Positions 1-64,000 of a DNA stretch of 64,000 bases are shown here, one piece after another (position 1 is the first letter of the stretch; every line of letters starts with the position of its first letter). Both the position numbers and the translations under genes were made by a program. Below the pieces are notes generated by a model that was not told where the DNA came from, ran no database searches, and saw only the letters and a program-made list of their open reading frames with translations. This stretch comes from Antedon bifida (Eukaryota; Echinodermata; Crinoidea; Comatulida; Antedonidae), in assembly GCA_963402885.1 (NCBI GenBank), contig OY727096.1, positions 7,945,501 through 8,009,500 on the forward strand. The letters are read 5' to 3'.

Positions 1-2296
1 ACCCTTGTTTTACTCCTTGATCAATATCAAAAATATCTGTATCAATTATACCAGAGGAGACTTTACCTTTAACATTAGCATAAAGCTTATCAATCATCCT
101 CCATACCTTTCCTCTTATTCCTGTATTCCAAATTGATTTCATTAAGCCGTCTCTCCATACACTATCAAATGCTTTTCGGAAGTCCAAGAAGGCCATGTAT
201 GTATGCTTACCCTGTTGTAAGCGACAAGTTGCTATACTCTTTAAAACAAAGATATGATCTTCGCATCTATACGAAGGTCGAAAGCCTCCCTGGACTTCCG
301 AAAGAATAGCATTGTCTTCAAGATAGAGAGAGATATTTTTGGCAACTATCCTATTAAAAATTTTGGATATACAAGAGGTTAACGATATCCCTCGATAATT
401 ATTTAGATCATTGCGATCCCCTTTTTTGTAAATAGGAACAATTACACTAATATTCCACTCGCTTGGTATTTGTTCTAGTTTTAAAATTTGTAAAAATAGG
501 TCTAATATAGATCTGATTAGCTTTTCGCCACCATTCTTAATTAATTCATTTGTTATATTATCTAGACCTGGTGACTTATTATTCTTTGCCATTAGGATAG
601 CCTCTTTTACAATATCATAATCTATCTTAACATCATACAAACAATTTTCGTCAACATCTTTATCATATGTACAATTTGTTTTTGCTTGATTTCTAATATT
701 ATTAACAAAACGACTTGTAAGGTAAGTACCGCAATCATTAAGATTCATATTGGCTTTGCCAAGATTTTCCCAGTAATCTTTTACAACCTCATTCATTTTC
801 CCTTTTTCGACAATGTTTTCACCAGAGTCTCTTGATTTAATACATTGAATATTTTTACTGTTATTTGTATTGCCTTTTAGCACTTTCCAAAAGTCTTTAC
901 AAGATTTACCACCTTTGTTTGCAATTTCAATAGATTTGCTAACACGTTTTTCTGTGATTTTCTGAGCAACAAGTTGCTTAACATGTTTCTGTGTCTCTTT
1001 ATAATGCTCCCACAGTGTAACGCCATTATCATAATTCATAGTATTATTTGTGTTATTATTATCAGTACAGTTCCTATTAGCAATTTTATTATTTTTAACC
1101 CATGTTCTGTGTTCTCGCGACGCGATTTTCCTTTTTTTGATGGCATCGTCTATCTCTTTGTCAAACCATGGTTTGTTTTTATTATTTACACGTCTAATTC
1201 CGATACCTTCAGTGGCTGCCTCGATAATTTTTTCCTTCCACAAATCCCATGTAGTATCGATATTCTTTTCGTTACTAACATTCCAGTCATTAAATTTTTC
1301 TTCAACTTTTTGTTGATAAAAGGAATAATCTTGGTTATGTTTAATATCCCAAATTGGTTTATTTTGATTACTTGTCTGTTGACTACTTATGTTAAGATTA
1401 TTTAGTGTTAACCATAACACACAATGGTCACTCCCAAAACTAAATTGTCTATGCTCATCAATAATTAGTTTATTTACATAATTTATTAAGGATTTTGAGC
1501 ATAACATGTAGTCTATCGTGCTTTGTTGATTATTTCTTTGCCATGTTATTTTACCTTCACAAAAAATAGTACTATTAAGGTTAGTTAAATTAGCGTTTTT
1601 AGTAAATTGTATTAGCCTTTCCCCATTTGAGTTTATTACGGGGTCTCCGATATATATGGAATCACCAATCCGTGCGTTAAAATCACCTAGAAGTAGAATA
1701 AGAGGATTCATTTCCTTCTCTTCAATTCTAATTATTTCAGAGAGCAGTTGGGCGTATAGATCGTCAGTCAAATCATTGTTTACTCCCTGGACCGGGAAAT
1801 ATGCAACACAAATGTATAATGGTACCTTATCTACGCTAACTTTTACCCATAATCTTTCAAAATCATCATCTATACAGTTTAAAACATTTTCAGATGTAAC
1901 CACTATTTTGTCTGACAGGAATAACCCAATACCACCTCCCTTCTTCCCGTTACGTTCTTTCCCAACCCAGTTATAACCTTTAATAGAGATTGCGTTGCTC
2001 TCTTTTAAGTGTGTTTCAGCAATACCAAGTATATCAATACTCTTACTATATATAAATTTTTCAATTTCATAAATCCTATGTTTGCTTAAGCAGTTAATAT
2101 TATTAAAACATATATTTAGGCTATTTTTACCTACAGGTATATTTTTCCTTTTCTTTCTACCTCCTCTTCGGTGTTTTGTTTGTCGCTTTGGAGCTCGAGG
2201 ATGTATATCGATGTTTAGTTCATTGTTAAGTTCATCAGGTAGGATGCTATAAATGTTTGGCGTTTCGATATTAATATCTACATTGCTGGCGTTGTC
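1..2296 (-). CDS. LINE ORF2: endonuclease and reverse transcriptase (partial, runs off left edge)
   Basis: This is the second ORF of a CR1-like non-LTR retrotransposon, read right to left. It should nick target DNA and copy the element RNA. I translated it from 2296 to base 1 and saw no stop, so at least 765 codons are open. An apurinic-type endonuclease comes first, with AETHLKE near 2010, LLGDFNAR near 1680 and GSDHCVLW near 1425. A linker follows, then the reverse transcriptase begins, with VPIYKKGDRND, NNYRGISLTS, QGGFRPS and FLDFRKAFDSVW near 180. The catalytic YxDD block and the C terminus lie outside the window. The frame is the same as ORF1 and is separated from it only by TAG at 2297-2299. 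The open frame suggests a young copy. The clade is inferred from the ORF1 domains. Confidence 0.9.
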
Positions 2297-3865
2297 CTAT
2301 GTTGAACGATTTAAATTATTGTGTCCATGTTTGTGGCAAATGTTACAATACACTGGCTCATTATGGAAACAATTTCTTGTTTCATGGTTCATAAGACCAC
2401 ATTTGGAGCAGTGAGAATTGCGACGGCCAGAATTTCTGTAATTAATAGTCTGCATTCCATAGACAGGATAATAGCTACCTGAGATGTCGGTGTCACATTG
2501 GTCGTGTGCAGACGGTCTTGATATATCTTGCGCTGATTCCCTCTTTGATGATCTAGCTGAATGGCTGTTCTTAACTCGCTGGTGATGATGCGATCTTGTG
2601 AATGTAGGTCTGCTTTTCCTGGTCAAATCAGGAATGATACTGTGAACGGCATTGATGTTGTGAAGTAGAACATGAGTTCCATCCTTGGAAAGATGTAATC
2701 CTCCACTATTCAGGTTTCTTTTGATAATATTTCCATTAAGTAGCCTAAATGATTCATTATGATCAATAATTGAACAATTCTCATTGGAATCCACAATTTG
2801 CCTGATGTTTGCATTAAACCTATTGACACGTTGTTGATGATCGGTCTTGTCCAACCTAGGGCATACAGTAGATAAGACTAACTTACATCCGGGGTGTAGT
2901 TGACTTAGATTTTCAACCATTTCAGTATACTGATTGATACCAAGTTCAACTTGGTTATCCGAGTTGCAATCATTGGTTCCCACGTGTATAATAATAGTTT
3001 GGAACTCGCCAGCATCTTTTAGTTGATTATGTACGTCTGTAGATTTAGCACCACGCATGCATTTTACTTTGGTACATTTCAACCCTCTTTCATTGACGTC
3101 TCTAATCATTGAGTCACCAATTAGTAACGTATCATATATCTTTTGTGCATTGGCATTTCCTTTGTTTTGTGATGGTAGTGCATTTCCTGTGCTTTGTGAT
3201 GGCTTTGAACTTCCTTTGTTCTGCAGTACCTTCTTATCCTTAATCTGATCTGATTTTCGAGAACTCATTGGCTTAACATTTGAATTGTTAATTAATGGCG
3301 CGGGCCTCCAACAGGGATTGCTATTTGGTCCTTGTTGATTAAGCTCAATCTGAAGGTTCTCTATTTTAACTGACTGTTCACTGACAACGTTAGACAAGCG
3401 TGTAATTTCCTTATTTAGATCCATTATCACTGATTCATGATCTGAATGAAGCCTCATGAGTGTTTTCATTGCCTGTGGTATTTCCTTGCAAAGTGGGCAT
3501 ATCCATACTTTAGGATTCGACGAAGCTTTGATATTCAAACAAATCTTATGAAAATGTTCTTGGCATAAAGCACATTCAAGTGGCTTACCTTTGTCAATAT
3601 TTACATACTGACAGCCTTCTAAACATTTAATTTTCGATGATGTTAAACTTGTTTGAGATGCTGTAACAGGTCTGGTGATTGTAGTATCGCTACTAGTAGT
3701 TGGAATATCCATATTTGATAAGTTTTGCGATTGTATAACTATAGAGTTATCAACATTACTAGTGTTACTTATTGTTTCCAACTGTTGTTTTTCCTTTGAT
3801 TGCATTATTGATGATACATTGAAGTAGATTATAAATGGAATTAAAGATATAGGCTGATGAAACAA
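2297..3865 (-). CDS. LINE ORF1: PHD finger, SGNH esterase and zinc knuckle
   Basis: This is the first ORF of the same retrotransposon, 522 codons. The first 20 codons are hydrophobic and may be leader, so Met21 (3805) is the likelier start. A C4HC3 PHD finger spans about residues 81-126. A short heptad-like helix follows at 140-177. An SGNH-hydrolase/esterase domain spans about 243-415, with LLIGDS (Ser252), HVGTND (296-299) and KDGTH (Asp395, His398). A CX2CX4HX4C zinc knuckle lies at 486-499. A second knuckle starts at Cys507, Cys510 and His515, but Arg520 stands where the last Cys should be. PHD plus esterase is the known ORF1 architecture of CR1-like LINEs. It presumably acts as the RNA-binding partner of ORF2. 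The 5' end of the element is not resolved. Confidence 0.9.
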   Translation of the reverse strand: MFHQPISLIPFIIYFNVSSIMQSKEKQQLETISNTSNVDNSIVIQSQNLSNMDIPTTSSDTTITRPVTASQTSLTSSKIKCLEGCQYVNIDKGKPLECALCQEHFHKICLNIKASSNPKVWICPLCKEIPQAMKTLMRLHSDHESVIMDLNKEITRLSNVVSEQSVKIENLQIELNQQGPNSNPCWRPAPLINNSNVKPMSSRKSDQIKDKKVLQNKGSSKPSQSTGNALPSQNKGNANAQKIYDTLLIGDSMIRDVNERGLKCTKVKCMRGAKSTDVHNQLKDAGEFQTIIIHVGTNDCNSDNQVELGINQYTEMVENLSQLHPGCKLVLSTVCPRLDKTDHQQRVNRFNANIRQIVDSNENCSIIDHNESFRLLNGNIIKRNLNSGGLHLSKDGTHVLLHNINAVHSIIPDLTRKSRPTFTRSHHHQRVKNSHSARSSKRESAQDISRPSAHDQCDTDISGSYYPVYGMQTINYRNSGRRNSHCSKCGLMNHETRNCFHNEPVYCNICHKHGHNNLNRST

Positions 3866-3989
3866 TACCTATTTGAAACTTAGCTTTTTCGAGATAGCTT
3901 ACTTGAAACAAAGCAGATCGCAGAAGGTGTTTGTATTGGCTTTGTTCCCTGAATGCTTGGCTTGTAAGAAAGCTAGATTTTTTGGTCAC

Positions 3990-4735
3990 AGCCTAAGATT
4001 TTGTAGAGTCAAAATCTTACAAATCTTCCAAACTTGAATTCCAGTAATAATACTTACAATAATGCTTAAATCAACGCGAGCTTTTGCGACGTGTAGCGAA
4101 CTTCATAACGTATTTTGGACGTATGCTTTACTGTATGCTTGTAGCTTATGTCAAGTGTATTTTCTTATTGTGTACTATGGTTTAACTTTGTTTACCCTAT
4201 TGATCTGTCCAAATCCTATTGTCTCCTTAACCTACTGTAAAATGACTTCTACTTCTTATTGTGTACTATGGTTTAACCAGGGAAGAGTAATTTAACTCTT
4301 CCCTGGTTTAACTTTGTTTACCCTATTGATCTGTCCAAATCCTACTGTCTCCTCTACCTACACTAAACAGTTAATGGGCTATTATGATTTATCAAATGTT
4401 TGTTTTTCATACCATTCAGTAGTGGTATTCATATACTTACATGTATACTTTATTGATCTGTTCAAATCCTATTGTATCTTTAACCTACTGGTTTTCTGGT
4501 TATTAAATTATAAATTGTAAATGTCTACTCAGTTTTTTTAGGCATTTTGGTTTATATTTGTACAAAAGTAGTATAGTATACAGGTATGAAGTACTAGTAG
4601 ATGTTTCTTATTGGTAGTTAAACATTCAAAAGGAGTTAATGTTAATTTCTGGTTATAATTTTTTTGGGGGAGAAATAGTTACTTTTTAGTCTTTTTTTAT
4701 TACTAGAACATATTCACTTCGTAACATATTCTTTT
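3990..4735. repeat. Duplicated segment with hairpin, between LINE and minisatellite
   Basis: No gene is seen here. A stretch of about 50 bp containing GTTTACCCTATTGATCTGTC occurs near 4190 and again near 4316, with weaker echoes near 4458. Between the first two copies, 4274-4307 is a near-perfect hairpin with 14-base arms (AACCAGGGAAGAGT and its complement) around a 6-base loop. Related hairpin arms recur near 15505 and 17962, so this may be the end of a small mobile repeat. Confidence 0.5.
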
Positions 4736-6447
4736 CCTACCATATTCATTTCTTGAAACATCCATTTGCCATTCATTTCTTAACATATTCATTTCTTATG
4801 TATTTCTTAACATTTTCATTTCTTATGTATTTCTTAACATTTTCATTTCTTATGTATTTCTTAAAATATTCATTTCTTATATATTTCTTAACATATTCAT
4901 TTCTTATGTATTTCTTAACATATTCATTTCTTATGTATTTCTTAAAATATTCATTTATTATGTATTTATTAACATATTCATTTCTTATGTATTTCTTAAA
5001 ATATTCATTTCTTATATATTTCTTAACATATTCATTTCTTATGTATTTCTTAACATATTCATTTCTTATATATTTCTTAACATTTTCATTTCTTATGTAT
5101 TTCTTAAAATATTCATTTCTTATATATTTCTTAACATATTCATTTCTTATGTATTTCTTAACATATTCATTTCTTATGTATTTCTTAACATATTCATTTC
5201 TTATGTATTTCTTAACATATTCATTTCTTATGTATTTCTTAACATATTCATTTCTTATGTATTTCTTAACATATACATTTCTTATATATTTCTTAACATA
5301 TTCATTTCTTATGTATTTCTTAACATATTCATTTCTTATGTATTTCTTAAAATATTCATTTATTATGTATTTATTAACATATTCATTTCTTATGTATTTC
5401 TTAAAATATTCATTTCTTATGTATTTCTTAACATATTCATTTCTTATGTATTTATTAACATATTCATTTCTTATGTATTTCTTAACATTTTCATTTCTTA
5501 TGTATTTCTTAACATATTCATTTCTTATGTATTTCTTAACATATTCATTTCTTATATATTTCTTAACATATTCATTTCTTATGTATTTCTTAAAATATTC
5601 ATTTATTATGTATTTATTAACATATTCATTTCTTATGTATTTCTTAAAATATTCATTTCTTATATATTTCTTAACATATTCATTTCTTATGTATTTCTTA
5701 ACATATTCATTTCTTATATATTTCTTAACATTTTCATTTCTTATGTATTTCTTAAAATATTCATTTCTTATATATTTCTTAACATATTCATTTCTTATGT
5801 ATTTCTTAACATATTCATTTCTTATGTATTTCTTAACATATTCATTTCTTATGTATTTCTTAACATATTCATTTCTTATGTATTTCTTAACATATTCATT
5901 TCTTATGTATTTCTTAACATATTCATTTCTTATGTATTTCTTAACATATACATTTCTTATATATTTCTTAACATATTCATTTCTTATGTATTTCTTAACA
6001 TATTCATTTCTTATGTATTTCTTAAAATATTCATTTATTATGTATTTATTAACATATTCATTTCTTATGTATTTCTTAAAATATTCATTTCTTATATATT
6101 TCTTAACATATTCATTTCTTATGTATTTCTTAACATATACATTTCTTATATATTTCCTAACATATTCATTTCTTATGTATTTCTTAACATATTCATTTCT
6201 TATGTATTTCTTAACATATTCATTTCTTATGTATTTATTAACATATTCATTTCTTATGTATTTCTTAACATTTTCATTTCTTATGTATTTCTTAACATAT
6301 TCATTTCTTATGTATTTCTTAACATATTCATTTCTTATATATTTCTTAACATATTCATTTCTTATGTATTTCTTAACATATTTATTTCTTATGTATTTCT
6401 GAACATATTCATTTCTTATGTATATCTTAACATATTCATTTCTTAAA
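4735..6447. repeat. 27-bp minisatellite with higher-order repeats
   Basis: About 63 tandem copies of a 27-base unit (consensus contains TTCTTATGTATTTCTTAACA) fill this stretch. The unit is nine codons and no indels occur, so a 549-codon frame stays open (4753-6402). It encodes only a monotonous hydrophobic repeat and is not called a gene. A variant with TCATTTATTATG occurs at 4951, 5356, 5599 and 6031. The spacings are exact multiples of 27, and the variant pattern repeats with a 24-25 unit period, so blocks of about 650-675 bp were duplicated. Confidence 0.95.
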
Positions 6448-6516
6448 ATGATTTTTATAGCGTTGCTTTTTGCATTGCTGTGATATTTCTATATAAACAA
6501 TCTTCTACTATCACAG

Positions 6517-9500
6517 GTCAACAAGGATTTGCGATTTATGATTATGATGGATGGGGTTCACCCTGATATGGATACTTGCCTTCTCATAGATTATAAAGGT
6601 ATAAGTAAAATCTTTTTTTGTATGCTTTCAAATAGTAACCATTTTATAATATAATATACACTACAGGCATAGAACAAATCCTAAACCACATGGGATATAC
6701 TGAAAATATATTAATTACTTTGAAACGATAAGATGAGGAAATTTGTGAGAATGAGAACAATTCGCCGCAACTGAGATTGGAACCCGGACCCTTCTGCTTG
6801 ATATGCAGATGTCCTAACCATTAGACCACTGGGGCTTTCATGGTATTGTTCAAACTTGATTGGATAGCGACTCTTTAACACTCTCGGCGTGGTATGCGGA
6901 ACAGCACTAGTCCCTTTATCTAATTTCTGGCACAGTTTTATCAAATTTTGGAGGTGGGCTTCTGGGAAATAAAATTTAATCTTTTTCTATATTCACATCT
7001 TTCTTCATGTATAGTTACTACACATATTTTTAATGAGGTTTAGTTTTACTGTACAGCATATCTAAATATATCAAAATGTAATGGTCTATATCCATATAGA
7101 ATACGTCCTTTTGCTTGGAAATTTCTACATAATTGTGTGTATAAGGTTTATATCTGAGGACCAAAATGTAATGTTTTATGAGATCCACATACCTTCATAT
7201 TTGCGGGGTGGGCTTACATATGGGGACCAGATATGTTCTAAATCAACACAGATCATTCTGCATAGAAAGGATTTAAAATTTGGGGATGGGCTTATGTATG
7301 AGGACCAGAATATATGTTCTATGTTTACACATATTTGAGAATGGGTTTTTCTGAGGATCAAAATGTTCTACAGTACAGTATTCCATCCAAACATGCCCTA
7401 TAACCCGAACAATACCTGTGAACCATTGATTTAATTTTGATATGTATCAGAAAATGTAATGTAAGATTTAGCTGTAAAGCTCTGTCTACACTATCAAAAA
7501 AATATGGACATGCTGTCATATTACTACCATATTTGGGTATATTACTACCATATTTGGCACATCACACTTTTTTGTCAAACTAGTTTGATAGTGTAGACAG
7601 AGCTTTAGATGATAAAATATTTTATATGATAGAAGCTGTGATTGTAAATTATATTTATTTGTTTTGTACAGGTCATTTGATTTTAAATACAGTGGATTGT
7701 ACGAATCCAAATGGTGGTAAACTTCCACACAATGTGGATGTAATGATGAGTGACTTTGCTGGTGGTGCCTCTGGCTTTCCTATGACTTTCTCGGGTGGAA
7801 AATATACAGGTAAGTTAACTGTTTCATACTTTATAATACAAAAATGAATGCAATTTCATTGGTTAATTCTGTGTCACATGCTGTTAAGTATTTCTTTTAC
7901 TGAATGGAAAATTAATATCTAACTATCAGTAACCTGTGCTCCGCTACAAGTCGCGATCGTTGGCAATCGCAAGAGTTGAATCCAGTCCAGCGATATCACA
8001 ACGTTAAAACGCAAGAACTGACCAATCATCTTGATGGAAAAATCCTGCTGAGTACTGACTACATTTATGTTTGTTGCATTTGTCAAAGCTAGGACCAGCC
8101 TAGCCAAAGTGACTATAAAATGATGTTCCGGAAAGTAGGCGTGGTATTAGGTAGATCTAAGTCTTCAGCCTAGTCCAAAATGCTATTTTGACTAGGATTT
8201 GAAAAATGTCTTATACGTGACAAGAATAATTTATTCTTCTAGTATAGATCCTCATATGATTATAGTTGCTTTATTGTCTATCATGTAAACTTTTTCGTAT
8301 TCATGTCATATTGAAATAAAAATAACCATTGATGGTTAGGCCTACTGAGAACCATCCGTATAGAGATAGTAGTATGCCTAGGCCCATGTCTCCTACACTT
8401 GATCAACGATTATAGATTGTAAATACATTTTTTTTCCAATCCAATTTTTGGTCAAAATGGATAACTAGTATGTTACATTAAAATGGAATATTCAAAAAAA
8501 AAATGTTTAAGAATTATTTTTTCAGGGGGACAATACATCTTTAACAATATTACTATCTTTACAAACCTGATTTAGTAATTGATTGAACTTAATCAGATAA
8601 AAGTCTATCTCATATTTAGAATAAAGTAGCACACTAGTGGTATAGTCCCAGAGATTTATTCAAACCAATTGTGCTATTCAATTCTAAACTAGAAAGCCAC
8701 TCCAAGCGTGCATAGGCCTACTGTAAAATTCTCCTACATAAGATTTCTCCGGAAATACATATATATTTTTTGTCGTGTGTGTCCTAATGCTGTGTGTGAT
8801 TTATTGTAGGCTAATTTCACTACAAGCATGTGTATGCGAGTTTGGATAAAAAAACTTGTACATTAAATCAAATTATGTTTTACAATTGCAAATCATAAAT
8901 TATAAAGTGGTCCAGAATTGGGACCGTGGTCCGGATTGTCTCCAAAATGTAATGGAGTGGTCCTAACTTTTTGAGTTATCCTGCTATTCTAAAACAAACA
9001 TGCAGTAATATTATAACATCATCAAGCACTTGTCACACTAACTGTACATATTACAGGATGTCTATTAGTTGAGAAGAGTAGACAACCATTAGATAAAAAT
9101 TCTACTCATATTCTCCTCATCATACCCCACACTTATTTGCTGTCATAGTTTCCAAACATTACATAAATCCTACTCACATCCTTAACAATATCATATACCC
9201 CACATTTATTTGCTGTTATTTTGATTACTTTGTTTATATTGTGTTATGTATACAAAACGATAGCATGTGGTATGTTTAATAATTACCATTTATCTGTTGT
9301 GTATCAGTTTGTCTATTTGATTAGTAGAACATGGAATCATAATACATTGTCATTCATTGTATAATGTAAGGTTTACGTGCAGAAAGTGAGGCAGCTATGG
9401 CTATTTCACAATCCAGTGTCAATATGCTACAGTATGTTTAGGAAGCCACAAGTTTTGAACATGCATGACAAGACGAGTATACACATTTATGATTATATCA

Positions 9501-12500
9501 CATGTATCCAATGCTAGGAAGCTGTGTAACTGTGTAATATAACATGATTATTTAGCACCCTCTAGTGTTTGGAGGGATTAGGAGACTTTATTTCTGCTAT
9601 AAAAATAAAAATGTTCAGAAACAATTGCACACAAGACGGAACCAGAAAAATAGGTCTGGAAAATGTTATGTTATAGCTGTTGTCAGTACAGTAGTAAATC
9701 AAAATTCAATTCCAGATTCTTAATATCAAAGCCTTTTTACAGAACCTCAATGGGATTTTTCACTGAAACCCTTTTAAAGCACACTACCGTACTAGATTGT
9801 ATTACCATATTATTTTAAAATTTCTCAGCAATTGGTTCAACATTATATTGTAATGACAATGTATACATACATACAATAGCAGCATTTATTGTTTTTAGGT
9901 TGAATGCTTCAGAGATTTTAATGCTGAATAAACAAAAGGAGAAGAATTCTATTATTTCTCTAAAAGCTTTAAATTTTCTCTAACATTGGTTACAATACAT
10001 TTTCTTAGCAAAAAGTACAAGTTATATGATAATGCAATAGCCTGTAGCTCCAAAACATCAACACATACCATTGCTTTTGTTCGGCATTTTCTCTAACAAT
10101 GGTTTATATTTATAATATACTGTAGCCCTGGGGGAGTTAGAATTATTATTACATTTGCATTTGTAGGCTTCAGGCAATTTTTGTTGAATAAACAAAATGA
10201 GAAGAATTCTATTATTTCTAAACTTTACACATTTTCTTAGCAAAAAGTACAAGTTATATGATAATGCAATAGCCTGTAGCTCCTAAACAGCAACACATAC
10301 CATTGCTTTTGTTTGGCATTTTTAGGCTACATGAAATGCGCATAAAATAAAATCAGTGAACTCTTGTTATTTCCTCTGTACTTTGATTGTATTCAACAAC
10401 TGTTAGCCATGGTAGTCTTTGTTTCCTGTAAAATATAGGATAATATTTAATCAAGACTTAAATATTTTTCAAAATTTACTGTCAGTTAAGTCTCCCCTCA
10501 TTTTGTTTATATAACGTGTCAGCAGACAGTTAATTTTAGTCAAGTCAATCACTTATTTACCCTAGGCAGAAATTTTCTCTAAAATAATGTTGCTTTATTT
10601 CTTATGACAGTTCGTATTAAATTACAACCTACTAATTTACTTGAATAATTATAATAATCAATTCGTTATTGACTTCATTCATCTGTAGTTTAAAATGACA
10701 CACTTCTCAACATGTTCATTAAATGTTCTAATTGTTGGGTTTGCTATAATGATATTATGTAAACAGATATCTGTCCCAATTCAAATTCAAAAAACCTTTG
10801 TTCAGCTGTTATCAAAGTAAAAGGAAATTAGAACAGAAGAATAAACTATAAAATATAAAACAAGACCAAAATCAAATCAAAGTTTCAAGCTCAAGCTGAA
10901 ATTGAAACACGTTCTGCACATTATACAGGAAGATGATAATGTTCATCTATTCTTTTTTAGTGGTTTGATAATCCCTATTACAGCTCAAAAGAAGCTATAC
11001 TAGGATTAGGTGAGGGTGAACCAGATACAGCAGGCCCCATAACTGGGATAACCCCTACTCATAGATGTCCTGGGTTTTTAGGAGGGCACATGAACCATAT
11101 ATGTACAGTGGACCTCCATTTTAAGTAGTTATTCGAGAAGACCTGTTATAAAGCTTTGTCTACACTATCAACAAGTGTGATGTGCCAAACAAATATTTGT
11201 GATATGCTCAAATATGGTAGTGATATGCTCAAATATGGTAGTGATATAACATCATTTTGTCCATATATGGGCACATCACATTTTTTGGTCACATACAATT
11301 TAATAAGTGTACACAGAACTTAACACCAGAACTATGGTCTAGGATAAACTTGAACCTGTTTGGATATTATGACTTTTGTTTACAGCTACTTACATAAAAA
11401 AATAATGATTTTACTTTAAAATAAAAAAAAAACGAATATATTATATGTAAACTTTATTGTGAAAAACCTGAGTGAAAAAAAACCAAAGAAAAATAGCTTC
11501 TATGAATGGACGTTCGTTGAGGGCAGGAATGCTAGTTAATCATACCCAGTACCGTTTTGATTTTACGTTCACTTCACATGAAAAATTATATATTTCAGAG
11601 GAATGGAAAGCTAAGTTTGTTAAGAACGAACGTAAGAAACTGCTGTATTATAAGATTATTTCTGCTATAAAAATAAAAATGTTCAGAAACAATTGCACAC
11701 AAGACGGAACCAGAAAAATAGGTCTGGAAAATGTTATGTTATAGCTGTTGTCAGTACAGTAGTAAATCAAAATTCAATTCCAGATTCTTAATATCAAAGC
11801 CTTTTTACAGAACCTCAATGGGATTTTTCACTGAAACCCTTTTAAAGCACACTACCGTACTAGATTGTATTACCATATTATTTTAAAATTTCTCAGCAAT
11901 TGGTTCAACATTATATTGTAATGACAATGTATACATACATACAATAGCAGCATTTATTGTTTTTAGGTTGAATGCTTCAGAGATTTTAATGCTGAATAAA
12001 CAAAAGGAGAAGAATTCTATTATTTCTCTAAAAGCTTTAAATTTTCTCTAACATTGGTTACAATACATTTTCTTAGCAAAAAGTACAAGTTATATGATAA
12101 TGCAATAGCCTGTAGCTCCAAAACATCAACACATACCATTGCTTTTGTTCGGCATTTTCTCTAACAATGGTTTATATTTATAATATACTGTAGCCCTGGG
12201 GGAGTTAGAATTATTATTACATTTGCATTTGTAGGCTTCAGGCAATTTTTGTTGAATAAACAAAATGAGAAGAATTCTATTATTTCTAAACTTTACACAT
12301 TTTCTTAGCAAAAAGTACAAGTTATATGATAATGCAATAGCCTGTAGCTCCTAAACAGCAACACATACCATTGCTTTTGTTTGGCATTTTTAGGCTACAT
12401 GAAATGCGCATAAAATAAAATCAGTGAACTCTTGTTATTTCCTCTGTACTTTGATTGTATTCAACAACTGTTAGCCATGGTAGTCTTTGTTTCCTGTAAA

Positions 12501-15500
12501 ATATAGGATAATATTTAATCAAGACTTAAATATTTTTCAAAATTTACTGTCAGTTAAGTCTCCCCTCATTTTGTTTATATAACGTGTCAGCAGACAGTTA
12601 ATTTTAGTCAAGTCAATCACTTATTTACCCTAGGCAGAAATTTTCTCTAAAATAATGTTGCTTTATTTCTTATGACAGTTCGTATTAAATTACAACCTAC
12701 TAATTTACTTGAATAATTATAATAATCAATTCGTTATTGACTTCATTCATCTGTAGTTTAAAATGACACACTTCTCAACATGTTCATTAAATGTTCTAAT
12801 TGTTGGGTTTGCTATAATGATATTATGTAAACAGATATCTGTCCCAATTCAAATTCAAAAAACCTTTGTTCAGCTGTTATCAAAGTAAAAGGAAATTAGA
12901 ACAGAAGAATAAACTATAAAATATAAAACAAGACCAAAATCAAATCAAAGTTTCAAGCTCAAGCTGAAATTGAAACACGTTCTGCACATTATACAGGAAG
13001 ATGATAATGTTCATCTATTCTTTTTTAGTGGTTTGATAATCCCTATTACAGCTCAAAAGAAGCTATACTAGGATTAGGTGAGGGTGAACCAGATACAGCA
13101 GGCCCCATAACTGGGATAACCCCTACTCATAGATGTCCTGGGTTTTTAGGAGGGCACATGAACCATATATGTACAGTGGACCTCCATTTTAAGTAGTTAT
13201 TCGAGAAGACCTGTTATAAAGCTTTGTCTACACTATCAACAAGTGTGATGTGCCAAACAAATATTTGTGATATGCTCAAATATGGTAGTGATATGCTCAA
13301 ATATGGTAGTGATATAACATCATTTTGTCCATATATGGGCACATCACATTTTTTGGTCACATACAATTTAATAAGTGTACACAGAACTTAACACCAGAAC
13401 TATGGTCTAGGATAAACTTGAACCTGTTTGGATATTATGACTTTTGTTTACAGCTACTTACATAAAAAAATAATGATTTTACTTTAAAATTAAAAAAAAA
13501 CGAATATATTATATGTAAACTTTATTGTGAAAAACCTGAGTGAAAAAAAACCAAAGAAAAATAGCTTCTATGAATGGACGTTCGTTGAGGGCAGGAATGC
13601 TAGTTAATCATACCCAGTACCGTTTTGATTTTACGTTCACTTCACATGAAAAATTATATATTTCAGAGGAATGGAAAGCTAAGTTTGTTAAGAACGAACG
13701 TAAGAAACTGCTGTATTATAAGACTCAAGTGGTGAGAGATGTTGCTCCTAAGGTTTACTGCCCTTTTGCTGGCTACTTTGTGGAAGCACATCCATCAGAC
13801 AAGTAAGTATTTACTTTATTTCTATTATAGGGACCATGTCAAAACTATTCTACTCTACAGTTACTGCAGTAACTGAACTGTGTTCACTCTTTATTTGTTT
13901 ATGCAATTATCTAGCAAGATTTGTTGATGGTATTGCAGTGACTATAGTATCAACTTCTACATCAATTAACAACCTAACATCAAAATTCATATCAGTAAAA
14001 AATGTAGTTGATACAGTAGTAGAATAATTTTTACATGATCCCTTAAAATATTGAATAAATTAAGGCCAGAAACTGAAACCGAATCGAGAAGACCATTTAT
14101 TTGATCCAAAACAAAAGCATTGTAAATTGTAATATATTTTATACTGAAGAAAAAATAAATAGTTTATGTAAAATAATTTCACAATTATTTTATTTCAAGG
14201 AAATACTATGCAACCAACAAGAAGGTTATTAATAACGGTCATAAATAAAATACCTTTTTTTCATAAGCATGTAAATATTTTTTTTTACATAAGAACAAAA
14301 CCTTTTACAAAAACCAAAATACTCAATAGATTCTATTTAAAGAGTAAAGATACCTAAAACTTGCGATTTTTATAAGCAGAGCTTTTGTAATGTCTTTTGT
14401 TTCATCATTGTCGCTAAGTAATTTTTATCTTTTAAATAAACCTTTTTTTTTCAGATACGTCAAAGAAACAAATTTTAAAAATGGACCTGCTACTCTGAAT
14501 AATCTAATCAAACAATACTCCCCTGACATTAACACCTGGACCCCTGAACCAGGATCCGTACTTGATTTAGCAAAAGCTATCACAGGTGAAAGGTAATGCA
14601 CTACTTTTTAATTTTAATTGGCCATTTGACACATTGCTGTAAATTGTCACAGATAACAATGTAAAAACATAAACAAAAAAACTAATTGTCAATATCTTAA
14701 AATGGTTAAAATTAGCACTAAAAAAAGGGAGATTAAAATAGAAATAATAATAACAAAATAATCATTAAAATATCATAAAAAGGGTAAAAATACAGGTGAT
14801 GATCTACCGCAATGTACAGGTTGTACAACAACCTAAGTGGTAGGTTGTCTCAAATCAAAAGCTTCATTAGGAAACATCTTGGCCAGTCAGATGTTTGTCT
14901 TAAGCTCTGTCTACACTATCAAACTTTTGATGTTCCCAAATATGGTAGTGATATGCCCAAATATGACATTATCATGTCCATATTTGGGAACATCACACCT
15001 TTTTTTTCAAACTAGTTTGATAGTTTAGACAGAGCTTTATACCCTTATTATTTTTACAAATTTCAGTGATTATGTGACTTACCCAAAGAAAGGTACAAAA
15101 GTAATGAAAGACAGGTATGTAGCTAGCATTTATTTTATATACTGTATTTATATTCAAATAAATTCCCCACTTTGAATAAACATCCCTTTGAATAAATGCC
15201 CCCACTTCACCCCCAACACATATTTCTATTTGTAGTAGAATTCATTAATGTACAATTTACCAAGCCTTATGATAGCATTTGCATACATGACATCAGGCTA
15301 GGCTGTGGACTGATCATGTTTGAAAAACAAGCAACATGCCTTTTCAAATAATTTAGTCCTTGGCTTAGCCTGTTGTTAAAAAAAAGCAGGTGTGTTGTAG
15401 GCCTTTTTGTTGTTTGCTTCTTCGCAGCAAAACTGTGGCATTACAAGCTAGGCCTACTCCAACTAAGTACATGTTATGCCTGCAGTCGAATTGCGTGCTA

Positions 15501-18500
15501 CCATGGAAGAGATTAAGTAATTTCACTCTTCTCTGATGGTACCATATATAAAATCAAATATTTACTAGGCTTTCATCGGGGCATGGTAAAAAATATAGCC
15601 CTCTGTGTTCTGGAGATATACTATCCTTCGGATATAGTATTATCTCCAGACCACCTTTGGCTATATTTGTAACCATGCCCCTAACTCCGGTAAATATTTG
15701 TATATTATATTCGTGCAATAGAATAAATAATTTTATGAGGGTATTTTCACCTCATTAAATTATTTTGCACTCATATAATATGCATATTATGTAGCATGAT
15801 TATAGTTATGAATGTTTGTTGTGTTTTATTCAGATGGGATTTTGACCTGTATGTAAATCAAATCAACAAGAATTATGACAACGAAATTTTCGCATACCCA
15901 GAGTGGATTCAATTTTATTATAATTGGACAGGATTTAACGAATATAACCTTGTCATTAGGGTAAGTTGAAATGGCTCATTGACACGCTTGCTTTCCAATC
16001 GCATGGTCTGAGGTTCAAATCAAACGACACTTTTTCTTAATTTTTCCACAGTAGTTTAGAAAGCATGGATGTATGTTTTCCCACCCTGTCATTTTTGACT
16101 TATTTGTTTGTGTTGAAGTATCATATAATTAAAAATAACAATGTCCTTAAATTTATGATTCAAAATGTGGTGGAAATAATAATTTTATTTGAACATTGGC
16201 ACATTTGATTCAGATTGAAACGCAAGTATAGGATACCTAATTTTTTTTTTTTTTTATAACATCTAAAGATCATCTATTTACTTCTATAGCCTACTTACTG
16301 CATATTTGAATTGTTTTTTGAGCCTGCATCATCATGTAATTTAATAATGTCATCGTCACTCACGACAGAGCAAAACCAGATATTGATCGCCCTTTCTTCT
16401 TGTTGTTATGAGTGGTTGCGCGTAGTTGCCGGTCTTCAACCTGTTGATAGTAATTCACTGCCTGCGCTCTCCCTGGAGCATGCACAAAAGCAAAGCAATG
16501 TTGTTATACTGTCATTAAGTAAAAATCTGAATTCACCACTCTATGTGTAACGATTGATAGGGCTCTTACTTTTTATCATGTGACTCACAATCGTCCAATC
16601 AAATAACAGAAATCTATATAGGTGTAATTTAAACTACAATATTTAATTCTGTCAACTCTCTCGATACCAAAGAATAATACTTTTGGCTTATATAGCAGGA
16701 AATTAAATTACCAAAGGTCCCATATTCTTTTATACTATGTGATACAATTTTCCACTAGGCGGATTGAAAAGGGTGAGTTTGTCGCTGCATATTTATATCC
16801 ATTTCCAACCAATCACAGTTCAGGGATGTTTGATTCATGTGATTAAATTGTGGAAAGCAAGATTTAGTCTTGATCAAGAGTGTTTGGTTTTTTTACTTTA
16901 ATTTGGTTTTTTTTGTTTCAGATGATTGAGACGGACGATAATTTTGAACCAATCGAAGGTGGTTATGATTTTCTTGTTGATTTTAATGGTAGAAAACCAA
17001 CATATCCAACAGAAAGACCACAACGAGAGCATAGCTACCTTGAAGTAAGTTTTTTTATTGTAGAAAAGTTTCAAAATGGCGGCAGATTGCTCAGATCAAG
17101 CATTGTAGCCCAAATATAGTCCAGATAATGGAGCAAAATGTTGTATACATTAAAAACTTGGTTTTACATACCCTGATTATACATTCCCTGGATTTTACGT
17201 AGGCATAATATGACCGATGACGTCATCATTTTTAGTGTGTTATTTTCTTACATTGAGGTGCAATTTAACAACAAACACATGCCACACACAGACATTCCTC
17301 CTACAGCAGCGACTGTTTTTACTGATAGAAAAAAACAAGAACATTGATTTTTTATTTAAACATCACACAGCCTGCATATACTTTTATAGTTAGGCCTGAC
17401 AGCTAGGCCTAGATTAGTCAGCATGCTGTAAGTAAAATAGGCAAACGTGGCAGCCTTTTTAGCTACGATCTATGTATTTAGGGGTCAATTTAAGCAACAT
17501 GGATTTTACAAATGCCATGTTTTAGGTATGTCTTTTGGTCCTGTACCGTACATAAAATGAAGGTCTCATTGTACTTAGCTTATACACGCACAGATGAATG
17601 TTTTGTATTAAATGATCGTCGCCTTTCATCTACCGTCTCGATATGAATGCCCAGTCACTATTCTAAACTTTTATATCTTTTTGGAAGCACATGGTTTACA
17701 CTGTACACAAACCTTACTTTACTAGTGTTTATGCAAACGGCCATGCAAACCTTTAAACAATTTAAACTGATAATTGGTTTTAATTATTAATTTATTTTTA
17801 GATGAAGAATCGAATGGGTGTTCATCGAGAGACTGTTGTACATGGTCTGTTTTGGGACAACCTCTACATCGGATTCAACAATCGAATCTCCCGAGAACCG
17901 GATACTTTCCATTATCTGTAACTATCATTTATTTTTGTTATTTGGTAAAATTGAAAAAATTGAAGAGTTAACTCTTCCCTGGTAGAATTAGTAGATTTAC
18001 TGTGCACTTTCTGTGGCACAGGATTGTCTCCATGCCCACAGCACACCAGTGTTAATGACAATTGGTTAAATAAATTGATTAAAGATTGGTCGAAGTGGGT
18101 GCATTACATCACAATATGAAAATATCAATCCGAGCGCGATGCATGTTGGGATTTATAGCAGGCCGCTAAAATTATTAGAATCTACTTATTTTTCACATTT
18201 TTAACCGTTTAAAGACGGAAAAAAATATCGCAATAGGTCCATATAGTATTTATATTTTTACATAAAATGTAGTGCGTCACCTTAAATTAGGTAAAAAAAA
18301 AGTCTAGTGTCTTTAAACTGACTGAAATCAGAAGCCATTGTACTGATCTCATAGCATCCGTTGCACTGTCATGTCAACCTTAGATTAGAATAAGAATGAG
18401 AAAGTTCTAAACTTACATTATTCACATTAAGCTGCAATGTTTTTTTTCCAGATTTTGGAACCACATGCAGATTCTTTTGAAGAAAGATCTACCACGTTGG

Positions 18501-21500
18501 GATAAGTTTCTTGAGCAACAACGTGCCAAAGGAGCGGAGAGAAAAACTGTATGGAAGCCATCTGGTGGATTAGAAGCTCTTAAAGGTAATCCTTACTGCT
18601 TTACAACTATTTTACACAATGTGCAGGGTTAGAAATTAAATCTCGGGAGCCAGCAGGGCTACCAAAAAATAAATGTTAATCGCCCTTATCAAAATCTAGT
18701 GGCCACCATTTTTTTTCAATACCGTTTTCTGCATTTGTGATAGTATCATGCATGTTCTGCCATGTCTAAAATGTCCAGCTTCCAATTCCAGTGTTGCAAA
18801 CAAGCCCCAAATCTACCTCCAGCCATACCCTTGGTAGTATTAAAAAGGGTTGTGTTTTTTTTTTGTGTGGGGAGGCTCAGTTTCAATTGCTAACTAGGCC
18901 TACAACTTCATTAGAAAGGCTAGAAGGCAAGAGGCATACAGCACATGTTTTGAGGAGTATACAAGAACTGACCAAGAGACAAAAATGAAGCAACTTGGCT
19001 CATTAAAAATGATAAACATGTTTATATGCTATTGTTACTCCGGTTCCCAAAGAAAATGGTTGTACTAGGGTTGACAAATTTCGACCAATCTCGCTTACAT
19101 GTATCCTAGCTAAGGTAGCTGAGGGCTTCATTAAAAAATGGCTCTTAACAGATATCGAGAAAAATCTTGATAACAACCAATATGGTTGCCGTAAACACTT
19201 TTCTACAACCCATAATTTGGTTGATCTACTAAATGTGTTCTATGAAGGTAGTAACATTCCCAAATCTGTTGGTCAGTTAGTTTTAACTGACTTTAGTAAA
19301 GCATTCGATTGTGTTGACCACACAATAGCAGTTTCTAAATTAGTAACACTTGGCTGTAGACCTGAAATTGTACCGTGGTTAATTAGCTTTTTGTCAAACA
19401 GAACCCAACAAGTACGCTATAAATCCACATTATCAATGAGTGTTAATCTAACATGTGGCGTCCCTCAAGGCACACTCCTTGGGCCTATGATCTTTCTTGC
19501 TCTAATTAATGATGCCATGCAAGACTCGCCATGTAAAACTTGGAAATATGTAGATGATTTGTGCATAGGACAGATAGTAAAAAAGGATGAAATTTCCTCA
19601 ATTCAGAATGATGTTGCTTTACTGAATGTATGGTCTAATGAAAACAAACTAAAACTTAACCCAACTAAATGTAAAACTATGTATTTTAACTTTCAAAGAA
19701 ATCAATATGAACATGAACCCCTTTTGATTGGTAATGCTACAATTGAAATCGTTAATGAAACTAAGTTACTAGGTTTATGGATACAAGCCAACCTCAAATG
19801 GGACCGTAATGTTAAAGAAATTGTATCCAAAGCCAGCAGACGTCTGCATATATTGTGTAGATTAAGAAAGTTCAATCTTCCGAAATTTGATCTTGTAGAT
19901 GTATTTAAGAGTTACATAAGACCAAGTGTTGAATATGCTGTCCCAGTATGGCATTCTAGTCTTACTAAGAAACAAAGTGATATGATAGAATCTGTCCAAA
20001 AAAGGGCTTGCAGAATAATATTGTGTAATGACTACATATGTTATGACCAAGCACTCAATGATCTTTCTTTAGACACTTTATCTGATAGAAGGCGTAATCT
20101 ATGCTATAAGTTTGCTCTGAATTGTTCAAAAAGTATTCATTTTGGAAAATGGTTTCCAGTGAAGAATGTAAGTAACATGAAACTAAGACGTGTAAAGTAT
20201 CAACAACCCAAATGCAGAGTTGAAAGATATAGAAAAAGTGCAATACCATACCTTATCTCGCTTCTAAATGAATAATCATTATATATCACCCAGTACAGCT
20301 ATGCAATTCTTATTGGTCCTTTTTGGTGTTTTTTTTTTTCTATTTTAATATTTTAATGCTAAACTTGTTGAATGTTCCTGTATTGTATTTCTTGTGTAAA
20401 TTGCCTCCTTTTTTATATATAATTATCATTGGTTTTATACTTTTATACAAATTTTAATATTGAGAAAATGTAAATATCTTTGTAATTCAGCTAAGGCTGC
20501 GATGATGATAGTGAAATAAATGAAATGAAATGAAATGAAATGAAAAATTTAGGCCTACTATTACATTTTTTTGCAAAATTGCTTTGTTCATTAAAAAAAA
20601 GTAATGTGGTTGGTTGCACAGGTAGTACTCTGTCATGCCTTGTAGTAAAGGAGTCTTTGCTCTGATACCATACTGGATACACTACTGTATGAGGTAAAGT
20701 AAATTTGTGCTTAAAAGCAGTAGCTTAGCCTTCAAGGCACCAAAAAGGGGATTCTCCTGCCTACTTAAAAGTCCCATTCCCTATGTTTATAGGGAATGTG
20801 TCTTTAATTAATATTAACTTACATAATACAGTTTATGGAGGTTTAGGTTTTAGGATCTATTTTCCAAATAGGGCAACCTTTACAATTTACCAATAATTTC
20901 TAACCCTGCATACTTGTTTGACTTGCTTTACATGGTGAAATTAATATGTTGCGGTACACCACGTATGTTGTTCTGAATAAAACTGTTGCGTTACTCGACT
21001 TTTCGATCAATATACTCCAATCTTCCTTGGGAGGGGTTCAAATGTTATGCCGCATATTGATGCTTTCGCAACCAATTGTGTCGATTGTGTCGAATAAAAA
21101 AATGAAAATGAGTGAGAAAGCATTCTTTCTTTTTAAAACTACATACATGGTGTACCACAAACAACATATTTAACACGCATTGTTCTTTTCAGCCACTAAA
21201 ATTGAAACACTATAACAATTATATATTCTAACAATATTTAAAAAGGACCCAAAAAATAACGTCATCTGTCACAAAAATAAATTAGTCAATGGATATTTGA
21301 TCTAACAACAATAATTGAATAAGAAAGAAACAACTTTATAAAAGAAATATAATGATCAAGGGCTAACATTAAACTTAATATTTTAACTTTATTTATAAAC
21401 TTGAAGAGGTACCATTGTAACGATAAATTATTCTAAAGTTGAACACCATTTAAAGAAATTCTAAATGTTCAAATATCTGTTCGTGTACCAAAGGAGTTTT

Positions 21501-22429
21501 ACATGAATAGGCCATGGTGTTGACCTGGAAGCGGCTGGAGCACAGGATAATTTTTCCATAGGTCTATAATGCGCTCGACTTCAACTTCTATATATTTATC
21601 GATTTAAGGATATCTAAAAATAAATAAAGGGGTTTTCCAAGCCTTCAGGCACACCCCATAGAACTATGTTATTTCTAGATCTATTTTCCCAAATCATCTA
21701 ACCTTTTTTCTAGCTTCAGTAGTGTGTCCTTGTTGAAACAATTTTTAACTTTACTTTTGGTTTTTTTCTATTTTTAATTTCATTCATCCTTTTCAAATTG
21801 CTTTTGTTTTTCTTACACCTTGTAGAAGTTGTTTGTCCAGCTTACCTAATTTGCATAATATTTATTTCGACAAGCAGTAACGGTAACTGGAAAAGCGCGT
21901 AGCTTGCACCACATAGAATCTTTTCTGCACTGCCCGTCCGCACCGCGCCCCAGATTCTACATTTATGTTTTCTGCTTATCACTGTTAACTCTCGTCATTG
22001 GCCTTAAGGACCAATATATTGTGTTGCAAGTGGCAGTTAATGAATGTGTGAATTTGTTCAAGAAATATTGACATTTTATATGAAATGTGATTTGTTCAAT
22101 CAAGAAATATTGACATTTTATACCCTGTGTGTATGGATGTGTGCAATAGCAAAAATGTGTATAGCAAATCAAATTTTTAAACTCTCTTTAATTGTAGATA
22201 ATAACCCCCCCCCCCCCCCCCCCCTGTACATACCATATCCATTACTCACTATCTACTCAACTATTATTTATATATGTACTTGATAATTTAAGGTTCTAGT
22301 ACGAAGAAAGGTCACGTACCGTACAGTGGTGTTCCGCAATTGAATGGAAATCTTCATAATTACTGGAAGTTTGGTGTCCCAGCAGTTATTCTTGGAGGAG
22401 CCTTGTTATTTGCTTATGTGAAAGCATAA
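6517..22429 (+). CDS. CMAH: CMP-N-acetylneuraminic acid hydroxylase, 3' exons (5' end outside window)
   Basis: CMAH converts CMP-Neu5Ac to CMP-Neu5Gc, using O2 and electrons from cytochrome b5 through a Rieske centre. Exons: 6517-6598, 7672-7809, 13667-13802, 14455-14592, 15067-15114, 15834-15960, 16922-17044, 17802-17917, 18452-18585, 22293-22429. They sum to 1,179 nt (392 residues and stop) with consistent phases and GT-AG borders. Family landmarks seen are MDGVHPDMDTC, LNTVDCTNPNGG, MMSDFAGGASGFPMTFSGG, EEWKAKF, YCPFAGYFVE-HPSDKY, MIETD, RPQREH, LYIGF and LFWNH. These belong to the metallo-beta-lactamase-like part. The N-terminal Rieske exons are not in the window. The protein ends in a hydrophobic segment (WKFGVPAVILGGALLFAYV) just before the stop. 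Soluble mammalian CMAH lacks it, and the starfish enzyme is reported as membrane-bound. A half copy of the third exon precedes it. Confidence 0.95.
6735..6845 (-). repeat. tRNA-derived SINE head in CMAH intron
   Basis: On the minus strand this reads as a tRNA-like unit. An A box (TGGTCTAATGG) is followed by a five-pair anticodon-like stem (TCTGC/GCAGA) and a B box-like GGGTTCCAATC. The acceptor stem pairs imperfectly and there is no evidence of a mature tRNA gene. A tRNA-derived SINE is the better reading. Confidence 0.6.
7476..7606. mobile_element. MITE, AAGCTCTGTCTACACTATCA family, copy 1
   Basis: Terminal inverted repeats AAAGCTCTGTCTACACTATC and its complement bound a short element whose inside also folds back (CATATTTGG and complements). 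TA lies next to the ends, which hints at TA target duplication. No coding capacity. It sits in a CMAH intron. Copies also lie at 11151, 13219, 14902, 32801, 45625, 56796 and 63238. Confidence 0.85.
7810..9587. other. CMAH intron sequence without genes
   Basis: No exon or RNA gene is seen. Around 8440-8560 lies a dispersed repeat (ACATTAAAATGG followed by GGGACAATACATCTTTAAC) that recurs near 28490-28610 beside the GPCR, so it is an unclassified mobile repeat. The rest is AT-rich intron. Confidence 0.5.
11151..11322. mobile_element. MITE, AAGCTCTGTCTACACTATCA family, copy 2
   Basis: A diverged member with internal tandem CAAATATGGTAGTGATATG repeats and inverted ends. It lies inside duplication copy 1 and is duplicated with it. 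Confidence 0.75.
11599..11655 (+). pseudogene. Truncated copy of CMAH exon 3
   Basis: These 57 bases match the start of the real exon at 13667, including the upstream TTTCAG acceptor and the EEWKAKF...KLLYYK coding. At 11655 the duplication junction cuts the exon, and intron sequence (ATTATTTCTGC) follows instead of the TQVVRD half and its donor. If spliced in, the frame would run through intron DNA to a stop near 11744. It should be skipped in normal CMAH mRNA. Confidence 0.85.
11656..13723. repeat. 2,068-bp tandem duplication, copy 2
   Basis: The second copy of the unit at 9588. Its right end, at 13723, falls inside CMAH exon 13667-13802, between the KLLYYK and TQVVRD codons. This copy therefore keeps the complete exon. 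Confidence 0.95.
13219..13390. mobile_element. MITE, AAGCTCTGTCTACACTATCA family, copy 3
   Basis: The duplicate of the element at 11151, carried by the 2,068-bp duplication. Confidence 0.75.
14902..15038. mobile_element. MITE, AAGCTCTGTCTACACTATCA family, copy 4
   Basis: A nearly complete member with good terminal inverted repeats. It ends only 28 bases before CMAH exon 15067, so it overlaps the likely branch-point region of that intron. Confidence 0.85.
15505..15790. repeat. Cluster of nested imperfect palindromes
   Basis: Three fold-back units follow one another in a CMAH intron. The first is ACCATGGAAGAGA with ACTCTTCTCTGATGGT. The second, about 15576-15682, has GGGGCATGG and CCATGCCCC outside and CTGGAGATA and TATCTCCAG inside. 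The third, about 15710-15780, has TAATTTTATGAGG with CCTCATTAAATTA. None encodes protein. They look like eroded fold-back repeats. Confidence 0.6.
18110..18320. repeat. Diverged relic of the TTAA element at 52102
   Basis: This intronic stretch shares about 190 bases of alignable sequence with 52530-52715, including GGGATTTATAGC, CACATTTTTAACCGTTTAAAG and ATCGCAATAGG. Its terminal repeats are eroded and only the right part survives. Confidence 0.7.
19019..20275 (+). pseudogene. 5'-truncated LINE with open reverse transcriptase end
   Basis: A non-LTR reverse transcriptase fragment inserted in sense orientation in the last CMAH intron. The open frame begins around 19019 (TPVPKENG, FRPISLT), without upstream domains. 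It continues through LTDFSKAFDCVDH, GVPQGTLLGP and the intact catalytic YVDD near 19549 to a stop at 20273-20275. A 3' tail of about five ATGAA units follows at 20517-20545. The sequence is unlike the LINE at 1-3865, so a second family is present. 5' truncation with an intact 3' end is the usual outcome of incomplete reverse transcription. It is not expected to be mobile alone. Confidence 0.9.
20276..22292. other. LINE 3' tail and CMAH intron remainder
   Basis: After the LINE tail no exon is seen until 22293. A short repeat (GGTACACCACGTATGTTG) at about 20953 recurs at 25258, and its start recurs near 53418. A run of 21 C bases lies at 22205-22225. The rest is AT-rich intron. Confidence 0.5.
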
Positions 22430-22489
22430 ACGGATTTTGAATGTAATTTAATTGGAAAATGTTAACTACAGTACTTGCGTGCCATATTC

Positions 22490-22735
22490 ATGCCACGTAA
22501 ATGCTACTTACATGCCACTTTCATGTTACATACATGCCACTTTCATGTTACATACATGCCACTTTCATGTTACATACATGCCACTTTCATGTTACATACA
22601 TGCCACTTTCAAGTTACATACATGCCACTTTCATGTTACATACATGCCACTTTCGTGATACTTACATGCCACTTTCATGTTACATACATGCCACTTTCAT
22701 GTTACATACATGCCACTTTCATGCTACTAACATAC
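22490..22735. repeat. 22-bp minisatellite after CMAH stop codon
   Basis: About eleven tandem copies of a 22-base unit containing CATGCCACTTTCATGTTACA, starting about 60 bases after the CMAH stop. It probably lies in the CMAH 3' untranslated region. All three forward frames stay open, which explains the spurious overlapping ORFs here. Confidence 0.9.
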
Positions 22736-23755
22736 TATATTTGTAGTATATAAGTGCTACTAACATACTATATTTGTAGTATATAAGTGCTACTTACATG
22801 CCATTGTAGTATATAAGTGCTACTAACATACTATATTTGTAGTATATAAGTGCTACTTATGTGCCACATTTGTAGTATATAAGTGCTACTTACATGCCAT
22901 TGTAGTATATAAGTGCTACTAACATACTATATTTGTAGTATATAAGTGCTACTTATGTGCCACATTTGTAGTATATAAGTGCTACTTACATGCCACTGTA
23001 GTATATAAGTGCTACTTACATGTCACATTTGTAGTATATAAGTGCTACTTATGTGCCACATTTGTAGTATATAAGTGCTACTTACATGCCATTGTAGTAT
23101 ATAAGTGCTACTAACATACTATATTTGTTGTATATAAGTGCTACTTATGTGCCACATTTGTAGTATATAAGTGCTACTTATGTGCCACATTTGTAGTATA
23201 TAAGTGCTACTTATGTGCCACATTTGTAGTATATAAGTGCTACTAACATTCTATATTTGTAGTATGTAAGTGCTACTTATGTGCCACATTTGTAGTATAT
23301 AAGTGCTACTTATGTGCCACATTTGTAGTATATAAGTGCTACTTACATGCCACTGTAGTATATAAGTGCTACTTACATGTCACATTTGTAGTATATAAGT
23401 GTTACTTATGTTCCACATTTGTAGTATATAAGTGTTACTTATGTTCCACATTTGTAGTATATAAGTGCTACTTACATGCCACTCTAAGTGCTACTAACAT
23501 TCTATATTTGTAGTATGTTAGTGCTACTTATGTGCCACATTTGTAGTATATAAGTGCTACTTAATGTGCCACATTTGTAGTATATAAGTGCTTCTTATGT
23601 CCCACATTTATAGTATGTAAGTGCTATTCACATGCCACTATAAGTGCTACTTACATGTCACATTTGTAGTGTATAAGTGCTACTTACATGTCACATTTGT
23701 AGTATATAAGTGCTACTAACATACTATATTTCTAGTATATAAGTGTTACTTATGG
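22736..23755. repeat. 33-bp minisatellite (GTAGTATATAAGTGCTACTT)
   Basis: About thirty copies of a unit of 33 bases, with shorter 28-base variants, follow the 22-bp array directly. The core is GTAGTATATAAGTGCTACTT, joined by variable ATGTGCCACATTT or ACATGCCATT linkers. The two arrays share the ACATGCCA element, so the 33-bp unit may have grown from the 22-bp one. Confidence 0.9.
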
Positions 23756-25781
23756 ACATTTAAATTGCTTATGTGTTCATGGTAAATTAAAAAATTTGTA
23801 AGATATTTTGATATAAGATTTTAAAAAAAACGAAGTTATGGCATGTAGGAAATAGAAAATGAAAGAAAATAATACTTGAAATGTTGTACATCAGCTGAAA
23901 AGTAGAAAATTGTAAACAGAATGATTATGCCTAATATTAATTTGTGCTAATTAAATTGTAAAGATATTTCGATATTAGATAAAACAGAAAATAGTTTTAA
24001 AAAATGAAAACAAACGAAAATGATGTAAAAACAATTAATACAATGATACTTTATATATATTGTCCATGATTTAAAAATTAGAATGTTCAAGTATAAACAT
24101 TTTAAAAATGTAGCAAACATTTATAAATGTGTATGGAATTTAACACATTTAAAGAAAGTGTGCTGTGTAAAAGCATGGACCATTTATAAGTAGGTCTATG
24201 ACGGTTGTAACAATTGCAGTACACTCTGGTTGTATTTGACATAACCTGAGCCATGTAATGATGTATTTAAAAATGATTGTTGCTTAATCATAAAAAATAG
24301 AGATTTACAGAGCTACTGTACTTTAAAAAATCACTGCTTAGATTACTTGATTGATTGATTAAACAGGATAGTGTATATTAATGTATTTGTTGCTCAATGT
24401 GGCATAATCTTGAAATGGTTTCACAAGAATATTTTTCAAAAGGCTAAATTGTGTAGATAGTAGGTCTATTTATATTTACAAATTAAAATTAAGGTTTTTG
24501 TTGGACTAAAATTATTAGTAATAAAGATAAAATAGTAATAAGTGTTTTAACACATAGTATAATGTAAAGATTAATTTTAGTTTATTGCCAGTATATTATC
24601 TATGTATATTTCATCATACTTTTATTGTAATTAGGCATGGTAGGCTTATATAATGTCTCTAAACCTAACCAATTTAAAATTAAATACATAGGCCTATATT
24701 TATTAGTTATTAATTCATCATTTTTACAATGGTAAAACAAAGATAATGAATATGCAATGTTTCTGAGAATTATGATACTGTATTTGTTCCTCTGCATTTC
24801 ACAATTATCTTGACGATTTTTAAAGTTGACTTGAAATTACAATAAAAAAAATGATAAATATAATAATGTCTCTCCTGTGAAAACATTTGCGAAAACGTTA
24901 AAGGACTTTCCGGTTCCGTGGTCCCAGTAGCATGATCCGGTTGCATAGGGTATGGTAATAATTTATATATAGATATGGAAATATGTATCACCCGGAGCTG
25001 GCTTCCACCATCAATGAACCGGAACATCCTGCAATCTAGGAAATCGAAACGCCACCTGGTAACAATTTCTATTAATGGGCAAAAGTGACATGATCTGCTT
25101 AAACTTCTCATACAAACTATGTGAAAGATCATTTTGAGAATAATAAGGACCGATGTTTACCCTGTTTCCGATCCCCGCCCCCAGTAATTTATTATAATTT
25201 CCTATAGGCCTACTTTTATCAAGTAATAATTCAATTCTTTTTTTGGAGGTGGGAGTGGGGTACACCACGTATATTAGTTCTGAAAAGAACTGTTGAGTTT
25301 CTCCTGTGGATAATGTTTATAACTAACTTAGAAAAGAATGCTATAGGATATACCACCCGCCTCTTATTAAAATACCCTAAACAAATGCACGTTTAAGGTA
25401 TGTATTATAATTATTTAGGTACTGTATTATTAAGTCGAGCATCAAAGGCCGTTTATTGTTCTTTAGACAATTGTTGAAATTGAATCATACCAGGTTCATG
25501 CACCTCGTCATACAAGGTCGCATCGACATTCTTCTTTCCCTTTCACAATGCTCTAAAGAAATTCGATCATCGACATACGGACTTCCTTAAACTGCGATTA
25601 TTTCCGCAATTTGCGGTTACCTTCCTAGTCGATAAATACATAATTATGTGAATCAAAATGCTCTCATCATAAACTGGAAAATCTGTCTCTTCAGTACGAT
25701 TTAACCTGCTCTAAAAACTAGAATTTGTTTATACTGTAATACCATAGCAGGTCTACATAATAGAGGTTAATCGACGCGGCC
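23756..25781. other. AT-rich intergenic DNA
   Basis: No gene is seen between the CMAH satellites and the GPCR. It probably contains the end of the CMAH 3' untranslated region and the GPCR promoter. A GGTACACCACGTAT repeat lies at 25258-25300. No clear TATA box or CpG cluster stands out. Confidence 0.4.
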
Positions 25782-26966
25782 ATGGATTTACATTTTGAGC
25801 AATCGGACTACTTTCTTAACGACACTGATGATACATCTGCCTATGTTCTCTCTGTTGAAGATTGGATAGCCTTTGTTGGGTTGTGGCTGGCATCTGCTTT
25901 CACAATCACGGGCAACACTCTTGTCATTTTGTCTTTTATAAGAGATCGAAAACTGAGAGGGAAGCCTTCGAATTACTTTTTGCTGGGGCTAGCAGTAATG
26001 GATTTTATAACTGGAATGGTGAGCTTACCTTTGGACAACATGTGGAGATTGAGAGATGAGTGGCCATATGGACGCGTTGTATGTATTTTTTGGACTTTTC
26101 TCGACTACACAGTCACCGTTGAATCAACTTACATCATTTCTTTAATATCCATCGATCGATATTTTCTAGTAAGTAAAGGTCTTCACTACAGGGATTTTCA
26201 AACGCGTCGTAGAGTTTTATTGCAACTTTTTGGAACACTTCTCTTTTCCGCCGTCTTTCACTTTGTTGCCATCGTCGTCTTCGAAGGATCTGAACACGTT
26301 GACTTTGACGAAGAATGTGAATTGAATGGGTTAGGAGCTCTCGCATACGTCGTACTAGCTGTGATATTAGAATTCATTATTCCGATGCTGATAGTATGTG
26401 GCTTCAATTTAATGCTATATATACGCATTCGAAGTAGACTTTCTGGTTCTATTGAAACACCCCAAAATGCTTCTTGTGAAAACAAACGTTTAAACACATT
26501 GGCGAAACGGAATCCAGAGAACCTCAATCATGTAGGCCTAAGCACTTCCGAAGAATCATCGACGTTGGAGACATTTGATCTCGAGGCATCTGCTAAACCC
26601 TCAGATATTGATATTCGATCAGATAAACAATCAAATGTACAACCGGTCAAGAAATCTGAATCGCCATGTTGTCAGGTTAGGCCTAAACGATCCAATAAAC
26701 AAAAATCGAGCAAGAAGGCGGCAACAACGCTCACCATTTTGATTGTGGTTTTTATCATCTGCTGGCTGCCTTACAACATCGTAGCTATTATTCGGAATTT
26801 GTCGCCTGAACTGGTTAGTGTACGCCTCTGGGATTTAGTCAACTATCTTCTTTGGCTAAATTCAGCAGTTAACCCAGTTCTATACGCAACGACAAATGTA
26901 CAATTTCGTAAGAATTTTGGAGAATTGTTGGAGAAATTATTCAAGCCTTTGACATGGTGCGCATGA
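25782..26966 (+). CDS. Aminergic GPCR, histamine H3/H4-like, single exon
   Basis: An intronless 394-residue class A receptor, presumably in the plasma membrane and amine-sensing. Seven hydrophobic helices are visible. Landmarks: N45 (TM1), D74 (LAVMD, TM2), C101 and D108 (TM3, the amine-binding 3.32 aspartate), D125-R126-Y127, C179 in loop 2, P201 (TM5), CWLPY with W328 (TM6) and NPVLY 364-368 (TM7). Two residues point to the histamine H3/H4 group: E197 at 5.46 and W358 at 7.43. Loop 3 is about 95 residues, Ser/Lys-rich. TM4 has no tryptophan where nearly all class A receptors carry W4.50. The start has a good context (GCGGCCATGG). The exact ligand is inferred; other amines, or acetylcholine, remain possible. 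Confidence 0.93.
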   Translation: MDLHFEQSDYFLNDTDDTSAYVLSVEDWIAFVGLWLASAFTITGNTLVILSFIRDRKLRGKPSNYFLLGLAVMDFITGMVSLPLDNMWRLRDEWPYGRVVCIFWTFLDYTVTVESTYIISLISIDRYFLVSKGLHYRDFQTRRRVLLQLFGTLLFSAVFHFVAIVVFEGSEHVDFDEECELNGLGALAYVVLAVILEFIIPMLIVCGFNLMLYIRIRSRLSGSIETPQNASCENKRLNTLAKRNPENLNHVGLSTSEESSTLETFDLEASAKPSDIDIRSDKQSNVQPVKKSESPCCQVRPKRSNKQKSSKKAATTLTILIVVFIICWLPYNIVAIIRNLSPELVSVRLWDLVNYLLWLNSAVNPVLYATTNVQFRKNFGELLEKLFKPLTWCA

Positions 26967-27049
26967 TCAATGTTATCGGATGTATAGAAAAACTTTCAAT
27001 CTTTAATCTATACTATCAAACTTTATGTGGAAAAAACAATGTGTCTTTC

Positions 27050-27190
27050 CAGTGTTTGTTGGGTCTTCCTCGCTTCCTCTCACCTGGTCCCGATGATCGT
27101 TTATGGCCGTACCACCTCATCTTCTAATTACTTACGTCTGTGCATTTTAAAGAACTAAGTGCATCTTTTGAAGATGTTTATTGCCACGGT
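27050..27190 (+). repeat. SINE 3' fragment
   Basis: This carries the tail half of the tRNA-Ser/Leu-like SINE seen complete at 52749, including GCATTTTAAAGAACTAAGTGC followed by ATCTTT. The tRNA head is missing. It lies in the presumed GPCR 3' untranslated region. Confidence 0.55.
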
Positions 27191-27330
27191 GTAGGCCTAC
27201 TGCTCCATATCTGTCTATCGTTGAACTATGGCTGCCGTGGGTCGTGGCGGACCTTATCGACATTTCATAATGATGAATATTATTTTAAAAACTGTTATCA
27301 TTAGAGATTACGTTAAATATTATATATTAT

Positions 27331-27336
27331 TAATAA
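27331..27336 (+). terminator. Candidate polyadenylation signal for the GPCR
   Basis: A TTAATAAAG context at this point supplies an AATAAA about 365 bases after the GPCR stop. It is the first clear signal on this strand. Use is inferred only. Confidence 0.35.
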
Positions 27337-27439
27337 AGTAATGAAGAAGTAGGGTTTTAATTTAGGGAGTTGATACATTTACGTAGAAATACCGAAATAA
27401 CCACATAGGCCTACTAATTGAATTTTAAAAGGCAATATT

Positions 27440-29480
27440 TTTAGGAGAGAGAACAATTAAACGCTCGAAATTCGAAATTTGGATTTTTTTCAAAAAAGTA
27501 AAAAGGTCGACATTTGGTCATTTTTCGTTAATTTCCCTATACTACTGTATAGTACAGAGATTTTTTCCGAAAAATGGTCAAATATCGACTATTTAAAATA
27601 TGCATTGAGGTACGGCAACATCCGCAGAACTCATTATGTGATTCTGCTCATGTCACTATGTCAACAATTTTTACACTTGGTCATTTTTCGTTAATATCCT
27701 GTATTATATAACACCTAAATAAATTCCTGTCATTTGATTGGACGAATGTGGGTCACATGGCGTGCAATAGTACGCACTATTAAACGATCGTTTAATAGTA
27801 GGCCTACTTTTTTTTGTGTACGAAAAAAAAAATCTTTGGACAATTTTTTGTTTTATACTATTGCTTTTGAAATACAACAATGCCACCTATTCTGTACATT
27901 CGCGGCGATTTGAAAGTTATGACTGCATTGGTTTTTCGCGACGGAAGTATATTTCTGTAGAGATATATGTACTAATTTAGATCAAAAAGGCATTTCAATT
28001 TGCTTTAAATCGTTTGAATGATTTTGATTAATTGATGGGAGCATCTCTAAAGACGTGGAATCGTTGGAAAAAACATAATTAGCCTAGATGAGTTCCATTC
28101 AGAGTACTAGGCCTAAAACAAATAAAACAAATAATGAAATGATGAAAGGTTAAATATCAACTCGGCTTTGCCTCGTTGATATAATAACCTTTCACCATTC
28201 ACCTCATGTCATTTTTGTACCATTACACTCATAAACATTCATTATTTTGTATATTATAGTACAGAGATAATTTCGAAAAATTGCCAAATATTGACTATTT
28301 AAAATATGCATTGATGTTACATGCGCAGACCACATTATGTGATATTGAGCATGTAATATGTTAAAGATGTATTGTCACCCAAAAACATGAAGATTAATAA
28401 CATCAGGCCATTTTGCAGTTTTAATAAAGATAATCACTTCTGTAGAAAAAAAACGGAAATAATTTTCCAGGTAAATACATTTTGTTTGGATACAATTTTT
28501 GGTCAAAGTCGATAACTATTATGTGACATTAAAATGGCATAGGCCTATTCAACACAAACAAAATATAAAAAATATTTTTTCAGAGGGACAATACATCTTT
28601 AACAAATAAATGGGTAACAAATTGGTATTTTTTCATTAATTTCCCTGGATTTTTTCGAAAAAATGACCAAATATCGAGTATTTAAAATAAGCATTGAGGT
28701 AACATGCGCAGACCACATTAGGTGATTCTGCGCATGTAATTATGTAAACAAATAAAATGGTAGAAATTTGGTCATATTTCTTTAAATTCCCTGTTTGTCC
28801 GAAAAATTGCCAAATATCGACTGTTTAAAATATGTATTGAGGTACAATGAACGGACCCCATTATGTGATTCTGCACATGTCACTATGTCAAAAAATAAAA
28901 GGGTCGACATTGGTCATTTTTCGTTAATTACCCTTTACTATTATAGTACAGGAGTATTTTCGAAAAATTATATCGACTACTTAAAATATACATTGAGGTA
29001 ACATGCGCAGGCCACATTAGGTGATTCTGCGCATGTAATTATGTAAAGAAATAAAATGGTAGAAATTTGGTAATTTTTCCCTGTAATAGTACCGAAAAAT
29101 GACCAAATATCGACTATTTAAAATATGCATTGAAGTAACATGAGCAGACCGAATTAGGTGATACTGCGCATGTCACTGTCTCAAAAATAAAAGGGTCGAT
29201 ATTTGAGCATTTGCTCGTTAATTTCCCTGTACTGTAGTACATGGATTTTTTAGGAAAAATTGCCAAATAGGCCTACCGACTGTTTAAAATATGTATTGAG
29301 GTAACACTCTGCGCAGACCATTTTATTTTGTTTTAATGTAAAACAATAAAAGGAACAACATATGTCATTTTTTGTTAACACAGGGATTTTTTTGTTCAAA
29401 AAATGGCCAAATATTGATTTTTTTTTTTTTTTTTTGTTTAATGATGTGATTCTGTGCATATCATTTATGTCAAACAAAAA
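27440..29480. repeat. Diverged satellite, about 150-170 bp units with a conserved dyad
   Basis: Irregular tandem units recur at about 27480, 27560, 28260, 28620, 28790, 28930, 29090, 29230 and 29340, interrupted at about 27710-28250. Shared blocks are AAAATATGCATTGAGGTA, ATGCGCAGACCACATTA, TTCTGCGCATGT, and GGTCATTTTTCGTTAATTTC. Several units contain the palindrome ACATGCGCAGA / TCTGCGCATGT around a central dyad. No coding frame is kept. Confidence 0.8.
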
Positions 29481-29559
29481 CGCTACGCATTATGTAAATA
29501 TAATCCATCGAGAAAAAAATAACTCCCTCGAGGGATTTTAAATGTTATAATACACCTCT

Positions 29560-29870
29560 AAGCAGTGAATATCTGTATAACGTTAGTGATTTATTTTTAC
29601 GTTAGTTGTTAATGCTACATTCTGTATATGTTAGTGGTTGATTTTTACGTTATTTGTAAATGCTTCATTTTTTATGTTGGTGGTGAATTGTTGCGTTAGT
29701 TGTTAATGCTACACTTATCATAGGCCTATGTTAGTGGTGGATTTTTACGTTATTTGTAAATGCTACATTTGTGTTATGTTAGTGGTTAACGCTACAACAT
29801 TTGTGGTTGTTACGTCAGTGATTAAGCTACATTTGTGGTACGTTAGTGGTTGATTGTTACGTTATTGACA
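29560..29870. repeat. Short degenerate tandem repeat (TTAGTGGTTGATTTTTACGTTA)
   Basis: About six imperfect copies of a unit near 55 bases, built from TTAGTGGT, GATTTTTACGTTA and TTGTAAATGCTACATT blocks. Noncoding. Confidence 0.7.
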
Positions 29871-32328
29871 TGTGATAAGCACCCCTGGTCAAGTAAAACA
29901 CATACAAGGACGCAACGTATTATTTCTTTATTTTCAAATTACGATAAAACCAAATGGCCACAAAAGCGAACAAAAAATGATGAGTATGATCTAATCGTTA
30001 ATATTATTAATCAATCGGGACTACCCCCGGATATTATTATTAATATGAACCATAGATAACTTTAGAAGAGATTCACAGATATTTTATTCATTTTGTTGTA
30101 CAAAAACTATGATGTCTTAGCTAATAATATGGAATCTAGTATGACGTTTATATTTAAAAAAATTGCAACACATTATCAACACACATGCATATAAAATTCG
30201 CTAGCACCTACAAAACCAACTATGTACAAAATGTTTATTTGGTTACCATTTCAATAGTATAAGTACGTATAACAAAAAATAATCTTATGAATCTACGAGA
30301 TTATAAACATGATTAATAATTTAACAAGGTGACAATAATAATATTATTAATATTAACTAGCTATTCATATCTGAACGATTTCTATTGACAATGCGTCTAA
30401 ATAAACTAAACATCTATAATCAGGTTTATGCATATTGTGTATTGGGTTACTACAGTTAGTAACGTTTACCAAATGTAGACAATTATAAATGCGCATGTGT
30501 ATAATATTAATATTATAGACCTACAGATCATCGTGTATCATATGTGATACATTTACCTATTAACAATGTCACATGTGACGATATATTGAACCCAAATGTG
30601 TGTGCAAGATTTGTAGACCATAGTTCTGCTCGACTGATTGTATGTATTACTTGGGAAATTCAAACCGGATAATGCATCGCCGAACACTGTACAGATTTAC
30701 TAATTAAAAGCAAACAACTGTACTATTCATTAACACTCATTGTTATAAATGGACATACAGTGATAATTACATTAATTTAGATAAAAAATGCATAAGCAAT
30801 AAATAAAGAATACTGTTTGTTAAACATGACATTAGCATAGCAAATACAATTACTGGACAATCTACTGATTAGTAATATTGGAAACATTAAAATGTGGTAC
30901 GTATGGAAGACAGATGGGTAATGCCATCGCATTCTACATCATCACATCATGGGGTTGTCTCAAATTTGGCACACATCGTGCCCCGAAGCTTAAACATCAA
31001 AATTCTAAATTTTAGCTTAGTCAGACTATCCATAGAGATATTATAATATCTCTATGGACTATCGGTTCGCGAAATAGAGACTACAGTATTTTTAATATTT
31101 CCAACATTGATTTCTTACTTATTTATTGAAAATAATATCATTGGATAGAAAATCTGAAGGAGAATCTAAACATTCAGTATAGAAAATGTGCTTTTTGTAA
31201 TCAAATTTTAAATTGTTGTCGACATTTTTTGATATATGCTATTTTATTGAAATACTAAATGCTACTGGGCTAAGAGAGGGTAACACTGGCTCTTGTCATA
31301 GGAATTTAGTTCCCTTTTGTGTTTCCTGCTACTTACTTTGTAGTTGTTTGTTGCTTTTGTAAATAAAGAATGAGATTACTAATACCATACATATGTTAAA
31401 CCTGTAAAATTGTATAGGCCTACATAGAGCTAATTGTATACAAATTGTGTATTTTTATGTAAATTTATAAAAGTCTGAGAAGCATTTTCTTTGTGTACCA
31501 AATTGATGCAAAATGCATGTGATGATGATGTAAGTCATTGGATGAATTGAGATGCAATAACCCAGATCGTTTAGCTATCATACCTAGGGAGAGCTGGCAT
31601 GAAATTTCAAATGCATGTCACTCAATCAGGTGTTTAGGCATTGCATAGGTCTAACCTCAATGTAATGTGAGCTCGCTGGTCATCCAAGGTCCAGAATGTC
31701 ACAAAATCAACAGCTTTCCATCTAAAACCAGAGAGCCTCTTTAAGCCTGTACAAAAGTCACTGGCATAACGTATGCAGCCTCATAATAACCATATTATAG
31801 CGAGTCTTGAGTTGTCGGCTCAAACTTCAATTGCACTAGTTAGTTAGTATTCTGGTCTAATACATTATATTTTGTCCTATTTTTTATGACTGTTGCCATT
31901 CTACTACTAAATTAACATTTATCGTGAAAAATTCATATATAAATATCACTTTATAATACCTTAAAATTGAACTGCGCCTACGGTTGAATAATGGTCACTA
32001 CGGTCAACTCAACAGGACACATTGGGCTGGACCAAAAGTCTAGTTTGTTCAAAAGCATTTCCAATGTGCTAATGAAGGTTCCTATTATACTTCACTTTTG
32101 TAATTTCTAAAGATGAGATTACTACATAACCCTTAAATATTCTTTTTAAATTCACTGCATAAAATACATCTACCAATCTTATATACTACTAAAGCATCCT
32201 TAACTATATTCTTTGGTCTTGTTTACAACTTAGGCGTCATCTACAAATCATTTTTAAATTTGCTCAGACTGGGTGAATTAGAAATGAGTGTAGGTGTGAC
32301 TTTTAGATGAAACCTTTTGCATAATGGA
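29871..32328. other. Intergenic DNA, probable integrin beta 3' untranslated region at its right end
   Basis: No gene is seen. A perfect 28-base palindrome (CCATAGAGATATTA and complement) lies at about 31029-31056. The integrin beta transcript, on the minus strand, should end somewhere in here, but I cannot fix its polyadenylation site. Confidence 0.4.
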
Positions 32329-35300
32329 TTATCTGTTGAATTTCAGTGGGCTTTCTTCTTCAGTGGTGCCAAACATTGGGTTCATAGTAGTGGTAGTTGT
32401 GGGTTTAAATATCGGATTTGACCCCTGAAATATTTAAAAGAAACAATTTTTGTTATTATTTTATTCAGGCATATTGCCAAGGACAAACTTAACCAGGCTA
32501 CATGTAGGCTACTGAGTATGTATAGCAGAAATTATGATTGAGTGTTGTGCAGAAGTTAAAATAACAATACGGACATAAAGGAATAAAAGAGTTATCATAA
32601 TAAATACCAATGGACAAACAGCTATTTCAGGCTTGAAAATGACCAGTATGAAACTCAATGTTTTAAAAAATAACATATTTAGCACATCTTTAACACATCT
32701 TTAACACGAAAAAAAAAAAATGTTGTATTGCAATTTCTTCACACGCTGTTTTTGATATTTCTTGCTGATCCAATGAAAACAAAAGTGATGATCAAATATA
32801 AAGCTCTGTCTACACTATCAAACTAGGTTGACAAAAAAGTGTGATGTGCCTAAATAATATGGTATATGCCCAAATATGGTAGTGATATGACATCATCAAG
32901 TCCATATGTAAACACATCACATTTTTTTGTCATATAAAGTTTGATAGTGTAGACAGAGCTTAAGTCAGAAGCACTGTAGTATTACAAAAATGAATGCACC
33001 TACCTTTTGAAGAGTAAAACATGACAAGCAATTATTATGCAAAATCAGCTATTTTGCTTGGCAGAGTAGGTGGGGTTCTTGAATGTTGATGTAGAGGGCT
33101 TGTAAAGCGGGTTATGTCCCTAAAGCATTGATCAAGCAAGCAATGAATAAATATATGATCATGGAAGCATTCACATCAATTTATAAAAAAACATATGTCA
33201 AGACCTAATGGCTGTGTTTACCAGTTAAACATTATCATGATTCTAAAATCATACTTGCATGGGATATTTCCCTTACTGTAAAGTCAATAAATATTTAAGA
33301 ACTTCCCTTAAATGGTATTTACAGTGATGGATCAAGGTTTTTGAAATTTCGTAAAATTGAATTCTGAACTTAACCTAACGTCCTATCTTTTGCTTTATAA
33401 AAAATTGAGGGGGACCAACTTGATCGACTTGGAACTCCCTAACATTAACTTAGATAAGACTCAAAAGGGTATTACTATTAGTGTTTTTAAAGACCACTTA
33501 AGCGAAATATTCCACACTCAGTCAGAATTACATCCATTAAAAAATATTTGCTTGTTTTTTTTTAAATATTTATGTAGCACATATTACAAAAATACAAAAA
33601 ATACATAAAAATGACTTGGAATGATTTACAGATTTGAAATCCTCTATTTATGATCATGTATTTGAATTTGTTGATACAAAATGGATTTATTTACTGCACA
33701 AAAGATGAGCAATGACTGAGAAACAATCTGATGGAATAATTAATGAATACAGTAAACATTATATTCTGAAATGATTTTTTTAATGATTAATTTCATGTTT
33801 CATGAGGAACAGCTGTTTGGTAGCCAAGCATCTATTCAATTGAATCAATACAAGAAAAACATAATAACACAGATGTAATAATGTATGTATAATATAAAAC
33901 CTTTTGAAAATAAATAAAATCATTTTGTCAAAAACATAAAGCTGTTTTATAGATTCAGATTATAAATATCTTGGATTTGTTCTGTAAACAAATCCGAAAT
34001 TGAGTATATATACATACTCAGAATATAAGCCCACCTCTAGAAAAGCCCACCTCTAGAATATAAACAAATTCCATAAAAATATGCAGTTTGATATTCAGTT
34101 GTAAGCACAATCGCCGAAGTCAAGTCAGTATGAATATGTAAACTCACCCCTTCCCATTTGGCATCTTGTCGCTCTTTCTCAAATTGCTCAAACTCTCTTC
34201 TGTCATGGATAAATGTGAGTAATCTCCAGATTAACAGAAGGGCTAATCCTACTAGGATGATTCCAATGATAATCCCAATAATAATCCATAGAACTCCAGG
34301 ACCACCATAACAATCTGAAATAAAAAGACCAGTGATCCTTTAAAATTATTTTTTATCTTTTCGAATTTTAATGAGTGGAACTGTAATCCACAGCCATAAC
34401 ACCGGCAGACTTACTCGCTCCATGGTTCTGGTGGTAGAACAAGTCTAGATAGATAAGCACCCATCACAGATGGACATCACCCATCACAGATGGACATCAC
34501 ACATCACAGATGGATATCACCCACACAAATGTATATCACCATCACAAATGGATACAAGGTGACATTGACCAATATACAACATATTGCATATACATTGCCA
34601 AGTGTTATTACTGTACAATACAAGATCACCAATTAAAAAGTGATATCACTCATGACATTTACTTATAGTGCTCAGTATTGAGCTCAATTGTATTTACTGG
34701 TGATGTATATAAAAGTAATTCCATCTAGTCAAATATGGTAGAAAAAAAGAAGTTTGCAAATGTGTCTTCATTTCTTCATTTCAACTTACCTGGATCTCTT
34801 TTGATTGTAAGCTCCAACTTTTCATTTGGTAGAATCTCTTGCGTAAATGACACAACACACTGGTTCTCATCCTTGTACTTACACTTTTGGGCAGTTCCAA
34901 CTGAAAAAAACAAAACGGAAAGAAATCGTTTTTAGTGAAGTGTAGATAAAACAAATTTGATTGCTCTACTATACCAATCTCAACATTCTGGGTTCAAATC
35001 TTGACACAGACAGCCTCTGAAATTGTTCTCATGACTAAAACAGCAGTTAGTCCTAGACTTCATAACTTCAACTCCTTTGCAAGGGTCATTGTCCATCTGA
35101 CATACTATCTTAAATTCCTCTGCAATGATCATAGGACAAGTCTCTCTACATAGATTTTCTTAGTAATTACACTTATCTTAAACTCCTTTTCAATGATCAT
35201 TGTCTATCTGACAGTCTTTCCACATTATATTCTCAACACTTGCTATTTTAAACTCATTTGCAATGCTAATATGGCAAGTCTCTCTACATAAAATTTCTTA

Positions 35301-38300
35301 ATAACTAAATTATCTTCAACTCCTTTGCAATGATCATTGTCCATCTGACAGTCCTTCCACATATATTCTCAACACTTATTATCTTGTCCATTATGACAAG
35401 CTTCCCCAAGTTCATTTTTTGTGTGCCAGCAAGTGCGTGGCTCTCTACATAGATTTTCTTAATGAAACATATACTTACTATCCTCCAAATCATCTACAAT
35501 TATTGGTTCCGTCAAACAAGTCTCTTCACATAGACCATTTTCATATAATTCCCCTTCCTTAAAGTGGCATTTTACACAAGGTTTATTTGCGTCACATTCA
35601 GATTCACATTCCTGTGAAAGAAAAAAATGAAAGGTATAAAATTTGTTTCTAAAGCACATTGACAATTGCATTACCAATCAATTTACTCGGTGGAAGACCT
35701 TAAGTGTGGTTCCCACCAGACACATCAAACGGATCTAGACGCAATGCAAAGGAGTTCACCAATGAAAAGGGACGGTTTGAATAATCCATCGCTTTTGATT
35801 GGATAAATGTACTTTGTGTGATATATCTTCTGTACATATTGTGTTGTTGGTATAATTTACATTTTGTATATATGTTTTATATTCAAAATGGAGAATTGAT
35901 TGAATTGATTCCTTTGTTAACTTACTCCATTTTTGCATTCACATGCTTGTCCGTCATAGCCTTCATCACATTTACATTGATTACATTCACAATATCCTCT
36001 ACCACCACAAACAAGCTGACAAGAAAAATTATGTAGCATAAATTTATATTATTATTTATAATATTCTCCATTTGGGCAAATTGCCAAGAATAGTTTAGCA
36101 AGTTCCTTCATTTTTCTTCTGTAAAGTAAGTGAGTGACCGATACCGGAATACATAGCCATAACAGCCATAACATCGGCAAGGGTTCGAGGCTCACTCGCT
36201 CCATGGTTCTGGTGGTAGAACGAGTCTTCTCGAATAAGGGCTATAAACCATAGGTCCAGTGAACATTACTTTCAAAATATTTATATACATGTATAATATA
36301 TTTTTAAAAATGGTTAAAAACATAAGGTATACATCAATAACAGTGTACAATGATTATGTTTCAGCACTTACGCCATTCCGTGCAATGCAACTAAAATTTG
36401 ATGAACTGCATGTGCAAAATTCGCCAGTATAGCCATCCATACACGAACACCTACTTCGGTCGTTGGGGTGACAAATACATTGTCCGGCTCCTAAAAGAGG
36501 CAACTAAGTATTAAAAATATCTAAGTATTTACAATGACAGTGTAACAATAAGGACCTTCCGATTTGCGACCTTCCGGTGGCTAAACTTCATTTCACTTCA
36601 TTGTGCTCATACAAGGATATTGGGATGATTGTCCTGTCTCCTCATCTCAGCACAGGTTTGATGGTTTCTAGGTCCAGGAAACAACCAACATCGACTGACT
36701 TGACCAAAAGCTCCCTAATGTAGCGTCACTAATGAGAAAAGCTGTCACTCTTTTATAGCGGAACAGTTGTACTTACCAGCACAAATTTCATTGGACCCAG
36801 CATCAAGACAATCATTTGTGTCACACTCACAAAAATCACCAGAAATAATACGCTGTGAAAAGGAAATGAACAAGTTGATATGCCTTGTTTATAATTGGCT
36901 ACATAGGAGAAAACACAACTGTGTGGAGTTCTCTAGCTAAGAAACACAGACTTTGTTCTTAATATAATTACCTCTAACACTGACATAGATCATGGGGATT
37001 GGCAATGAGGAAGAGACATGTCTTCCCTACAATTTTTTATGACATGCGATACACATTCACGAGAACAATACAATTCCCTCAGGGGATCTTAAATGTTATA
37101 ATGCACCTCTAAGCAGTCAATATCAGTATACAGTAATAAAAACAATTTATAAGCAAAATATTTGTGTAGTACTTACAGGTGGAGTAGTCTCTCTGCATAA
37201 ACACACGCTACACTTACACTGACCCTGGCCAGAACAAACAACTTCATCTTCTACTTCCCTACAAAAATATATATATATATAGTGTTCAGACCAGAGTTCA
37301 CTGTGTTGTGCATGTTTGTGGGTCGTACACCACAATCAAACTGATTTGATTCCCATAGCGATGTTTGCAGCACTGTTGCGTCATCGATTCCCACTTGTGA
37401 TTACGCAATACATCACTTTGCATCAATACGTCGCTGCGTTGGGTTCTGGTGGGAACCACGCTTAAGACAAAAATGAGTATACTCACATTAAACATTGTGG
37501 ATCTATAATGCCCTCTTCAGTCTCGTCTTGATCACATTCACAATATGATCCTGATCGTCCTTCATTGCACACACATCCACCGCATACAAATGTACCATTT
37601 CCATTTGTACATTTAGGTGAATCAGGTTCCTGCAAATACAAAATTAGATAACAAAAATGATTAACGCCATTCATATTGCAGTACTTCAATCCAACGACAG
37701 ATATAAGTAAAAACTATTTAGTAAAATTGTAAGCTACCTTAATTTGTTCACAGTCGCAGTCACAAATAGCCTCCACGAGAACTTCAAGTTTCTCCACAAA
37801 TGATAAAGGACCAACTTTAAAACTTCTCCTGAATCAAAGATAACCACTCAATTTTTATTTTCAAATAAAACTACACAGTTGAAGCCATAGTGACTTGTTA
37901 TATTCACCCTTTGAGGCACTGTCATTGGCATTGTAATTTAATACTAATAATAATAACCATAATAATACTGTATATGTCAATCTTATATATCGCTTAAAGG
38001 CCAGTTTACGCAGATGAGCAGTAATGGTAAGAAGAAAATGCAAAAATAGAATCTATGTTATTTCTTATGTTCACTACATAGAAATAGACCATTTACACAG
38101 AACATGGAGCGGATGTTCTGATGTTCAAACTAAGCCTGTTTGTGGTAGGCTACTGCTCTAGGCATACTGACAGTCATATTAGTCTAGTTCAGGCCAGCTT
38201 GCAACATGCCTCGAGACCTACAAGCACTGAATTCTGAGCACTGTGGAGATGGGACAACTTGTTTTCCCGCTTTGTAGTCCGAAGTAAAATACCATACAAA

Positions 38301-41300
38301 AACTCCACAGGTTGTACAGTAAAGTCTTACAAGAAGTACCAAATGCATTCTGGGTTGAACAACTGTAATGATGATGTCATACTTACGACTTCACATCTTT
38401 ATCACACAGCGACTTATTAACTGTAATATCAAGCAGGAAGGAGATAGTATCTCCCAAAGCCAACTTGGCGCACTCTTTATTATTGGCAGTTGTGGTGCCA
38501 TCCACACAGATAGATGTGTACTGCAAAGAGATCAGATCCTTCAACTCACCAGTGATGCTGTCATCCATCTCAATTTTGGAGGTTATCGACTGAAAAAAAA
38601 ACATACATAACATAGTATGGTAATGGTAAATTGAGTATAGAAAAATTGCAAGGAAGGAACAGAAAAAAGTTTTTCATGAACAATTTGATCCATGGTTTTG
38701 AAAATCCTAAAACATCTCTTTTCTGAGCAGGTAAGGGGGATTTTTGGGTAATTTTATTCAATTTTCAGGTACAACTTTCAATCAACAATTAAAGACACCA
38801 TTGTGATGATTAATAGCTTTTTTATATTGGTTCTATATCCATTGCAAATCTCTGTGCATTATAAGTTAGTTATTTTGAAGATGAAAAAAAATATATTTAT
38901 CAATTCTTACCGAGTAAATATCAGTGATTACATCTACCACATTGGACGAATCCTCTTTGATTTCAGTCACTTCTGCTTCATGAAAAAATGCAGGTAGTTT
39001 CTACAAGATATAAAGTATGAAGCTCTGTCAGCTTTTGTAAACAAATTAAACAATTCAATTACTGTAGTGCAAATATTATTTGTATGAATTAAATTCAAAC
39101 CAAAACATTTCCAGAGAAAGACGGAAGAAAGAAATCCTTAAATCAGTATAGAATAATAATGAAGAAAAAGTTTTATTCATGTTTAACTCAAACAATATAA
39201 AGAACTTATGTGAGTGTAATTTCCAGCCACCTAGAGGTGCAATTTATTATTTGTTTTATTTTTTTGCTAGAGTATCATTCTTGGCCAACTAGAGGTGCCA
39301 TTTATTATTTATTTTATGTGCAAGAGTGTCGTTTTCAGACAACTAGAAGTGCCATTTATTATTTATTTTATGTGCGAGAGTGTCGTTCTCAGACAACTAG
39401 AGGTGCCATATATTATTTATTTTATGTGTGAGAGTGTTGTTTTCAGACAACTAGAGGTGCCATTTATTATTTATCTTACGTGCGAGAGTATAATTTTCAG
39501 CCAACTAGAGGTGCCATTTATTATTTATTGTATTTGCGGGAGTATCATTTTCAGCCAACTAGAGGTGCCATTTATTATTTATTTTATGTGCGAATGTATC
39601 ATTTTCGGCCAAATAGAGGTGTCATTTATTATTTATTCTATGTGTGAAATTATTATTTTCAGCCAACTAGAGGTGCCATTTATTATTTATTCTATGTGCG
39701 AGAGTATCATTTTTAGCCAACTAGAAATGCTATTTAATATTTATTCTATGTGCGAGAGTATTATGTTTAGCCAACTAGGTGTCATTTATTATTTATTTTA
39801 TGTGCGAGAGTATTGTTTTTGGCCAACTAGAGGTGTCATTTATTATTTATTCTATGTGCAAAAATATCATTTTCAGTCAACTAGAGGTGCCATTTATTAT
39901 TTATTTTATGTGCGAATGTGTCATTTTTGGCCAACTGGAGGTGCCATTTATTATGAATTTTATGTGTGAGAGAGTATCATTACTGTAAATTATTGTATAC
40001 AATACAACTGCACTTTTTCAAAGTAACTGTACAAAATCAAGCTAAAATAATAGGTAAACATTTGAAACCTAGTATACAAAAAAGCTTACCTCATATACAT
40101 TATAAATTTTATCAGTTACTGCAAACACTGGTAGGATACTATTTTGCTCCAGCACTTGACTCAGTTGACTCACACTGGGGTAATCCTAAAACAGAAAAAC
40201 ACTCATCTTTCAACGAATGAAAATATTTGTTCCTTTACATGAATTTAAATTTATTATTTTATTATCTTTTCATTTGATGCAATAATGCACATAATACAAA
40301 TTTGTATTTGTATAATATAATATATATAATATAGGTTTAATGAAGTATTTATTGAATATCATGTGACCCACTATCCTCAAATCAGATAAGGATCTACAAA
40401 ATAGGTGTTAAAATATTATTAAATTTTGTTTAAATGAGTTGTCACAAAATTGCTGTTTTACAACTTTATTGTACTACTGAAAGTGATACATTTATTTAAC
40501 ATTACTGAGGCTCAAGGAATGCTTGAAAGTAACTGTCATGTAACACTCACTAGTTGATCATACATGGTATAATACCCAGTTGAAGCACTTGTGTGACACT
40601 TTCCATCATTGGCTTTCACTACACCACCGAGCTAAACAAATCAGAATTGGTTCATATATTTTATTATTATTTTAACATAGAACAGATACAATCATCAAAT
40701 GACTGAAAGTCAGAATAATGTGAATTCTATACAGGTACATTTAAATTGATGTTTATTTTCATTGGATGGTTATACATATTTTAATGTGTATTAATGTGTA
40801 GTGTGTACACATTTTTCTAAAATCCCTTGCACTGATGAAGGGCTAGTGAAAAGTTTTCTTGATGTTTTACATTTGAGTTAGCCTTTTGCTTATGTTATTT
40901 TGTATCTCCATTGAGATCTAGCCACTGATACCCACAGCATTGTCATTTTTTACAGTAGTAGTGGTTGGATCATAATTGGGAAATTTCAAACCAGCAAACT
41001 TCATCTAAAGCAATGATGATGCTTGCATTTACAGCTTGAAACTAGATGAATTTGAGAAGTATCAAAAACAAGGTTTTGAGACAATTCTTGATAGAAATGT
41101 TACGAAATACTACTACCAAAATACCTTTCCATCGCCAGCAATGTGAAATGGTGCATCTGATGTGTAAAAAAGAAGATGGCGGGCCCGCTCACGCCATCCA
41201 ATAATGTCTTTACATGTAGCAGCTTGCATTAACGCATCAAGTCCACCCTCTGGATAGTCAAGACTACCAGAAGGTTGAAGGTTACTAACAACATCCTGTA

Positions 41301-44300
41301 AAAGAGGGCATTATTAGGATTAACGCATTTTATTTTGTATTCACTCACTATATAGCATGCTAGTCGCATTGCTTGTGTCCTTAGGCAAGACACTTGACTT
41401 ACATTTTCCTCTCTCTACCAAGGTATACTAATGTTTGATGAAAATAATAGGGGTAATAATAAGTTTTTATTTTCTCATTGCTAAAAATATTTTGGCTTGG
41501 TTGACACTAGCAGACTGTAATCCAGATGTTAGCCTAACCGTTCTGTAATCTGCAAAGTATGACCATACTCTGCTCATCAAAATAAGTTATCAAGGGAACA
41601 CAAACAGTTACTGACTCAACTCTTTTACTTTAGATAGTAGACAATCAGCTCCCAGTATTCCTTCGGTTTCAAATCAGGTTTTGGGATTTTAAAAAGTTGA
41701 TATTCCATTCGTATTTTGAAATAATTCGCCTAGTGTAGACCTAATTCAGATACTCACCGAGAATTTACTTGTTTCATTAGTTAGCGACAGGGCATTCTGG
41801 AAGGAAAATGGTGGCTGGCATGTGAAGTCTAGATCTGTTCCAACGCACGGATCATCAAGTCTAACAATAAAGTTTTATAAAAGTTATTAAAACAGTTCAA
41901 ATACAAACAGGTGGCTAAAAAAATCATCCCAAAAAATGTGATTTATTTATCCTTAGAATATAATCAACTTTATAAAAGCTGTAGTGTATTTAAAAAAAAT
42001 TATTATTTTTCATTTATGATATACAATTTGATTCCATCATACAACTGAATTCGTTCGAATATGTTGCTTTTATTGTTGTGTTAATTTGCTTTCACTGCTT
42101 AGAGGGCTTATGTCAACACATGTGTGTTGCTTTAAGTTTCTCATCGATATCAGCCTACATTTATGGAGTTATTGGTAAAAGAATTTTGGTTTATCTTCTT
42201 TATTTATTTTTCTTATTAACAACTTGACATACTTACTTTGACAGATCAACATACGGCATGACAACTTTGTCTACGAAAGCTCCAAAACCAAGCCGGAAAT
42301 CACGAGTGATGTTACTCATTCTTGTGGCTGAAAGAAAAAAAAAACATGAAATTATTATTCTCTTAATTATTATTATTTTACCATGTTTAATTAGTTTATT
42401 ACTAACTTTATTAAATTATTAGCATTTAAGTTATTTTGTTGTTGTAATAGTATAATATCATCTTTTTAATTAATTTTAATTTAACGCACTAATAATACAA
42501 TTTTACAGACTGAAAATTATCTATATTAAGAGAGATTTTTATTTTTATTGCACGCACTCATACACATAGGATATCAATATAGAATTGTACTGGGTAGATG
42601 CTTGTCATTTGATTGGTTGATTGTAAGTCACATAATATACAAATAAACGTTATGTAGCCGTTGTCGTTTTGTACAATCGAGTACTGCAATTTTGTTTTGC
42701 ACATTCGTTTTATTACAGTGACTGAGCAACCACACACGCGGGGCTGTTGTCGACTGACTGCCGTGGTGAAAATCCATAGAGCGGCCAATTTTTTCCTTGC
42801 CTTTGGTATATGGATTGTTAACAAAATCATCCTTACTACAACTGAAGAATGGCTAATCCAAAAGTACTAACCTAAATCGTTTCCTAGTCTTCCGACACTC
42901 TGAAGATCATCTGCCATTGAGGAGGACACATCCATAACGTAGTAAAGATCCAATGGGTAGTCCTCAGCTTGACGCACATCAAGTTTAACTCGGTATTTGT
43001 CACCTTAAAAATGTCAAAGTACAGAGTGTACAGAGTAAAGAAATATTTTGGGGATCTTCAAGAGAAAACATGCGTTACTACTAGTTCCTTGAAAAGTTTT
43101 AGGAGAACTGATAGTATATTTAAAGCAAGTTTTGAACCAGCTGGTGGGGCAGTACTGTACAGCATGCAATTTACAGTGTGCATGTTGATATAAGGGTGAG
43201 CTTATGTCGGCACGGAACTGAACGATGCACTTTCATGTTCTATTTTTTCAGAACTGACAAGAACGGAGTGCAACTAAAAACTTTAAATCGCGTCACACGA
43301 CCAGTAGTGATCAGTTCAATGTTTCCATATAAGCAATGATCGTGCATACTGGTTCCTATACAATTATTAATCATGCATGCATTATAGTAACCACGATTAT
43401 TCATAATCAGTTCCAGACGTAAGCAAGAGCTCACTGGTTCCGTTTAGTTACTTGAAAGTCGACATGAGCGCTCATGTGCAACTGCTGTAGTTCATTTGAG
43501 TTGAGTCCTGTGTCGACAAAAGCACACCTTTACACAAACCATTCAGCATATCAACATGCTTTGTCCAATGAGGGCACAATAGTCGTAATAATTTATGCAG
43601 GCTAGAGTCTTGTTGTCGCAGAATTTATAATCCAGACATTTTAAGATCACATTTTTGTACTGTACTTTATCTTTTCTGGTATTTTAAGGAAAATAAATTA
43701 AGGAAAATTCACTGTATGTATTCATATCCTATTTATAGTTTCTTTCAAATACAGTACATGATGTATCTTATCAAAAGAGTATATGCAGGTACTCATTTGT
43801 ACATGAGATCTTATAGTCGAGTCAAATTGTTTCATTACCCCAAAAAAATTGCAAGAAAATGTTTTTTGATGTATTACAATAAAATATGATCTCAAAAAAC
43901 AAAAGTTAATCGGACTACCGCAAAGGTTCAAAATTTGATGTTAAAAAAGATGGCCGCCAATTTTTTAAAATCGGTAACCGCTTGTAGTAGAACAATGGGT
44001 GTACAAATCTTACCTGGCCTCAACTTAAGTTGAATTTTTTGCGGCTTTAATTGGACAGCATCACCGAGGGCAGCATCACCAGCGTTACTCAGCGTGGCAT
44101 TCTGAAAATAAAGCAAAACCATTTAAAGAAATAAATTCAACTGATGGTTAAGATCAATTTTCGTTAAAAGTTACATTTGGCCAGTGTTCAGTAAAAAAAC
44201 AATTAAAGATACCGTATATTTCGGTGTATAAGTCGCACTTTTGACACGCAAATTTGACCTCAAAATTAAGGGTGCGTCTTATACACCGAACATAAATGCC

Positions 44301-47300
44301 TCACCACACAGATTGTACATATCGTCACCTCGTTGGCTAGGCCTGAGTAGGCTAGGCCTAGCTACAGTGTACTAACGTAACAGCAACCTGCTTCTGCCTA
44401 GTTTTCAAGGCATTTTAGCGTGATGTTATACTAAATATGATGAAAAGATTTGTTCATTATGGAGCTGTTTTAGGCGCTCCGATAAAATTTCATTTGTAAA
44501 CGTTTACGATTGGAATAGGCCTAGGCTAGTATTTATTTTTAGTTATACGCACGACCGCCGTACCCCCAGCGCAAGCCCTTCTTGGCGGCCACATGTTGTA
44601 CGGTATTCAACTAGTATATTCTCCAGTTGATTTAGCATGGACCTAGCGTACACACTTCTCGGATACATAGCTACTAATCGAATACGATTGTCCGTGAAAA
44701 CGTGCGCCCTCTCGAAATGATCGAGCGAGGCTAGCCCATACACGTGCGTGTTACACACACGGTCATGCACTCGATGTTGCAGGTGCGAAACTCATGAATA
44801 ACAAGTTAGAAAGAACTTGTTGAGGCTGGCCGCGGCCGAGCCTAGGTAAGAAAAAACCTAAATAAAGGACGCCGTTGTAGATATAACAAAATATATTATT
44901 ACAATAATATTGATTACAATTTAAAAAAACATTGTTTTGATGAAATATAAAGTGCGTCTTATACATCGATGATATAAAAAATACCGATATTTTACTCTCA
45001 GTTAGGGGGTGCGTCTTATACACAGGTGCGACTTATACACCGAAATATACGGTAATCAAAATCCATAAAAGAACTACAGTATAGAAAACATTACAAGGTT
45101 GGGCCACTTGGCTACCAGATTAAATGGCTTTTCTGTGTTTTTCAACAGATTAGAACTTTACCTCAACAATATCCAGACTTGATTTGGGTTGAACGATTTG
45201 ATCTGGCTCACAGCCCTTGGCAAGCAATGACTCAGCAGCATCACATTTGTTGGAGAAGACGGCCTTAATTCAAAAAACAAAAACAAAATTAATATACAGT
45301 ACACACAAACTACATTTATTTTTTGGAGGATCTAGGACTAGCTTTGGGTTGGCAACCGCCAACTCCACAAAGTTAACGCAGAAAATTTCTTGAGAAAGGT
45401 TCAATAGTGGATTTTATGTTTGGTCTGGTTCAGGCAGTGAAGCATCCCAAAGGGCTTGAGAAAATAACGAAAATGAATCGTCAGGGCCGTCATTTGGGAT
45501 GCAAGTATTAAAATTCTGAATTGAACCCAAACAATTAAACCTGGACCAGATCTAGAACACCCCATGATCCAATCCTACAGTAAGTGTAAATGGGAACTAA
45601 GAGATTCTAAATACAAGATAAGATAAAGCTCGGTCTACACTATCAAACTAGTTTGATGTGATCGTGTACATATAGTTTTATAGTGTAGAGAGCTGTAGGA
45701 GCTTTTATTATGTGACCTAAAAAATATTGTGTTTTTTATTATTGTAAATATAAATTGATAATTCCTTTCTCAGACAATAATGATTTTATAGTAAACTTTC
45801 ATTCTTGATATATTCACAAAGTCAAAAATCAAATACAATGTTAAACACTGTAAAGGTGACAAATACTGTACAGTGCAAATGTTCACTATCAGCTGTACAT
45901 TCGCAACTACATTACTGTAGTACAGTACTGTAAAACATTGTGGGGCATATGGAAGTAGGCAAGTCAGTACATGGCGCACAACAATGTACAGTATGTATTA
46001 CAGCGCATGTACAGTATGCTATGCTACCAGTGGCGTATCCAGTGGGGGGGCCGGGGGGCCCGGGCCCCCCCTGATTTCGTGTCCGTCGGCACACCATCGC
46101 GTCCGTCGGCAAACAAAGGTGCCGGGGAAAAAATTAACTATTTTTCTGACAATAATTGAACTGTAAACATAATTCTTTTGAGTGTTTGTTTATTTACATA
46201 TCATATCATTGATCCCTTCAGATCAACTATTTTTTATTTTCATTACATCTAACGAAACACGTAAAAAATGTGGTCAAAATATCGTACTACCTAGCACGTA
46301 CGTACGGCCGTACGCGGTAGATTGTTTACTCAAAAGTCTTTGACCTTACTCTATTCAACCTTGTTTTTGCCGTTGAGCCTCTCATGACCTGGGATTTGTA
46401 TGTCTTCTTACGCTAAGATTATATAGTTCCACATGCCATGTGCTTTTTTGTCTAAGATATATTTATTATAAGTGTCAAAAACCCGTTTTTTTTCTCGATA
46501 TGAGGCCTTTATTATTCAAAATTTTTAAAGAAAAAGCACACATACCATAAAAAATATCCATGTATTTCATTTTTGGAACAGAATATTCCGTGAGGCTCCT
46601 CAACTACAAAACCACCATTTTGTGATATGATGTCATCGTAAGCCAATCAAAGCTGAGCTTTCTCGCGATTGGCATTGCTCACGGTTGAATGATTTTGGAT
46701 TCTAGCTGATTTGATTGGTGGATGCAAATCACCCGCAGCGGAATGTTTTCTCTCGCGCGTGTACCATGAATCTCTCTGATCGTTACTACACAAAGTTAGA
46801 GCAATGAATTTGCCCGAATTCCGTTAAGTAAACAACTATTTTATAAGCATTTAATAACATGTTTTATTGATATTTCCAATGGTGATATATAAATTAATTA
46901 CTAAAAAACGTAATTATATGTAATTATTTTAACCAAAAATGGCGTAGTTAATAGAATTGTCGACTGAGGCCGCAAGTGTTTTACTTCTTTTGTGGCTAAA
47001 AACGATCATTTTCGGCGATGTTTAAGACCCTATATTTCGAAAACTACAAGTCAGATTTTCCTAATTCTTTCTTTATTGTAATATGAATACAACATACTAA
47101 CAGATAATGTTGGTTTGGTTTTAATTTTGCATCGTTATCCCATATAAGACAATATATGACTATGCAATTCTAGAACATTCATATTGATCAGGTGTATGTA
47201 CAGATAATGACACCAATTTTGTCGGCAAATTGGCAATTCCCGGCCCCCCCAACTTCAAAATCCTGGATACGCCACTGTATGCTACAGTATTAGTGGGAAA

Positions 47301-48718
47301 CCTAATGTAATTCCGTGAGATTTTAATGCTCAAGGTTGAGTTCTTGGCAGTTTTGGAATCCTTAGGACTAGTAGAATTCATTACAACTGGGGGCCAATTT
47401 TTCCCGACTCTATTTTGGCCGCCATCTTGAATTTCAAAATGGCCCCCATTTTTTACTCAAAACTGATTGTTAGCTCCTATTTTAAACCAAGTACGAACAT
47501 AATTTGTGTGATAAATCTTATAATTGGGCGCCATTTTGATCTTGGGGCTGTTACCATGGTTATGGGATCATCAAAATTTGTTACCTAGCATTTTTGGTAT
47601 CCTAGCACCATAATAAAGAAGTGAAATCTCACTTTGGGCATTAAAATCCTACGGAAATACATATATACTTATTATATACGTTTTTAATGGCGGCCATCTT
47701 GGATCCAATATGGCTGCCATATGCTATTATTATAATTGTACCATTGGACTGATTTATCATAATATTAAAATCTCACAGAATTGATATTTGGAACATTAGG
47801 TTCCCCACTACATCTTGGCAAATGCAGATACTGTAAGTATTCTTGAGTTTAATTGTCCGTTTACCAACATTATTCAATTTATGTAATGTGACAATTATCT
47901 TCTAACTTACTGTTGATTTGCACCATGCACAGTCTGGGCTTTGTTTCATACAATCACCACATGTTTTAGCAGACGCACAGTTAACACCTACAGATAACAA
48001 ATAAAATGTAGAAAAGTGAATAAAACATTAATACTTGAAATTAAAATGTACAGTATTGTATCGGCCATTTCAAAAGTATTCTACTGCAGTTACTGCAGTA
48101 AGTACACCTTGTTTACAATTTTATGTGTCATGCGTATTTAGCGGTAAAATCATACACACTGTATATTATAGTGACGTAATGGCGCCGTGATTGGCTGCCG
48201 GGGAGAAGAATGTTGTTGAAAAGGTGCAAGTCCTCAGCGCGCTGATCTTCATGAAATAGCGCTATATAAATTTCGTATTATTATAATTTATATTAGTATT
48301 ATATTTCATACACTTCTTCTACAGTACATCAAAACAAACTAAAATCATGAATATTGTAATTTGAATGTGCAGTAGTTACTGATACCTATAATATTGTGTC
48401 TCAAAGGTATTGTATGGGTGCACAAAACATGGTACCAGGAGTACAGATTTTTTTTTTCAGTCACTTAAGAAAAAGCTTATCACAATATTTGCAATTGTTA
48501 CACAGTGTGAAAGGTAGGTTATTATTTACAATAGTTATAGTTGTTTGTTTCGAATTAAGCTGGGATGAAGGACTGTTAGCTTAGTGTACAGTTGATCTCT
48601 ATGGTGACCAAAAAAAAAGTAAGAATGTATGTAACTGTACAGTACCTTCAGTATCCTGTGGCCAAATAGTTAAGAAAATGAAACAAGAAATTGATAGTCT
48701 CAAACATAGCCACCTCAT
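32329..48718 (-). CDS. Integrin beta subunit, complete coding region
   Basis: A type I membrane receptor subunit that pairs with an alpha chain to bind matrix ligands. Coding exons in order: 48718-48646, 47987-47911, 45263-45162, 44101-44014, 43003-42872, 42327-42237, 41860-41758, 41295-41125, 40631-40551, 40185-40090, 39000-38911, 38589-38387, 37828-37738, 37629-37487, 37258-37177, 36852-36777, 36490-36372, 36015-35926, 35611-35479, 34900-34790, 34314-34148, 32424-32329. They total 2,415 nt, 804 residues. Order: signal peptide (MRWLCLRL), PSI domain, hybrid domain, beta-I domain with MIDAS DVSSS and the DYPEGG site, cysteine-rich I-EGF repeats, beta-tail, transmembrane helix ([20 protein letters not shown]), and a cytoplasmic tail with HDRREF, NPIF and NPMF. 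The ortholog class is uncertain. Confidence 0.96.
32801..32962. mobile_element. MITE, AAGCTCTGTCTACACTATCA family, copy 5
   Basis: Full-length member with both terminal inverted repeats in the last integrin beta intron. Internal CAAATATGGTAGTGATATG is conserved. Confidence 0.85.
34375..34445 (+). repeat. Fragment of the SINE family at 52749
   Basis: Shares AGCCATAACA, ACTCGCTCCATGGTTCTGG and GGTAGAAC with the copies at 36125 and 52749. The A box is lost. Confidence 0.6.
34446..34560. repeat. 20-bp tandem repeat (CCCATCACAGATGGACATCA)
   Basis: About five copies of a unit near 20 bases, the first two almost identical and the rest degrading. It lies in an integrin beta intron directly after the SINE fragment. 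Confidence 0.8.
35041..35470 (-). repeat. 138-bp tandem repeats resembling the neighbouring integrin beta-tail exon
   Basis: Two nearly whole units (offset 138 bases, for example CTGACAGTC at about 35208 and 35346) and two partial ones. Each contains TCTCTACATAGATTTTCTTA, which resembles TCTCTTCACATAGACCATTTTC in exon 35479-35611. On the minus strand one unit reads ENLCRETC, against NGLCEETC in the real exon. Stops occur in several units. They look like decayed copies of part of that exon. Confidence 0.6.
36125..36262 (+). repeat. tRNA-derived SINE copy in integrin intron
   Basis: Carries a degraded A box (GTGAGTGACCGATA), a good B box (GGGTTCGAGGC) and the family body GGTAGAACGAGTCTTCTCG and AAACCATAGGTCCAGTG. 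Truncated relative to 52749. Confidence 0.75.
39208..39975. repeat. 54-bp minisatellite in integrin beta intron
   Basis: About 14 copies of a 54-base unit containing CAACTAGAGGTGCCATTTATTATTTA and TTTATGTGCGAGAGTAT. Because 54 is 18 codons, a 224-codon frame (39295-39969) stays open but encodes only the repeat. It lies between exons 39000-38911 and 40185-40090. Confidence 0.95.
40828..40950 (+). repeat. Dispersed repeat with CTGATGAAGGGCTAGTG, copy 1
   Basis: Starts TGCACTGATGAAGGGCTAGTG and ends GATACCCACAGCATTGTCAT. It aligns with 63791-63938, but here the CCCGAAA half is changed. Possibly a Penelope-like retroelement end. Confidence 0.6.
44212..45052. mobile_element. Non-autonomous DNA transposon, 841 bp, TA target site
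   Basis: Perfect terminal inverted repeats of at least 26 bases (CCGTATATTTCGGTGTATAA and so on, and complement) flanked by TA on both sides (44210-44211, 45053-45054). Subterminal copies of GTGCGTCTTATACA lie inside both ends. No recognisable transposase. The TA duplication suggests a Tc1/mariner-type mobiliser. It sits in an integrin beta intron. Confidence 0.85.
45625..45696. mobile_element. MITE, AAGCTCTGTCTACACTATCA family, copy 6 (deleted)
   Basis: Only about 70 bases. The two ends are present but most of the centre is lost. Confidence 0.65.
46028..47277. mobile_element. Non-autonomous hAT-like transposon, 1,250 bp
   Basis: Terminal repeats CAGTGGCGTATCCAG and CTGGATACGCCACTG are flanked by a perfect 8-base target duplication, TATGCTAC (46020-46027 and 47278-47285). 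CAG-starting ends with an 8-bp duplication are typical of the hAT superfamily. Subterminal G/C runs and the shared TCGGCAAA sequence follow. No transposase frame is seen. It lies in the integrin beta intron between exons 45263 and 47911. Confidence 0.92.
47293..47808. mobile_element. Non-autonomous TIR element, about 516 bp, TA target site
   Basis: Imperfect inverted ends: GTGGGAAACCTAATG with ATTCCGTGAGATTTTAAT on the left, and ATTAAAATCTCACAGAATT with CATTAGGTTCCCCAC on the right, flanked by TA. Inside, GGCGGCCATCTTGGAT-type motifs occur as inverted pairs. It begins 7 bases after the hAT target duplication. No coding capacity. Confidence 0.75.
48160..48300 (+). repeat. Retroelement 3' end relic
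   Basis: AGCGCTATATAAATTTCGTATTATTATAA is the kind of 3' tail seen on LINEs and their SINEs. A similar AGCGCTTAGAG and AAGCGCTTTATCAA tail occurs near 55111-55155. Both are short relics. Confidence 0.45.
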
Positions 48719-50406
48719 GATGGTGTAGAGTATCCCAAACTAGATACCTGAAAAAAAACAAAATATCAATTAATTCATCAACAACATTTTTCATGTTAGG
48801 TGCTTTCAACCAGTTTAATGTGTAGAGAAAATATATTAAACACCAAACTGAATATTATGGTAACTAAACTTTACTGTATACTTTAAGTGCAACAATTATC
48901 ATCTATTAAAAAGTACTAATACTATAGGTAGTATAATATAATATTTACATTCATCATAGCTTTAAAAATATGTCAATAACTTTACATAGTTAATAACACA
49001 TTTAATAGTGTGCTTGTTACTTGTTTGGATATTGATTTATTTTATGATTGATAGTTTAAATGTATTTAAGGGTAAAATTGCTAAATCTCTATAATGTTCC
49101 AATCTTTGTTTATGTTAAAATTGTTGCTTATTTGAATTTATTATTATTTATAGTTTATCATGTTTAGATTCAACCTGTTAGTGGCGGTTTCATCGCTGTT
49201 GGTTGTGAACTGAATAAAATAAATAAAATAAACTTGATTCCATAATACAATTAATATGCACCATTTAAATTAAATTGTGTTTCTTTTTGGTTTTTTTTTT
49301 GAAGAGGAGTACATTTTATATAATTCATTGAATATACCGTACAGTAAACTGGGATTTATAATAAATTAGCAATACCTCCAAACAGTTGTTATTGATGTGT
49401 TCAGTAATTCACAAACTATTTTGGTAATGAGGAGAAAAGATGTGTGATCAGTACTAAGGGAATTAAACTAATCTGCAACCAGAAACTAGATTATGGCGCA
49501 GTTAATTTAAATAATTTGGAGGCTAATCTAGCGAGATGGTTATTCCTGAGAGAACTGGTAACATACATTGAGAGATAACATCAAGGCTTACAAAGAAATC
49601 AATAAAGATGCCATGGTAAGGCTGGTATATTAGCAGGTATGCTTACTGTGTACAATGTCCTTAGGCCTACAAAATATATCAGATATTAACAGGAAAAGGG
49701 ACAAAGAACAAAAACATGATGTTATTATTTTAAGTAATAGGTTACTGTATCTTATGAAAAGTCAATATTACTGTATGATAAAATAATAATGTCCAAATAC
49801 CATTGATTTAGTCAAATCTGTATCTTAAACAGTTTCGAGTAAACAGAACATTGGAAAAAATGAGGTCTGAAAAATTATTCTATTCATCTTGTAGTTAAAA
49901 TTTAATAACTTGAAACATAACATAAATAAGAATTAGAATCATAACACAAAATTGTTTAACAATTCTATAAACAGTATCTGTACAGTATGTTATTCCATAG
50001 TACTGTACAGTGTAGAGTATGTTATCACATACAGAATGTTAATGTGTGTAATAACAAATTAACCCCTGCTTGGTTTACCTTTGACCTTATGACCTTTGAC
50101 AATTAATGATTTTCTATGATCTGCATGGGTTTCAATTACAAAATTGAAATACTGACCATTAACACAGTGAAAATTGCAAATTTGAATTGAATCATTTCAG
50201 ATTAATTATTTAATAAAGAATTATATAATAAAATATTTATGACCACACATGTCCTGAGAAACCAACTTGGTGATAAATTTCTCTAAAATTAAATAAACCG
50301 TTTTGTCAACATGAACATGGAGTAAAGAATGCATGCCATGAAAACTGAATTACACAGTTACACTTCAAATATTTTTCATAAGGCAAAAAAAAAAAAAAAA
50401 AAAATT
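48719..50406. other. First integrin intron, left part
   Basis: Positions 48719-48747 are the 5' untranslated start of the ATG exon. Beyond that no exon is seen. A LINE-like 3' tail (GAACTGAATAAAATAAATAAAATAAAC) lies near 49208-49236, and a run of 21 A bases ends near 50404. Confidence 0.5.
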
Positions 50407-50529
50407 GTTACGCGTCAACCATACTGCGTTGAAACACCGGTTCTCGTCAGATCACCGAAGTTAAGCAACGTTGGGCCCGGTTGCGTTCTGGATGGGAGAC
50501 CTTCTAGAAATCGCGGCGGGTGCTGTATA
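50407..50529 (+). repeat. 5S rRNA-derived sequence (pseudogene or 5S-SINE head)
   Basis: About 120 bases align with animal 5S rRNA: CACCGGTTCTCGTC, GATCACCGAAGTTAAGCAAC, GGGCCCGGTT, GGATGGGAGACC and GGGTGCTGTA. The internal polymerase III boxes are nearly intact, but the outer stem (GTTACGCGTC against GTGCTGTAT) pairs poorly and GAAATCGCGG differs from the usual GGGAATACC. It is a single copy inside an integrin intron and is directly followed by a tRNA-like stretch, so a 5S-derived SINE is likelier than a functional 5S gene. Confidence 0.8.
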
Positions 50530-50535
50530 TACTGG

Positions 50536-50615
50536 AGAGTGATGGTGAAATGGTAATATCGGACTAGCATGTGATAGGCATGGGTTCGAGGTTATCTGTA
50601 CCATACTACTGTAAT
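50536..50615 (+). repeat. tRNA-like segment joined to the 5S-derived sequence
   Basis: TGGTGAAATGG resembles an A box, and GGGTTCGAGG is a good B box 30-40 bases later, ending near ACCATA. Together with the preceding 5S part this forms a composite polymerase III unit. Confidence 0.5.
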
Positions 50616-52097
50616 TGCATTACTTATAATTACATCATATTTTTGTTTTAAATACACAATAATACGTAAGTACTGTAAGATATGAAATGAATAGGCTAAA
50701 TTAACAATTAAACTGCACTGTACTTTATCTACAGTATACTTTTGGGAAAAGAATGTCCTGAGCCACATCATTTATAGTGTAACACAGGTCATCTGAATGG
50801 TAGTTAAGCAGAATTACAGGCTTTATGTTTCCTGTACAAAATAAGCATGAACTTTAAACGACCTACATGCTGTAGTAAAGTATGACCCTAAATAAACTCA
50901 TTATGTTAATGTTGATATTATAATCTAAGAGATTTAGAAAAATAAACTTGTAAATAAACAGTGATCTACAAAATTAAATAATGAATTAACTGTATCTGAC
51001 CACTGTATTTTTTTTTTCTCATCATCTTTGACAATGTACATACAGCTTGTCTTGCATCAATGTAATATATATCAATTATAATGTATTATTTTTTAACCCC
51101 ACATTGTTTTGTACTGTACAATCTATAATACATGTATGATAATAAAATATTACCTATATGTTATTATATATTAAATATATAGATTATAAATCCTGTTGAT
51201 TGTGGGAGCCATGGCTAACATTTACAAGGCATAACATTATAAAAGGAAAATTACATCAATGGCTATTTTTGAGAGGGTTACTTCATGGAAATATAAATTA
51301 AATATTCTCATTAAATACTAATATAAAGTACTGTAGGTTCAAACATTGTGGTGAAGGGGAAGAAGATACTGTACAACTATATTTTATATAAAAATGCACA
51401 ATTATCTTTTTTTTTTTTATAATTGATTACTTCCCACAATACTGTATATCCGATTCTTTAAATATCAATTTACAAGTTTGTCTGACCTTGCTCTATTAAA
51501 AAATGTTGCTAATTTTACACAAATTGTGAGGGCCAATTAAGGTAACAGCAATTATTATATCTCCCTTTATTTTTAAAATTATAGGTAGTTCTGCATATTT
51601 TACACAAATATCACTCTCTTACTTTGGTACTATTTGCTAACTGTACACACAAACTGTCTTCTTAGAACTCGGTTTAATTGCTTTAACCGGCTATAGATAC
51701 ATGGAAGGAAAATAAACAAAGTGGATCCGTCCCGCACAACATAGTGCATGCAAGCTTAAACCTTATAATTAATTAACCTTAACTAACTAAAATGCTTACA
51801 ATTTTCAATCAATTCAGAAAATGCAACTAACAGCTGAAACAATAACATAGAATAATCCATTTGACAAATTGTAAAAAATGGAGCAGGAACTATAAATTAT
51901 TATCATAACAATAACAGGCTATCAAAACAAAAAGAAGTACACGGTAATTCTTCTTTCTTTAACAATGCTAATATTGTTCTGCTTAAAATAAAAGAGAAAA
52001 AAATATGGATAAAACTGAATTTTAAGAAAGCAACTCCAAACGGGAAGACTGGGTGTAGGATGATGGGCCTCCTACTGTACAAACTACGTCTTAACTT
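50616..52097. other. First integrin intron, middle part
   Basis: AT-rich with several TACTGTACAGTA-like words. No gene, RNA or clear repeat end is seen. Confidence 0.4.
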
Positions 52098-52101
52098 TTA
52101 A

Positions 52102-52727
52102 AGACCCCTTCCCTGCAATTTTGGACGTTTTTTGGAAAATAATACATATATATCACTTTAAAAACATTAAACCATGTCATTCCTTGTCTTAAATGTACGT
52201 TTTATGGTAAATTATGATAAAAAGTGAGAAACAATGCACTACCTAAGTAGCTCGCGGCGATCGACCTCTCGTGGACGGTCTTAGGCCTAGCCTAGCTAGG
52301 CTTAGTTTTGTAGGCCTAGCTGGTAAACATCGGTAACGTACGAACATCGTACGCTAGCTATATACCTAGCCTGACGTTGTATAGTTGCTGCATTAATTGT
52401 CTTTCTATTTTTGCCAGACTCCGTTGATATAAATTGGGGAAAGCCCGGTATTTTCGCTGAAAAGTTAGGAGTCTTCCATTTGTTTTGGCCTCACGATCGA
52501 TCGAAAAGTGGGCGAATTACAGGTGAAAAACAAAAATATAAATCCGCGCGCATTGCATTTTGGGATTTATAGCGGGCCGCTATAATTATTAGAATCGACT
52601 TATTTTTCACATTTTTAACCGTTTAAAGACGAAAAAAGTTATCGCAATAGGACCATATAGTATTATTTTTACATTAAATATAGTTTGTGATCTTAAATTA
52701 GATCTAAAAAACGTAGGGAAGGGGGCT
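52102..52727. mobile_element. Non-autonomous transposon with TTAA target duplication, 626 bp
   Basis: Inverted ends AGACCCCTTCCCTGC and GTAGGGAAGGGGGCT (three mismatches) are flanked by TTAA on both sides (52098-52101, 52728-52731). TTAA duplication points to a piggyBac- or Kolobok-type mobiliser. No transposase. A GC-richer core (52250-52340) holds TAGGCCTAG words. A diverged relative lies at 18110-18320. Confidence 0.85.
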
Positions 52728-52748
52728 TTAACACTCAACAAAGACAAA

Positions 52749-53026
52749 ATGAGTGAGTGGCCGAGCGGTTAAGACAGTGGAACCGTAATTACGTAGCCAT
52801 AACATCGGCAACCCAAGGGTTCGAGGCTCACTCGCTCCAAGCTTCGGTGGTAAAACGAGTCTTCTCGGATAAGGACTATAAACCGTAGGTCCAGTGTACA
52901 CATACTCATAGTCATAGCTCATGTGCACTTTAAAGAACCTAGTACATCTTTCGAGTCTGTTGGTCCCGATCCTTCACCAACAGTGTTAGTGAGAAGTTGA
53001 ATAAATAAAATAAAAATAATAAATGA
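52749..53026 (+). repeat. tRNA-Ser/Leu-derived SINE, nearly full length
   Basis: The head has a perfect A box (TGGCCGAGCGG), a long variable arm and a perfect B box (GGGTTCGAGGC), as in a class II tRNA. The body holds GGTCCAGTGTACACA and CACTTTAAAGAACC with AGTACATCTTTCG, and the tail is an AATAAAATAA-rich run. Fragments of the same family occur at 27050, 34375, 36125 and 62995. Confidence 0.85.
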
Positions 53027-53281
53027 AAACATAGATAATCTTATTTATTTATCTTACCCTTTATTAAGATAAATCAACAAACACTTCGAACATTACGAAC
53101 ACTAAGCTAGGCCCATCCCGATTCGGTCATGCTTTGATCAAACATAATATTGCAGAGAGGCAAACACCGCTTTCTCTGACTCAATGCGCGAGTGCGAGAT
53201 AATTGAATTGAGTGAGGAGAGGCCCAGCAAAATACCAAATTTCACCATCGTCGTCTTATTAGATAAAATAACAAATCTTAC

Positions 53282-53420
53282 CTTTCACAACACAAGTGAC
53301 GCAAAGACTGAATTCTTTCAACTACAGCCGAATATACTAACGAGTTCTCTATTCTAAAAGATCACTGAACATCAACTCTCAAAGATAAAAGCTAGGCCCG
53401 ACTCGTTGTCTCGCAAGGTA
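53282..53420 (-). other. Probable noncoding first exon of integrin beta
   Basis: Reading leftward, a strong donor (AAAG then GTAAGATTTG) at 53281 could splice to the acceptor before 48747, where the ATG exon starts with 29 untranslated bases. The upstream limit is a guess. Confidence 0.45.
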
Positions 53421-53646
53421 CACCACAAATATCTTTTTAATACCGGAAGTAAAATTGATTCCTCTTTTCTTCTCACACCGCGATATAGGCGAAACTCCTG
53501 TTATTGCGTTTGTTAGATTTTACAGAAAGCCAACCACAATCAAGTATATTTTAATAAACAGTTTTGATTGGCTGCCAAACTTAAAGACTTACAAAAGACA
53601 TTCCAAACATATTTACTTTCGGGCAGTCAACAAGAACGGATTTTTC
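53421..53646 (-). promoter_or_regulatory. Candidate integrin beta promoter region
   Basis: Lies between the probable first exon and the foldback element. It contains GATTGGCTGCC and AGCCAACCACAATC, possible CCAAT-type sites. No TATA box is clear. Positional inference only. Confidence 0.25.
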
Positions 53647-54599
53647 GGGTCCTCCTAAATACCAAGACCTACCAAGACCTACCAAGAACTACCAAGACCT
53701 ACCAAGAACTACCAAGACCTGTCAATTTAAAGTGTTAATTTAACGAAATATGATATATATAGACTTCTAATAGCATTTCCAACAATAAAACCTTAATTTT
53801 AGCGCGATATAGACACCAAAAATGTTAAATAATCGACAAGCTTCGCGTTCGCGAAACGAACTGAGTTGATGCATACATTGCGTCACAAATGTCCGTATTG
53901 CGTCAACTAGTATGACCTACCAAGAACTACCAAGACCTGTCAATTTAAAGTGTTATTTTAACGAAATATAATATATATAGACTTCTAATAGCATTTCCAA
54001 CAATTAAACCTCAATTTCAGCGCGATATAGACACCAAAAATGTTACGAAAATGTTAAATAATCGACAAGCTTCGTGAAATGAACTGAGTTGTTGATGCAT
54101 ACATTGCGTCACAAATGTCCGTATTGCGTCAACTAGTATGGCTCACTGACACTCGACGCAGTTCTCCTGTCATAGGCCTACTGGGTCGTAGGCCTACATT
54201 TAACATTTTTGGTGTCTATATCGCGCTACAATTGAGGTTTTATTGTTTGAAAAGCTATTAGAAGTCTATATATATTATATTTCGTTAAAATAACACTTTA
54301 AATTGACAGGTCTTGGTAGTTCTTGGTAGGTCATACTAGTTGACGCAATACGGACATTTGTGACGCAATGTATGCATCAACGCAGTTCGTTTCGCGAACG
54401 CGAAGCTTGTCGATTATTTAACATTTTTGGTGTCTATATAGCGCTAAAATTGAGGTTTTATTGTTGGAAATGCTATTAGAAGTCTATATATATCATATTT
54501 CGTTAAATTAACACTTTAAATTGACAGGTCTTGGTAGGTCTTGGTAGTTCTTGGTAGGTCTTGGTAGGTCTTGGTAGGTCTTGGTATTTAGGAGGACCC
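53647..54599. mobile_element. 953-bp foldback transposon with 8-bp target duplication
   Basis: The ends GGGTCCTCCTAAATACC and GGTATTTAGGAGGACCC are perfect inverted repeats, flanked by GATTTTTC on both sides (53639-53646 and 54600-54607). Each arm carries ACCAAGACCT tandem repeats. A roughly 240-base block (AATTTAAAGTGTT, TAGACTTCTAATAGCATTTC, AGACACCAAAAATGTT, GCGTCACAAATGTCCG) is present twice in each arm, so the whole element is a nested palindrome around a short centre near 54170. It encodes nothing. Confidence 0.92.
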
Positions 54600-54607
54600 G
54601 ATTTTTC

Positions 54608-57600
54608 CACAATGAAGTGTCATGACGTCACTGCTGAGGATGAGTTGGGTGGTAAAGTATTTTAAAATTACCATAAATGCCAATAATATTTATATCTATA
54701 ATAATACAATATGTTGTAATAAAACAGAAAACAAAAATATAACTTGCAGTACCTACCCTCTGACGTTGATTGGCAATAGTTGAAGAAAAATGAAAGAAAA
54801 TGAATCAACATCATTATTTAGAATAAATTCAACAACTTAAAAATGGAAATAACAATATAACAAAGTGTTCCTGTCATACTATACAGTATTTTTTTTAACT
54901 GATATAGGAATATCAGGCCCTGGCACAGTAGCCTACTATAATGTTATTATATTTTCCCATGTTGAATTTTATATATTTAATAACAATATAAGAAAGTTTT
55001 TTTTATCTCGCTTGTATTGTTATGTCTTTTTTTTTATTGTGTAATTTTTAAATTGTCGGTATTGATTGTTTTAGATTAAGCTGACCAGGTGTTTATGTTA
55101 TTTTTATGTACAGCGCTTAGAGTTCGTTTCTTGTTTTGTTTCATTATGAAGCGCTTTATCAATTTAATTTATAATTATTATTATGTAAATTCATTCATGA
55201 CCTTGACAAAATATTTTTCTACATATGAGAGAGAGAGGATGAATTAGTAACATGAGAAAGTATAATAGTGGCTATATCAGATCAATCACCAGAGGACATG
55301 ACTAAGTTCACCACTTTATTTTTACCGCATTTTTACTCATCCCCGTACTCATGGTTGGCATTTCTGCCATCGTTGTTGCTGGCAGAGCATATCCAAATTT
55401 CCATTTTCCAGTAAACTATGTAGTCATCATATAGGGCCGGCTGTACAATATTCTTCTTTCAATTAGACATTTTGTTTTAACAATAATACAACATGAAATG
55501 ATCAATCTTTAATATATTTTTTTATTCACAATTGTTTATATATTGATAATACATACAATTTGATACATCTGGAAACAGAATTCAAGGTAGAAAATATTTT
55601 CATCCTTACACCATTCATTAAATTTAAATGTAACAAGGCATTTTATTATAATCCAAATATCCAGTGTTTAATTTGAGTCAGAACCTTTTCTCACCATCTG
55701 TACAATAGTAAGAAGTTCTTATATATTATTTTAGCAAAGTTAAAACATATGTAAGCTCAAATTAAAGACTGATTGGATCTTAATAAAATTAATACCTTGT
55801 ATATATTTATAATTACATTAAATACATACATTTCAATGATCCCAAAACCTGAAGACCTCCACTCCACAACCGCGACCCTCTTTCTAAATCTTGAAACATA
55901 CAATGAAGAAGATAGAACATGAGTTAAGTCCAACTGAGCTGTACCTATTTCTCAAAAGCTACTATTATACCCCTTTCACAAGACCTAGAAAAACTTTATA
56001 CACACCATACAAAACACCAGTGTTAATTCACCCCAGAGTTTGTAAACAGGTTTGCTAGGCAATGTAAAAAGGGTATTATTTGTACAGTAGTCAGGGCCAT
56101 GCGGTTGGTAAGGTTTCAACCTGACCACTTTTTCACAGAGGCCTTTGACAACTCAGTGGCTTGAACAGAGATTGTTCCCCTTTCTTGCGGAAAGCGGACC
56201 ACTTTATTTCTCGTGGCTACATCACTGCACTGCATTAAAATACATTTGGCCAGAATGTAGGTGATCACACTAGTTAGACAGAAGTCAATAACAGCCAATG
56301 TTTATTTTTCAATTTCCTGAAACCAGTTCCGAAACATTTTCCTGTTCTACTTTACTTATATAAACAAGTTTAGGAATGAATGCGTTTTGTTTCACATGAT
56401 ATAATCACTAAACTAAAAGGAGTCATATGTCAATGTACGATACATTTCATAGGTATGTAAATCATCATCCCCCACAATGTGTACAAACTAAAGAGGGCTT
56501 GCTTTATAACATGGTATACAGCCAATGGTTGTAAGAAGCAAAATGAATTAAGTAAAAGTAATGAAGTAAAATTAACTCGGTGTGACACATTACCAATTTA
56601 TATATTAGACGAGAAGCACATTTTGATAGGCCAAGACATCCCTACCTAATCCCCAACACTCACCTCCCACCCTCTACATGTTATTCTGGCTTCATTCAAG
56701 GTTTTATAATATCACCTTGCAAAACAATATAACAACAAGCACAGAACAAAAGCAAAACATTCAATATCTTAAAACTATGACTATAAAAAACTCTTTAGCT
56801 TTGTCTCCGCTATCAAACTTGCAACAACAAAATCTGATGTGCCCATATATGGACACGATCTTATCTACCATATTTGGGCACATTACACTCTTTTGTCAAA
56901 TTAGTTTGATAGTGTAGATAAAGTTTTACAATAAAATATATAATAATATAATTCTAGATACGTTAAAATCTATTTTATACAATATGTAAAACATTTTACA
57001 ATCCAAACATTTACACTATGTTACAATTATGAAAGCTTTTTGGAATTATAAGATACATTTTAAAATAAAAATCCTTTTTTGGCCTAGAAGTATGTTACTT
57101 CAATTTTCCAAGGTTGCTTTAAATAAGATTCAATTCAAATGAGATTCAATAGAAATGAAAGATACCTAACAACACATCACCCCAAACACACCCCCCCCCC
57201 CCCAACAACCCCTTCCTTTCCCCACCGCCTCGCCAAAACAAAGCAGGTTAGAGAAAGGCGATTGTAGTAATAAGATGGGATTAATTCATTTCATTTATTT
57301 CGTCTTTTATAAATAATAAAAATCACAAGGTACAGAGCACTTTAGGGGGTAGACAGGATTGTCACAGGATTAATGTTTTTCAATTAACTAAATGTCATGT
57401 TCATTGTGAACTGTGAGCTCTGCTTATACACAATATTGTGGTAAAATACAGCCTCTACTTACAAAACTGGACTCAAAAAAGAAAACCAAAACTTTTGAAA
57501 AACTATATTTTTCCAAAAAGTGCTATCAAATATTGGGCAAATTATTTTAAAAATTAATAAAATACAACTTTTACTTATACTTTTTCCAAATATTGTTTGT

Positions 57601-57719
57601 AGTTTTTAAAATAAATTAAAATTTCTTTAGACAAAATGAAAACATTATTTTCAATTTAATGTGAATTCGGTCCATACAATAAAATTCATCTTTTATACAA
57701 AATATACGTACAGCAGCTG
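54608..57719. other. Intergenic DNA and probable RECK 3' untranslated region
   Basis: No coding exon is seen. The right part is presumably RECK 3' untranslated sequence on the minus strand. A retroelement tail relic lies near 55111-55190, a MITE at 56796, and a run of 13 C at 57191-57203. Possible minus-strand polyadenylation signals (TTTATT on this strand) occur near 55519, but none is decisive. Confidence 0.4.
56796..56926. mobile_element. MITE, AAGCTCTGTCTACACTATCA family, copy 7
   Basis: Full length but more diverged at the ends (AGCTTTGTCTCCGCTATCAA). It probably lies within the RECK 3' untranslated region. Confidence 0.75.
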
Positions 57720-60700
57720 TTACCTTGATAAACATTTTAAATACATTATTTGCAAAAAATATAATACAAAAAGATATGATAAGACATGGTAGTTTGTTGC
57801 GTGCAACGTTGGTGCGCTGTTGGAAATCGTTGGCGTAGATAATCTTGTTCTTGCAGCAATCAACGGCGTAAGATGGATGTAGAAATAAAGCGTTGGGCTT
57901 TGCGTGTTGATTAATGCCGCTATTTTTTCTGCCTCACTGTTGCAAGCTTCAATCTAGAAGTAAAAACAGGACAGTTATTTTTTGTTGAATGATTTTATAA
58001 TAGGACTTTTATAATATGTTTCGGTTACAGGTGAGAAGTGTAATAATGTTGTATTTGTTTTCTATAAATTTGAAATAATTGAACACAATAATACAGTAAT
58101 TTGTTAAATCCTATTAGTCCTAATAGATGCAACCATGCCCTGGGGCAAGTCTATAGTATTTTATTTTTTCATTGTAAATATTCTTACATTTAAAATTGGT
58201 GGGCGCATATCATGTCTTTTTTCTGCAGACAATCACATTTACTTTCCACAAACAAACTGATTATGATATTAATTATGCTTATGATAATCACTAGTGATAA
58301 ACAAAGGAAACAAAACATTTCTTCAATTAAAACCTGTAAAGTAGGAAAGCTGCATCTTTGTATTACCTGCAACTCTGTGGGGTTTGCAGTAATTGGAACC
58401 ACAAGTAAGATGAGATCTCCTTCAATGCTCATATGACCAAACATGTCACACTCAGCCTAAAAACATGACGATTTAACGAAATTAATATAACTATTACAAA
58501 AATAGCGACAGATATTGGCAACATTAAAAGTATTCGCTAAACCTATTAAATCCATAGTTTCATTAGCTCTTTCAGGATATTTGGAATTAGTCTGATGAAA
58601 CATAGAGGAATTATTTCCATGGTTGGTGAGTCTGTGAAAATAAAATTGTACCTATGTATGCAGTATGATATTCATGCTCTGTTGCATCCTTCTTTTTCGA
58701 AAAAGCTATTTTTGGAGAGAGTTAATGGTGGGCTACTTAACTCATGGGTCCTCATGAGAAAAGCTTTTACGCTTCTAGTGACGTAAAAAAGGTAGAAACT
58801 GCAGGAGAATAATTGTGACATGGTCACTTACCACTGCGATATGTGGCCTCAATAATCCGAGTATGACATTAACAGTAATTGGTTCACCACTAAGAGCCTC
58901 TGACATCTTATCTGCAATTGTTTCACTAAACAGGACTTGGATCTCACCACCTAATAGAAGACATACAGTAAAGATAGTTTTAACAATTATGCTTTTATTT
59001 TAATAAAATGGTAGAATAGAATGGTAGCCTTGTGGTTAAGATGCTCGGCTACCAATCACATGGTTCTGGGTTCAAATCCACTTTACTGCTACTGTAGTAC
59101 TCACCACAAATAGGGCAGCATGAACCAGGGGGTGTAACTCCTATGCAGTTCTGAACATTCTGTGGTGGACAATACATTGCAAAACACTCAGAATTGCCTT
59201 CCCCATCTACAAAGAAAATTCAAAAGTGAGCAAAACATTTATTTAAACATGATAGTTTGGTATTAACCAAAAGGTCCAAAAATCTATATAATAATATATA
59301 ATATATTTATTTATAATTAAAAATAATATTACCATTCGCACTATAAATAATTCCTAACTTTTTGGAACATTCAATGCTATTATTAGGTAGAATAAACTGT
59401 AACTATACCTGACAGAATACCGACTGCCTGACAGGCTCCATAGTAGTCTACAGTAGTGTGATCATTCCATGCCTCGCAGACGTTTGAATATGTCTCGCCG
59501 TTATGGCCACACACTGCCATTGTGTTACTATTATCACAATGGTTCTGGTAAGAAAAAAATAACAAAAATGATTTTGACATTCTCATTCTGTAACCAGGGG
59601 CAGATCCAGGGTTGTGCTTGGGGTGTGCATACAATAGAACCATTTTTTAACTCATATTTAGAGGACACCCCTATAAAGAGGACAGTTTCCCATGAAATGT
59701 TTTAACACATACTGTAGCCAGGCAGTCTTCAGGGAACACCCCTTTTATGAAAATGTTATTATAGGGACGCTTTGATAAGCCACAAAGGTATCCCCTTAAC
59801 AGCGGTTATTCAATTATATGTTTTTTTAATTTACCTTGCAGTCTCCATTGTAAGCAAACGTTTTACCAGCTTTGTACATTGAGCATAGGTTAAGGTGCGT
59901 TTCACCATCAGTGTCACAAACTGATGTTAAGACCTCATCATCACAATTCCAGTCAACAGCAACTAAAATAAAAACAATATACATTAATAGATATAATGGG
60001 ACAATGGGACATGATACCAATGCTCTGAACAATTAGTCTTGGGGGAGCCCTTTCCCCCTTTTCAAAACAAAGCATAAAACATCTGCAAAAAATATGTTTA
60101 TTCTAATAATTAGTACTTGAAGGTACAGTACTATGTTCTTTCTGAATCTCAATGAACTGTTAGGATTTCATTGTACTAAGCCTTGGCATTATCTGGTAGG
60201 GTGCCAATCCCTGTATGTATGCCAACATAGCCTCCCTAGTATTTTTCAATTATTTACAGCTGAGTGGAATGGGAGTTGTTCTTTTTGGAAATAGTCATCA
60301 TGCTTGGCCTAGTTCATATAATAGATCATATAGAAATCACTATGAAATTAGTTATTATACTCACTACATTCATACTGTGGACACTCTGTGTAGTCCAGGC
60401 TCAAACAGACTTGTCGATTTGGTACACACCTCGTCCCAGACTCGCAAGAAGCAGTGGAGCAGGGATCCTTACTTCTACACATGCCAAACTCGAGTTGGTC
60501 ATCTTCAAATTCCATACATCTAAAAATTGTCAAAACAATTTTAAATTAACCAATGAATGAAAACTGTAATTCAATTGTTTGCATTATCAACATGTTTATC
60601 CGAATGAAATTGATATGGTGGATGTCTTCTCATGCATGACAATTGTAATTTTATTGGCTTGAATTGTAAAGAAATTATTAAATACCTTGCCAGACATACA

Positions 60701-63543
60701 CTTGGATATGTTTTGCCGTTAAGTGCACAAACAGGAACGAACTGATCAGCGCAGTTACATGGTAGACCAGTGTATCGTCTTTGTTCTTCTATGGTGGCTG
60801 AACTAGACAAGCATTGTCTTTTGGAGCATGTACTCACTCCGCCATAACATACACACATATTGCAATCAACGAAAAAATGACTCAAATGTTCTAAATTGAA
60901 AACAAACATTTTTTTGGTAGTCAATAAGGAATAAATGACAAGGGGCTGATATGGAGCAAAACTCCCGGATAACCTCTTTTAAAGGATGCAATGGTTTGTT
61001 TTTAGATGCACATGAGCAGCCCAGATGTGTACCTCCTTATCCAATCAGACTTTGGGCCTTTAAACCTATGCCAATATTAGGACGGTTGTTGTTTGCAGTG
61101 CTGCTGTTTTTACTACAGAATAATTGGACTACTAAGTTCAGCATCTGTTGCATTTGAACAAAACAACACAGATTAAAAAAAGAGAGACTTAAAAATATTA
61201 CCTCTAAGCTGGCCAGCAATTTTACAATCTCGAACCTTTAGTTTTGGTATTGTTTGGAAGTTCTCAAATAGTCCATTCTGACCACAGTTACAAGCCTTGT
61301 ACCGTGTTAAATCGTTGGTTGAGTCAGGGATTCGGACCTTACTTCCATGTGGAAACATAAAACGTTGAGAACGTCCAAGTTTACAACCTAAAAGTATAAG
61401 ATTTGTTTACTCTAGTAACCATTGGACAGATGAAAATTGAAACCATACTATATGATTTCTATACAATGTCTTGTTACAACTATGTTGCCATTAAGTTAAT
61501 ATCAAAGATAGGTATACTTGATACTGTTCTAAACTAAACTTTTATTCAATTATCTTGAATAAATCATCGTCCAAAACTAGGCCGGGAAGCTACAGTAGTC
61601 TATTAAACAAAACAGAGCTCCAATTTTGAATGTGGAGTAGAACAGATTAGACTGATTACATACAGTATGTACAGTAAATAGCTTCGCACTCTTCTTTAAG
61701 GAATACATGTTTTGAAATAAATTTAAAACTCTATTTTATTATTATATTACTAAAGTAATTTACCAAACATGCATCTAGGCTTAGAACAGACGTCGCCTTC
61801 ACCGCAGAGGGTCCGATCTGTAGTACACAAGCTTTGTTTTGTGAATGTGTCATTTTTACAAGGATTGTTATTGCATGGAAGTGTCACTTCTGTTGATATT
61901 TCGGCATATTTACTTGGATCTGAAAAATAAAAATAATACTTAATAATACTCAAGTTTCAAACTTTTGACTCGTCTTTTCCATTTACAAATGTCTACAAAA
62001 GCATGAAATATATTCAAATTTACCAATGGGTAACTGGTAATGTGAAGAAAACAAAACTTACATAAGTATTCTTTAAATGAAATACAGGGTGCATCATCAT
62101 CTGCTGGTGACAGAATGTCGCACATGTCCTTGATCGAGTATTCTGATTCTTCACTATTCTGGGCAATGCATTGGGTTAAGATTTCAACACAGTCCGCTCT
62201 AAAAAAAACAAACGAAATACCTTGAGTAAAAGTAACTTGCTTGCTTGAGATCCAATGGGACATATTCTAAGAAAAGATGAAGATAAACCAGTAAAGAGAG
62301 CTTGGCATTTAAAAGTTGGAGGTAGAAGAGAAAGAGGACGGCCAAACGTGACGTGGAAAGATATGGTAAAGAAAGAAAGTAGGAAAGTTGGTTTAGAGTA
62401 ACATGATGCACAAGACAGCCATTAACTTCTTGGAAGAGGGAGAAAGCAAACTCAAAGAAAAGATGATGATGTCAAGCCAAGCTTAACTGGGCAAAGCACC
62501 ATAGGATTTCTGCTTGGCGTTTTTCATACACAAGAAGATTTTTTTCATACAAAAAAGCTGAATAATACTATCACTCGAAAATACCATGTGACCCATAATA
62601 GTAATCAAATGAAAATATATATATCTAGAATTTTTTATATCTTATGTAAGAGCACTATAAGTTGTAATTGATACTTCATCTACTAAACTTACTTGCATAT
62701 CATGTTACTGTGTGTCTTACGATGACATGGCCTAATCTGTAAAGTACATGCGATCGCTTTCCACATCTCAGGCTGGCAGTCTTGGATGTTCTGCACAGAG
62801 AGCGTCATATGAGGCATCAGAATGGTTCCTCCCATCCAGTTGCTCATGTCTTCTCTTGCACTACGGTCTGCATGTGCATTGCAGCTGCGGAATAGCTCTG
62901 TCGGCCTGTAAAATTATAATTATTCAATCAATTTGGTTTTAATTACTCTATTGAGCTGTACTAAAAGATTCAATACAATTTAATTGAATTCAATTTCAGG
63001 TGGCTGAGCAGTTAAAGAGAGGGGTGCTGCATAGTCTCTTCTGCTATTTCATAATTTCACTTTAAAGAACCCAGTCCATCTTTCGGAAGAGTAGGAGTGG
63101 GACTGGGATGTACTGGTCTCAGTCCTTGTTCAGACAAGATGATGGAAATTTTAGGTAATCATAGACTTTATTCATGAGATAATTTTAATTTTATATATTG
63201 CGTTAGTAGTCATGGTATTCATACCAAAAAGACACATAAAGCTCTGTCTAAACTCAAACTAGTTTGACAAAAAAGTGTTTTGTGCCCAAATATGGTAGTG
63301 ATATCATCATGTCCATATATGAGCACATCACATTGTTTTTCCCATAAAGTTTGAAAGTGTAGACAGAGCTTTAGATGATGTGATTCACCATGATAAGGCA
63401 AACATAGAAACTAAACGTCACATGGTGACCTAAAATAGAGACCTCAGACTAACACCTGACCAGCCAACAATCACTTGCTTACCTTCCATTAAAATTGCTG
63501 CAGTAATCCATTCCACTACAGCCTGGTTGACAGGGTTCTTCGA
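57720..63543 (-). CDS. RECK: RECK, 3' exons (5' end outside window)
   Basis: RECK is a GPI-anchored surface glycoprotein that restrains matrix metalloproteinases and, in vertebrates, helps Wnt7 signalling. Exons in order: 63543-63483, 62905-62693, 62198-62062, 61919-61764, 61387-61202, 60890-60686, 60519-60365, 59962-59835, 59544-59409, 59206-59105, 58950-58832, 58456-58367, 57953-57720. They give 1,922 nt in consistent phase, 639 residues and a stop. Matches with known RECK include EEPCQPGCSGMDYC, PTELFRSCNAHA, LPCNCADQFVPVC, SKDPC, VCGHNGETYSNVC, DYYGACQAVGILS and EACNSEAEKIAALIN. The order is cysteine-knot end, CRD region, three Kazal-type repeats (60890-60365, 59962-59835, 59544-59409), a C-terminal domain, and a hydrophobic tail (YLFVLYFLQIMYL) fitting a GPI signal. 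The signal peptide and first knots lie beyond 63543. Confidence 0.96.
59020..59090 (+). repeat. tRNA-like SINE head in RECK intron
   Basis: TAGCCTTGTGGTTAAGATG (A-box region) and GGGTTCAAATCC (B box) are spaced as in a tRNA, but the acceptor stem does not close. It lies about 15 bases from the donor of exon 59206-59105. Confidence 0.6.
62248..62401 (+). pseudogene. C-terminal fragment of a LINE reverse transcriptase
   Basis: About 50 codons read MGHILRKDED, VKRAW and RRERGRPNVTWKDMV up to a stop at 62399-62401. The GRPxxTWKD ending is typical of the end of non-LTR ORF2 proteins. It is a short relic in an RECK intron on the opposite strand. Confidence 0.75.
62995..63130 (+). repeat. SINE fragment, family at 52749
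   Basis: An eroded head (GGTGGCTGAGCAGTTAAAG) and the family body CACTTTAAAGAACCCAGTCC with ATCTTTCGGAAGAG. The B box is missing, so it is internally deleted. Confidence 0.65.
63238..63372. mobile_element. MITE, AAGCTCTGTCTACACTATCA family, copy 8
   Basis: Full-length member in a RECK intron with both inverted ends and the internal CAAATATGGTAGTGATAT. Confidence 0.85.
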
Positions 63544-63790
63544 CTGAAAATAACAGATTACAAATTTACTTTTGACAAATTGTAAGTAAAGGTGAAAATA
63601 TCAATTGCTTTTGCCTATTTTGTAGTGTCTTTGACTTTGACATCCTATAGCATTATGTACTGTATGTATACAGTATAAACATAATGCTACCCCACATCAT
63701 TAACTCACTTTATAATAAATGGATTTGTTTAAAGTTGTGCAAAAACTGAATCCATATAATGTATATACATACATATATATATATATGCAC

Positions 63791-63938
63791 TGCACTGATG
63801 AAGGGCTAGTGTTGCCCGAAAGCTCTGCTAACTTTTCTGGCTGTTTACTTTATCGTTTTGATTTAGCTTTTCGCTTTTTTTTTTTGTATCTCCATTGAGA
63901 TCCAGCCACTGATACCCACAGCATTGTCATTTTTTTTA
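63791..63938 (+). repeat. Dispersed repeat with hammerhead-like core, copy 2
   Basis: Begins TGCACTGATGAAGGGC, then GCCCGAAAGCTCTGC, and ends with CATTGAGATCCAGCCACTGA and GATACCCACAGCATTGTCAT shared with 40828-40950. CTGATGA, a GGGC/GCCC stem and GAAA resemble a hammerhead ribozyme core with one extra A. Confidence 0.6.
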
Positions 63939-63955
63939 GTAATTTGCCTTTGGAT

Positions 63956-63977
63956 TTATATATATATATATATATAT
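63956..63977. repeat. TA microsatellite
   Basis: About eleven TA dinucleotides near the right edge. A shorter run precedes it at 63773-63786. Confidence 0.8.
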
Positions 63978-64000
63978 GTACAATGCAGGTACCATGACAG

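Follow-up and report, generated by a model that had tools for sequence, protein, structure and literature searches.

The window considered here is a 64,000-bp stretch of contig C9 (C9:7945501-8009500) within a 315.6-Mb genome of 27 contigs, and its left part lies in a CMAH-type gene that extends from C9:7937524, about 8.0 kb to the left of the window (as read from loci L009-L010), to window position 18585. The gene comprises 13 exons separated by 12 GT-AG introns, which together yield an open frame of 578 aa. On the plus strand of the window, GT-AG sites and the open frame delimit exon 6 (6517-6598), exon 7 (7672-7809), a complete exon 8 of 136 nt (13667-13802), exon 9 (14455-14592), exon 10 (15834-15960), exon 11 (16922-17044) and exon 12 (17802-17917), followed by exon 13 (18452-18585), whose 3' end is uncertain, the frame being open as far as a stop at 18632. 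Comparison with Pfam places a Rieske domain at residues 17-85 of the product (PF00355; 30.9 bits against a cut-off of 20.3) and a metallo-beta-lactamase domain at residues 134-220 (PF13483; 32.4 against a cut-off of 24). This is the order that defines CMAH, with the Rieske domain on the N-terminal side of a metallo-beta-lactamase-like domain, and the two domains, together with the 13-exon open frame, bear out the assignment made in an earlier sequence-only reading of this DNA. Comparison with PDB and NCBIfam returned weak metallo-beta-lactamase-fold matches only. The translation contains C-x-H and C-x-x-H motifs, which we take to be the ligand motifs of the family, and presumably resembles mouse CMAH. 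Thus, the name CMAH is supported by the domain order, the motifs and the presumed likeness to the mouse protein, and the enzymatic role of the product is predicted.

Several repetitive and coding elements accompany the gene. Intron 5 contains a 27-bp minisatellite of ~62 copies (4775-6445 of the window); as its unit length is a multiple of three, long frames stay open through it on either strand. A retrotransposon-like frame at 2297-3868 (minus strand) encodes a GDSL-lipase domain and gives a weak PHD match below the cut-off, another at 19016-20275 (plus strand) encodes a reverse transcriptase, and an intronless open frame of 400 aa at 25764-26966 (plus strand) matches the rhodopsin-family receptors (PF00001, 7.5e-49).

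A protein search of the genome gave 28 listed matches, which comprise the gene in the window, a set of exons on contig C14 (C14:2452110-2464587), a weak match on C16 that covers about 75 residues at 33%, and a fragment of exon 8 that is discussed below. The exons on C14 form a second CMAH-type gene (C14:2452106-2464587, minus strand, loci L023-L024) with 13 exons and a stop-free frame of 576 aa, such that the genome holds two intact CMAH paralogues. The two products are identical at 414 of 576 residues (71.9%), with a dN of 0.18, and the two genes have equal exon lengths in 11 of 13 exons; exon 8 measures 136 nt in both, whereas intron 7 measures 812 nt in the C14 gene and 5,857 nt in the gene of the window.

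The same assembly includes a mitochondrial contig, C27 (15,844 bp), which carries cox1 (Pfam match). With frames read by eye, the order on its main strand is cox1-cox2-atp6-cox3-nd3-nd4-nd4L-nd5-cytb, with nd6, nd1 and nd2 on the opposite strand, and its conserved stretches make sense under the echinoderm code (AAA = Asn, ATA = Ile). The main strand contains 46.7% T and 11.4% C; the Florometra mitogenome, with 44.9% T and 12% C, has been said to show a crinoid-specific bias (PMC7748595), and a rearrangement of nad4L within crinoids is named in the title of a reference cited by PMC7748595 and PMC7687491. These features fit a crinoid.

Within the CMAH gene of the window, self-comparison at an offset of 2,068 bases and blastn reveal two abutting direct copies of a 2,068-bp unit on the plus strand, the first at 9588-11655 and the second at 11656-13723, with no spacer between them. 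The first copy consists of intron 7 sequence and the first 57 nt of exon 8. The copies agree at 2,067 of 2,068 positions (99.952% in blastn, with one mismatch and no gaps), and differ solely at 11423 (A) and its counterpart 13491 (T), beside a poly-A run. In 50-base bins that share no base with the unit, identity at the same offset falls to 6-20 of 50, and chance is ruled out as the source of such a 2-kb match. The 300 bases to the left of the unit have a single match in the genome, namely themselves, and the head-to-tail, abutting arrangement beside this single-copy flank is that of a direct tandem duplication. The sequence-only reading, which had reported a nearly perfect 2,068-bp tandem duplication with about one difference and boundaries at 9588, 11656 and 13723, was thus correct to the base, the match at this offset starting at 9588 and ending at 11655.

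A search of the genome with the unit, in which 40 of 3,169 first-look candidates were scored and short copies are undercounted, found only two full copies among the 71 matches listed, these being the tandem pair. The remaining 69 listed matches, on both strands, fall in unit positions 1550-1748 and correspond to a dispersed repeat of ~170 bp, present once in each copy of the unit (11147-11327 and about 13215-13395). The repeat occurs at many sites in the genome and matches itself on both strands, which makes it palindromic and MITE-like. Given just two full copies among the matches listed, an origin of the whole unit as a satellite or transposon was rejected, and taken together with the single-copy left flank these results point to a local duplication of otherwise unique sequence. 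No RNA genes were found at the gathering threshold in 9000-14600.

To set the pair against its background, 274 kb were scanned, made up of the window, loci L009-L011 and L023-L024, and 16 pieces of C9 of 10 kb each spaced 2 Mb apart (160 kb). In this small sample, no other abutting near-identical pairs with units >500 bp were found outside satellite and tandem arrays. Short-unit arrays were seen at 4712-6445 of the window and in L009, L024, L025, L033, L034 and L035, and non-adjacent repeats in L025, L038 and L040. In L038, 481 bp are 100% identical between 2180-2660 and 9520-10000, 7.3 kb apart, the second reaching the end of the piece; these may be long terminal repeats. Locus L031 contains two abutting copies of ~2.1 kb at 4555-8781 (C9:13004555-13008781), 98.4% identical, whose unit is satellite-like, with 51 matches listed in clusters on six contigs (C8, C9, C11, C14, C15 and C16). 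It looks like a high-copy satellite, possibly centromeric, and was rejected as a second case.

With respect to the effect on the gene, the claim that the right breakpoint splits the exon at 13667-13802 stands in so far as the boundary 13723/13724 falls 57 nt into that exon, but the exon is continuous and complete there, and it is the left copy that is cut short (11599-11655; also recovered as a weak protein match, C9:7957092-7957157). Since exon 8 of the C14 gene is also 136 nt long, the regular exon 8 is the one at 13667-13802, and the fragment of 57 nt is the extra piece. A disrupted gene was rejected: the 13-exon frame is open and exon 8 is retained whole, which gives no support to the destruction of an exon in the present gene. 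The effect of the duplication is milder than the sequence-only reading implied, with intron 7 extended from the 3,789 nt that it would measure without the duplication to 5,857 nt.

We favor, with a probability of roughly 0.6 for the explanation as a whole, a young direct tandem duplication within an intact crinoid CMAH gene that is mostly intronic and neutral for splicing. A single event would have duplicated 2,068 bp, from a point in intron 7 to 57 nt past the start of exon 8. Because the right-hand copy in a duplication of this type stays attached to its original right flank, the whole of exon 8, both of its splice sites and the open frame would have survived. What the left copy would add is 57 nt of exon 8 that follow a good acceptor but lack the true donor; this candidate decoy exon is most likely skipped in splicing, so that a longer intron 7 would be the sole effect. 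Such a duplication was probably tolerated. If it is real and the copies have been free of gene conversion, one difference in 2,068 positions suggests an age of about 48,000-242,000 years under assumed rates of 5e-9 to 1e-9 per site per year, with Poisson limits from about 1,200 years to 1.35 million.

As for the route, joining of ends or template switching, as opposed to recombination between repeats, appears to be the probable mechanism. Neither microhomology nor inserted bases were found at the junction. No string shared within 20 bases of the two ends exceeds 5 bp; there are three of this length, all out of register with the junction (AGACT misses it by two bases), and no repeats of at least 10 bp were found within each of the three boundary stretches (171-181 bases), taken one by one. 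Recombination between end repeats was rejected, given the single-copy 300 bp on the left and shared strings near the ends of at most 5 bp. A junction as blunt as this is compatible with end joining and with template switching, and also with an assembly error.

The most serious competitor, which we consider possible although clearly less probable than a real duplication, is that a single genomic unit has been placed twice in the assembly, either as an under-collapsed overlap or as a second haplotype that is locally near-identical. The identity of 99.95%, the junction free of shared or inserted bases and the position of the one difference beside a poly-A run are all compatible with such an artefact, and near-identical (homotype) false duplications are described in PMC9516828. 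The same paper lists as marks of false duplications half or low depth, gaps between the copies, discordant linked reads and single-copy k-mers. Against an artefact, the gap mark is absent here, as there is no N at or near the junction or anywhere in the window (nor in the other loci examined), and the scanned 274 kb show no scatter of similar pairs. Moreover, the differences are too few for two alleles unless heterozygosity is low: two alleles would differ at no more than one position in 2,068 bp with a probability of about 4e-4 at a heterozygosity of 0.5% and 2e-8 at 1%, compared with 0.39 at 0.1%. The gap-free junction speaks against the retention of a second haplotype, and so does the single difference where heterozygosity reaches 0.5%. 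The sequence-only reading had named a collapsed or misjoined haplotype as an example of an artefact. Collapse would reduce the number of copies and is not the fitting error; those to consider are an overlap left under-collapsed or the retention of a second haplotype.

A further alternative, and an unlikely one, accepts the duplication as real and holds that it changes the output of CMAH, the donor of exon 7 being joined to the nearer acceptor. This donor indeed faces two acceptors, at 11599 and 13667, which are identical over the compared stretch. Read-through from the left fragment into the second unit would meet a stop (TAG) at 11742 and yield 368 aa. Use of a donor-like site at 11632 (score 6.2) would create an in-frame cryptic exon of 33 nt that keeps a frame of 589 aa open and adds an 11-residue repeat, and a site at 11722 (score 3.2) would likewise give an in-frame exon, of 123 nt; a third site, at 11762 (score 4.9), is out of frame and runs into the same stop. 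These scores derive from a tiny, self-trained matrix built from the gene's own 13 donors, the uncertain last one included (range 2.5-11.6). On that scale, even 6.2 lies below 11 of the 13 donors and is equaled by 126 plus-strand sites in the window, such that the evidence for a donor is weak; furthermore, an exon of 33 nt is short. Somewhat less probable again is the more specific possibility that the duplication is a real variant segregating in the population, in which the second acceptor for exon 7 would give rise either to a new CMAH isoform (with 33 or 123 nt added in frame) or to less CMAH, the second CMAH gene covering the loss; if true, a sialic-acid gene of an echinoderm would have been caught at an early step of change.

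The weakest of the alternatives, that gene conversion has kept the copies of an older duplication near-identical, appears very improbable: adjacent copies are favorable substrates for conversion, but near identity here spans the full 2,068 bp including both ends, whereas conversion would usually be expected to leave diverged edges.

The young tandem duplication that we favor is an ordinary kind of event, and parallels are offered by several known systems. Intragenic tandem duplications that include a partial exon, as outlined in summaries of work on disease and cancer genes, likewise place a direct tandem copy within a single gene, where one of its ends falls in an exon; in contrast, the unit in the crinoid CMAH gene is mostly intronic and one complete exon 8 remains. 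The heterotype and homotype false duplications of assemblies, as outlined in PMC9516828, are similar in presenting near-identical adjacent copies that resemble a partial gain of exons, whereas the CMAH copies have no gap between them. The loss-of-function alleles of mammalian CMAH (PMC6524697) involve structural change in the same gene; the crinoid gene differs in that its frame and exons are intact and a second intact CMAH is present. No CMAH duplication of this kind is described in the titles or abstract openings of the literature searched. One paper that mentions both CMAH and crinoids brings up CMAH only as a neighboring gene, within an analysis of synteny that covers Apostichopus and other echinoderms.

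Whether the duplication is real or an artefact, this CMAH gene is to be annotated as intact. An artefact would call for caution regarding CMAH exon counts in this assembly. If real, the duplication leads to a prediction on splicing that can be checked in RNA reads, and it would represent a very recent structural alteration of a gene lost in several mammals, within a genome where two intact copies of that gene persist.
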